From a virus, in IMG/VR virus record IMGVR_UViG_3300025309_000420, positions 1 to 33,755 of that record: a stretch of DNA of 33,755 nt. One strand, 5' to 3'. The position numbers and the translations under genes are program-made. This document shows positions 1 to 33,755 of this stretch, piece by piece. The notes below the pieces were generated by a model, which was not told the origin of the DNA, searched no databases, and was given only the letters and a program-made list of their open reading frames with translations. Every line of letters begins with the position of its first letter. Within the stretch, counting starts at the first letter, position 1.

Positions 1-79
1 AATGCCTTACAGAGAGAGATACAAAATAGGGGTGGAATAGGTGAAAGAAAGGAGGCGGTGGCTGCCTGATGCAGCCTAA

Positions 80-337
80 AACTATGGGAGCCTTTACGGA
101 ATTTCAACTAAAAAAAAGATTGACTCAGGGATTATAAGCAATAATACAATGGTTTTTACATCTGCAAGAATTGAGGCAAAATGGGGAACCACTCAAAATG
201 TTCTTTGCATGAGAGATGGCAAACTTATTGAGTATATTCTTAATGAAAAAGATACCTTATCTCAAGAGATTATTGAAAAATATGCAAGAGGATTTGATTG
301 GCTAAGAAGAAAAGGGTATAAACAAAATTCAGTTTAG
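80..337 (+). CDS. Unrecognised short open frame in host flank, possible gene remnant
   Basis: An open frame runs from a stop at 77-79 to a TAA at 335-337. The first ATG is at 149 and gives 62 aa, but no convincing ribosome binding site precedes it and the frame reads like protein well upstream of that ATG (Tyr-Gly-Ser-Leu-Tyr-Gly around 83-100). This suggests a truncated or decayed gene. The C-terminal part is rich in charged residues (FDWLRRKGYKQ) and I recognise no family. It lies outside the phage attachment junction and is therefore host DNA. A hairpin with a T-run follows at 408-432. It could also be a chance frame. Confidence 0.35.
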   Translation, partial: NYGSLYGISTKKKIDSGIISNNTMVFTSARIEAKWGTTQNVLCMRDGKLIEYILNEKDTLSQEIIEKYARGFDWLRRKGYKQNSV

Positions 338-407
338 CGCTTTTTCAAAGGATATGAATGAAAGAAATCAAAATATAGGCTTTTGAAAAAACTTTATTAT
401 AAAGAAC

Positions 408-432
408 TCTGTAGCAAACTACAGGATTTTTT
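408..432 (+). terminator. Intrinsic terminator-like hairpin between host ORF and tRNA fragment
   Basis: CTGTAG, loop CAAA, CTACAG, followed by GA and six T. On the plus strand it would end transcription of the flank frame at 80-337. Read on the minus strand it lies just past the tRNA 3' end and could also help end tRNA transcription. Confidence 0.5.
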
Positions 433-438
433 ATTTAA

Positions 439-486
439 TGGCGTCCCCAGGGGGATTCGAACCCCCGTTACCGCCGTGAAAGGGCG
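439..486 (-). tRNA. 3' half of tRNA-Glu(UUC), left attachment site (attL) of the prophage
   Basis: Read on the minus strand this is the 3' half of a tRNA: the 3' part of an anticodon arm with loop CTTTCAC (anticodon TTC, Glu), variable loop TAAC, a perfect five-pair T arm (GGGGG TTCGAAT CCCCC), the acceptor 3' strand ending in GACG, and an encoded CCA. Identity to a normal bacterial tRNA-Glu stops at the anticodon stem (about 486); the D arm and 5' acceptor strand are missing and AT-rich phage DNA follows. This is the standard product of integration into a tRNA gene, where the phage carries a copy of the 3' half. The duplicated core lies within about 439-486. The intact tRNA-Glu should sit just beyond the right edge of the window, next to the integrase. 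Confidence 0.9.
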
Positions 487-536
487 ATGAATATATTTAT
501 AATTCAAATATTTATACTACTTCTACTACAAATTTA

Positions 537-683
537 CTATTTTTTTTCTTCGGTTATATCTATTTTTGCATTAATTATAGTTTGTTTGAGCTCATACATT
601 TTCTCCAGCAAATTACCGGGGATAGTTACCACATTGAGACACATCAAAATTAAATCTTTTTGTTCTTTATTATCAAATATCAT
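537..683 (-). CDS. Small hypothetical protein (48 aa), last phage gene before attL
   Basis: A 48-codon frame begins MIFDNKEQKDLILMCLN and ends TEEKK. Its ATG (681-683) has a strong ribosome binding site (AAAGGAGGTTTA) directly upstream, and it follows the tail fibre gene by 26 bases on the same strand, so it is probably the last gene of the late operon. The sequence is amphipathic with a charged helical C-terminus; I recognise no family. By position it could be a fibre-associated or fibre-assembly protein, but that is only context. The opposite-strand frame over the same bases is a low-complexity hydrophobic shadow. Confidence 0.65.
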   Translation of the reverse strand: MIFDNKEQKDLILMCLNVVTIPGNLLEKMYELKQTIINAKIDITEEKK

Positions 684-709
684 TAAACCTCCTTTCTAAA
701 TTTCTTTTT

Positions 710-1987
710 CTACTTCCATCCATATATTCCCCCCTCTAATATTTCCACTTTCTGAATTAGCAGTTGTAAAGCCCCATACATAGCTTTAAAAATCTGGTCT
801 GCATTTAGACTCTTACAGTCTTCAATAGTTTTTATTGGTTTCATAACAGGTCTGGTTTTCTTAACCATTATTCCATTCTCATCCTGCTCTTCATATTCCT
901 CAACTTCCCCACTATCTATTTTTTGACAATATTCTAATTTATGTGCTTCCACCGCCTTCGGAAATACCTTCTCCGCATCTTGGGCTAACCATCCTAACTG
1001 TGACCTATCTTTATGCTCTGCTGGCAAATACCCATCATCCCAGCCATGATGTATGAGAGGCAGATTTTTAATTATTTCGTAACATCTTTGCAAATCAGCA
1101 GGGATAATATTTTTTTTAATCCTTATATCCGACCCAGTAGCCCATGTAGTTGTAGATAATTTCTTTGCACCATCTGTTGATAATTGTAACTGGACTGTTG
1201 GAATCATCCCTATGCCTACCTCGCCTGTTTGTTTAACAATAATCTGATTCCCGGCAGCTGATTGAATGTAAAACATATTATTAGCATCATCATAATTATA
1301 TAGATACCATCTGATACCTCCCTTATAAAGAATAATCCCAGCACTATAATTAGTATCTGACTCTATGTTTAACCAATTATCTGCTAACGGTTTGTAAATA
1401 TGTAAAGAATGAAGTGGAACACCAATCCCGACGCCGACATTAGTTCCATCCGTATATATAGGACTATTGGCTAACCCTACTGCATCACTTGTATGTTTAG
1501 GAATATATCCATCCGTAAGATTTGATAATTTAATTGTTGCGAAAGAGGGGGAATCTGAACTTCCCACAGCTATTTTTCTACAATCTACAACTTTTGATAT
1601 TAATCCAGCATTTGTAAAAATAAGTGCTAATGGGGTATATTCGGTTGTGGGGAGAGATGTGCTTATTGTAATCACTCCCGAGTTATTGATGAAAACATAA
1701 TTGGCAAGCTGAATATTTGGGTCCGATGTATTGTTTGTTGCCGATCCGCTGCCTGAACCGATTGTATATGGGACACTATTGATTTCAGCCGCACCACTTG
1801 TCCAATTCACCGTCAATCCCGAACCAGCAGAAACTACAAGACCGCTGCGGGTAAAATTATTTTTCCCCTGATTGATAAAATCCATAATTCTAAAATTTTG
1901 TTTCAGGTCTCTGTCATAATCTGCCGAACCGGCAGGTGGCTCCCCCATATAAAGGTTTTGACTATAAGACGCAACTGGATTACTCAT
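710..1987 (-). CDS. Tail fibre/spike protein with C-terminal S74 intramolecular chaperone
   Basis: A 425-aa protein with an AGGAGG ribosome binding site before its ATG. Residues 1-60 (Gly/Pro and Asp rich, MGEPPAGSADYDRDLKQNFRI) resemble the particle-binding N-terminus of siphophage fibres. The middle is beta-rich with many Gly, Ser, Thr and Asn, as expected for a trimeric shaft and receptor-binding part. From about residue 286 it has the Peptidase_S74 signature: Ser-Asp followed by IRIKKNI, then LGWLAQDAEKVFPKAV, and a helical C-terminus. S74 domains fold and trimerise the fibre and then cut themselves off at the Ser-Asp bond; Ser286 is the expected nucleophile, giving a release of about 140 residues. 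Tail hub upstream and attL downstream place it at the end of the tail module. Confidence 0.88.
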   Translation of the reverse strand: MSNPVASYSQNLYMGEPPAGSADYDRDLKQNFRIMDFINQGKNNFTRSGLVVSAGSGLTVNWTSGAAEINSVPYTIGSGSGSATNNTSDPNIQLANYVFINNSGVITISTSLPTTEYTPLALIFTNAGLISKVVDCRKIAVGSSDSPSFATIKLSNLTDGYIPKHTSDAVGLANSPIYTDGTNVGVGIGVPLHSLHIYKPLADNWLNIESDTNYSAGIILYKGGIRWYLYNYDDANNMFYIQSAAGNQIIVKQTGEVGIGMIPTVQLQLSTDGAKKLSTTTWATGSDIRIKKNIIPADLQRCYEIIKNLPLIHHGWDDGYLPAEHKDRSQLGWLAQDAEKVFPKAVEAHKLEYCQKIDSGEVEEYEEQDENGIMVKKTRPVMKPIKTIEDCKSLNADQIFKAMYGALQLLIQKVEILEGGIYGWK

Positions 1988-2004
1988 ATAATTTTCCTCC
2001 TATA

Positions 2005-4284
2005 TTAAGTTGATGTAAAAATTCCTCCATATTTGATTCCATAATCATCTTTTCCATACCCATGCCCAAATTTTTGGACATCTGAGGCATATTCCATCGC
2101 TTTTATTTTGATAAGGTTTTCGTCTTTTATTATTTTTATTACTTCCATTGATTTTTTATTAACATTTAGCGGATGAAAAACATAAATAATCTCTCCAATC
2201 TGGATATCAAAATGTTTCAGGGTAACATTAAATTCAAAAAGATTTTTTTGCTTTTTATAATAGTCAAAATAATATTGTAAGAGCTTTAAGGCGGTCGCTT
2301 TGTCTTTAATGTAAGGACATTCTACATTCAGCCGATTTGTTGTCTTATATCTATTTTTGCTGATTAAGGCTTCATTAACTCTCGCAGCGTCGGCGGGATA
2401 AGCCGCTGTTGGTGTAATGTAGTATTCTTCCATGAAAGAATCTTTCGCATAATCTTTTGAAAATTTTAGATATATTTCATTATAAACCTCATCTATTGCT
2501 GTATTTGAGATATGAAATCCATTTCTATCCGGATCAACTATCTCAGTATCATAAAAAATGGCTCTACCTGGAACTTCATTAAATTGAAAGATTTTGATTT
2601 GTGGTTTATTATCTCCATCAAACCAGAACCTTCCTTTACATTCCTTAATAAGCTCATCAATAATATCTTTACTAAATTTTTCTTCAATAATTGCAAAATC
2701 TGTTTTCCAATTTAAATTTTCGAGAACTGAGATTGCAGTTAAAAACGAATTTCCTATATCTTCCGATACCCTATCAAGATAGTTAATATAAATATGTTTT
2801 ATTTGTTCAATTGCATTTCTTCTATAGTTGAGATTATGTCCTTTGGTGGCAGTATACAGGTCTGGATAATCTGATAATTCGTATTCAATTCTAAAGCCTA
2901 CATAGGATGGTGTATAATCCGCCCCGCTCTGCCATTCAATGACAACTTCAAATTTATAAAAATCAAAGTTAGACCAATCTCTTTGGCTTGTTATGTCTAC
3001 TTCTGCGGTTGATAGGGTGAGCCAATCACCGACCATTACGACGGGGTCATTTGTTGAATGAGATGATGATACCGAATCGGCTCCTGATGCGGGGATACCT
3101 CCCACTGTCCAGAATGCCCCGCTGCTGTCTTCGGTCAGGGATGTGTAGCTGATTCTATCCCCATTTATATCTATATATCCAGAGGCATCCATCCCTGCGC
3201 CTGAATCAATTTTGATTGAGGTTGCACCGGATGAACATGCTTCATATAATTTAGCTTTTGGTCCCGCCCATCGTGTCCTACATCCTGTATGAGCGGCAGA
3301 TGTGGCAATTTTTATTTTTTTCAAAGTGCCGGGCTTGTCTATGCCTACAACCATTACATTAAGGAGAGGATAAGAGGTATTAAGGAGGGCGGCGGTGTAA
3401 ATATCTCTATCACAAACATTGTTAGGATTTTGCGCTGTATTAATAAACCAATTACCTACCGCTATAGCGGAGATGAAATATCCACAATATAGTTTTTCAG
3501 GCAGAATTAGTGTTGAAAAATCATCCGCAAAACTGCTTCCGTATTTAGTCCCATATCCATCTTTTCCGTATCCATTTCCTGCAATTCCTGTGTTCGAAGA
3601 ACATCCTTCAAGATATGCATATTCCCCGTTGGTTAGGGGAATCCAAACGACATTATTGATTTCGTGAGTTACATGTCCCGCAACAAGATATTTTTTCTGT
3701 GTTTTATTTATTAAAAGGGCAGGGATTGAATTATGCCCTTTATTAATTTTTTGTGAATTTAAACCCTCACCAGGTTCTCCATAAATTATTGGATAGGGTT
3801 TCCCAATATGTTCTTGTTTTGCATTTGGGTAATCATAGAAACTTAATTTTTTTGGAGATAAAGGTTTATGCTCTTGTTGAGTGCCATCATTGATCGAGAG
3901 CCTAAACTCATTAAGGGTATAAGAGAAATCATCTATAACACCTTTAAAGAGAGGCTCAATATCTGCTTCCGTAAGTCCATCAAACCATTTATAAACCCGG
4001 ACTGCTGCATTTGTTAACCTATCGGTATTATCATAATTGCTGAATCTGCCATAAGTCGCGTCATTATAATTTAATAATGTTATTTCAAGATTCCCTGTTT
4101 CTTTCTCCCCTGTCAAAATGTCTCCCCAGTCTCTTATTAATGCCCGGTATGTATTTGCACCGATTGTAATTGGCTGGTCGGAGATGTAGAGTGTGCCGCT
4201 CACATCTAAATCTATTTGCACCAATCCCCGCGGCTTTGCACCCTCTTGTTTTTGTGTTTCAGTTTGAAATGCTGTCGTTGTCAT
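2005..4284 (-). CDS. Tail hub / tail tip structural protein (759 aa)
   Basis: A large late protein between the small distal tail proteins and the fibre, the usual place of a siphophage tail hub or host-specificity protein. The N-terminus (VQIDLDVSGTLYISDQPI, then EPLFKGVIDDFSY near residue 115) looks like the beta-barrel hub domain found in gp27/DUF2163-type tail tip proteins. The middle has a Cys/Gly/Ser-rich segment (residues about 230-420) that may be an inserted carbohydrate-binding or beta domain, and the C-terminal third returns to hub-like beta sheet (IQIGEIIYVFHPLNV). A GYGKDxYGxKYG motif occurs twice, near residues 235-248 and 740-753. It starts 4 bases inside the preceding gene. The precise hub family is inferred from position and general look, not from an exact signature. 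Confidence 0.65.
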   Translation of the reverse strand: MTTTAFQTETQKQEGAKPRGLVQIDLDVSGTLYISDQPITIGANTYRALIRDWGDILTGEKETGNLEITLLNYNDATYGRFSNYDNTDRLTNAAVRVYKWFDGLTEADIEPLFKGVIDDFSYTLNEFRLSINDGTQQEHKPLSPKKLSFYDYPNAKQEHIGKPYPIIYGEPGEGLNSQKINKGHNSIPALLINKTQKKYLVAGHVTHEINNVVWIPLTNGEYAYLEGCSSNTGIAGNGYGKDGYGTKYGSSFADDFSTLILPEKLYCGYFISAIAVGNWFINTAQNPNNVCDRDIYTAALLNTSYPLLNVMVVGIDKPGTLKKIKIATSAAHTGCRTRWAGPKAKLYEACSSGATSIKIDSGAGMDASGYIDINGDRISYTSLTEDSSGAFWTVGGIPASGADSVSSSHSTNDPVVMVGDWLTLSTAEVDITSQRDWSNFDFYKFEVVIEWQSGADYTPSYVGFRIEYELSDYPDLYTATKGHNLNYRRNAIEQIKHIYINYLDRVSEDIGNSFLTAISVLENLNWKTDFAIIEEKFSKDIIDELIKECKGRFWFDGDNKPQIKIFQFNEVPGRAIFYDTEIVDPDRNGFHISNTAIDEVYNEIYLKFSKDYAKDSFMEEYYITPTAAYPADAARVNEALISKNRYKTTNRLNVECPYIKDKATALKLLQYYFDYYKKQKNLFEFNVTLKHFDIQIGEIIYVFHPLNVNKKSMEVIKIIKDENLIKIKAMEYASDVQKFGHGYGKDDYGIKYGGIFTST

Positions 4285-4655
4285 AATTCTTTCTCAAGTA
4301 TAATTTCACCTTTATAATAAAGTCCGTCAAAGGAAAATTTAAAACCATTAAGCCAGCGAACATATAAACCGCTCTCGCCTGTAACATCATTTGTATATTG
4401 GAATTTGTAAGTCATTCCCTTGCATACGGTTAAAAACCAGTTCATAAGATTGCTGTAAAACGAGCCGTCAATAAGGCTGAGAGAGAGAGGTATTTGTTTA
4501 GGGTTTGAGCTTTTATGGACATCAACACAAATCACCTCTGCTTTTGTCTTTAATACATTTCCCTTCTGACCCTCAGCATCATTGAGAGGATATTCACGAT
4601 TTTGGTCTGATGGGAATGTAAGAATGTTTGAGTCTTTGTTAAATGTAACTGACAT
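4281..4655 (-). CDS. Small distal/minor tail protein (124 aa)
   Basis: A 124-aa beta-rich protein (MSVTFNKDSNILTFPSDQNREYP) that overlaps the tail hub start by four bases (ATGA-type coupling). The second half has the pattern FYSNLMNWFLTVCKG, Tyr-Lys-Phe-Gln-Tyr, LYVRWLNGFKF and ends in EKEL. The upstream neighbour (4694-5053) has the same layout: a Trp/Phe helix, a Phe-x-Tyr strand, a (V/R)-(R/K)-W strand, then a final strand. The two therefore look like diverged tandem paralogues. By position between tape measure and hub they should be minor or distal tail proteins building the tip. I cannot assign a named family. Confidence 0.6.
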   Translation of the reverse strand: MSVTFNKDSNILTFPSDQNREYPLNDAEGQKGNVLKTKAEVICVDVHKSSNPKQIPLSLSLIDGSFYSNLMNWFLTVCKGMTYKFQYTNDVTGESGLYVRWLNGFKFSFDGLYYKGEIILEKEL

Positions 4656-4671
4656 ATTTAATAACCCCCCG

Positions 4672-4695
4672 AATCCCCCTTTATTAAGGGGGATT
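4672..4695. repeat. GC-rich dispersed palindrome between tail genes
   Basis: AATCCCCCTT, loop TATT, AAGGGGGATT: a perfect 10-bp stem in the gap after the 119-aa tail protein, overlapping its stop. Palindromes of this CCCCCTTT/AAAGGGGG kind are common dispersed elements in many environmental Gram-negative genomes. Related GC-rich palindromes occur inside the terminase (18854-18874), an HTH gene (29215-29227) and the integrase gene (33189-33204). It could also act as a weak processing or attenuation hairpin in the tail mRNA. Confidence 0.6.
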
Positions 4696-5053
4696 AAACC
4701 TTTATAAGATTTATAATTCCTTCTGCAGTGTTAAAATCTTTTTGCTCTAATGGGAAAAGGGCATCATTCCACTTGACATTATGATTCACATTATCTTTAT
4801 CGGTATAAATGAAAGTCTTTTCAGTTCCATTTACAAGATTCCAAAAGCTGTTTAATTCTGTGAATTTATTTTTTTGCATTCGGCACTGTAATTGAAATAT
4901 CTTTTGTTGAGGATAATTTTCATAAGTGGCAACCACTTTACCTGTTGCAGTTTTATGAATCTCGGTATTGTCATTGGGATAGTCCAGTGACTCCACTATG
5001 ACACATCCTGACAAATCAACAATCGTTGCGCTGTATTGAAATTGAATTGACAT
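4694..5053 (-). CDS. Small distal/minor tail protein (119 aa), paralogue of neighbour
   Basis: A 119-aa beta-rich protein (MSIQFQYSATIVDLSGCVIVESLDYPNDN) directly downstream of the tape measure gene. The core reads FTELNSFWNLVNG, Phe-Ile-Tyr-Thr-Asp, NHNVKWNDALFPLEQ, then a short final strand, matching the architecture of the next gene downstream. By analogy with lambda-like phages, gene products between tape measure and hub (gpM, gpL positions) attach the tip to the tail tube; this role is inferred only from order. A dispersed palindrome overlaps its stop codon. Confidence 0.6.
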   Translation of the reverse strand: MSIQFQYSATIVDLSGCVIVESLDYPNDNTEIHKTATGKVVATYENYPQQKIFQLQCRMQKNKFTELNSFWNLVNGTEKTFIYTDKDNVNHNVKWNDALFPLEQKDFNTAEGIINLIKV

Positions 5054-5074
5054 ATATTTGTGGCATATTTTTGT

Positions 5075-8000
5075 TTATGCGAATGATAACTCGCCATTCC
5101 TCTGCATCTCTTTAAACATAGGGTCAAGGGTTCGTGCAAGATTTCTTGCCTGTGTCCTTGTGAGCTTCAGGACATTGCCATCTTTGTCAACCACTACCTC
5201 AAAATTCATTTGTTGATGATAGGTAATATTATTTTCCGTTTTGCCTGAATTTGGCAGAGAGCCGTATCTGTTAGCATAATTAAGCCCTGCCTCCCCACCG
5301 ATTGCCCTGATTCCGTTATATTTATTGAGGATGCCTTCGCCGACTTGAGCAATAATAGGGACTTCATCATCCTTGAGATACATTCCTGAGTGTGCTTTTT
5401 TTAATAGACCGCCTTCATGCCAAAGTCCAAAGCCATGAAAAACATCACCGATACCTGGAAGACCAGATCCACCTCCTCCTAATCCAACAGCACTTTTTAA
5501 TCCTTCCCATGCATCAGTAAATATATTTTTCAACCCTTCCCATGCATCAGTAAATATATTTTTCAACCCTTCCCATAGATTACCAATCGCTCCTAAAAGG
5601 CTGTCTAATAACGCTTTTAATCCTTCCCATGCGCCGCCGAGAATGTTCTTAAATCCTTCCCATAGATTACCAATCGCTCCTAAAAGACTGTCTAACAACT
5701 GTTTCAGTCCTTCCCATGCACCACCGAGAATATTCTTGAACCCTTCCCATAGATTACCAATCGCTCCTAAAAGGCTGTCTAATAACGCTTTTAATCCTTC
5801 CCATGCGCCGCCGAGAATGTTCTTAAATCCTTCCCATAGATTACCAATCGCTCCTAAAAGACTGTCTAACAACTGTTTCAGTCCTTCCCATGCACCACCG
5901 AGAATATTCTTGAACCCTTCCCAGAGATTACCAATCGCTCCTAAAAGACTGTCTAACAACTGTTTCAGTCCTTCCCATGCACCACCGAGAATATTCTTGA
6001 ACCCTTCCCACAAACTCCCTAATATATTTTTCAGCCCTTCCCATGCACCTGAAAAAATACTTTTCAGACTCTCCCACAGATTACCGAACAAATCTCCAAG
6101 ATATCCAAATATGCCCTTAAGTGTTTTTCTCTCCGCTTCTTTTTTTACATTATTTGCATCCTGTTTCTGTTTCTCTGCCAGTATTGCCGCCTGTCTTGCG
6201 GATAGCAAAGCCTCTCTTGCCACTGCCCTGTCGGTTTCATTCACCGCACCTAAAAGTGCATCCTGTGCGTATTTCAATGCCTGCATTGCCCCTGATGTAT
6301 CAAGTTCTACTGTTACAGGTTTTGCCTGATCATTCCATGTATCAGTTATTGCTGATGTGATTTCCCCACCCACAAATAATGCTTTGATACCTTCCCAGAT
6401 ACCATTCACAATCTCATATATAAGTTCAGGGACTTTTGAAACAATTGTAATTATTGCATCTATGATTGATTTTATGATTGAGGGAAGAACTTTTCCTATC
6501 TGTGAAAAGAATTTTGGAATACCCTCTATGAGGGCATCTATAATATCTCCGACACTGCTTAAGAGCGAGGTTATAATTTCATATAAAATTGAGGGAAGAT
6601 TTACTATTATATCTTTTATGATTGTAACTATAGCCTTACCAAAACCTCTTGCACCATCTACAAGCCCTTTCAGCCCTGCCTTTAACATATCGGGTAACTT
6701 TCCGATATTTGAAATAAGCTCAATAATACCCCCAATTAATTTTCCAGCTTCTCCAAAAAGCCCGGCAATCCCCGATAAGCTGCCTGACGATATTGCAGAT
6801 AGGGCAGTTGTGTAATCTTGCATCCCTTCATACCATGCCTTTTGTTTTTCTGCGGAATCTTTAAATTGTCCGTCCCTCTGCTCCGATAGTTTTATGATTT
6901 CTCCTGTTACCCATTTTTCCACTTCAACCCTTTCTATTCCCATCTCTTCCCATACCTGTCCTTGCTCTACGAGTTTATTAATTTGTTCCTGATAATACTG
7001 ATCTGTTACAACTCCCGCCTCTTGATAGAATTGAGCATTTAAGGTAAGCAGTTTTTTTGCCTCCTCTGCGAGCTTCTCGTCATATTCCCTCGCTGCTTTT
7101 TTTGCCTTTGTAAGCTGGTTCCATGCGGCATGGCTTTTTTTAATTGCCTCTACATCATTATAAATAACTGCAGGCTTGCTTATTTCTGTTTGAAGTTCTT
7201 TTACTGAAGATACAGGGGAAATTTTTGAAACATCCACCCCGGCTATTTTATCGGCAAGTTTATCAACCCCGCCTGCTGTCCCTGCAACTGTTGCGGTGAC
7301 GGCAGACCATATATCGGTTAAATGTTTTTTTGTATCAGGTGCGGTATCAACAAGCCCCTCTATTGTCTCCACATATCCGAGTAATGATTGTTTGCCTTCA
7401 TCTATAATTATTCTTTGCTCATTCCATATTCTTTCAGAATCTTTTACTTGCTCATCAAGGATCCCCCAAAAATTGACAGTTTTCAAAAATCCTGTTATCG
7501 CTCCCCTGACCAAATTTAAAACCTTCCAGAGAGGGAGATATATTGCAGCTATGTATAAAGAGGCTAATCCGTATATAATTATTTTCCATCCATGGAAGGC
7601 ATCGCCGATTAATTTAACTGCGCCGTAAACCCCTTTTAATATTGTTATTCCGTTATCTCTCAGCCAGTTAAAACTGTCTATAATCCCTTGAGTCAAGACA
7701 TCGAGATATGCGCCTGCTATTGCTGCCCATTTCTGCCACCTTTCTCCTGACATGAATTTTTCCAGTTCATCGGATGCAGCTGCTATTTTTTCCGATAGCT
7801 GATTTGCCCATGGTCCCAGAATTTGTTTGAGCATGTCCCCAAGTGTCTGTTGAACGTTTGAAATGGAATTTTGAAGCGAGAGGAGTCCGCCATATCCTGT
7901 ATTCCTCAATGCCTCCGCCTGCCCTCCATAAGCCTTAGATATTCCATTTATCAGGTTCAATAATCTTTCATTTGAGCCGATTGCTCCTTTTACCTCAATC

Positions 8001-8503
8001 CCGTATCTTGAGAGTGCGTTTGTATCTGTGCCGAGGGTCTTTGCAACGAGGTCGGCGGCTGATGCTAAATCCATTCCCTTTGCTGATGCAAGGTCAAGGG
8101 TTGCCTTTGTGGCAGATTTGATTTGCCTCTCATCTTTCACAAAAGCGGCGATAAGGGATTCCGCCCCTATGATTGCATCACCCGCAAAAACGGTGCTTGA
8201 TGATAAGGATTTAGCGTAGGCGATAAGGTCTTTAGACGTATATCCTAAAGCTGTCCTTAACTGCGTTAATGCTTTTTCTCCCTTGTTTGATTCTTCAATG
8301 AATGATTTAATGCCAAAGCCAATACCGGCAATGCCTGCAAGCCCTATAAATGCAGATTTGAGGCTGAATATGGATTTTGATAACCATGTAGAAGCACTGT
8401 GGACGGCTTGAAATGACCTCTCTGCTGTCCGCTGAAAGGTCTGGACAATATGGCTTGCCCCATCTTTCGCCTTTAGTGTGAGTGTTATCGTTTTCTCTGC
8501 CAT
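5075..8503 (-). CDS. Tape measure protein with tandem Trp-repeat region
   Basis: This 1142-aa protein is the longest in the window. The N-terminal 250 residues carry the typical phage minor-tail/tape-measure signature (SAFIGLAGIAGIGFGIKSFIEES, LRTALGYTSKDLIAYAKSL, DLASAADLVAKTLG). Hydrophobic stretches near residues 290-340 and 590-740 would insert in the host membrane during DNA entry. Residues about 815-1000 are a tandem repeat: five 29-aa units (core NLWEGFKNILGGAWEGLK, then (Q/A)LLDSLLGAIG) flanked by shorter 11-aa WEGLKNI units. A Gly-rich linker and a C-terminal part with VPIIAQVGEGILN follow. It sets tail length; at the usual 0.15 nm per residue a tail of roughly 170 nm would be expected. 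It is preceded by the frameshifted chaperone pair, as in lambda G/T/H. Confidence 0.92.
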   Translation of the reverse strand: MAEKTITLTLKAKDGASHIVQTFQRTAERSFQAVHSASTWLSKSIFSLKSAFIGLAGIAGIGFGIKSFIEESNKGEKALTQLRTALGYTSKDLIAYAKSLSSSTVFAGDAIIGAESLIAAFVKDERQIKSATKATLDLASAKGMDLASAADLVAKTLGTDTNALSRYGIEVKGAIGSNERLLNLINGISKAYGGQAEALRNTGYGGLLSLQNSISNVQQTLGDMLKQILGPWANQLSEKIAAASDELEKFMSGERWQKWAAIAGAYLDVLTQGIIDSFNWLRDNGITILKGVYGAVKLIGDAFHGWKIIIYGLASLYIAAIYLPLWKVLNLVRGAITGFLKTVNFWGILDEQVKDSERIWNEQRIIIDEGKQSLLGYVETIEGLVDTAPDTKKHLTDIWSAVTATVAGTAGGVDKLADKIAGVDVSKISPVSSVKELQTEISKPAVIYNDVEAIKKSHAAWNQLTKAKKAAREYDEKLAEEAKKLLTLNAQFYQEAGVVTDQYYQEQINKLVEQGQVWEEMGIERVEVEKWVTGEIIKLSEQRDGQFKDSAEKQKAWYEGMQDYTTALSAISSGSLSGIAGLFGEAGKLIGGIIELISNIGKLPDMLKAGLKGLVDGARGFGKAIVTIIKDIIVNLPSILYEIITSLLSSVGDIIDALIEGIPKFFSQIGKVLPSIIKSIIDAIITIVSKVPELIYEIVNGIWEGIKALFVGGEITSAITDTWNDQAKPVTVELDTSGAMQALKYAQDALLGAVNETDRAVAREALLSARQAAILAEKQKQDANNVKKEAERKTLKGIFGYLGDLFGNLWESLKSIFSGAWEGLKNILGSLWEGFKNILGGAWEGLKQLLDSLLGAIGNLWEGFKNILGGAWEGLKQLLDSLLGAIGNLWEGFKNILGGAWEGLKALLDSLLGAIGNLWEGFKNILGGAWEGLKQLLDSLLGAIGNLWEGFKNILGGAWEGLKALLDSLLGAIGNLWEGLKNIFTDAWEGLKNIFTDAWEGLKSAVGLGGGGSGLPGIGDVFHGFGLWHEGGLLKKAHSGMYLKDDEVPIIAQVGEGILNKYNGIRAIGGEAGLNYANRYGSLPNSGKTENNITYHQQMNFEVVVDKDGNVLKLTRTQARNLARTLDPMFKEMQRNGELSFA
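5505..6060. repeat. Tandem 87-bp / 33-bp repeats in the tape measure gene
   Basis: Five 87-bp units encode the 29-aa repeat, flanked by 33-bp units encoding WEGLKNI-type hendecads. The 87-bp units are of two DNA types (one with Ala, one with Gln before LLDSLLG). An Ala+Gln pair of 174 bp is repeated almost exactly: the block starting at 5598 recurs at 5772, apart from a CATAG/CAGAG difference near the end. This indicates a recent duplication of the pair. Confidence 0.9.
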
Positions 8504-8506
8504 GAT

Positions 8507-9258
8507 TTATTTCTTCCTTTGTTTTTCTTTTTTTTCACAATAGACATTATGAATCAAAAGGAGCTTCTCAAATACCTCTCTGCAATTTCTGACTTCGTAA
8601 AGATTAAAAACAAATTCAATGCTCGGATACCAGAGGGGACCATAATCGCCAAAGCCTATATTTTGCTGACTACAAACAATCTGATATAACTGCCATGCCT
8701 CTTGATTTTCATAAAGCAAATCTATGTTAGGGACCCTGCATTGTTTACACCTATCCTCCGTAATCGGTAATCCATAAGCCTCTTTTTCATCCTCACATCT
8801 TTCACAGGTGATATTGAGTGGGTCAAGGTAATATCTTGCCCACTCAATTAGTTTTTTCTTTCAGTCTCCTGCTTGATAGCCGCAAGGTCTGTAGATGCCT
8901 GCTGGATGAAGACATCAAACCCATAAGCTTCTTTCAGCAATGCGAGTTTATTCTTATCGGAACATGGAACATCAGCATTCTCCTGTCCTGCTGGAATATC
9001 AATCGGAATGAGTTTTGACGCAGCTGAAAGAGTTAATCCTTTCCAATCCAGAATGCATTGTGCAAGCTCCAGATGTAGTTTATCAACATCTATGTCATCC
9101 TGCGGCTGATGCCTGACATACTTTGTTTTTTTACACCTGTCAAGTTTTGCCTGCAGGTCGGATTTGCTCAGGTAATTGATATGGACATCAAATTTCCCCT
9201 CAAAATTAACCCATCCCGATACATGTGCATCTTTCTTTCTTAATTCTGTTAAATCCAT
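8507..9258 (-). CDS. Frameshifted tail assembly chaperone (gpGT-like fusion, 250 aa)
   Basis: The longer of two proteins from one start. The 136-codon upstream frame (9258-8851) ends AGA AAA AAC then TAA. On the slippery A_AAA_AAC (8857-8851) a -1 slip re-reads base 8851 and continues as CTA ATT GAG without a stop for 114 more residues to the stop at 8507. The extension carries two CxxC pairs (CERC and CKQC), probably a zinc ribbon, and then a helical tail rich in Lys. A 14-bp hairpin begins immediately downstream of the slip site. In lambda and most siphophages such a G/GT pair sits just before the tape measure gene and loads tail tube subunits on it; the position here is identical. A downstream TTG at 8719 could be mistaken for an independent start. 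Confidence 0.88.
8813..8857 (-). promoter_or_regulatory. -1 programmed frameshift site: slippery AAAAAAC plus stimulatory hairpin
   Basis: The slippery heptamer A_AAA_AAC lies at 8857-8851 in the correct phase, followed by the zero-frame stop TAA. Downstream, ATTGAGTGGG (8848-8839) pairs perfectly with CCCACTCAAT (8822-8813), extended by CAAG/CTTG (8838-8835 with 8827-8824) around a 7-nt loop, with one bulged base at 8823. The GC core starts about 5 nt after the heptamer if the outer A-U pairs are melted, which is the usual spacer. Confidence 0.88.
8848..9258 (-). CDS. Tail assembly chaperone, short form (gpG-like, 136 aa)
   Basis: A 136-aa protein starting MDLTELRKKDAHVSGWVNF with a fair ribosome binding site (AAAGGAGGCGT) before the ATG, 12 bases after the tail tube gene. 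It contains a mixed alpha/beta N-terminus and a helical second half (LALLKEAYGFDVFIQQASTDLAAIKQ), similar in size to lambda gpG. It terminates at TAA immediately after the slippery heptamer. It is expected to be made in excess of the frameshifted form; both bind the tape measure and are absent from the mature virion. Confidence 0.85.
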   Translation of the reverse strand: MDLTELRKKDAHVSGWVNFEGKFDVHINYLSKSDLQAKLDRCKKTKYVRHQPQDDIDVDKLHLELAQCILDWKGLTLSAASKLIPIDIPAGQENADVPCSDKNKLALLKEAYGFDVFIQQASTDLAAIKQETERKN

Positions 9259-9270
9259 ACGCCTCCTTTA

Positions 9271-10221
9271 TTAATCAAATTCCAATACAATCTCGTCATC
9301 CCCTGCGTTTCTGGCAAAGAGAACTGAAAGGTCTGCAACTGCAACACCGTTTCTATCACCATCCGATACCGCTGTGATTTGCATCTTCGGAGCGGTGAAT
9401 TTAAAACGGTTATACTGGACACTGCCGATTTTCCCGATTACCAGGGAAATAAAGGCTGCACTTTTGTATTTGCCAAAATAATCGTAAGTGGCGATTGTTA
9501 CCATCTCAGGATTGATTGAGCCTGTAGGGTTTCTTCCTATGATGACTCCGACTGCATATCCCTCTGCCTTTGTAATATCCTCCATTATAGAAACTGCGGC
9601 GGCGAGATTGATTTCAAAACTTTGAGCCCTTGCAGTATAGGCATCAAAAGTTAGTGGAGTGTTAAGCAGGGTAGGCGGAATGGTTGATTCATAGGTCGGT
9701 GTAAGCATAGCGCCGTCAATGGTTCCATCCAAAACACCGCTAAATTCAAAGGCTGCCTTTATTACCCCGCCTGATTCACCGTTGAATTTAACCGTTCCCC
9801 TGCATCCCTTTAATTTCTTAATTACCCCGTCCTCATAACAAGCCATAGTCAGAGATGGAATCCCTGTGCTTGCAGGCTGATATGTCGCCTTTTCAACTCC
9901 CACAGTTGTAACTATTGTCTCAGCAAATCCACAAGCCCGCAAATATTGACTTAAAGCTGGTTTTACGCTTGAGGAATATGCCGCCCCTGCACCTTTAATT
10001 TCTGCCGTAAAACTTAATTTTGCAGATTGCTTACCAGATACGTTACCAAAAGACGATAATGAGGCGCTTGCGGGCTTTCTCTCAAGTGATTCAATATCAA
10101 CTGACACCGTAGGGTCAATTACCAAGATTCCCCCATCCGCTGCCGATAAGGTTTCTGCTATTCCTTCAACTGCCTCTATTTTTGCCGCTGCTACCCTTCT
10201 GCTCTTTAATTGACTGGCCAT
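9271..10221 (-). CDS. Major tail tube protein
   Basis: A 316-aa late protein immediately upstream of the tail chaperone pair. The N-terminus (LKSRRVAAAKIEAVEGIAETLSAADG) and the repeated small/beta-rich pattern (VSVDIESLERKPASASLSSFGNVSGKQSAKLSFTAEIKG) are typical of siphophage tail tube subunits. Two roughly similar halves (SLTMACYEDGVIKKLKG and VIIGRNPTGSINPEMV regions) suggest a two-domain tube protein. The start has a strong ribosome binding site (AAAGGAGGTAAAAGAAG). The tube is built on the tape measure by the chaperones encoded next. The terminal strand NAGDDEIVLEFD is also typical. The family name is inferred from position and composition. Confidence 0.78.
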   Translation of the reverse strand: MASQLKSRRVAAAKIEAVEGIAETLSAADGGILVIDPTVSVDIESLERKPASASLSSFGNVSGKQSAKLSFTAEIKGAGAAYSSSVKPALSQYLRACGFAETIVTTVGVEKATYQPASTGIPSLTMACYEDGVIKKLKGCRGTVKFNGESGGVIKAAFEFSGVLDGTIDGAMLTPTYESTIPPTLLNTPLTFDAYTARAQSFEINLAAAVSIMEDITKAEGYAVGVIIGRNPTGSINPEMVTIATYDYFGKYKSAAFISLVIGKIGSVQYNRFKFTAPKMQITAVSDGDRNGVAVADLSVLFARNAGDDEIVLEFD

Positions 10222-10297
10222 CTTCTTTTACCTCCTTTTCTTTAGGATTATCATTAACGATTTTCGTCTCTGAAGCATCATTGACTTTTTCTTTCAT
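10166..10297 (-). CDS. Possible small charged protein (43 aa) overlapping tail tube start
   Basis: A frame from ATG 10297 (GGAGG eight bases upstream) to TGA at 10166 encodes a highly charged peptide, MKEKVNDASETKIVNDNPKE and on, rich in Lys and Glu. It overlaps the first 56 bases of the tail tube gene in another frame. It fills an otherwise empty 90-base gap and could couple translation to the tube gene, but nothing identifies it and it may be only a leader peptide. Confidence 0.4.
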   Translation of the reverse strand: MKEKVNDASETKIVNDNPKEKEVKEDGQSIKEQKGSSGKNRGS

Positions 10298-10312
10298 CTC
10301 ATTTACCTCCAT

Positions 10313-10570
10313 TTAATCTATCCCCATTTTCAATGCTACCTCTTTGGGGATTTTATAAGCTCCCATCGCCCCCGCACCGGCGAGAACTCCTGTCGTTAAG
10401 AGATTCAATAATTCCTGAGTCCCGCCTGTGTAGTAAGCACCCAAAAGCCCTGTAACAACTGCCATTATGGGGTTCACATAGGTTCGTTTTTCATCAGGAA
10501 TAAATCTCTTTGTCATTTCCACGACTGATAAAACTATCGGTATCAATTTTACAATCGCCATTAACTCCAT
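10313..10570 (-). CDS. Small membrane protein, probable holin (85 aa)
   Basis: An 85-aa protein with a first hydrophobic segment at about residues 3-20 (MAIVKLIPIVLSVVEMTK) and one or two more at 33-75 (VNPIMAVVTGLLGAYY, LLTTGVLAGAGAMGAYKI), separated by a charged loop (KRFIPDEKR). It lies directly after the amidase gene. Size, topology and the endolysin neighbour fit a phage holin that permeabilises the inner membrane to let the amidase reach peptidoglycan. The other membrane protein of the cassette (11038-11277) could be the holin instead, with this one a second pore former or antiholin. A strong ribosome binding site (AAAGGAGGTGAG) precedes the ATG. Confidence 0.7.
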   Translation of the reverse strand: MELMAIVKLIPIVLSVVEMTKRFIPDEKRTYVNPIMAVVTGLLGAYYTGGTQELLNLLTTGVLAGAGAMGAYKIPKEVALKMGID

Positions 10571-10585
10571 CTTTACTCACCTCCT

Positions 10586-11062
10586 TTATTTTACAAAAAT
10601 TTTTCTGATATATTCTTTTAAAATCGGCATATCAATATTCGGGCAGGTCTTCTGTGGATTAAATTCATAATGTCCGAATACCTGTCCCGATACAATTCCG
10701 TATCCATAAAACAAATCCCTTATAAGATTCGGCAAAGAAACATATAATTGTTTTGCCGAGAAATGTTCTTTGCCTATAAGGCAGATTCCAATACTGTCCT
10801 GATTCTGTCCCTCGCAATGAGCACCGACTACCTCAACAGCTCTTCCCTGTTGAATAATTCCATCATCCTCCTTCTTGTATGGCTGGAATCCTGTCATAGT
10901 TGCCTTTCTACAGCCATTCAAAATTACATAGTGATACCCGATGCCCGTCCATCCCCGCTCTTTATGCCATTTGTCAATCAATGCAGCATCTCCGAATTCT
11001 GAATCACTGCAATGAATTATTATTTTTTTAATCTCTCTCATTTGAAGTTTTTTACTCCCCAT
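10586..11062 (-). CDS. Endolysin: N-acetylmuramoyl-L-alanine amidase (Amidase_2 type)
   Basis: A 158-aa single-domain enzyme with the T7-lysozyme/Amidase_2 pattern: KKIIIHCSDSEFG (zinc His17), GWTGIGYHYVI (His44), GAHCEGQNQDSIGICLIG, then VFGHYEFNPQKTCPN giving His131 and Cys140. These match the His, His, Cys zinc ligands of T7 lysozyme. It cleaves the amide between muramic acid and the stem peptide at the end of infection. No signal peptide is visible, so it needs a holin, and two membrane proteins flank it. The start at 11062 has AGGA at good spacing; Met8 (11041), which overlaps the stop of the upstream gene as ATGA, is an alternative. Confidence 0.9.
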   Translation of the reverse strand: MGSKKLQMREIKKIIIHCSDSEFGDAALIDKWHKERGWTGIGYHYVILNGCRKATMTGFQPYKKEDDGIIQQGRAVEVVGAHCEGQNQDSIGICLIGKEHFSAKQLYVSLPNLIRDLFYGYGIVSGQVFGHYEFNPQKTCPNIDMPILKEYIRKIFVK

Positions 11063-11277
11063 ATTCCAAATCCTATGAGCATGAAAATTATAATCGTTCT
11101 TATAATTGTCCTGACTACTGTCTTCCAGAATTCACTTTTGATTGATTCTGTCCATTCCCTCATCTCTTTAATCCATAGATGATCAAGATAATGGATTTCT
11201 TTATTGACTTTGTATTGCCCCAACTCTTTTGCAATCGCCTCTTGAACTGCAACAATGATTTCTTCCTTTTCCATCAT
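11038..11277 (-). CDS. Small C-terminally membrane-anchored protein of the lysis cassette (79 aa)
   Basis: The N-terminal 50 residues are charged and helical (EEIIVAVQEAIAKELGQYKVNKEIH, then WIKEMREWTESIKSEFWKTV); a single membrane segment follows (IIRTIIIFMLIGFGIWGV) with a short Lys-containing tail. It overlaps both neighbours by a few bases. This plan matches phage holin/haemolysin XhlA-like proteins, which have an amphipathic N-terminal region and one C-terminal membrane helix and sit next to an amidase. Together with the amidase and the 85-aa protein it forms a three-gene lysis cassette. Antiholin or spanin-like roles are possible alternatives. Confidence 0.65.
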   Translation of the reverse strand: MMEKEEIIVAVQEAIAKELGQYKVNKEIHYLDHLWIKEMREWTESIKSEFWKTVVRTIIRTIIIFMLIGFGIWGVKNFK

Positions 11278-11720
11278 GCCTCCCAGAGCGGAGAATCATA
11301 GATAATCTGGAGTCTTATTAATACACCTGTGATTTTCCTCTCCTGCTGTTCAGATTGAATTTCATCATTATTCGGCTGCTCTGTTAATATTGCCAACCCT
11401 CCCCAGCGAGGGTCTGTCCCGATTGCCTTATAAATATCGCCTAACATCTTTCTTATATCTGTGATTGAAGCTCCGCCTTGCGTAACAATCCCTATTTCTA
11501 TATTCAAACCCCATCGGAAATATGCAACTGGTCCGCCTTCTATTTTGATATTTTGGATATCCCTGAATACAATACCGGGCATTTCATTATCATTGAGAGT
11601 TGTTGTCCGCCATTCAAAAACATGACTGCCGAGATTGAAATCATACCCATTTGCAACAGTGATACCCTGCAATCGTGTCTTCACTGCGGTCATTATTGAC
11701 TGCCGTTTTGTATTCGCCAT
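11274..11720 (-). CDS. Tail terminator / tail completion protein (148 aa)
   Basis: A 148-aa protein with MTAVKTRLQGITVANGYDFNLG, VFEWRTTTLNDNEMPGIVFRD, GGASITDIRKMLGDIYKAIG and LIRLQIIYDSPLWEA. This layout of helix, beta strands with a conserved PGI strand, helix and a last strand ending in the Asp-Ser-Pro-Leu-Trp region is characteristic of phage tail terminator (gpU) or DUF3168-like completion proteins, which cap the tail tube for head joining. It lies between the head-tail joining gene and the lysis cassette, overlapping the next start (ATGA). Confidence 0.7.
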   Translation of the reverse strand: MANTKRQSIMTAVKTRLQGITVANGYDFNLGSHVFEWRTTTLNDNEMPGIVFRDIQNIKIEGGPVAYFRWGLNIEIGIVTQGGASITDIRKMLGDIYKAIGTDPRWGGLAILTEQPNNDEIQSEQQERKITGVLIRLQIIYDSPLWEA

Positions 11721-12023
11721 TTAAACCATATCCTTTGATAAAATTAATATCGTGATTCCTGTCCCATCCTGCTGAATGCCCGACACATAATAGGTTATAG
11801 AGTTTATAACTAATGTATCGTTATGTTTTACACTCGCCACATCCGAAGTCTTACAAGTCGCTGCAGGTAATGCTGACTCAATCCCTGTTGATATATCAAT
11901 AACCTTAAAGGCATTATCAAATATAATCTTAATGGTGGATGCCTGCCCGCCCTGCGGCGTATAGGTTGCATCCTGTGTGAAATCATCTGAAAAAAATATA
12001 TCCAAATCATTATCAGTAATCAT
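11721..12023 (-). CDS. Head-tail joining protein (gpFII-like, 100 aa)
   Basis: A 100-aa protein beginning MITDNDLDIFFSDDFTQDATYTPQGG, followed by short beta strands and ending SGIQQDGTGITILILSKDMV. The length, the acidic phenylalanine-rich N-terminus with an alternating FFsDDF pattern and the final beta strands fit the lambda gpFII/head-tail connector family that joins tail to the filled head. It follows the coat gene region and immediately precedes the tail terminator, the usual order. It overlaps the upstream 59-aa gene by 11 bases. Confidence 0.7.
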   Translation of the reverse strand: MITDNDLDIFFSDDFTQDATYTPQGGQASTIKIIFDNAFKVIDISTGIESALPAATCKTSDVASVKHNDTLVINSITYYVSGIQQDGTGITILILSKDMV

Positions 12024-12192
12024 TGCTTATTTTCCATCCGCCTTTTTTAAAGTTCTCAACTTCATCAGGGTGGACATCTGCCTTTGTAGGCTCTCCTTTA
12101 GCATCATCAACCGTTCTCACCATTTTTATAATCTTCGGGATGATACTATTAGCAGGTATCGCTCCTTTTTGATTTTTATTTTCTTTTGCCAT
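12013..12192 (-). CDS. Small hypothetical protein between coat and head-tail joining genes (59 aa)
   Basis: Starting at ATG 12192 (ribosome binding site AGAGGTAAACAG) it gives MAKENKNQKGAIPANSIIPK and ends FKKGGWKISNDY. I chose this start because the longer frame from 12264 would run through the strong hairpin at 12211-12240. Lys-rich, with a central segment (VDDAKGEPTKADVHPDEVENF) like small phage proteins with the pattern 'v.DpdG....VHPdEvenyk..GW'. These are common next to coat genes and may be head-completion or decoration proteins, but the role is unproven. Confidence 0.65.
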   Translation of the reverse strand: MAKENKNQKGAIPANSIIPKIIKMVRTVDDAKGEPTKADVHPDEVENFKKGGWKISNDY

Positions 12193-12210
12193 CTGTTTAC
12201 CTCTTTTTAA

Positions 12211-12240
12211 AATAAGGGAGGGGATTTCCCCTCCCTTATT
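12211..12240 (-). terminator. Strong hairpin after the coat gene, terminator or mRNA stabiliser
   Basis: A perfect 13-bp stem: AATAAGGGAGGGG, 4-nt loop, CCCCTCCCTTATT, followed on the minus strand by TTAAAAA. It lies 16 bases past the stop codon of the major coat gene. Partial termination here would keep coat expression above that of downstream joining and tail genes; the T-run is poor, so a 3'-end stabiliser is also possible. Confidence 0.75.
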
Positions 12241-12256
12241 GCTTATTGACCTTTGA

Positions 12257-13402
12257 CTATCCAAGCAAGAGTGCTATATGCTCGGACTTTGCAGCCTTTA
12301 CTCCCCATGCGACTGCAACTTCAATCAGAACGGAACGATATGCCCTGTAAAGAGCAATCTGAAAGAATATTCCGCTGTGCGGGTCTTGAACAACCATGAC
12401 ATCATCCGCAACATCGCCTCCTTCAGGCATCTTCGGCAATCTTGTAAGCAGATGGATTGCAGAGCGGGCAAATGCCATGCTTGCGGCATAACTATTGCCG
12501 ACAGCCACTGTATCATTATCCACCCATGCAACCCTGTTGCCGGGCTTATTGAGTGCCAGAGAGCCGCCGGATAGGGCTGTGCCTACAACATATTTATTAT
12601 TTTGATCACGGCCTGACTGTGAGTTCGTGAGGACATCCCCGGCGAGGATTGTGCCTGTGCCTGTGTCAGCCGCAATGGCTGTTGAGCCTATGGGATAACC
12701 GGCTACATTGTTCAACAAATATCCTGCCCCTGTGCCTTTAGTATGAGTCTTGATTTTTGCCGATTCACGGATTTGCATACCATAAATATCAAGCAAAACC
12801 CCGCGTCTGAGCGGGTCGTCTCCGCCGACAATATGCACCTGTGATTGCTTACCTAAAATCTTTGCGCCTGCCGCAGTATCTATGACAAGTCGTAGCTCGG
12901 ATGATGGGGCACCATTATCCTTTAGTATGCGGGCAACCTCAGCCGCATCACTGAAATCACCTGCTGTGGCAAATGGTGTTGTGCCTGCTGTGCCAAAGGC
13001 TCGTGATGCAAAGGCATATAGATCTGCCAGGTCATTTTCCATTTCACCGCACAGCGTTCTGAAAGCCTGTGCAATCTTATTATTCTGAATACCAGATTTG
13101 GCATCACGCCCTATCGCTGCTTCATCTTCGCCTGTCCAGTGAAATTTGACGCCTCTGACCTTATTAATCTTCATAGTGCCTGCAGGAACTGTTGAACTGT
13201 CAAGGGCTGGAATTGTGTTTGCAGGTGTAACGTCATAAGCGGTTGCATCAGGAACGATGTCATAAGAAATATCCTGATCCTTTGCCGCCTGTTCCGCCTT
13301 CGGATTAATATAAACAGATGGTATCATCCCGACCAACTCGCGGCTTATAACATCCACGCTGTCGTAGATATACTGAATCAAACCTGTTAAAGTATTAGCC
13401 AT
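12257..13402 (-). CDS. Major capsid protein, P22 coat-like
   Basis: A 381-aa protein with the P22 coat-family look: MANTLTGLIQYIYDSVDVISRELVGMIPSVYIN at the start, TMKINKVRGVKFHWTGEDE, a long helix region, and the C-terminal block SAIHLLTRLPKMPEGGD, MVVQDPHSGIFFQIALYRAYRSVLIEVAVAWGVKAAKSEHIALL, which is the most conserved part of that family. It has the HK97 fold and forms the procapsid shell. It follows the protease/scaffold gene and is isolated downstream by a strong hairpin. A lambda-type packaging/portal module combined with a P22-type coat is a known mosaic arrangement. Ribosome binding site AAAGGAGGAAAAAACA. Confidence 0.88.
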   Translation of the reverse strand: MANTLTGLIQYIYDSVDVISRELVGMIPSVYINPKAEQAAKDQDISYDIVPDATAYDVTPANTIPALDSSTVPAGTMKINKVRGVKFHWTGEDEAAIGRDAKSGIQNNKIAQAFRTLCGEMENDLADLYAFASRAFGTAGTTPFATAGDFSDAAEVARILKDNGAPSSELRLVIDTAAGAKILGKQSQVHIVGGDDPLRRGVLLDIYGMQIRESAKIKTHTKGTGAGYLLNNVAGYPIGSTAIAADTGTGTILAGDVLTNSQSGRDQNNKYVVGTALSGGSLALNKPGNRVAWVDNDTVAVGNSYAASMAFARSAIHLLTRLPKMPEGGDVADDVMVVQDPHSGIFFQIALYRAYRSVLIEVAVAWGVKAAKSEHIALLLG

Positions 13403-13424
13403 TGTTTTTTCCTCCTTTCAAAAT

Positions 13425-13844
13425 TTAGTCAACTACCTTGCCGTCATTCTTTACGAATGCAGCCTGTTTGTCTGTTGATAACATATTAAAATCCTTGCGC
13501 TTCATGGTGTTTGCATCTGAACCGTCACCGGGTTCCGTTACGGTCACCTTAATTGAGCCGTCTGCCTTGAAGCCTTCTATTGCCTTTACCCTGAGTTTCT
13601 TTTCCGCATCAAGGACAGCCACCGCCGCCTCGGGACCAGTTGTCTTACCATCCAACATGAGCGATTCTATCAATGCCTCATGTCCGGGAATAAGCTGGCT
13701 CTTAACAGACTTCACCCTCTCTGTCTCTGCCTTTGCTCCTTCTTCCTTCGCCTTTGCTATTGCCTCATTTAACCCCGACTTGCCTTCTGCTAAAACGGAC
13801 TGATACAATTCAGGTTCTTGAGCTATGAGTTCATCTTTTGTCAT
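13425..13844 (-). CDS. Nested in-frame scaffold protein (139 aa, Nu3-like)
   Basis: Within the protease gene, codon 297 is an ATG (13842-13844) preceded by a strong ribosome binding site, GGAAAGGAGGGCAAATTA. Translation from here yields MTKDELIAQEPELYQSVLAE and the rest of the charged helical C-terminal part. This copies the lambda C/Nu3 arrangement, where the scaffold is made in excess from an internal start in the protease gene. The gene ends with KNDGKVVD. Confidence 0.75.
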   Translation of the reverse strand: MTKDELIAQEPELYQSVLAEGKSGLNEAIAKAKEEGAKAETERVKSVKSQLIPGHEALIESLMLDGKTTGPEAAVAVLDAEKKLRVKAIEGFKADGSIKVTVTEPGDGSDANTMKRKDFNMLSTDKQAAFVKNDGKVVD

Positions 13845-14732
13845 TAATTTGCCCTCCTTTCCTTTAATTGTTTTACTCTTACCATCTGCCACAACACCGG
13901 TGACATTATTGCCAATAAGCCGGTCTAAAGTGGCAACACCGTCCACAAGACCCGCTTCTATTGCCTGTTTTCCCATAAAGAGGGGTGCAGCATCGGTTGA
14001 CATTTTTTGAATAACTTCCTCTGCTGACACTCCTCTGAATTTTGCAATCTCATTCACAAACACGGCATAAAGATAATCCACCCGCTCTTTGATGCTCGCA
14101 AATCCTTCTGCCGAAAGGGGCTGATACTGAGATGCAATTCGTTTATATTTGCCTGCATAGATTTCCGTTGTCTTAACACCGAGCTTTTCTTCCATTTTTG
14201 AAATGTCTTCATGTGCCGCAACAACGCCGATTGAACCGACTGTCGTTGTATCTCCTGAAATAAAAACCTTATCCGCCGCAGAGCCTATAGCATATGCGGC
14301 TGAGCACATCATGCCGTCTGTATATGCGATAATTGGTTTCTTCCCCCTGTTTTCATATATATAATTTGCAAGTTCAAACGTGCCGTCTACAGTCCCTCCG
14401 GGGGAATCTATGTTTAATATGATTTTTTGCACTGAAGGGTCGTTGAGGGCTGCCTTGAAATCTCTTTCAATAAGCTGTGTGGATGCACCGCCTGAAATCT
14501 GCATCAGGAGATTCATTTTTTTTGCAATAATCCCTTCTATCGGGATGATTGCAGTTCCATTTACGAGGTCATAACCCTGCGGCTTATTGAGCAGTTCTTT
14601 GCCTGTGCGGGCTTCTATATCTTTGATATTTATTTTTTCTCCCCGAAGATGTTTTGTATAGATACTGCGAATTTCATTTAGCATGTCAACTGTTATTGCC
14701 CACGGTCCGTTTATTATATCTATGAGTCTCAT
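13425..14732 (-). CDS. Capsid maturation protease (S49/SppA type) fused to scaffold
   Basis: A 435-aa two-part protein. Residues 55-290 are an S49 (SppA/lambda gpC) serine protease: NGTAIIPIEGIIA, LNIDSPGGTVDGTFELANYI, TDGMMCSAAYAIGSAAD with nucleophile Ser144, TVGSIGVVAAHEDISK and GKYKRIASQYQPLS with general base Lys195. Residues 297-435 are charged and helical (AKAKEEGAKAETERVKSVKSQL), the scaffold part, and are also made separately from an internal start. The protease degrades the scaffold and may trim portal or coat during head maturation. It overlaps the portal gene by one base and precedes the coat gene, as in lambda C/Nu3. Confidence 0.9.
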   Translation of the reverse strand: MRLIDIINGPWAITVDMLNEIRSIYTKHLRGEKINIKDIEARTGKELLNKPQGYDLVNGTAIIPIEGIIAKKMNLLMQISGGASTQLIERDFKAALNDPSVQKIILNIDSPGGTVDGTFELANYIYENRGKKPIIAYTDGMMCSAAYAIGSAADKVFISGDTTTVGSIGVVAAHEDISKMEEKLGVKTTEIYAGKYKRIASQYQPLSAEGFASIKERVDYLYAVFVNEIAKFRGVSAEEVIQKMSTDAAPLFMGKQAIEAGLVDGVATLDRLIGNNVTGVVADGKSKTIKGKEGKLMTKDELIAQEPELYQSVLAEGKSGLNEAIAKAKEEGAKAETERVKSVKSQLIPGHEALIESLMLDGKTTGPEAAVAVLDAEKKLRVKAIEGFKADGSIKVTVTEPGDGSDANTMKRKDFNMLSTDKQAAFVKNDGKVVD

Positions 14733-16366
14733 TATCCCTCCTTATCTGTATTAAGTTTTTCTTGTAATGCTGCATCTGCATCTTGCTGCGATGCCGCAGG
14801 TTGTTTATCTTCCATTGCGGGATGTTTAATCCCAAGGTCTCTGAACATCTTCACTTCTTTTTTAATACGGGGATAATTTGTTTCAAAATCTCCGCCAGTA
14901 ATAAATGCCGTTTCTTCATCAATGGTTGAGATCCCTATCGCTATCCTCTCCTTTGATGCATTTACCTCTTTCACAGGGTCAATCTGAATTGGCGCGTCTC
15001 CTATCCATGTTGAACCGCAGTATGCCTTTTTGATGAGAGGGTCGGAAAAAAAACCCGGGGCGGATATTCTGCCTATAGCCACAGCCTCATAAAGCCAAAT
15101 CTCGTAAATCTCTTGACAAAAATGCCTTGCGAGCCATTGTCTTCTCTGTCTAAAAAAAGTCCATGCAACCATTAAAGCGGCTCGTGATGCTGAATAAGAC
15201 GAAGTAAAATGTTTAATCAAAACCTCAAAGGGAAGTTCCAGCGCAACGCCGATTTGTCTGAGGATTGACATAACGAACGGGTCAAAGCCTGTATTAGGTC
15301 GTAAAGGATTTACTGTTTCAATACTTTCGCCAGGTGTAAGTCCTACAACTGCGCCGGATGCAAGTTTAATATCTGTATCTGTTGCCTCTGCCTTCGTTTC
15401 ATCTGTCGGCTCCATAGGGGCAAGGTCTAAATCACCTGTCTCCGATTTTATAAACACTGTGAGCATGGCTGAAACAACGGAAGCCATGACTTCTGCCTCA
15501 GTATATTTATCAAGTTGTTTTAGTGTTTCTATAACAGGAGCAAGATACGGAACACCCCTTGTCTGTCCTGCCCTGGAAATTCTGTAAAGATGAATAATAT
15601 TGCGAAGCTCAGTATTGGAGCCGAATGCAGGGATTTTTGTCCACGAACGATTTGCAGTATTAAAGCGTGAGCCGGGATGCTGATTGCAAATGTGATAAGT
15701 TTTCGGTGCTCCATATTCGTCTTTTTCTATACCACCGCAAATTTTATTTGTATCGGCTTGGTTGTTTTCATTGCTCACCCTATCTCCTTCTATGTGCTGA
15801 AGGGCAAGGGTATAAGGATTATCCTTTCTGGGTATTCGCGGCAAAGCAACAAAATGGTCGCCATTTACAAGCATTTGCCTGAATGCAAGCTCCTGATGTT
15901 CTGGGAATATCAGAGAGCGTGAGGCATCGCAGTCATGAGATTCCGACCATAGCCTGAATTCCCTTTCCGTATAGGCTTCCCATGCATCTGCCTCTTCATC
16001 TGTCATATTTAAAACAGCCCTATCTATATGACTCTGCAATTTTAACCCGGTGCCGACTACATGAAGCGTGGTGGTGTTGATTGCCCCGGTTGCAATCGGT
16101 GCGTTCCTATCAAGGTCTCGGGACCGTTGTGTTAAAGTTGGCAAATCAGAGAGTGTATCGGCATCTGCATCACCCCGTGATGTGGTCCACATTGACGTTT
16201 GTCTGCGGTCATATCTCGCTCCGAGATATGCGCCTGAAATCGCATGCATTGCCCTTGCCCTGAATCGCTGGTTTGCCTTGATCGGGTTTATATAGCGGAT
16301 GACACGGTCAACAATATTTTCTTCAACTACAAATTGTTTACCTGCAATATTAAAATCTTGCCTCAT
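14732..16366 (-). CDS. Portal protein (lambda gpB family)
   Basis: A 544-aa protein matching the lambda portal family: FRARAMHAISGAYLGARYDRRQTSMW, TLTQRSRDLDRNAPIATGAINTTTLHVVGTGLKLQ, QHIEGDRVSNENNQ, LYRISRAGQTRGVPYLAPVIETLKQLDKYTEAEV, PFEVLIKHFTSSYSASRAALMVAWTFFRQRRQWLARHFCQEIYEIWL. It forms the dodecameric ring at one capsid vertex through which DNA enters and leaves. It follows gpW with a four-base overlap and overlaps the protease start by one base. Full length for the family (lambda gpB 533 aa). Confidence 0.93.
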   Translation of the reverse strand: MRQDFNIAGKQFVVEENIVDRVIRYINPIKANQRFRARAMHAISGAYLGARYDRRQTSMWTTSRGDADADTLSDLPTLTQRSRDLDRNAPIATGAINTTTLHVVGTGLKLQSHIDRAVLNMTDEEADAWEAYTEREFRLWSESHDCDASRSLIFPEHQELAFRQMLVNGDHFVALPRIPRKDNPYTLALQHIEGDRVSNENNQADTNKICGGIEKDEYGAPKTYHICNQHPGSRFNTANRSWTKIPAFGSNTELRNIIHLYRISRAGQTRGVPYLAPVIETLKQLDKYTEAEVMASVVSAMLTVFIKSETGDLDLAPMEPTDETKAEATDTDIKLASGAVVGLTPGESIETVNPLRPNTGFDPFVMSILRQIGVALELPFEVLIKHFTSSYSASRAALMVAWTFFRQRRQWLARHFCQEIYEIWLYEAVAIGRISAPGFFSDPLIKKAYCGSTWIGDAPIQIDPVKEVNASKERIAIGISTIDEETAFITGGDFETNYPRIKKEVKMFRDLGIKHPAMEDKQPAASQQDADAALQEKLNTDKEG

Positions 16367-16578
16367 ACCGGTGTAGCTCCTTTGATTGTAATACCGCCTT
16401 TTGTAAGTCTCTTAACCTGCCTGTCCCAATAAATTATTTGTTTTCGGATTTCTTCTGCATCAGCGCGGGTAACGGCTCTCCCAGAAATAGAATAAGACTG
16501 CCCCTGAGCTACTTTTGTTGAAGCAGTAAGCCAATTAGCAAGCTGTGTTTGTGCATCGGTAAGGGTTATTCCTGCCAT
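16363..16578 (-). CDS. Head-tail joining protein gpW-like (71 aa)
   Basis: A 71-aa protein, MAGITLTDAQTQLANWLTASTKVAQGQSYSISGRAVTRADAEEIRKQIIYWDRQVKRLTKGG, with the gpW plan: first helix, short beta hairpin (QSYSISGRAVT) and second helix. The position between terminase and portal is that of lambda W. gpW closes the filled head and prepares it for tail attachment. The stop overlaps the portal start. Confidence 0.85.
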   Translation of the reverse strand: MAGITLTDAQTQLANWLTASTKVAQGQSYSISGRAVTRADAEEIRKQIIYWDRQVKRLTKGGITIKGATPV

Positions 16579-16706
16579 GATGGGAATAATTTTAAAAGAT
16601 TATTTCAGGTAGGCATAGGCACAAATGTCATCAAATGTCATCATTTGTCACAGTATTTGATAGGATAAGGTAGGATATAAAAATAATTGAGGGTTTTTAG
16701 GATTTT
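16579..16706. promoter_or_regulatory. Repeat-rich gap between gpW and HTH gene, candidate operator or cos region
   Basis: Contains AAATGTCATC twice in tandem (16623-16642) followed by ATTTGTCA, which creates CAAATG-TCAT-CATTTG and the wider pair ACAAATG/CATTTGT (16621-16648). Next to it TAGGATA occurs twice at a 10-bp period (16661 and 16671). These are arrangements expected for a dimeric DNA-binding protein, the nearest being the HTH protein encoded at 16707-16967. A packaging (cos) site is another possibility. No coding frame fits here. Confidence 0.45.
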
Positions 16707-16967
16707 TTAAATCCCTTTTGAAATAATCCGTCTGCCTTTATGACTTGCAGTTATTTTTGATTCTACTTCTTTAATTGATTCTATATGTGCATTTTCTGTT
16801 TTTTGGACAAGCTCTAAAACTGAGTTTCTAAAAATTCTGATTACACCGTTAGGTTTACAATATTTAATTTTCTCTTCAATGCACCACCGAAAGATAGTTC
16901 TTTTTGAAACTGAAAAATAATCCGCAACCTCTTGAGGTCTCAATATTTCTTTATCAGGGAGATTCAT
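16707..16967 (-). CDS. Small HTH DNA-binding protein (excisionase/MerR-like), 86 aa
   Basis: Residues 8-60 read LRPQEVADYFSVSKRTIFRWCIEEKIKYCKPNGVIRIFRNSVLELV, the HTH_17 winged-helix pattern of excisionase-type proteins: a 'pqEvAdyfsVSkrTIfrW' helix-turn-helix and a wing ending in 'iRI.r..v'. The last 15 residues (SHKGRRIISKGI) repeat the end of the upstream terminase (KKTGRRVITKGIE), and the DNA underneath is also similar, so this gene seems to have been inserted at the 3' end of the terminase gene. Its ATG overlaps the terminase stop (ATGA). Insertion of a regulator between terminase and gpW is unusual. It may bind the repeats that follow at 16621-16677. Confidence 0.75.
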   Translation of the reverse strand: MNLPDKEILRPQEVADYFSVSKRTIFRWCIEEKIKYCKPNGVIRIFRNSVLELVQKTENAHIESIKEVESKITASHKGRRIISKGI

Positions 16968-18925
16968 TCAATTCCTTTGGTTATAACTCGTCTGCCTGTT
17001 TTCTTGACTTGTATTTTTTGCCCCTTAAATATAGCTGCAATTTGATTTTTGATAATTTCAAAATTAGGATTCAACAATTCTATAACCGCCAAATTGCCTA
17101 CGAATAAATCAAGTGCCTCATTCCTTGCATCTGTTCTTTTCTTCTCCCACACCCTATAAGGTCTTCCCTTACTATATTTTGTAAGGCACTGCTCCGAACA
17201 AAGCTGTTTAAAAAAATCATAATCAAGGGACTCGGAAAAATGAACATACCCATGTCCTGCATCTTCTATCTGCAGACGGGCAAAGATTGTGTCTTTCGCC
17301 GTCTCTGTGCCTATAATTATCAGAGTAACTCTATTTTTGTCTTTCCCTTTTTTCTTGCGCGGATCTGTAACGGATATAAGGGGCTTACCAACTGTTGATG
17401 ATCCCTTAGTTGCATATATCCTGCGTCCAAGCTGGCGAGGGCGGACAAAGCGGTAAACGTCAGGGGCAAGATAGCCTGAATCAATCCCTGCTGTTACAAT
17501 CTTTAATCTTGCCCCGCTCTCATGCTGCCACTCTTTCAACAAATATCTATCAAGGTCTCCCCACACTTGCGGCTGTGTAGTATCGCCGGGTAATTGGACT
17601 CTCTCTATTATCCAGCTTTGAAATCCCTGCCCCCATGCAATAACACAAACCTCTATACGATTCGCCTGTATGTCTGCAAAGGCTGAAAGAATACAGGCTG
17701 ACATAGGCACCTGCCATGATGCCTTTTCAGGGGTGAAACAATATCTTCTCTTATAGAGGTCATCTTCTTTAAGACTATCTCCCTGTTGTGATTCAACAAA
17801 CGGCTCGGCAAGATAATCATTATAAAAGTCTATGAGCTTCGCCTTATCGCTTTTAGAGAGTAGATATGCGGCGGCTATTTCACTAAGCGACACATCCGGG
17901 CTTATCCATGACGGCAGATGAAATGCTACTGAGCGGGGTCTGACAATATTCTCCCCTTTTTCCTTTTTCCATCCGCCTGCACGAACCGCCTTATCCCTCT
18001 GAATGTCTGTCCAATGAGATTTACAATTCGGACATTCATAATATGCAATATTCTCCCTTCGTATTTGCTCAGGGGTAATTTCTCCCTCCGGACATTTAAG
18101 ATTGTCAAAAACCATAAGCTGTTCAGTTTTGCAATGAGGACACAGAACATAATATTTATACAGAATGTCAGCACTCTGTAATGCCTTCCAGATATGTCCA
18201 TCTTCCCTTGTAGGTGTTGAGACTTTAAAGATTTTATAAGTGTGTCTGAAAGTCCTTGCCCTCTTTTCACCAAGCGTAATAGGGTCTGATTCCTTCCCCA
18301 CAAAAGGCGGGTATTTATCCGTCTCATCAAAAAAAAGATATTTAATCGGGAATGTGGCAAGGGCAGCGGATGAGTTTGACCACGCCATGTAAATAATTGT
18401 TCCGTTATTGAGCTTGATTTTGAGTTTTGCTAAATCGTCAGGATTTGGTGATATAAGTTTTTGCAGGGCATGGGATTGTTCAATCATGGGAATGATTCTG
18501 TCCGAGTTCACCTTCTTGGCTATTGCCTCCGAAGGCATGATAAACATCATTGTGGATGGGTTTCTATCCATCGCATAAGCAGCACAATTATTCATAACCT
18601 CTGTCCCGCCTGTCTGTGGAGCCTTACAGATGATTACTTCACGGATGTGAGGCAGCGCCCATGTATCCATAATTTGCACAAGGTGAGGGGATATGTCATT
18701 CCGCCACGGTCCCCTGTGAGCTCCTATCGGGACAATCCTGTATTTCTCCGCCCATTGACTGACAGTCAATTGCTCCTTTTTTTCAAAGACACGCCTTTCG
18801 CTGAGGCAAAAGGTAAAGGGCAAAAACAATTCCCTCTCCCCTTGCCCCTCTCTCCCTCTCCCTATGGGAGAGGGTTGGGGTGAGGGTGGTGGGTGAGGGG
18901 GATTTATTATTAATTCAGATTGCAT
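16964..18925 (-). CDS. Terminase large subunit (lambda gpA family)
   Basis: A 653-aa packaging motor. The family start is LTVSQWAEKYRIVPIGAHRGPW (about residue 53). ATPase: Walker A-like KAPQTGGTE (101-109), MPSEAIAKKVNSDRI, Walker B YLFFDETDKY (Asp200, Glu201). A zinc-finger-like pair CPHC/CPNC (about residues 270-320) is typical of gpA. The nuclease part contains AFADIQANRIEVCVIAWGQG and AGIDSGYLAPDVYRFVR, with several acidic metal-ligand candidates. Residues 8-45 (Pro/Gly/Arg-rich, PSPQPSPIGRGRE) are not part of the family: they are encoded by a GC-rich dispersed palindrome inserted in frame at the gene start. The start overlaps the small-subunit stop. Confidence 0.93.
   Translation of the reverse strand: MQSELIINPPHPPPSPQPSPIGRGREGQGERELFLPFTFCLSERRVFEKKEQLTVSQWAEKYRIVPIGAHRGPWRNDISPHLVQIMDTWALPHIREVIICKAPQTGGTEVMNNCAAYAMDRNPSTMMFIMPSEAIAKKVNSDRIIPMIEQSHALQKLISPNPDDLAKLKIKLNNGTIIYMAWSNSSAALATFPIKYLFFDETDKYPPFVGKESDPITLGEKRARTFRHTYKIFKVSTPTREDGHIWKALQSADILYKYYVLCPHCKTEQLMVFDNLKCPEGEITPEQIRRENIAYYECPNCKSHWTDIQRDKAVRAGGWKKEKGENIVRPRSVAFHLPSWISPDVSLSEIAAAYLLSKSDKAKLIDFYNDYLAEPFVESQQGDSLKEDDLYKRRYCFTPEKASWQVPMSACILSAFADIQANRIEVCVIAWGQGFQSWIIERVQLPGDTTQPQVWGDLDRYLLKEWQHESGARLKIVTAGIDSGYLAPDVYRFVRPRQLGRRIYATKGSSTVGKPLISVTDPRKKKGKDKNRVTLIIIGTETAKDTIFARLQIEDAGHGYVHFSESLDYDFFKQLCSEQCLTKYSKGRPYRVWEKKRTDARNEALDLFVGNLAVIELLNPNFEIIKNQIAAIFKGQKIQVKKTGRRVITKGIE
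18829..18899. repeat. GC-rich dispersed repeat inserted in the start of the terminase gene
   Basis: Purine/pyrimidine-skewed DNA with a perfect hairpin CCCTCTCCC-TAT-GGGAGAGGG (18854-18874), flanked by GGTTGGGGTGAGGGTGG and CCCCTTGCCCCTCTC. Read in the gene frame it gives PSPQPSPIGRGREGQGE, the well known protein signature of this dispersed element. It adds about 35 residues to the terminase N-terminus without breaking the frame. Confidence 0.8.
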
Positions 18926-19634
18926 CTGTCTCCTCTGATTTTATTTTTACAGCCTCAAACACGAGAGGTTTACTATAATGGTGAAAAAGCTCCTCGACTT
19001 CCTTCAAACAAAAATCAAGGACATCGGGTCCCTTTTCAGGCTTGCCTTCTGCAAGCTCAATTAATCTTGCCGACATGCTGTGAAAAAATCCCTGTATTCC
19101 TGATTTTAGAAAGGCAGCCCGTGCCGATAACTGCTGTTCTGCATCTGATTTGAGAATATAATTCCCTCTTGCAATTTCATTTTCAAATGCAACCTTATCC
19201 GCTCTCTCTTTCGTGAACCGTGTTTCCTCTTTTAGTTTTTCAAAAGGATCTATCTCAATATCCGAGCCGTCTCGTTTTTGAAGAAACTGTGCAGCATATT
19301 TATCAACTTCTTTTTTTGTGAAACTGCCGTCCTTCTGCCTTTTAATAAATCTCACATCGTCATAGAATTTTGCCTGTGAGATTTTCCAGTTTTCTACTTT
19401 GAGGTATCCGAGAGCCTCGGGAATGCCTTTAAATATTATTTCTCCGCTTGCCTCCTGCTGTTTTTTTCTTTGATATTCTTCCAGTGCATTCTTAGCCGCT
19501 TCCCAGTCTTTAAGTGCTGCATTTGTAGGCTTCTTGTTATATTCTTGCATGGTCTGTGCAACCGCCCTGAGAAGTAATTCCTCCTCTTTCTCCATGAGCT
19601 TCTCAACTTGAGCCTTTAATGTTTCAGTCTGCAT
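18915..19634 (-). CDS. Terminase small subunit / DNA packaging protein (239 aa)
   Basis: A 239-aa protein upstream of and overlapping the large subunit. Residues 1-90 are coiled-coil-like (EKLMEKEEELLLRAVAQTMQEY, WEAAKNALEEYQRKKQQE). Then FKGIPEALGYLKVENWKISQAKFYDDVRF matches the winged-helix region of DUF1441/Nu1-like small terminases ('ea..yL...gwkvs.skfY.h...g.l'), and the C-terminal part (EIARGNYILKSDAEQQLSARAAFLKSGIQGFFHSMSARLIELAEG) is the oligomerisation region. It should recognise the packaging site and regulate the motor. The N-terminal coiled coil is longer than in Nu1. Its start region overlaps the methyltransferase remnant at 19624-19714. Confidence 0.82.
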   Translation of the reverse strand: MQTETLKAQVEKLMEKEEELLLRAVAQTMQEYNKKPTNAALKDWEAAKNALEEYQRKKQQEASGEIIFKGIPEALGYLKVENWKISQAKFYDDVRFIKRQKDGSFTKKEVDKYAAQFLQKRDGSDIEIDPFEKLKEETRFTKERADKVAFENEIARGNYILKSDAEQQLSARAAFLKSGIQGFFHSMSARLIELAEGKPEKGPDVLDFCLKEVEELFHHYSKPLVFEAVKIKSEETDAI

Positions 19635-19714
19635 TCCAGATAATCTCCTTACCGTTTTTGATTATTTTATTATTGCCTGTGTATTTACAATAGCGGGTTA
19701 TATAACATCTTCCA
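19624..19714 (-). pseudogene. Remnant of a second methyltransferase 3' end
   Basis: From 19708 the minus strand reads GATGTTATA and then, after a one-base deletion, codons for TRYCKYTGNNKIIKNGKEIIW and a TGA at 19624. The intact methyltransferase at 20743 ends CDVIITRYCKYIG-TNKVNKNGKEVEW. The DNA is also alignable throughout. This is therefore a decayed second copy of the last 25 codons of that gene, placed about 1 kb downstream, just before and partly within the start of the terminase small-subunit gene. Confidence 0.8.
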
Positions 19715-19810
19715 TTATTTATTTCCTCCCTCTTTTAACTCCCTTAATAACATCATAGTCATCATCCCTGTAAACCAACCCACTACACATCCAACAAAGA
19801 AACTTAACAT
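19715..19810 (-). CDS. Very small single-span membrane protein (31 aa)
   Basis: ATG 19810 has a strong ribosome binding site (AAAAGGAGGCAAT). The 31 codons give MLSFFVGCVVGWFTGMMTMM followed by LLREL KEGGNK: one hydrophobic segment and a charged tail. Too short for gene callers, but the ribosome binding site and position 12 bases after the previous gene support it. Function unknown; small membrane peptides of this kind are common in phage early operons. Confidence 0.6.
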   Translation of the reverse strand: MLSFFVGCVVGWFTGMMTMMLLRELKEGGNK

Positions 19811-19821
19811 ATTGCCTCCTT

Positions 19822-20019
19822 TTATCTCGGAAGTGGCTTATTTGCTATATTTCCGCGTGAAACCTCCCTTCTTTTATATTTACTACAATATCCGCCATCC
19901 TCAATCATATTTGGGGGATATGGCCAGATAAATATAAGACATAAAGGGTTTTCGTTGTGGATACAATCTATTGACCCACAGGTAATCCTTCCGCCATCTG
20001 TTACAATTCTTGTTTTCAT
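19822..20019 (-). CDS. Small Cys-containing protein (65 aa)
   Basis: MKTRIVTDGGRITCGSIDCIHNENPLC followed by an aromatic stretch and GGYCSKYKRREV. Four Cys (CGSIDC, one near residue 27 and one near 45) suggest a small zinc-binding or metal-binding fold. It overlaps the upstream gene by four bases (ATGA). No family recognised. A longer product could arise by a -1 slip on the AAAAAAA run at the end of the preceding gene, because the two frames are so related; I have no evidence for that beyond the run. Confidence 0.6.
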   Translation of the reverse strand: MKTRIVTDGGRITCGSIDCIHNENPLCLIFIWPYPPNMIEDGGYCSKYKRREVSRGNIANKPLPR

Positions 20020-20423
20020 GTTTTTTTCTCATCCTTTTCGTTATCTTCAATGATTAACCATTCAGTTGGCATTAAATCCTGTGGCGATAACATAATATCG
20101 CCCAAACTATTAATATGTATCCGCTGAATATTAAGAGTTACTTCTTCATTTAAAACTTCGTTAAATGAATCCATAAAAGATTTCATGTTTTCTGGCGGAA
20201 CCTCACGCCCTCCCCCTTCCCTATCTTTTCCGTATTTATCTATTAGTTTTATTCTCATATCTTCCAAATCTTTCAAATGGGGCTGTATTTTTCTTAATGT
20301 CATAGTTATGTAATATGCAGTTTTAACGGGTAATTGCATATTAGAGATTTTACCTATCGCCGAAGCTGATGAATATAGTTCTGCAAGTTTTACTTTAATA
20401 TTTGGAAACGGTATTAAATCCAT
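20016..20423 (-). CDS. Hypothetical helical protein (135 aa)
   Basis: Starts MDLIPFPNIKVKLAELYSS and contains PVKTAYYITMTLRKIQPHLKDLEDMRIKLIDKYGKD, a long helical segment, followed by FMDSFNEVLNEEVTLNIQRIHINSLGDIMLSPQDLMPTEWLI. The pattern of 'n.kvsgktAY.i.r...kiqpel..yee.R..Li.kYge' and a C-terminal 'l.v.ls.....lsp..l..Lew.i.' resembles a widespread small phage/prophage protein of unknown function. It lies in the small-gene cassette between methyltransferase and terminase. A ribosome binding site (GGGGAGGATAAAAAATT) precedes the start. Confidence 0.65.
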   Translation of the reverse strand: MDLIPFPNIKVKLAELYSSASAIGKISNMQLPVKTAYYITMTLRKIQPHLKDLEDMRIKLIDKYGKDREGGGREVPPENMKSFMDSFNEVLNEEVTLNIQRIHINSLGDIMLSPQDLMPTEWLIIEDNEKDEKKT

Positions 20424-20429
20424 AATTTT

Positions 20430-20636
20430 TTATCCTCCCCTGAAAATTTTAGTTTTAACTCTTATTTTTCTGTTGCTATCTGTCTTTCCTGTATATTGAC
20501 AGAGTTTGCTCTTCCTGTTTGGGATTGAAGACAATAACTCGGCTATCTCAAGCGTAGTATGAGGTCTGCAATCAGACAGAACCTCTAATACCTTTTGGAG
20601 CCTGTCAGATGATTTTATATTTGCATGGTGATTCAT
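20430..20636 (-). CDS. Small winged-helix-like protein, possibly frameshifted (68 aa)
   Basis: Residues 10-35 (SDRLQKVLEVLSDCRPHTTLEIAELLS) look like the first helices of a small phage winged helix protein ('s.RL.kvl.lLsDg.phtTleI...'). The remainder (SIPNRKSKLCQYTGKTDSNRK) does not continue the usual pattern, and another frame of the same DNA is open over most of that stretch. A frameshift in the second half is possible. The start overlaps the stop of the chimeric mini-gene upstream. Confidence 0.5.
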   Translation of the reverse strand: MNHHANIKSSDRLQKVLEVLSDCRPHTTLEIAELLSSIPNRKSKLCQYTGKTDSNRKIRVKTKIFRGG

Positions 20637-20752
20637 TTTTTACTGCCCCCCTTTCTTTTTTTAGAGTTCCACTCATCACAGCCGTGATAAAGATTCACTG
20701 CTAATTCGCAATACTCCCTCGCCTTTCCGCTCGGTTCATAGATTACTGCCAC
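20633..20752 (-). pseudogene. Chimeric mini-gene: radical SAM N-terminus joined to a Cys-rich protein C-terminus
   Basis: Starting at GTG 20752, inside the methyltransferase stop, 39 codons read VAVIYEPSGKAREYCELAVN LYHGCDEWNSKKRKGGSKK. The first 22 match the start of the radical SAM protein at 28380 (SVIYEPKGKAREYCELAVN LYKGC). From LYHGCDEW it matches instead the end of the Cys-rich protein at 22148-22372 (LYPGCDKW); the DNA CTTTAT-C-C/A-CGGCTGTGAT is shared with that gene. The cluster motif CxxxCxxC is lost. The joint lies in a short stretch common to both genes (LY-GC). It may still be translated. Confidence 0.75.
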
Positions 20753-22128
20753 TCAACCTCCTTGCCATTTTTGTTCACTTTATTTGTTCCTATATATTTA
20801 CAATATCGGGTGATTATGACATCGCAATAATGAGGGTCAATTTCCATGCCGTAGCAAATACGGCTTGTCTTTTCGCAGGCGATAAGGGTGGAGCCAGAGC
20901 CGAGAAAAAGGTCAAGAATGATCTCTCCTTTTTTTGTATATAAAAAAATATGTCTTAATGCTAATTCTACTGGGAATGCTGCACAATGATTTGTTTGATT
21001 TGCATTCCCTCTAATATCATCCCAATATGCTCTTAATGCCCATTTACATCCTATTCTTTCCTGCCCTCGTGTTGTCCCAGATGTATTGTAAAATGTCTCT
21101 AATATGTTTATATCGTTTTCATTGAGAACATCATTAAATTTTATATCCAATCCTTTATTATTTTCAAAAGTGCCTAAAAATTCGCAGTGTTGGTCAATTA
21201 AATCCGTTTTTGGTGCAATACTTATTAATTGCCCATCTTTTATCCAATGCCTTATATGTCGTAAGTTCCATCCTATTTCATAAAAATAATTAGTCCACTT
21301 GTCTATCAATAATAAAACTTGTCTTTTCTTCTTTTTGTCAAATGAAGTAGTAAACCCAGTGCTTGTATTTATTACTATTCTACTTTTATCTTTTTTGGTT
21401 GCAAAATTATAAGATTTGCAAATATGTTTTATGAATTCATTTATTTCTTCTATACTTTTTTGGGTTTCATATTCTTTGCCTACCCAATAAGGTGGTGAAG
21501 TAAAACCCAATGTTGCTTTTTTCCCATCCATCATCCTCTCCACATCATCTTTTTTTGTTGCATCGCCGCATAAGAGTCTATGCTCGCCGAGGATATAGAT
21601 ATCGCCTGTCTTTGTGATTGGCTCTGTTTCAGGCAATTCAGGGACATCATCGGGGTCGGTGAGTCCTTCATTAAGACTTACAAGGATGTTATTTAATTCA
21701 TCCGTTTCAAACCCTATCAGTTCGGCATCAAATATCGGTATTTCAGAAAGTTCTTTGAGGAGTTCGCCGAGTTTATCATTGTCCCACTCTCCGCCGTGTT
21801 TGTTGGCTGCTATGTTTGCCATCTTCTCGGTTGCCTCATCCCAGTCAACCTCTCTATATGTGTGTTTCTCTCCGCCATCAAAAATTACAAAGCCCTGTGC
21901 AACTGTGCCGGTCTTTGTTTTCTCTTTGAGTTCTTTCTTTTTAATCTTTGCATCTGTAGGCAGTCATTTAAGCCGCTGATGTCCGCCCACAAGATTGCCT
22001 GTTCTGCGGTTATAGACTATACCGGATAAATCCCCGAATGTTTGCAGGGATTTATTGAGCATCTTTAATTGTTCGTCTGTGATTGTGCGGGGATTATATC
22101 CCGCTGACTTTATGTCCGTGAGTTCCAT
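20743..22128 (-). pseudogene. ParB-domain DNA methyltransferase interrupted by an in-frame TGA
   Basis: The full frame starts at ATG 22128 and would give 461 aa. Residues 1-54 are a ParB/Srx-like domain (YNPRTITDEQLKMLNKSLQTFGD, VVGGHQRLK-like end VGGHQRLK) and then a TGA at 21966-21964 interrupts it. The same frame continues at once with LPTDAKIKKKELKEKTKTGTV and YREVDWDEATEKMANIAANKHGGEWD, the usual linker of these proteins. The methyltransferase part has motif IV TSPPYW and, after the target-recognition region, motif I LDLFLGSGST: beta-class N6-adenine or N4-cytosine enzyme. From internal ATG 21822 a 359-aa catalytic part without ParB could still be made. Phage enzymes of this kind protect or mark DNA. 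UGA is a normal stop elsewhere here (integrase). Confidence 0.85.
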
Positions 22129-22147
22129 TGTTTTTTATTCTCCTTTC

Positions 22148-22372
22148 TCATTTCCTATTACTTTCTTCATATATCCATTTATCACAGCCGGGATAAAGAA
22201 TATGACCGTCACCCTCGCACTCCCCGCCCCGATTAATAAATTTCTTACAATTTGAGCAGCTTGGCTCCACTAACCGAACCACCCTTTTCCCATCATCCAG
22301 ACACCTTTCAACAGCCGTCCTCTGTAAGTGTTTTAAAATCGCCTCAACTTTTTCTTCCAATGTAATTGTCAT
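22148..22372 (-). CDS. Small Cys-rich protein, probable zinc-binding (74 aa)
   Basis: MTITLEEKVEAILKHLQRTAVERCLDDGKRVVRLVEP, then SCSNCKKFINRGGECEGDGHILYPGCDKWIYEES. Four Cys in CxxC ... C ... C spacing make a probable zinc site. The C-terminal LYPGCDKW is the source of the 3' part of the chimeric mini-gene at 20633-20752. It lies 19 bases upstream of the methyltransferase start in the same operon. Function unknown. Confidence 0.65.
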   Translation of the reverse strand: MTITLEEKVEAILKHLQRTAVERCLDDGKRVVRLVEPSCSNCKKFINRGGECEGDGHILYPGCDKWIYEESNRK

Positions 22373-22393
22373 TGTATTTTTTTCCCTTGTGCT

Positions 22394-22417
22394 GTCACCC
22401 TGAGCATGCCGAAGGGT
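22394..22417. repeat. Dispersed repeat remnant (CACCCTGAGC...CGAAGGGT)
   Basis: GTCACCCTGAGCATGCCGAAGGGT in the gap between two early genes. The imperfect palindrome ACCCT ... AGGGT with central TGAGCnnnnCGAA is the signature of a very abundant intergenic repeat of many bacterial genomes. Its presence shows that the phage has picked up host-type repeat elements. Confidence 0.65.
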
Positions 22418-22423
22418 TTGTAA

Positions 22424-22999
22424 TTATAAACTCATCACATCAACAAACCAGAACTTATCCACCTTGCGAATATCTATAAGCCCGATATTCTCTTTGATGA
22501 AATCTCTAATCCATTGGTCCCTGATATAATATATATCTCCGCCCTGTCGCTCTGTCCTCTGTGTCCCCCTCATCTGTGCCTTAAGAAGACCCTCTTTAAT
22601 CCATCTGCTGACCGAATGAACATCTACTCCAAAACACATTGCCAATTTTGTCACACTTTGCCCATCCATCCCTTTTAAAAATCTCATTCTCTTGCGTTTT
22701 ATAATGATGCCCGTAATTGATCGTATGAAACCTGATTTTTTAAGATGCCTTCGAATCGTTTCAGGGTGATGGTGTGCGTTCCGTTCCAATATTTTTAATT
22801 CTTTTTCGGACCAGACAGGCTCTTTTAGCCTCGGCTCATACGCCCCTATATCCCTCGCCCTTCGACTTATAACCCAGCGAGGAAATTTCAACTTATCAGC
22901 AAGAAGCCTAACAACAGGACTTCTGCCAGCATCAGGCTGAATCTCCCTATATGTCCTCATAATCATCTCGTCTTGCTCTTTAATAAATGGATATTTCAT
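22424..22999 (-). CDS. DNA-binding protein with Myb-like and HTH segments (191 aa)
   Basis: Three apparent DNA-binding segments. Residues 3-55 (FIKEQDEMIMRTYREIQPDAGRSPVVRLLADKLKFPRWVISRRARDIGA) and 60-105 (VWSEKELKILERNAHHHPETIRRHLKKSGFIRSITGIIIKRKRM) look like Myb/SANT-type three-helix units. Residues 110-175 contain SVTKLAMCFGVDVHSVSRWIKEGLL followed by a short wing (RQGGDIYYIRDQWIRDFI), an HTH similar to that of excisionase-like proteins. Such proteins occur between replication and late genes in prophages and may act as late-gene regulators; that is inference from position. The start overlaps the upstream stop (ATGA). Confidence 0.7.
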   Translation of the reverse strand: MKYPFIKEQDEMIMRTYREIQPDAGRSPVVRLLADKLKFPRWVISRRARDIGAYEPRLKEPVWSEKELKILERNAHHHPETIRRHLKKSGFIRSITGIIIKRKRMRFLKGMDGQSVTKLAMCFGVDVHSVSRWIKEGLLKAQMRGTQRTERQGGDIYYIRDQWIRDFIKENIGLIDIRKVDKFWFVDVMSL

Positions 23000-23583
23000 G
23001 TAATAGCCCCTGCAACCTGTTTTTTCCCACCATCAGCAATTTCTTTTCGGCTGCCATCCCCTACTAAGACAGGTTTAGGAATGTCATCAAGATAACCTCT
23101 TGAACTGTTATTTTGCTCGTGAAATCCTATAAGTTTTTCGGGAATATTTGAGGGCGGATATTTCAAAAAATATTCATAGTGTTTTTCAAAATCTTTTCTA
23201 ACCCAAATCCATTTTTCATAACCCCAATCCTGATAGATTTCTTGCCACCCTCCAAGGGCTTCAATACAGGCGTGAATAAGCCTATCCTCAAAAACCACAG
23301 AAGTATAATAACCATGCCTTCTAACAGCGTTTTCAAGCTGCAAAACTGCTTGAGTAGTTTTGTCTAAAACCGTTCCTTTTACCGCCTCCCTAAAATCCAC
23401 AGGTTTAGGAAAAAAGCGAGCTGTTTGAATAATAATATTACCTGCCTTTTTAAATTGCTCAAGAGTCAAATCTTGCAAGGCAAGAAAATATAAATCAAGC
23501 TGATTGCCCGATAACTGCTTGTCAAAAATCTCGGCAATCGCAGTCAAAATACTCTCAAACTGGGTTCTGTCGTTTTCAGTCAT
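22996..23583 (-). CDS. Replication-associated protein, helicase-loader-like (195 aa)
   Basis: The N-terminal half, FESILTAIAEIFDKQLSGNQLDLYFLALQDLTLEQFKKAGNIIIQTARFFPKPVDFREAV, is the pattern of a widespread phage family (DUF6475-like, related in arrangement to helicase loader/primosome proteins) in which a helical domain is followed by the 'r.fFP.P.efre' motif. The C-terminus is polar and ends KKQVAGAIT. It follows the 308-aa replication protein with a four-base overlap, the position of lambda P after O. A loader of the host replicative helicase is the most likely role, at moderate certainty. Confidence 0.65.
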   Translation of the reverse strand: MTENDRTQFESILTAIAEIFDKQLSGNQLDLYFLALQDLTLEQFKKAGNIIIQTARFFPKPVDFREAVKGTVLDKTTQAVLQLENAVRRHGYYTSVVFEDRLIHACIEALGGWQEIYQDWGYEKWIWVRKDFEKHYEYFLKYPPSNIPEKLIGFHEQNNSSRGYLDDIPKPVLVGDGSRKEIADGGKKQVAGAIT

Positions 23584-24506
23584 ACTTGGATTTCAGCCTT
23601 CTCCCTTTCCTTTTTCCTCTGCTCAAGCAAAGCCCAGTTGCCGGCAGTTTTAGAAGTCCCCATTTGCCGCTGTTTTGTTTTATCATACTTCCCTTCCAGC
23701 ACCTTAACCGCATTGTCGGAGTTGGCAATAATCCAGTCAAAAGAGGCTCTCCACCCGCTTGCGTTTTCGCCATTCAAAAATGGTGTCCTTGCACAAAGGC
23801 TAAAGACTTCTTCCCATTTTTCAAGAGGGCGTTCAGCTAAACGCGAGTTGCATTTTGCCTGTCTCTGTTTACCTAACTCTCTGGCACTAATGAGATTAGA
23901 GTGCGAAGCATATTTATTCCAGAGTTCAAAAAGCTCTTTTGGGCTTGTAAGAGGGTTATTGCCATTACTAAGCCCTGAATTTTCTGACTCTATTTTGCTT
24001 GCTATTTTTTTTTCTGGTAGCTTGCCCAGAACTTCCTCTTTTTCGTTTCCCTCCCCTTGCATCCCCTCCCTTTCTTTTTCCTTATCTTTATCCTTATCCT
24101 TATCCTTATCCTTATCCTTATCCTTAGCCCCTTCAAAGGGGTATTTAAGGGGTATAAATACCCCTTCTTTTTCTAACTCTCTTGAAACCCCTAAGTGTAG
24201 TTTATTATTAGAATTAAGTTCTCCATACTGAAATAGAATAAATGCTTTTATGAACCACTTACTTCCTCCATTAAGAATGATAATTCGTTCCTCATCTTTA
24301 TTAAATAATTTAATAGCTTCTTCTTTATCTATAAGCATGTCCTTTCCTATTCTTATCTGAGCAACTTCAAAATCCACATACCAAATACCTGCAAAACTAC
24401 AATCATGATAAAGGTAATCCCAAAATAATTTATAAGCTCCAGGCAATTCTCTTATAAATTTCTTTTTATATTTTTCAGTATCAGTGAATCTTTTAGACAT
24501 ATTCAA
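23580..24506 (-). CDS. Phage replication initiation protein with KD-repeat linker (308 aa)
   Basis: N-terminal domain, residues 1-125: RFTDTEKYKKKFIRELPGAYKLFWDYLYHDCSFAGIWYVDFEVAQIRIG, then INGGSKWFIKAFILFQYGEL-type helices; this 'W.kkfir.lp...KllW.Yl.d.cd.aGiW.id.e....' pattern is common in phage replisome proteins. A linker of alternating Lys-Asp (about residues 128-145) follows, encoded by a hexanucleotide array. The C-terminal domain (ELFELWNKYA, SRLAERPLEKWEEVF, PFLNGENASGWRASFDWIIANSDNAVKVLEGKYDK) is the typical 'W.a.fdWl....n..kileG.y' end of replication proteins. It would bind the origin and recruit the loader encoded next; a hairpin at 24138-24164 makes an origin inside the gene conceivable, as in lambda O. 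Confidence 0.78.
   Translation of the reverse strand: MNMSKRFTDTEKYKKKFIRELPGAYKLFWDYLYHDCSFAGIWYVDFEVAQIRIGKDMLIDKEEAIKLFNKDEERIIILNGGSKWFIKAFILFQYGELNSNNKLHLGVSRELEKEGVFIPLKYPFEGAKDKDKDKDKDKDKDKEKEREGMQGEGNEKEEVLGKLPEKKIASKIESENSGLSNGNNPLTSPKELFELWNKYASHSNLISARELGKQRQAKCNSRLAERPLEKWEEVFSLCARTPFLNGENASGWRASFDWIIANSDNAVKVLEGKYDKTKQRQMGTSKTAGNWALLEQRKKEREKAEIQV
24081..24128. repeat. Hexanucleotide microsatellite (CTTATC)n in the replication gene
   Basis: Eight consecutive 6-bp units, six of them perfect CTTATC (AAGGATAAG-type on the coding strand gives alternating Lys-Asp codons AAG GAT). Unit length is a multiple of three, so gain or loss changes the linker length without a frameshift. Confidence 0.9.
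24138..24164. repeat. Perfect inverted repeat inside the replication gene, candidate origin element
   Basis: GGGGTATTTA, 7-nt spacer, TAAATACCCC: perfect 10-bp arms, 10 bases from the hexanucleotide array. The array and inverted repeat in the middle of the initiator gene recall the position of the lambda origin inside gene O. The iterons of a classical origin are not visible. Confidence 0.45.
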
Positions 24507-24519
24507 TCCCTTTTAGAAT

Positions 24520-24960
24520 TTAACAGGCGACACCTTTTCCAGCTTTCAGTTGCTCTTTGAATTTTCGTATATTATCAAGCATTTCCGCCCTTTCATTATC
24601 ACTTAAAACATCAATCGTCATTTCTTTATCCTTTTTTACTTGAGCCGATTGAATTGGGACAGGCTTTTGAATAGGGGCAGTCGTAGGCCACACATTTACA
24701 CTTTTTTTAAAAGACTTCTTACCTATTAATACCTCCCACGAATTTTCTAACTCCGTCAAACTTGAATAAATCAAATAAGTGTTATCTTCTTCGTGATACT
24801 TGTAATCCACCAAACCCCTCTTTCGCAGTTCCCTGAGCCTTACCCTGCCGGATAATTGATGTATAGGATGAGCGCACTCTACCTCACTGATTTTAATTTT
24901 ATGCTCTCCCCTCTTCACACACTCAATTATTGCCCTCATCACCGCCTGTTCAACTGTCAT
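24520..24960 (-). CDS. Winged-helix protein, early region (146 aa)
   Basis: Residues 1-70 (TVEQAVMRAIIECVKRGEHKIKISEVECAHPIHQLSGRVRLRELRKRGLVDYKYHEEDNTYLI) form a clear winged helix: helix, KISEVE..., the recognition helix LSGRVRLRELRKRGL and a wing strand ending TYLIYS. The C-terminus has a Pro-rich linker and a charged helix (DNERAEMLDNIRKFKEQLKAG). It lies directly upstream of the replication protein. A regulator or an accessory replication protein is likely; no named family. Confidence 0.65.
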   Translation of the reverse strand: MTVEQAVMRAIIECVKRGEHKIKISEVECAHPIHQLSGRVRLRELRKRGLVDYKYHEEDNTYLIYSSLTELENSWEVLIGKKSFKKSVNVWPTTAPIQKPVPIQSAQVKKDKEMTIDVLSDNERAEMLDNIRKFKEQLKAGKGVAC

Positions 24961-25547
24961 AATTTTTTAAATTCAATCACCCACACCCAAGGGTTTGCAT
25001 CCCATCCGTAGCCACGCTTGGCATTGATGGAGTCCCACAGCAATTTAAAATTATGTTTATAGTCAGAATAAGTGGATGGAGGAGATACAGCTATATTGGG
25101 ATGTTCAACTCCTTCATCTCGTGCATCTCTCTCTGTTATCTCCTGCACCCTCTCAACCCTGATATTAATAATCTCAAGGCTTATCCGTGAAGCCCAGCGT
25201 GGCATGAAGAGAGAGGGTTTCCATTTAAACGCATGTCCTGATTGTCTTAAAATTTCAAGGTCATCCGAGGGTATTGTGGCTTTATACAGGTATGGTAATT
25301 GTTCAGAATTATTTTTCACCCATTCAAACCATGTCTCCCTCACCCACAATCTATCTCCGATTGTTCCAAAAGGACTTTTTTGATATACACATTTATCCAT
25401 CAATGAATAAAAAACTCCATCCTCATTTTTAAAAACTCTTGGTTTAATTGCTGGCTGTGGTTTTATAACTCGTCTGGTCTGCATCTTCCTGCCTTCAAGA
25501 GTTGCCCTTACCATTTCACTACTAAATATAATCGGCCGCTCTTTCAT
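24957..25547 (-). CDS. ASCH-like domain protein (196 aa)
   Basis: Starts MKERPIIFSSEMVRATLEGRKMQTRRVIKPQP, a highly characteristic opening of a phage/prophage family with an ASCH/PUA-like fold ('kpIlFs..MVrAileGrKtqTRRvik'). Further signature stretches are GDRLWVRETWFE, WKPSLFMPRWASRISLEIINIRVERVQEITERDARDEGV and WDSINAKRGYGWDANPWVWVIEF. These proteins are thought to bind RNA or modified nucleotides; their role in phages is not settled. It overlaps the winged-helix gene downstream (ATGA) and abuts the zinc-ribbon gene upstream. Confidence 0.85.
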   Translation of the reverse strand: MKERPIIFSSEMVRATLEGRKMQTRRVIKPQPAIKPRVFKNEDGVFYSLMDKCVYQKSPFGTIGDRLWVRETWFEWVKNNSEQLPYLYKATIPSDDLEILRQSGHAFKWKPSLFMPRWASRISLEIINIRVERVQEITERDARDEGVEHPNIAVSPPSTYSDYKHNFKLLWDSINAKRGYGWDANPWVWVIEFKKL

Positions 25548-26048
25548 TCAAATGACCTCCTTTAAACTTCCAAACATCTTAAATTTCTTTTCCCACATGC
25601 CGATAGAAACTGGATGCATATTTAATTTTTCTGCAATAACTTTATGTGGAACCTTCAAATATAAAAAGATAGCAAGCATCCCTATTTCACTCATTGTCAG
25701 CTGCCCATTGTCAAAAATTGTCCCCACCTTAGCTGAGAACCATTTTTTACATTGCTTACATCTACATCTTTTGAGGCTCCAAAAATTATTCAAAGTTATT
25801 ACATCTACTATAATTGAATCACAAGCAGGACATTTAATTATATTAGGGTGCAATCGCTTTAAAATCCATTCCCTGCAAATCTCCTCATTCAGAAAACCTA
25901 CATTAAAGGATTCAAAGAGTTCCTTAATAGCAAACCCCTTAACACTTATCCCATGTTCCTCTTGATTTATAGAGTTTAATGAGAGAGAAGTGTCTGCATT
26001 TAAAATCTTACAACCTTCTGTCTTTTCTACAGTATTTATTATCTCCAA
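25548..26048 (-). CDS. Orphan zinc-ribbon plus HTH protein, IS1595-type without transposase core (166 aa)
   Basis: Residues 58-105 contain EEICREWILKRLHPNIIKCPACDS, RCRCKQCKKWFSAKVGTIF, the N-terminal zinc ribbon of IS1595/ISXO2-type transposases with CxxC and CxxC. Then NGQLTMSEIGMLAIFLYLKVPHKVIAEKLNMHPVSIGMWEKKF gives a helical/HTH segment. The DDE catalytic domain is absent. Such truncated proteins recur in prophage early regions and probably act as DNA-binding proteins rather than transposases. No terminal inverted repeats are visible around it. It ends one base before the ASCH gene. Confidence 0.72.
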   Translation of the reverse strand: MEIINTVEKTEGCKILNADTSLSLNSINQEEHGISVKGFAIKELFESFNVGFLNEEICREWILKRLHPNIIKCPACDSIIVDVITLNNFWSLKRCRCKQCKKWFSAKVGTIFDNGQLTMSEIGMLAIFLYLKVPHKVIAEKLNMHPVSIGMWEKKFKMFGSLKEVI

Positions 26049-26171
26049 ATTTTCACCCCTAAAAAATTTTAATCCGTAATCAATTCCTGCCGCTCTGCAC
26101 AGCCGTAAGCCATTTGGCTCTGGAAGGACCCATGAAATTTAAAAACATAATGGTAATATCCCTCTAATCTA

Positions 26172-26816
26172 TTAATCGGCATTCCATTTGCCTGATGTAA
26201 TTCTATTGATTGCACTTGTAATCTCCTTCTCCCATTGTGTCTTTATTTTATCTATTACTTTCCCTATTACAGCGGGCTTCTTAAACATAGATGGCAAGGA
26301 GTAAACCTTTAAGGCTACGAGTTTATCTTTACCTGTGATTGAACTCTTGTCGCCTTTCTTTCTCCAAAAAACTAAAGGTGTTCCGCCTTTGCCGGTGACA
26401 ATGAAGGCATGCTTTAGGGTTACTCTCCTGCCTTTTACTATTTCTATACTGACCCCTCCGCTATTCTTTCTCCCTGTTCCTTTGATAAGCTCAAACCCTT
26501 TCTTCTTTGTGCGTTTGATAGCAGACTTTATTCCGCCTATAATTTGCCGGGGTTTGAAATATGATAGAATCCATGGCTCACTTGTAATTTTCAGGACTGC
26601 TTCATATGGATTAGGTAATCTGACATTCATTTTTCTATCTACATCGGATTTTGAAAGGGTGAAGGGCTTTTCGCCTTTTCTGATTTGCTCTGACGCCTCT
26701 GTCCTCCCTGACTTAATAACACGATTCAGGGAGAAGGTTACAGCCTTCTGGTATTGTTTCACATTTAATATCTTCTTAGTCTCTTCCAATCCTTTTAATT
26801 CAATTTTAAAGTCCAT
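26172..26816 (-). CDS. gpZ-like minor tail / neck protein in the early region (214 aa)
   Basis: Begins MDFKIELKGLEETKKILNVKQYQKAVTFSLNRVIKSGRTEASEQIRKGEKPFTLSKSDVDRKM, the start pattern of the prophage minor tail protein Z family ('AlnrtakkarTeasr.ir..y.i...d'), then conserved basic and Gly-rich blocks (AFIVTGKGGTPLVFWRKKGD) and a final helical region. In lambda gpZ joins tail and head. Here the gene is about 14 kb from the head-tail genes, among early genes. Either it has another role or it has been moved. A 123-base gap follows, with no convincing gene, only a 22-codon frame around 26085-26150. Confidence 0.72.
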   Translation of the reverse strand: MDFKIELKGLEETKKILNVKQYQKAVTFSLNRVIKSGRTEASEQIRKGEKPFTLSKSDVDRKMNVRLPNPYEAVLKITSEPWILSYFKPRQIIGGIKSAIKRTKKKGFELIKGTGRKNSGGVSIEIVKGRRVTLKHAFIVTGKGGTPLVFWRKKGDKSSITGKDKLVALKVYSLPSMFKKPAVIGKVIDKIKTQWEKEITSAINRITSGKWNAD

Positions 26817-26843
26817 AGTTTCCCACTATTTTCCATCTGAATT

Positions 26844-27029
26844 TCAGTATTTTTTCAGTCGTTCATACTCCATCACAAATCCTTGTGACAAGCGCTCACC
26901 AAATTCTATATCAAAGAATTGTTCAATCTGACATCCCTCACACAATCCCAAGATAAGATTCTTTCTATCCACCTTGTCGCCACATTCAACACATCTATCT
27001 ATTACAATGAAAATCATGTTTATATTCAC
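26844..27029 (-). CDS. Small zinc-ribbon protein (61 aa)
   Basis: Starts with GTG at 27029, overlapping the upstream stop as GTGA. Contains CVECGDKVDRKNLILGLCEGC, two CxxC pairs 15 residues apart, a classic small zinc ribbon, then a polar helical tail ending YERLKKY. No specific function can be assigned; such proteins are common near recombination and replication genes in phages. Confidence 0.65.
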   Translation of the reverse strand: MNINMIFIVIDRCVECGDKVDRKNLILGLCEGCQIEQFFDIEFGERLSQGFVMEYERLKKY

Positions 27030-27490
27030 GCTGCCGTTTTAAAAAAATCTACCTGTTGCCTTTCACCAGCTATATATTTTTCCGCCTCTTCAATGACACT
27101 ATATAATTGCCCTATCGTGTCATCATCAAGAAGCTGCTGCTTGCTTCCAGTTTCGCCATAGAAATCCGCTATTTTGTGCGGGGTATTCAAAATTAATGGA
27201 GCGTCTGTCTTTTTAAGTTTTTTCTGGGCGGAAATAACTGCTCCCATTATTTGTTTTTCTCCACCGTGGGAAAAACTAACACCGGTAACGATAATATAAT
27301 TGTCATCCTGCTCAGGCAATTCGCATATATCTACAACACTCTGGGCAAGACCCTGCAAGGCTGTGGAGAATGAAGGCAGAGGCTTATCTATAGAGGTCAG
27401 TGAATATTCCTCTTTAATTTTGTCGCCTTCCAACACTTCATAATCAATTTTCACCTTCTCATCCGAGACCTTAATCTTCTTAATTCTCAT
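27026..27490 (-). CDS. Phage early protein of unknown function (154 aa)
   Basis: I take the start at ATG 27490 (MRIKKIKVSDEKVKIDYEVL) because it has a strong ribosome binding site (AAAGGAGGTATAT); the longer frame from 27565 has none. Signature: PLPSFSTALQGLAQSVVDICELPE, YIIVTGVSFSHGGEKQIMGAVISAQKKL, APLILNTPHKIADFY. Proteins with 'P.F..aL..L...v..ic.l......v.gvs.s......vi.a.k.l.....pl.lnTP' are widespread in prophages and have no established role. The C-terminus is an acidic helix. Confidence 0.7.
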   Translation of the reverse strand: MRIKKIKVSDEKVKIDYEVLEGDKIKEEYSLTSIDKPLPSFSTALQGLAQSVVDICELPEQDDNYIIVTGVSFSHGGEKQIMGAVISAQKKLKKTDAPLILNTPHKIADFYGETGSKQQLLDDDTIGQLYSVIEEAEKYIAGERQQVDFFKTAA

Positions 27491-27623
27491 ATATACCTCC
27501 TTTCCATGCCTCTTTGATTTGCAATTCTTTTGCGTTGAGGATAGGAGTTTTTGCCCAATCGCCATCTGATTTTAAATATAGACTTTTTAAATTATTAAAA
27601 GTAGGTATCCAACCGCTTAACAT
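27480..27623 (-). CDS. Small protein overlapping the next start (47 aa)
   Basis: ATG 27623 to TAA 27480: MLSGWIPTFNNLKSLYLKSD, then GDWAKTPILNAKELQIKEAWKGGIYEN. The stop lies just inside the next gene (ATGAGAATTAA), as in translational coupling. There is no clear ribosome binding site before the ATG and the frame is open for 16 codons upstream, so the real start may differ or it may be the tail of a larger lost gene. The Trp-rich composition looks protein-like. Confidence 0.45.
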   Translation of the reverse strand: MLSGWIPTFNNLKSLYLKSDGDWAKTPILNAKELQIKEAWKGGIYEN

Positions 27624-27660
27624 AACTGTAAAATTATTTCTTATCTCATTAAATTTATTT

Positions 27661-28380
27661 TCATAGAAATTTCGCTAAATCTTTTTTAATATAGAATTTC
27701 TTTTTATATTTTTTGCATAGCTCAATTGCCTTTAATCCAAAGTCTCTCCAATCAATCTCATCCCCCCTTGTGTCATAATTCCATTTACCAATTTTATATT
27801 CATCAACAAAATCATAAGTAACTTTGATTATGTTTAAAGATTGCTCTGGATTGATAACAGGCTCAAGACTTACCCATGTTCTTATACCTTTGCCATGTGC
27901 AATACTAAGTGCTGCCATTCTATCCAACGGTGGAGCAGCAAAAGGCTCATATTTCTGAGATTCTTTTTCATTTAAAAAAGTCAAAGTTGCCCCATACCAG
28001 CTTAGATGCGGATTTGCCGATAATAAATCAAAATCCCTCATACTCCTTTTTCCCGCTTTTGAAAGTATTCTTACGGTGATAAAAAATTTATATAATATTT
28101 CTATTGCCTTTCGTGTCAATAAATATACAGAATCAATAAATAAGTAGGGGTCGTGGGAAAAGCTCAAAAAAACTTCTCTGCCTGCATATTTAGGGGCTTC
28201 TAATTTCAAACGCTCTATAATATTCTCCTTTGGGAATGTCAGGAGAAATTTATCTCTTAACTGAAAAGTTGCGGCAGGAACATAACAATAAGAACACCCA
28301 TAATTACATCCCTTATACAAATTAACCGCCAACTCACAATATTCTCTCGCCTTCCCTTTAGGTTCGTAAATTACACTCAT
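27661..28380 (-). CDS. Radical SAM protein, SPL-like (239 aa)
   Basis: The N-terminus SVIYEPKGKAREYCELAVNLYKGCNYGCSYCYVP carries the radical SAM cluster motif CxxxCxxC (Cys25, Cys29, Cys32). Then FLSFSHDPYLF, VRILSKAG, WYGATLTF and WVSLEPVINPE follow the order of the spore photoproduct lyase-like (COG1533) group, barrel strands that bind SAM and the cluster. It should cleave SAM reductively to start a radical reaction; the substrate is unknown, perhaps nucleic acid. Phage copies of this group are common in anaerobes. An N-terminal fragment of a second copy survives at 20633-20752. It overlaps the 3D-domain gene by four bases. Confidence 0.85.
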   Translation of the reverse strand: MSVIYEPKGKAREYCELAVNLYKGCNYGCSYCYVPAATFQLRDKFLLTFPKENIIERLKLEAPKYAGREVFLSFSHDPYLFIDSVYLLTRKAIEILYKFFITVRILSKAGKRSMRDFDLLSANPHLSWYGATLTFLNEKESQKYEPFAAPPLDRMAALSIAHGKGIRTWVSLEPVINPEQSLNIIKVTYDFVDEYKIGKWNYDTRGDEIDWRDFGLKAIELCKKYKKKFYIKKDLAKFL

Positions 28381-28871
28381 AAAATTATTACCTCAACTTT
28401 CTTCCTTCCAAATTCTTTTGCCTTTTTATAATCACCCATAAAAATGTCAATTCTGTTACCTCGGATAGCTCCCCCTGTGTCCTCTGCCTTAAAATATCCC
28501 ATACCTTTAATATATACGGTAGAGCCAAGAGGTATCACAGCAGGATCAACTGCTATTACACCTATCCTTGCATCTGTCCCTGTTGCAGTCTTACCATCTC
28601 TCCATTTTGGGACATTGATGCACACAGGAGAATTGCAATAGGCGGTGGCGATAAAGACTCCTTTCTTTTTCTGTAGAAGTTTTCCCTTTTCTTCAACCTC
28701 GTTTTGCAGCTTTTGAATCCTGTCGTTAAAATAATTAATTGTCCTCTGATTCTCCCTTTTAATCTCCTCTCTCTCTAACTTTCTTCCTTGATATATCCCG
28801 ATTTGAATTATAGAAAGAGAAACCAACATAAAGACAATCACACCAATTATTGCCTTATCCGTTCTTGTCAT
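28377..28871 (-). CDS. Membrane-anchored 3D-domain protein (164 aa)
   Basis: The start at ATG 28871 has ribosome binding site AGGAGGGTT. Residues 7-26 are a membrane anchor (AIIGVIVFMLVSLSIIQIG), followed by a coiled coil (KLEREEIKRENQRTINYFNDRIQKLQNEVEEKGKLL) and then a 3D domain (about 75-164): FIATAYCNSPVC, TGTDARIGVIAVDPAVIPLGSTVYIKGMGYFKAEDTGGAIRGNRIDIFM, with the three Asp in VDP, EDTGG and RIDIF. 3D domains are MltA-like double-psi barrels that act on peptidoglycan. In the early region it cannot be the main endolysin, so a role in wall remodelling or superinfection is possible. Confidence 0.82.
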   Translation of the reverse strand: MTRTDKAIIGVIVFMLVSLSIIQIGIYQGRKLEREEIKRENQRTINYFNDRIQKLQNEVEEKGKLLQKKKGVFIATAYCNSPVCINVPKWRDGKTATGTDARIGVIAVDPAVIPLGSTVYIKGMGYFKAEDTGGAIRGNRIDIFMGDYKKAKEFGRKKVEVIIL

Positions 28872-28986
28872 AACCCTCCTTTTTTTCTTCTTGGGATGAG
28901 AGCCATTTTTCAAGTTCAACTATCGTATCTTTTTTCTCCTTATTTTCCTCCATCAACAACCCTACAATCCCTATATGATTATTCAT
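28855..28986 (-). CDS. Small acidic coiled-coil-like protein (43 aa)
   Basis: ATG 28986 overlaps the stop of the HTH gene (ATGA) and the TAA at 28855 lies inside the start of the 3D-domain gene. It reads MNNHIGIVGLLMEENKEKKD, then TIVELEKWLSSQEEKKEGYDKNG. Overlaps on both sides and same strand fit the tightly coupled operon. Function unknown. Confidence 0.6.
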   Translation of the reverse strand: MNNHIGIVGLLMEENKEKKDTIVELEKWLSSQEEKKEGYDKNG

Positions 28987-29264
28987 GCCCTTCCCCTTAT
29001 CTCTACTCTGCGGCGGTTTGTATATCTCTCTAACTCATCAATATTGAATTTTGGATGCGATGTTTCAAACGGAAATCTATAATGAGGAATGATTTTTCTC
29101 TGCACCCATTTTTGAAGGGTATCAACTTGAATCCCCAGATAAGCCGCTGCCTCTCTCAATGAAATATATTTTTTCCTGAATAGAGGGGTCGGGGATGATG
29201 CGGGAGGGACACCATCCCCTTTGGGGAGAGGAGCGGGATTAGAATTATGTTTAGTGCGTCTCAT
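28983..29264 (-). CDS. Small HTH protein, excisionase/MerR-like (93 aa)
   Basis: Residues 33-85: KKYISLREAAAYLGIQVDTLQKWVQRKIIPHYRFPFETSHPKFNIDELERYTNRR, a clear HTH_17/MerR-type domain ('yiSlreaAeyLgiqvdTLqkWv..kkIPh.r......fn.deLe.y'). Likely excisionase or regulator. The N-terminal 30 residues (SNPAPLPKGDGVPPASSPTPL) are encoded by a GC-rich palindromic repeat (29215-29227 core TCCCCTTTGGGGA), not part of the domain. It overlaps both neighbours by four bases. Confidence 0.75.
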   Translation of the reverse strand: MRRTKHNSNPAPLPKGDGVPPASSPTPLFRKKYISLREAAAYLGIQVDTLQKWVQRKIIPHYRFPFETSHPKFNIDELERYTNRRRVEIRGRA

Positions 29265-29497
29265 TTCATTATCTCCATTGCCTTCTTGCCGATTTCTCTG
29301 ATAGTGCTGTGGTAAAGGAGCCTGTGTTCAGTGCAGCAAAAGACCTGGTCTATCCGCTTTGGGATAAACTCTCTCCTGCAGTTTAAGAGCTTGCATACAG
29401 GACGCTGTGACAAAGTATCTATGCTTATGTGTAAAGGCTTTTTATCCTCCTGATAGGTTTCTATACTGGACATATTTTTTTGTGCCATGGAAGTCAT
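29261..29497 (-). CDS. Small zinc-finger-like protein (78 aa)
   Basis: ATG at 29497 overlaps the upstream stop. The centre carries VCKLLNCRREFIPKRIDQVFCCTEHRLLYH: two Cys, then CC-x2-His and a further His, the 'C...C...f.p.r..qrfCs..cr..y' type of zinc finger in small phage proteins. The C-terminus is helical (STIREIGKKAMEIMK). A likely DNA- or RNA-binding protein of the early operon. Confidence 0.65.
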   Translation of the reverse strand: MTSMAQKNMSSIETYQEDKKPLHISIDTLSQRPVCKLLNCRREFIPKRIDQVFCCTEHRLLYHSTIREIGKKAMEIMK

Positions 29498-29976
29498 TTA
29501 TTAACCCTCTCCTTCATTTTCTCGAGAAGCTCCATCAATGCCTGAATGTCTTCCATAGCCTCTCTATAACAAACCTTATATTCCCTCTCAGTAATTTTGC
29601 CATCCTTGAGAGTTCTTGAAATCTCGGCGCAGGTCTCGCCGAATTCCTCATTCCATTTTAGAAGTGCTTTCAAAATATCTTGCTGAGATTCAAGACCAGC
29701 CGGCATTTTCACAGGCGGGAGAAACCCGAATCGGGCACAGAGCCAGAGGATCGGAATATAAGCCCGCTTCGGGTCAATCTTTTCTATTGCAGTAATTATC
29801 TTTTCAATCCTATCAAGCGGGTTTCGGGTGCCGGACTGAGTATAATCCTCATCAGTAGCGGGTGCCTCTTTCCACTTTTGAATGAGAGTTTTAGATTGAT
29901 GCAGTAAGTTTGCGACCTCTACCGCATCCCTTCGGATACATTCCTCAAGTGCCTCATAAGATTTCCAATTTTTCAT
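29494..29976 (-). CDS. CII-like phage regulator (160 aa)
   Basis: I take ATG 29976 (MKNWKSYEALEECIRRDAVEVANLLHQSKTLIQKWKEA) rather than the TTG 33 bases upstream. The pattern 'VAnlLhqSksliqKWkE....dedytqSGtrNPLDRIekIi.aie...p.ra..pI.WL...fg' is that of the phage regulatory CII (CP76-type) family: a helical N-terminal DNA-binding part, then a conserved central Asn-Pro-Leu-Asp-Arg block, then a helical C-terminus (LKALLKWNEEFGETCAEISRTLKDGKITEREYK). It is the first clear gene downstream of the leftward promoter. The predicted small RNA and its promoter lie just upstream on the opposite strand. Confidence 0.75.
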   Translation of the reverse strand: MKNWKSYEALEECIRRDAVEVANLLHQSKTLIQKWKEAPATDEDYTQSGTRNPLDRIEKIITAIEKIDPKRAYIPILWLCARFGFLPPVKMPAGLESQQDILKALLKWNEEFGETCAEISRTLKDGKITEREYKVCYREAMEDIQALMELLEKMKERVNK

Positions 29977-30033
29977 AATTCTATATCCCCAATAAAGATA
30001 TAATTCCAAAGCGGAACGGCATCATATAATTTA

Positions 30034-30062
30034 TTGACATGAATACTGAAAAAGGGTATAAA
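30034..30062 (+). promoter_or_regulatory. Consensus sigma-70 promoter facing the repressor (small RNA promoter)
   Basis: TTGACA (30034-30039), a 17-base spacer, TATAAA (30057-30062): -35 perfect, -10 five of six. Transcription should start near 30069-30071. No plus-strand gene follows for 360 bases; instead the transcript would open with the inverted repeat of the predicted RNA. Confidence 0.75.
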
Positions 30063-30069
30063 AACATAG

Positions 30070-30196
30070 AACACAAAAGCCCCAGGACACCGACTAAAGT
30101 ATCAAGGGGCTTTGTGTTTGCGGGGTATGGAAGAGAAGGGATATTCTCTGGAGCGTTGGCAAAGGATAACTTTGCCTTACTCCACCCCTTTTTTGT
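30070..30196 (+). ncRNA. Predicted structured small RNA with intrinsic terminator
   Basis: Starting at the promoter above, the transcript folds into: hairpin 1, ACACAAAAGCCCC (30071-30083) with GGGGCTTTGTGT (30106-30117), one bulged A; then a closing stem GGGGT (30122-30126) with ACCCC (30184-30188) that encloses hairpin 2 (AGAGAA 30132-30137 with TTCTCT 30144-30149) and hairpin 3 (GGAG 30150-30153 and GGCAAAG 30158-30164 with CTTTGCC 30170-30176 and CTCC 30180-30183). Six T follow (30189-30194), then GTTTTG. This is the build of a trans- or cis-acting sRNA of about 125-130 nt. It lies between the leftward promoter and the CII-like gene and is antisense to that leader, recalling lambda OOP. 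The same hairpin 1 read on the minus strand could work as a tR1-like terminator. Confidence 0.7.
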
Positions 30197-30253
30197 TTTG
30201 AAATAATTATGATTATAAATATCCTTAGTCTGTTTTCTGGATAATTTTAAATC

Positions 30254-30334
30254 AGGGCAAGGACTATCGGATGAGGATAGTCCTTTGGCTGGTAGCGAAA
30301 GGTGTCCTTGCCCTAATATGTTTTGCTGTTTTTT
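30254..30334. promoter_or_regulatory. Nested inverted repeats in the leftward leader
   Basis: AGGGCAAGGAC (30254-30264) pairs with GTCCTTGCCCT (30304-30314). AAGGACTATC (30259-30268) also pairs with GATAGTCCTT (30276-30285), sharing the GGAC/GTCC bases, so two folds compete. On the plus strand T-rich DNA follows (TTTTGCTGTTTTTT to 30334), like a terminator. On the minus strand this is the leader just after the leftward promoter. A 126-codon minus frame (30361-29981) covers the entire area but has no recognisable domain. Confidence 0.55.
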
Positions 30335-30370
30335 AGTTTTTAACCCTATCCTCATCGTCATGGAAAGAAA

Positions 30371-30414
30371 TATATACCATATATCGTAAACTTGTCAAGT
30401 GAAAAATACGATAT
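30371..30414 (-). promoter_or_regulatory. Leftward (lytic) promoter with inverted-repeat operator
   Basis: On the minus strand TTGACA (30398-30393), 16-base spacer, TATATA (30376-30371), transcription start near 30363. The region between repressor and early operon also has ATATCGTA (30381-30388) and its exact inverse TACGATAT (30407-30414), flanking the -35 element. This is the expected operator arrangement for repression by the protein encoded at 30434. The repressor promoter on the plus strand is less clear. Confidence 0.65.
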
Positions 30415-30433
30415 TTGGTAATTTATTTATTAT

Positions 30434-30838
30434 ATGATGTATAAAGGTTTTGTTGAGAGATTAGATTGGATTATTAAAAATAGATATAATGGTGTAAAAA
30501 GACGGTATGCAATCGCGTGTGGACTTCGTGATTCAACCTTACAATCTTATATTGAAGATGGCAGTTTACCCGGTCTTGAGAATCTTATAAAACTGGCAAA
30601 GGCAGGGGAAGTTACTATTGAATGGCTTGTAACAGGCGAAGATAAAGTAAAGAAAGAAATAGTTGCTGAAGAATCAGAGCAATATTATTCACAAGAGGAA
30701 AAGGAATACATAGAAAAACTTATACAGCTAATGAGAACAAAACAAGATAAGACAGTCATAGCGATTAAGCAAAACATAGATGCCTTTCTTGACAATCCGA
30801 ACAAAGAGGCAATAAAAAAAACAAAACTTGCAGGATAA
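30434..30838 (+). CDS. Short CI-like repressor (134 aa, no S24 domain)
   Basis: Residues 5-70 (FVERLDWIIKNRYNGVKRRYAIACGLRDSTLQSYIEDGSLPGLENLIKLAKAGEVTIEWLVTGED) match the phage CI N-terminal HTH: 'sstlqsYi.dGs.PgleNLikiAkag.vtieWLvtG'. The C-terminal part (YSQEEKEYIEKLIQLMRTKQDKTVIAIKQNIDAFLDN) is helical and probably oligomerises. There is no LexA/S24 peptidase, so RecA-stimulated self-cleavage is not expected. No ribosome binding site precedes the ATG; translation may be leaderless as for lambda cI from PRM. Near its 3' end is an A8 run (ATA AAA AAA ACA) from which a -1 slip would lead into the next Cys-rich frame. It faces the early operon. Confidence 0.82.
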   Translation: MMYKGFVERLDWIIKNRYNGVKRRYAIACGLRDSTLQSYIEDGSLPGLENLIKLAKAGEVTIEWLVTGEDKVKKEIVAEESEQYYSQEEKEYIEKLIQLMRTKQDKTVIAIKQNIDAFLDNPNKEAIKKTKLAG

Positions 30839-31044
30839 TTAGGTCTTATAAAAATCCCGCTGGAAAAGAAATTACAACAGTCGGATGCCTGTGGTTGTTA
30901 GGTATAGGTTGGAATAAAGTCCCACGAAAGACAAAAGATAATGTATTTTGTTTTAAGTGTAAAAAAGTAAAGTGTAACTGTGATAAAGGGTGTAAATGCA
31001 ATTATAATGAAAGTCAGTTAAACCTTTTTAATGAGGGCTTATGA
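30838..31044 (+). CDS. Cys-rich frame without ATG, possible -1 extension of the repressor
   Basis: In the -1 frame after the repressor, open from 30797 to TGA 31044: IIRSYKNPAGKEITTVGCLWLLGIGWNKVPRK, then VFCFKCKKVKCNCDKGCKCNYNE and ...LFNEGL. Eight Cys in a short stretch suggest a metal-binding knuckle. There is no ATG or GTG in frame; ATT (30838) or TTG would have to start it. However, a -1 slip on A_AAA_AAA in the repressor gene (about 30813-30820) enters exactly this frame with AAC AAA ACT TGC. Its stop overlaps the next gene's start (TTATGA), a normal operon overlap. Either a frameshifted fusion (about 200 aa), an unusual start, or a decayed gene. Confidence 0.5.
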   Translation: MRSYKNPAGKEITTVGCLWLLGIGWNKVPRKTKDNVFCFKCKKVKCNCDKGCKCNYNESQLNLFNEGL

Positions 31045-31442
31045 AACGAATCTTACTCTGCGTGATAATGGTATCTGTATTGATGGGATGTGCTGTGACA
31101 ACTAAGTCTATTTATCCAGGAACGGGGATAACATTTGACTTAAGTGAAGATGGAGTTCAAATACTTGGAAAGGTGATAGCATGTCAAGGGGGATATTGTA
31201 TAAATGACGAGACAGGTCGAGCGGAATGGCCTCTCAGTCTTGTTACTCCACCACCAGCTTCGACTTATCAGGCAGCCCTCCGTAAGAAGGCAGCGAAAAT
31301 CTACAATGTTCCTGAGGGACAGATAATTCTCGGTGAGATAGATGTCGGATTCTACACAGAGATAGTAGGAACAATTCGAGGCTGGACTGCGACATCAATT
31401 GTTGGCAGAAAAATGATTAAAAGTTTTATAGACAATAATTAA
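31041..31442 (+). CDS. Predicted lipoprotein 1 (133 aa)
   Basis: A short basic start (MKR), hydrophobic stretch and lipobox VLMGC with Cys17: MKRILLCVIMVSVLMGCAVTT. The mature part has GTGITFDLSEDGVQILGKVIACQGGYCINDETG, a Pro-rich link (LVTPPPAST) and RKKAAKIYNVPEGQIILGEIDVGFYTEIVGTIRGW. Probably attached to the inner face of the outer membrane or exposed at the cell surface. Next to the repressor and in the same direction, it is a likely lysogeny-expressed gene altering the host surface, by analogy with lambda bor. No family recognised. Confidence 0.7.
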   Translation: MKRILLCVIMVSVLMGCAVTTKSIYPGTGITFDLSEDGVQILGKVIACQGGYCINDETGRAEWPLSLVTPPPASTYQAALRKKAAKIYNVPEGQIILGEIDVGFYTEIVGTIRGWTATSIVGRKMIKSFIDNN

Positions 31443-31461
31443 ATCTTTTTATGGAGGGCTT

Positions 31462-31857
31462 ATGAAAAGAATTGTTTCTCTGATTGTTGTAATATCTTTT
31501 TTTGTATCAGGTTGTGCATCAATATATAATGCAGGAAGCCAGACAATATTGGCGAGGAGTGCGGATAATAAAGAAGGAGTAGCTGTTGAAATTACGACAT
31601 CAACAGGTGCATACGCTGCAAAACTTCCGGCTACCATCGTTGCTGAATCATCTCATAGAGGGATAGAAATTAGGTTGACTGATGTATGTTATGAGCCCAT
31701 TGGTTTAAATATTAACAAGAATATAACACCATCATTCTGGACAAATTTTTTGTTGCTTTATGGATTTCCTGTCGGTATGCTAATTGATGCAGGAACAGGT
31801 AAAATGTGGAAGTATGATAGCAATGTTATGGTTCATTCAAAAAATAAATGCAATTAG
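31462..31857 (+). CDS. Predicted lipoprotein 2 (131 aa)
   Basis: Signal peptide with lipobox FVSGC, Cys18: MKRIVSLIVVISFFVSGCAS. The mature region YNAGSQTILARSADNKEGVAVEITTSTGAYAAKLPATIVAESSHRGIEIRLTD, then NITPSFWTNFLLLYGFPVGMLIDAGTGKMWKYDSN, follows the pattern of a small bacterial lipoprotein group with 'sSfwgNil.GGl.G..iDa.tGa.wkY'. 'GMLIDAGTGKMWKY' is the most typical stretch. It follows lipoprotein 1 with a ribosome binding site (ATGGAGGGCTT) and probably shares its transcript. Likely a lysogenic conversion (moron) gene. Confidence 0.75.
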   Translation: MKRIVSLIVVISFFVSGCASIYNAGSQTILARSADNKEGVAVEITTSTGAYAAKLPATIVAESSHRGIEIRLTDVCYEPIGLNINKNITPSFWTNFLLLYGFPVGMLIDAGTGKMWKYDSNVMVHSKNKCN

Positions 31858-31865
31858 TTTGGGGA

Positions 31866-32063
31866 TTATAGAAAAAAATAATCCTCTCTCACCTTGAGGG
31901 CTTTAGCGATTCTGCCAAGCAGGTCGGCACGAGGAAGCTTCCTGCCTTTTTCAAGGACAACCACATGTTCCCTCGTGATATTAATTTTTTTAGAAAGCTC
32001 AAGCTGGGTCATCCCCAGCTCCTTTCTCCTTTTTCTTAATGCCTCAAAATTATATTTTCCCAT
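31866..32063 (-). CDS. Small XRE-family HTH regulator (65 aa)
   Basis: A single HTH_3 domain: FEALRKRRKELGMTQLELSKKINITREHVVVLEKGRKLPRADLLGRIAKALKVREDYFFL. The full five-helix fold of a Cro/CI-type domain, nothing else. It runs opposite to the lipoprotein genes and converges with them; the hairpin GGATTAT/ATAATCC (31863-31884) in its last codons may end both transcripts. A leader hairpin (32085-32101) precedes its start. It may regulate the integrase region or maintain lysogeny as a second regulator. Confidence 0.78.
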   Translation of the reverse strand: MGKYNFEALRKRRKELGMTQLELSKKINITREHVVVLEKGRKLPRADLLGRIAKALKVREDYFFL

Positions 32064-32082
32064 TAAACAATCCTCTCAATTC

Positions 32083-32103
32083 GGGGAGATTAACCGCTCC
32101 CTT
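32083..32103 (-). promoter_or_regulatory. Leader hairpin copy 1, before the XRE gene
   Basis: GGGAG - loop - CTCCC, on the minus strand AGGGAGCGGTTAATCTCCCC, 19 bases before the ATG of the XRE gene. It is nearly identical to the hairpin at 32443-32464 (GGGGAGCGGTGATACTCCCC) before the neighbouring minus-strand gene: same stem, same GCGGT at the 5' side, differing in three loop bases. Confidence 0.65.
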
Positions 32104-32115
32104 ATTATTCGCGGG

Positions 32116-32194
32116 CTATGTTCCCGTTGAAAGCCGGGGCTGCCTTACCACACCCGCCGATGGTAAGACCAAAAAAGGCGGGTGGTAGTCCCCG
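32116..32194. promoter_or_regulatory. Overlapping inverted repeats between two minus-strand genes
   Basis: CTTACCA (32144-32150) pairs with TGGTAAG (32161-32167), and CACCCGCC (32151-32158) pairs with GGCGGGTG (32177-32184). The two interleave, so they are either alternative folds or a compact H-type pseudoknot. GGGGCT (32136-32141) and AGTCCCC (32187-32193) can close the second fold into a longer hairpin. A 29-codon frame (32205-32116, MYTNGDYHPPFLVLP) covers the area but has no ribosome binding site. Confidence 0.5.
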
Positions 32195-32425
32195 TTAGTA
32201 TACATTTTCACAACGGATTCTTACTCCTCCGGAGTGAACATCGCATACATGCTGTATGTGACGGAACCACCCGTCACTGTCTTCTCCTGCACTTGTCCTG
32301 CAGGAGCAGACGTGGGACTGCCGGCAGTCCCACCCTGATAGATATTCCCCCCTCCCTTCTACTCTAGGAAGGGTATCTAATGCCCCTTCCCGTATTTCTT
32401 TACTGTTAAATATTATTTTTTTCAT
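32195..32425 (-). CDS. Small gene with probable frameshift at a G6 tract
   Basis: ATG 32425 has a strong ribosome binding site (AAGGAGGGAAT). The frame as it stands gives 76 aa, but after MKKIIFNSKEIREGALDTLP RVEGRG it turns Cys/His/Arg-rich. If one G of the G6 run (32352-32347) is removed, the other frame continues as NIYQGGTAGSPTSAPAGQVQ EKTVTGGSVTYSMYAMFTPEE and stops at 32221, a much more protein-like 67 aa. The tract could be phase-variable, slip in transcription, or be a sequencing or natural frameshift. No family recognised. The region is unusually GC-rich and full of hairpins. Confidence 0.5.
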   Translation of the reverse strand: MKKIIFNSKEIREGALDTLPRVEGRGEYLSGWDCRQSHVCSCRTSAGEDSDGWFRHIQHVCDVHSGGVRIRCENVY

Positions 32426-32442
32426 ATTCCCTCCTTATTTTT

Positions 32443-32464
32443 AGGGGAGTATCACCGCTCCCCT
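32443..32464 (-). promoter_or_regulatory. Leader hairpin copy 2, before the G6-tract gene
   Basis: AGGGGAG (32443-32449), 8-nt loop, CTCCCCT (32458-32464), 17 bases before the ATG at 32425. It shares stem and most loop bases with the hairpin at 32083-32103. Both precede the ribosome binding site of a minus-strand gene. Confidence 0.65.
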
Positions 32465-32504
32465 ATCGGTGCAGGCTTGATTGCCTCAATCCTCTCTTAT
32501 ATAT

Positions 32505-32533
32505 AATGTAATCTATTGTTTACTTTTTGTCAA
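32505..32533 (-). promoter_or_regulatory. Sigma-70 promoter for the G6-tract gene and XRE gene
   Basis: Minus strand TTGACA (32533-32528), 17-base spacer, TACATT (32510-32505). The -35 is perfect, the -10 four of six. The start point would lie near 32498, giving a leader of about 70 nt that includes the hairpin at 32443-32464. Confidence 0.6.
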
Positions 32534-32577
32534 GAGGAAAAACACAAAAAAATAACTTTATTTTTAAGAGGCTATTT

Positions 32578-32650
32578 TTGGAACGATTCTTGCATTTCTA
32601 TATATAATAGGATAATCTTGATTATAATAGGATAATATATGATAATATCG
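32578..32650 (+). promoter_or_regulatory. Integrase promoter region with 14-bp direct repeats
   Basis: TTGGAA (32578-32583), 17-base spacer, TATATA (32601-32606) is a plausible promoter. TATAATAGGATAAT occurs at 32603-32616 and 32623-32636, exactly 20 bp apart (two helical turns), with a degenerate third copy after. They are candidate sites for an integrase/excisionase or regulator. No ribosome binding site precedes the integrase ATG. Confidence 0.55.
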
Positions 32651-32651
32651 C

Positions 32652-33755
32652 ATGTCTCACCTTTATAAAAATTCAAGAGATGGGTGGCAGGTAAAATATC
32701 GGGTGTTCTTCCCGGACGGCACGCATAAGGATAAAATAAAATTCAAAAAAAAGAAGACTGAGGCGCAGCAGCTCTTGACAGATGTAATGAGGCTGGAATC
32801 CCTGAGCAGACAAAGAGCAATCAAAAAGGATGAAATTAAATTCTGCCTCAACATGGGTTACCTCACAAAAGAGGAGGCTCTGGAACTATCAGGAACCCCC
32901 GATATCAATTCATTTGCCACATGGCATGAATTAACCAAAAAATATGAACAATGGTCCCGAGAGCAATGCCGACCTTATACACACTCTGTCAATCTGAACC
33001 GCCTTTATAAAATTGTAGACTATTTCAAGGACATCTCCCCCACTGAACTCACAAAAGAAAATATTGAATCTTATATCTCATGGAGAAAAAATAACGGATT
33101 GCATCCAGACACAATCAGTAAAGATTTAATTATCATAAGACACCTGCTTGATGGCATATCCGCAGATACAAACCCAGCCCGCCGTATCCCCCTTTTAAAA
33201 GGGGATGGGGAGAAAATCAGGAGGGCATTATCACCGGGAGAAATCAAAGCATTCATGGAGGCATTAGAGCGTTATAAACATCTTTTGTATGGGAACATCA
33301 AAACAATTGTCCTGATATATCTTTATGCCGGTCTGCGACCCTCAGAAATTTTAAGACTCAAACCTTCAGACATAGACCTTGACAATAAAAAAATTCATGT
33401 GCAAGGGCAGACAAAGACGAGGAAGACAAGGAGCATTGATATACATCCAGCTCTATCACCCTTATTCAAAAACTTAAAAAAGAAAAATAAAGCAGCTGCA
33501 GGCTTTATGCCTGCAATCAATAGTCATTCAGTGTCAAGGGCAATAAAAGAAATAATGAGAATCGCAGGCATACCTGAGGATGTCCCTCCTTACACCCTTA
33601 GACACTCTTTCGTTTCGTACCTTTTGAAACATACGAGGGATTTAACTTATGTGATGAAGATGGCAGGACATACAAACATTAAAACTACGCAGGGATATTT
33701 GAGTGTGATTGAAGACAAAGAAAGTCCGATGAACAAACTGAATTTTACACCATGA
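32652..33755 (+). CDS. int: Tyrosine recombinase / phage integrase (367 aa)
   Basis: N-terminal arm-binding part (residues 1-60, WQVKYRVFFPDGTHKDKIKFKKKKTEAQQLL), a SAM-like core-binding domain (about 88-170, WHELTKKYEQWSREQCRPYT...), and the catalytic domain (from about 190). Active-site residues: Arg229 (YAGLRPSEIL), Lys255 or Lys258 (QTKTRKTRSI), Arg317 (YTLRHSF), His340 (MAGHTNIKTT) and nucleophile Tyr349 (QGYLS). The usual His three residues before the second Arg is Tyr314. It integrates into the tRNA-Glu 3' end seen at 439-486. Residues about 179-187 (IPLLKGDGE) are encoded by a GC-rich palindrome (33189-33204). The gene ends with TGA at the last base of the window; attR should follow immediately. 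Confidence 0.93.
   Translation: MSHLYKNSRDGWQVKYRVFFPDGTHKDKIKFKKKKTEAQQLLTDVMRLESLSRQRAIKKDEIKFCLNMGYLTKEEALELSGTPDINSFATWHELTKKYEQWSREQCRPYTHSVNLNRLYKIVDYFKDISPTELTKENIESYISWRKNNGLHPDTISKDLIIIRHLLDGISADTNPARRIPLLKGDGEKIRRALSPGEIKAFMEALERYKHLLYGNIKTIVLIYLYAGLRPSEILRLKPSDIDLDNKKIHVQGQTKTRKTRSIDIHPALSPLFKNLKKKNKAAAGFMPAINSHSVSRAIKEIMRIAGIPEDVPPYTLRHSFVSYLLKHTRDLTYVMKMAGHTNIKTTQGYLSVIEDKESPMNKLNFTP

Follow-up and report, generated by a model that had tools for sequence, protein, structure and literature searches.

Introduction

Programmed -1 ribosomal frameshifting in tail assembly chaperone genes is already known, and phage lambda provides a familiar arrangement. In lambda, a -1 shift near the end of gene G, at the heptamer G_GGA_AAG, gives access to T in the -1 frame, and the pair lies between the tail tube and tape measure genes. 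In tail assembly, G covers the tape measure protein and T brings in the tail tube protein (PMC5009743). For the tail chaperone of HSTV-2, a +1 shift has been termed very likely (PMC5009743). The heptamer AAAAAAC has been named for phiCbK-like phages too (PMC3556154), and for gp12/gp13 of Acinetobacter phage Loki a motif, identical in phage IME_AB3, is available as a prediction only (PMC5313236). The E. coli gene dnaX combines a Shine-Dalgarno-like (SD-like) sequence, A_AAA_AAN and a hairpin, in this order (PMC3711429, PMC5009743).

We address here a locus of this kind in the window, meaning the whole stretch of 33,755 nucleotides of viral DNA that was analysed. Like lambda, to which we liken it by arrangement, the locus has G and T frames that overlap and are flanked by the tail tube and tape measure genes, an in-phase heptamer of the form X_XXY_YYZ and a T frame that is open in -1. 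Unlike lambda, it has another heptamer, an adjacent stop, a strong hairpin, an SD-like element and CxxC motifs in T. Loki and IME_AB3 are likened to it by description, and that description, unlike the window, mentions no hairpin or SD element in the portion concerned with the motif (PMC5313236). The order of elements is that of dnaX, but the second codon of the site is AAG in dnaX and AAC in the window, and the shift in the window would lead to a longer product, with the zero-frame stop placed after the site. The window adds a further case to a known class, from a phage of an uncultured setting: a well-supported A_AAA_AAC site that is followed at once by a stop and by a hairpin whose pairs show compensatory changes in relatives, and that is perhaps assisted by an SD-like element on its 5' side. 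More interesting than the site itself is the change in shift direction within the T5-type chaperone family, for which we argue below.

The probable frameshift site

The features of the locus, all on the minus strand, are as follows.

9271..10221, minus strand: tail tube protein, upstream neighbour (Pfam Phage_tube_2, E 1.9e-9)
8848..9258, minus strand: G-like zero-frame tail assembly chaperone, 136 aa, of the T5-type family phrog_313 (translation and profile matches)
8866..8870, minus strand: SD-like AGGAG, 8 nt 5' of the heptamer, a putative 5' stimulator
8851..8857, minus strand: slippery heptamer A_AAA_AAC, in phase, at the two sense codons before the zero-frame stop
8848..8850, minus strand: zero-frame stop TAA, abutting the heptamer on its 3' side (read from the sequence)
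8813..8848, minus strand: stimulatory hairpin, 14 bp with one bulge and a loop of 7 (folding and recoding tests)
8507..8851, minus strand: T domain in the -1 frame, with 114 codons from the slip to its stop, two CxxC motifs and no start codon for the whole domain
5075..8503, minus strand: tape measure protein, 1142 aa, downstream neighbour (phrog_58, E 3.1e-47)

An earlier note, made from the letters of the window, had described this locus as a textbook -1 frameshift located before the tape measure gene as in lambda G/GT, and the two neighbours confirm that location. The 3' end of G (9258-8848, 136 codons) reads GAA AGA AAA AAC TAA, so that the heptamer (8857-8851) does stand in phase at the end of the frame with the stop next to it, as had been claimed. 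A TGA at 8863-8861 closes the -1 frame, which is then open from 8860, 3 nt 5' of the heptamer. After the slip it reads LIEWAR... for 114 codons (8851-8510) up to a stop at 8509-8507, and it contains the two cysteine pairs ascribed to it, CERC and CKQC. The string AAAAAAC is common in the window, with 19 copies on both strands together, and the case for a functional site therefore depends on where the heptamer stands and in which phase, on the open frame, on the hairpin and on conservation. With the G peptide fixed, codon usage alone would give the heptamer's three codons jointly with a probability of about 0.11 in the window.

The word textbook can be kept only in part. The -1 reading is well supported, but the heptamer is of a less shift-prone kind, the spacer is 2 nt and the stop is adjacent. 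A_AAA_AAC is far less shift-prone in E. coli than A_AAA_AAG, and the usual spacer between heptamer and structure is 5-9 nt (PMC5009743). With HIV-derived sites, a stop directly 3' of the site lowered -1 shifting, and release factors compete (PMC4373837). The adjacent stop may be a brake that fixes a low share of G-T, or merely a product of compact gene overlap.

With high confidence, we read the locus as a cassette for programmed -1 ribosomal frameshifting within the tail assembly chaperone gene of a siphophage. The elements and their phase are read directly from the DNA; the slippage, its rate and the roles of both products are what we infer. Most ribosomes would read AAA AAC TAA and stop, releasing G at 136 aa. 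A smaller share, delayed by the hairpin and perhaps also by pairing of AGGAG with 16S rRNA, would slip by -1 on A_AAA_AAC and continue with CTA ATT GAG..., giving a 250-aa G-T fusion. The predicted junction peptide of this fusion is ...ETERKNLIEWAR..., in which ETERKN is joined to LIEWAR. By analogy with lambda G/GT, the G part would coat the tape measure protein and the T part would recruit the tail tube protein.

Relatives sharing the tail tube

A tail-tube alignment search of viral contigs returned 97 relatives, of which 80 were kept, five of these with less than 450 nt downstream. A site was counted where A_AAA_AAC stood in phase, with the upstream frame open for at least 70 codons and the -1 frame open. 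The earlier note had proposed an alignment of homologues for conservation of the heptamer, and among these tail-tube relatives such a site is present in 50 of the 80 loci. Of these 50, 49 have the zero-frame stop directly after the heptamer; in the exception, L038, it comes 31 codons further on. The 49 loci with an adjacent stop amount to 38 distinct contexts in 8 T clusters and include L009, a copy of the window phage. Across the 38 contexts, the joint codon-usage chance of the heptamer's codons ranges from 0.013 to 0.13.

The remaining tail-tube loci have alternative candidate sites (TTTTTTG in 9, TTTTTTC in several) or none. TTTTTTG stands two sense codons before the stop in L013, L015, L017, L018, L020-L022, L024 and L035, and TTTTTTC stands well before the stop in four loci, L028-L031.

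The G of the main tail-tube group shows no significant relation to that of the window (hhalign probability 0.6%), and the same holds for T (0.5%). A single gene family for all 49 loci was considered and rejected on the failure of these G and T profile comparisons. Most of the 49 carry another chaperone family and are related to the window through the tail tube only. What is conserved across them is the arrangement and not one gene, and the chaperone module seems to be swapped among phages sharing a tail tube.

Six distant cultured phages, reached by tblastn from a relative's G or T, were also examined. An in-phase AAAAAAC with an open -1 frame occurs in five of them (Alteromonas P24, Microcystis Mae-JY22, Agrobacterium JP1, Rhodobacter RcZahn and Rhizobium RHph_TM16), and the stop is adjacent in two, P24 and TM16. 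The sixth, RHph_I4, has GGGAAAC.

The element 5' of the heptamer

The AGGAG upstream of the heptamer did not figure in the earlier note's account. The window copy has a hybridisation energy of -7.4 kcal/mol, and in 38/38 contexts the 8 nt from -15 to -8 can pair with the anti-SD at -4 kcal/mol or better. The distance at which such a sequence stimulates -1 shifts is 9-14 nt (PMC5009743), and the element lies close to this range. Mean pairing is -8.56 kcal/mol as observed against -6.25 kcal/mol in synonymous recodings, with cluster fractions of 0.02-0.47. This signal exceeds the recodings only modestly because the conserved acidic peptide favours GAG/GAA codons. By eye, several of the six distant cultured phages have only a weak element or none. 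Judged by position and pairing, it is likely a 5' stimulator of the shift.

An SD-like sequence near the end of G can also be read in another way, since such sequences can serve coupled genes (PMC5009743). T would then be a gene of its own whose translation begins by coupling or re-initiation close to the G stop, with no shift at all, and some ATG, GTG or TTG does fall within the first 20 T codons in 30 of the 38 contexts. The window T, however, has none in its first 20 codons; its first listed start is a TTG at 8719, beyond both CxxC motifs. The other contexts argue in the same direction, as an early start is absent from 8 of the 38 and start positions vary elsewhere, and a separate gene leaves the phase of the heptamer unexplained. 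We regard a separate T gene as very unlikely.

The hairpin 3' of the heptamer

The arms of the hairpin (8848-8835 and 8827-8813) form 10 perfect pairs, a bulged A and 4 further pairs around a 7-nt loop, which agrees with the 14-bp structure close to the heptamer that had been noticed before. The folding energy is -20.2 kcal/mol (z -7.0), and none of 200 dinucleotide shuffles was equally stable. Among 500 synonymous recodings that keep the T peptide, a fraction of 0.004 fold as well. The spacer consists of U8850 and A8849; the stop had been placed inside the spacer, which is right for these two bases but not for the third base of TAA, which already forms the first pair of the hairpin.

In the relatives, a 10-bp stem lies 7 nt past the heptamer in 32 of the 38 contexts when aligned without gaps. 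This alignment (A5) leaves aside L043, L054, L060 and L062, together with L009 (the window copy) and L041, whose hairpins are placed differently, with a geometry of their own unlike that of the common stem; alignment A4 covers 34 of the 38 contexts, without L043, L054, L060 and L062. Of 320 cells in the 32 contexts, 99.1% are paired, against 23-45% when the partner is slid by 1-3 columns. Changes on both sides of a pair, for which the earlier note had proposed to look, are present as compensatory changes, with 24 cells observed against 7.6 expected from shuffling. They are distributed over 4 stem pairs, a number equalled in 31 of 500 shuffles. The downstream fold also beats synonymous recodings in 8 of 8 T clusters, with cluster means of 0.004-0.016 (37 of the 38 contexts, L043 omitted). 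Selection at the RNA level acts on the hairpin.

These findings bear on the proposal that RNA polymerase slips on the A run, such that part of the mRNAs would carry the frame change. The run before the C is 6 nt long in 17 contexts and 7 nt in 21, which gives a polymerase something to slip on. Runs of 6-7 are nevertheless short for this purpose, and the conserved C, the phase and the hairpin with its compensatory changes are left unexplained. Polymerase slippage is in our view just as improbable as a separate T gene, and slippage of the ribosome is preferred.

Copies of the region

An IMG/VR contig carries the same region without a difference, and in a Nitrospinota metagenome-assembled genome (MAG) one contig matches it at 99.9% over 9.5 kb and is identical at the frameshift site. 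The site includes a homopolymer run, and such runs are error-prone in sequencing, yet an error of sequencing or assembly that broke up a single gene is a negligible possibility, as the window and both contigs agree at the site and the same split at the same place in 48 other loci already refutes it. As for the host, the MAG binning does no more than suggest a Nitrospinota bacterium, and among 77 genomes searched from that phylum the same MAG was the sole match.

The tape measure gene carries 87-nt (29-aa) tandem repeats, at 5494-6010 (minus strand) in the window and at 9212-9554 in L008. Alignment offsets suggest that the copy in the Nitrospinota MAG is two repeats short of the window, which would mean either a shorter tail or an assembly artefact.

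The T domain and its cysteines

The T domain had been called unusual for its zinc-ribbon-like cysteine pairs, and this does not hold. Alignments A3 and A6 cover 23 of the 38 contexts, and the 23 aligned T sequences from tail-tube-related loci all share the cysteines that stand at C16, C19 and C35 in the window T. CxxC motifs are also present in the -1 frames of the distant cultured phages examined, so that cysteine-bearing T domains are common in such genes. A Pfam search with G and T gave no match above the cut-offs, and the weak matches of T below them are to DUF1799 (E 0.1) and FAM76 (E 0.026). Predicted structures are poor, with a mean pLDDT of 43.3 for G and 53.1 for T.

The window T matches phrog_680 (E 2.5e-5). 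This family is labelled 'tail length tape measure protein', yet the match, at 8510-8851 (minus strand), is to the chaperone T domain, and the label may have been carried over from the adjacent gene.

The T5-type chaperone family and the direction of the shift

The direct homologues of the window chaperone lie in the T5-type family (Demerecviridae, phrog_313). The window G matches phrog_313 (tail assembly chaperone) with E 3e-9; its best sequence match has 34% identity (E 7e-6). Against 25 T5-type G sequences it gives an hhalign probability of 98.8% (E 4.8e-17, an E-value for a single comparison), and by these profiles it is clearly homologous to T5-type G. For T, the comparison used 25 of 75 T5-type sequences after removal of near-copies and gave a probability of 78.8% (E 1.7e-5, again for a single comparison), mostly past the CxxC region; the score was 14.2 bits, where the best of 200 shuffles reached 4.4. 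The hmmsearch match spans residues 39-114, outside the CxxC part. With this moderate support, the window T is probably homologous to T5-type T. In both cases the fusion is made at a similar point, close to where G ends; unlike the window T, the T5-type T domains inspected are without CxxC.

A scan of viral sequences with T5-type G gave 77 loci (L107-L183) in 53 distinct contexts. The +1 frame is open across the stop in 36 of the 53, and each of the 36 carries UUU_CGN in frame close to the 3' end of G. The other 17 have an open -1 frame, and UUU_CGN is absent from 16 of them and present in one. Close inspection covered 14 of these 17, 15 of the 36 +1 contexts, and L089-L091. Ten of the 14 -1 contexts carry GGGAAAC, and AAATTTT, AAATTTC, AAAAAAA and AAAAAAC are found in phase in one each. 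All eight phage records examined separately (L089, L090, L091 and L102-L106) open +1 at an in-frame UUU_CGN. The end of the window G, ...ERKN, has no UUU_CGN +1 site and opens -1 instead.

The motif UUU_CGN resembles the influenza PA-X site. In 13 +1 representatives, the codon-usage chance is about 0.001 for UUU at Phe and about 5e-5 for CGN at Arg, crude values that assume independent lineages. The first ATG of the +1 frame lies at least 23 codons past the site in 12 of the 13 and 4 codons past it in L172; the frame is open and similar before that ATG, which counts against a separate ATG start. One paper states that the T5 chaperone lacks a predicted frameshift signal, and a literature search, including PMC6256483 and PMC8718954, found no paper that names a +1 site in T5-type chaperones. 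We suggest, from the frames and the motif, that a +1 frameshift signal at UUU_CGN in T5 relatives has likely been overlooked so far.

The T domains of the +1 and -1 groups look like one family in these comparisons. We consider it probable that phrog_313 makes one G-T fusion near the same place by opposite shifts: +1 at UUU_CGN in T5 relatives, -1 at G_GGA_AAC and similar heptamers in others, and -1 at A_AAA_AAC with an adjacent stop in the window. Selection would keep the fusion and its dose, leaving the direction free to switch. The earlier note had held that homologues lacking both the heptamer and an open -1 frame would speak against the site. Many direct homologues, the 36 of 53 that open +1, are of this kind, but they do not refute the window site because they carry a different signal for the same fusion. 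On the chaperone tree there are at least two changes of direction, with one still compatible given the starred branches, and the window and the Proteus row stand on long branches. When alignment A10 was used to look for further direct homologues, the matches were limited to the window's copy and two Proteus-phage-like records. Beyond the window itself, the analysis yields a testable proposal on the relatives of T5, a model phage, namely that their two 'tape measure chaperones' are joined by a +1 shift at UUU_CGN. A switch of direction with the fusion retained would let one ask what ratio and what junction tail assembly needs.

In Vibrio phage Ceto (NC_042094.1; L105, 355-927 and 881-1198), the annotation gives the base plate tail tube gene, which precedes the chaperone, as a short ORF next to a 'naphthoate synthase' on the opposite strand; this is likely a misannotation.

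Follow-up and report, generated by a model that had tools for sequence, protein, structure and literature searches.

The prophage and its control region

The question raised by this locus is whether the segment that separates the lytic promoter of a prophage from its CII-like gene specifies a small RNA, on which strand its structure serves, and what such an RNA could do to the lysis-lysogeny switch. The window, i.e., the whole stretch of DNA analysed, is an IMG/VR virus record of 33,755 nt and represents a prophage of an uncultured bacterium. An identical prophage (0 differences in 9259 nt) is present in a MAG labelled Nitrospinota UBA9963, and a second viral contig (L002) that begins at 29726, downstream of the small-RNA region, also matches the window. 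All searches for relatives recovered the same prophage only. They comprised blastn against phages, tblastn against phages and plasmids, scans of viral contigs with the CII, repressor, radical SAM, integrase and leader ORF sequences, a CII scan of genome contigs, and a survey of 77 genomes from the phylum of the MAG by DNA, CII and PF06892.

The integrase and lipoprotein-like genes, a repressor-like HTH gene on the plus strand and a divergent control region are followed by the lytic genes on the minus strand. These begin with the CII-like gene, which is the first clear gene of the lytic operon, a small gene and an excisionase-like HTH_17 gene, and continue with the remaining lytic and structural genes. 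The two regulatory genes that border the control region are:

29494-29973, minus strand: CII-like regulator gene (Phage_CP76, PF06892, E 2.8e-11; phrog_101 CII-like, 1.8e-8)
30434-30838, plus strand: repressor-like HTH gene, transcribed away from the lytic operon (phrog_3037 transcriptional repressor, 2.3e-12; HTH_3)

Other parts of the prophage also drew attention. By eye, positions 439-489 (minus strand) resemble the 3′ portion of a tRNA gene (tRNA-Glu), running from the anticodon arm to the 3′ end; ARAGORN reported no complete tRNA. Past the integrase, the MAG contig (L003:1-25) ends in a 25-nt near-copy (96%) of positions 432-456 of the window. This repeat is probably the attachment-site core, with the prophage sitting in the tRNA gene. 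The early lytic region of this small temperate phage includes a gene for a radical SAM protein (27661-28380, minus strand; Pfam 4.9e-10). In the tape-measure-like protein (5075-8503, minus strand), a Trp-rich unit similar to NLWEGFKNILGGAWEGLKQLLDSLLGAIG recurs several times in frame. Two small tandem lipoprotein-like genes downstream of the repressor (31041-31857), with 34-nt start regions that are 88% alike (31018-31051 and 31439-31472), are candidates for lysogenic-conversion or superinfection-exclusion lipoproteins. Between an HTH gene and the integrase, about 400 nt (32080-32490) are rich in strong hairpins (e.g., 32281-32400, z -5.2 on the plus strand) and include two 26-nt copies that are 81% alike (32080-32105 and 32441-32466); a small minus-strand ORF (32425..32195) starts there after a good AGGAGGG site.

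A predicted small RNA on the plus strand

The elements of the putative transcription unit, all on the plus strand, are the following:

30034-30062, plus strand: sigma-70-type near-consensus promoter TTGACA-17-TATAAA, 11/12 matches (-35 box TTGACA, 30034-30039; -10 box TATAAA, 30057-30062; spacer 17 nt)
about 30069-30194, plus strand: predicted small RNA of ~126 nt, with a presumed start 7 nt past the -10 box and its end at the T6
30070-30118, plus strand: hairpin 1, AACACAAA-GCCCC / GGGGCTTTGTGTT (-20.4 kcal/mol; -25.7 kcal/mol on the minus strand)
30122-30188, plus strand: branched (Y-shaped) element (-29.1 kcal/mol; z -3.7 for 30120-30188)
30189-30194, plus strand: T6 tail (TTTTTTGTTTTG), terminator-like, directly after the closing stem

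Promoter-like sites with at least 11/12 matches and a spacer of 16-18 nt occur four times on the two strands of the 33.7-kb window, and the lytic promoter is another of the four. The RNA at 30070-30196 folded with -50.7 kcal/mol (z -4.4), a value reached by 0/200 shuffles, and z was -5.1 when the RNA was started at 30069. In the branched element, the closing stem GGGGT (30122-30126)/ACCCC (30184-30188) is stacked on an inner stem, GGAG/CTCC, and encloses hairpins at 30132-30149 and 30158-30176. Among the 101 runs of at least six T on both strands, the T6 at 30189-30194 ranked first by the stability of the structure closed directly before it (-28.8 kcal/mol); a pattern scan for terminators did not include this branched terminator in its list. 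The near-perfect promoter, three hairpins, closing stem and T6 tail described in the initial annotation were all confirmed. That annotation had also stated that no protein gene follows. This holds for the unit itself, where a 55-codon plus-strand frame that begins upstream of the predicted RNA start has no family match, but 240 nt past the T6 the repressor gene begins on the same strand, and a 126-codon frame on the opposite strand, spanning the whole lytic leader, had been left out.

The unit was then compared with chance expectation in 200 shuffled windows, requiring a promoter with at least 11/12 matches, a T6 30-210 nt later and a closed structure before the T6. Promoter and T6 pairs occurred 0.245 times per shuffled window before the structure filter. 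Their frequency was 0.005 per window with a closed structure of -15 kcal/mol or lower, and none was found in the 200 windows at -25 kcal/mol or lower, the threshold passed by the real structure. Since a comparable structure was absent from the 200 shuffled windows, the unit exceeds what chance would produce, with the reservation that shuffling does not reproduce natural inverted repeats. Its anatomy and these tests support well the proposal that a small-RNA unit occupies the interval from the lytic promoter to the CII-like gene, and we consider it likely that a plus-strand transcription unit exists at 30034-30194. At the sequence level the unit is real; it looks functional, is new in sequence and is of a kind already known.

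The hairpin loops suggested a role as a trans-acting decoy of the CsrA/RsmA type. GGA is present in 3/3 loops (permutation p 0.003, a motif chosen post hoc), and CsrA is encoded in 54/77 genomes of the MAG's phylum. Nevertheless, CsrA was not recognised in the prophage-bearing 2.0-Mb MAG, the five GGA counted are a modest excess over the 2.3 expected, two of those in the loops are partly paired, and Rfam gave no CsrB/RsmY match. The decoy idea is very improbable and is kept as a lead only.

The lytic leader opposite the predicted small RNA

The minus-strand transcript that the small RNA would face is defined by these features:

30369-30398, minus strand: lytic promoter TTGACA-18-TATATT, 11/12 consensus matches
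30375-30388 (TACCATATATCGTA) and 30407-30420 (TACGATATTTGGTA), no strand assigned: two inverted 14-bp operator-like sites flanking the lytic -35 box
29974-30361, minus strand: leader of the lytic transcript, the putative antisense target
30251-30317, no strand assigned: second structured element with 14-nt arms, ATCAGGGCAAGGAC / GTCCTTGCCCTAAT
29981-30361, minus strand: 126-codon open frame that runs the length of the leader from the predicted transcript start (coding doubtful)

With a transcript start predicted at ~30361-30362, the leader extends for ~388 nt before the CII-like start codon at 29973. The small RNA had been called antisense to this leader, and the complementarity is exact. In the second structured element, a 10-bp hairpin (30259-30285) competes with the long-armed structure. 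A T-rich stretch follows this element on the plus strand only, to about 30335, and a plus-strand transcript that passed the T6 terminator would meet it before the repressor gene.

The location of the plus-strand promoter raises the alternative that it is a CII-activated establishment promoter, as are lambda pRE and 186 pE, and drives the repressor gene after infection. In phage 186, CII made from pR activates pE for CI expression, and pR and pE are convergent (PMC8538670, PMC7708051). The promoter described here matches that arrangement in position and direction: it lies between the lytic promoter and a CP76-type cII, is convergent with the lytic promoter, and points toward the repressor gene, about 370 nt ahead. 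We regard this alternative as quite unlikely because a promoter with near-consensus hexamers ought to work unaided, direct repeats matching in at least 6/7 positions at 9-12 or 18-24 nt spacing were not seen around it (although this CII may bind a different kind of site), and terminator-like structures at 30122-30194 and 30251-30335 stand between the promoter and the repressor gene.

The 126-codon frame brings in another alternative, that the leader is a leaderless protein gene in the position of cro or apl and that the small RNA is its antisense regulator or an accident inside it. A frame as long was seen in 0/5000 shuffles of the leader, and the other two frames have 9 and 8 stops while this one has none before its end; by our own arithmetic on stop counts, the odds of such an open frame are a few in a thousand. 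Its start codon, at the predicted transcript start, is symmetric to that of the repressor about the operators, and its stop codon is located 8 nt before the cII start. However, its codon score is no better than those of the other frames of the stretch and differs from the usage of the phage genes, with first-position G (0.17) and purine (0.52) contents below those of all 34 phage genes. No convincing family or relative was found (one weak PHROG match, E 0.016), and the single-sequence AlphaFold model is poor (pLDDT 60, one C-terminal helix). A protein gene is rather unlikely here.

Strand of the fold

The leader itself is strongly structured. The region 30030-30365 folds on the minus strand with -109.6 kcal/mol (z about -8), and its windows rank 2nd and 3rd of 562 by folding z in a coarse window-wide scan of the phage. 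It is therefore conceivable that the structure belongs mainly to the minus strand, as a folded 5′ leader that acts as an attenuator before the CII-like gene, with the plus-strand promoter being incidental. Hairpin 30118-30070 followed by TTTTGTGTT would then end lytic transcripts unless these are antiterminated. The lytic promoter is the best-supported promoter of the region, and hairpin 1, in which A-tract and T-tract are symmetric, is terminator-like on the minus strand too (TTTTGTGTT after GGGGC), where it is more stable and has a good T tail.

With standard energies, the minus strand had much lower z values, both for the small-RNA stretch (-7.3 vs -5.1 on the plus strand) and for 30030-30365 (-8.5 vs -4.7), and it was taken as the candidate true strand. 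This was dropped when the difference disappeared with G-U pairs forbidden, which gave z values of -6.5 (minus) and -6.9 (plus) for the small-RNA stretch and -7.8 and -8.6 for 30030-30365. Since the strand preference vanished without G-U pairs, base composition was its source, and since both strands then behaved alike, folding alone cannot assign the strand. That the fold is equally good on the opposite strand had escaped the initial annotation. The T tails are more informative about the strand: the T6 of the branched element on the plus strand has nothing comparable on the minus strand, where the 30251-30317 element also has no T tail. The leader has no Rfam match. An attenuator as the main function of the structure is unlikely.

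Since the inverted repeats fold equally well on either strand when G-U pairs are excluded, the lytic leader may be what some of this structure serves. Hairpin 1 has T-rich sequence on both sides and could therefore act in both directions. In a combined reading, the inverted-repeat block specifies two regulatory RNAs, a terminated antisense RNA on the plus strand and a structured attenuator of the lytic leader on the minus strand, which would fold almost identically and recognise each other through complementary loops. We find this combination distinctly unlikely; if true, the dual block would be an RNA-level switch in a CP76-type lysis-lysogeny circuit.

A possible antisense brake on lytic transcripts

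The reading that we prefer, with a probability of roughly 0.4, is that the small RNA is transcribed toward the lytic promoter as a cis-antisense RNA and, through pairing and interference, damps lytic transcripts that leak from the prophage or arrive with an incoming phage. What was observed is sequence resembling a promoter and a terminator, the fold, the complementarity and the order of the genes. The anatomy of the unit is complete, with the promoter 7 nt before hairpin 1 and the T6 right after the closing stem. The target strand is a leader that originates at a promoter flanked by inverted operator-like sites, beside a repressor gene, and ends at the CII-like gene. Against this reading, the only relative found is the identical prophage, the terminator has a branched form instead of one plain hairpin, and without G-U pairs the two strands fold with equal significance, so that the structure may exist for the lytic leader rather than for the plus-strand RNA.

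We infer transcription, the RNA ends, pairing and the direction of the effect, and the antisense brake would work as follows. The plus-strand promoter, which overlaps no operator-like site and looks constitutive, would produce a ~126-nt non-coding RNA ended by the branched terminator and complementary over its whole length to the lytic leader, in the part that shortly precedes the CII-like gene. Pairing would begin at the complementary hairpin loops and be followed by cleavage of the duplex or early termination. The plus-strand promoter also faces the lytic promoter from a distance of about 300 bp, and the opposing transcription would add interference. The brake would act in cis, and in trans on a superinfecting phage: leakage of the lytic operon would be silenced in the lysogen, and transcripts of a superinfecting relative would likewise be cut or terminated. 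No Hfq or CsrA gene was recognised in the 2.0-Mb host MAG, which is possibly incomplete; a cis-antisense RNA would need neither.

Antisense RNAs acting on lytic or antirepressor transcripts of phages include OOP, P22 sar and aQ (PMC12197685), and STnc6030 of BTP1 acts in superinfection exclusion (PMC7067206). Phage antisense RNAs are well known as such, and the surprise is moderate. Judged from its sequence, the small RNA is credible as a phage regulator, though one of an ordinary kind, and probably helps to keep the lytic operon quiet.

Comparison with known phage RNAs

The initial annotation recognised no RNA family, and Rfam 15 agreed, giving no match at the gathering score and nothing near it or convincing at relaxed thresholds; Termite-leu, RefA9 and algC matches were far below the gathering score and were rejected. 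Stem-pattern scans for relatives of the small RNA returned matches attributable to chance. A similar branched element, GGGG...CTCCACCCCTTTTTT, that separates two unrelated phage genes in L033/L034 was selected by the pattern itself and was not counted as homologous. As an observation on that unrelated phage, L034:2054-2140 is a branched terminator-like element, GGGGTGGGG...CTCCACCCCTTTTTT, with two inner hairpins and the same closing sequence, the closing stem having been fixed by the search pattern; its position is intergenic, ahead of a DNA polymerase-like gene.

The likeness to lambda OOP, which had been suggested at the outset, is loose. In common with lambda OOP and OOP-BTP1, at the sequence level only, the predicted RNA is short and terminated, has its own promoter and lies opposite the early lytic transcript near cII. 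For OOP, the antisense overlap is with the 3′ end of cII (PMC7067206), whereas the small RNA (30069-30194) does not overlap the CII-like gene (29973..29494, minus strand) and covers the leader 5′ of it. In addition, the CII protein is of the unrelated CP76 type, and no sequence or fold relation with OOP was found. The small RNA is not OOP, whose positional definition fails here.

Its position is nearer to that of P22 sar, or of pRE and pE. Like sar, it is antisense to an early part of the lytic-side transcript. However, sar pairs with ant mRNA and blocks the translation start, while the present locus involves no antirepressor and the small RNA stops overlapping its target about 95 nt short of the CII start codon.

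Non-coding RNAs in the leader region of an immunity operon are also found in P1/P7 (c4 RNA) and P4 (CI RNA). Those RNAs arise by processing of a transcript from their target's own strand, while the small RNA has its own promoter on the opposite strand. A structured lytic leader between promoter and cII is reminiscent of lambda nutR-tR1 and HK022 put (cf. the lambda 6S leader), although the boxA/boxB or two-hairpin put arrangement was not demonstrated and no antiterminator gene was identified.

The plus-strand promoter shares with lambda pRE and 186 pE its place between the lytic promoter and cII, its orientation toward the repressor gene and its convergence with the lytic promoter. It differs from them in being near-consensus, in showing no CII-type repeats and in giving a transcript that is apparently terminated before the repressor. 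If transcribed, the unit would be an orphan antisense RNA in a lysis-lysogeny switch with a CP76-type CII, outside the well-studied enterobacterial phages, and would indicate that an antisense RNA can occupy the position where lambda and 186 have their establishment promoter.
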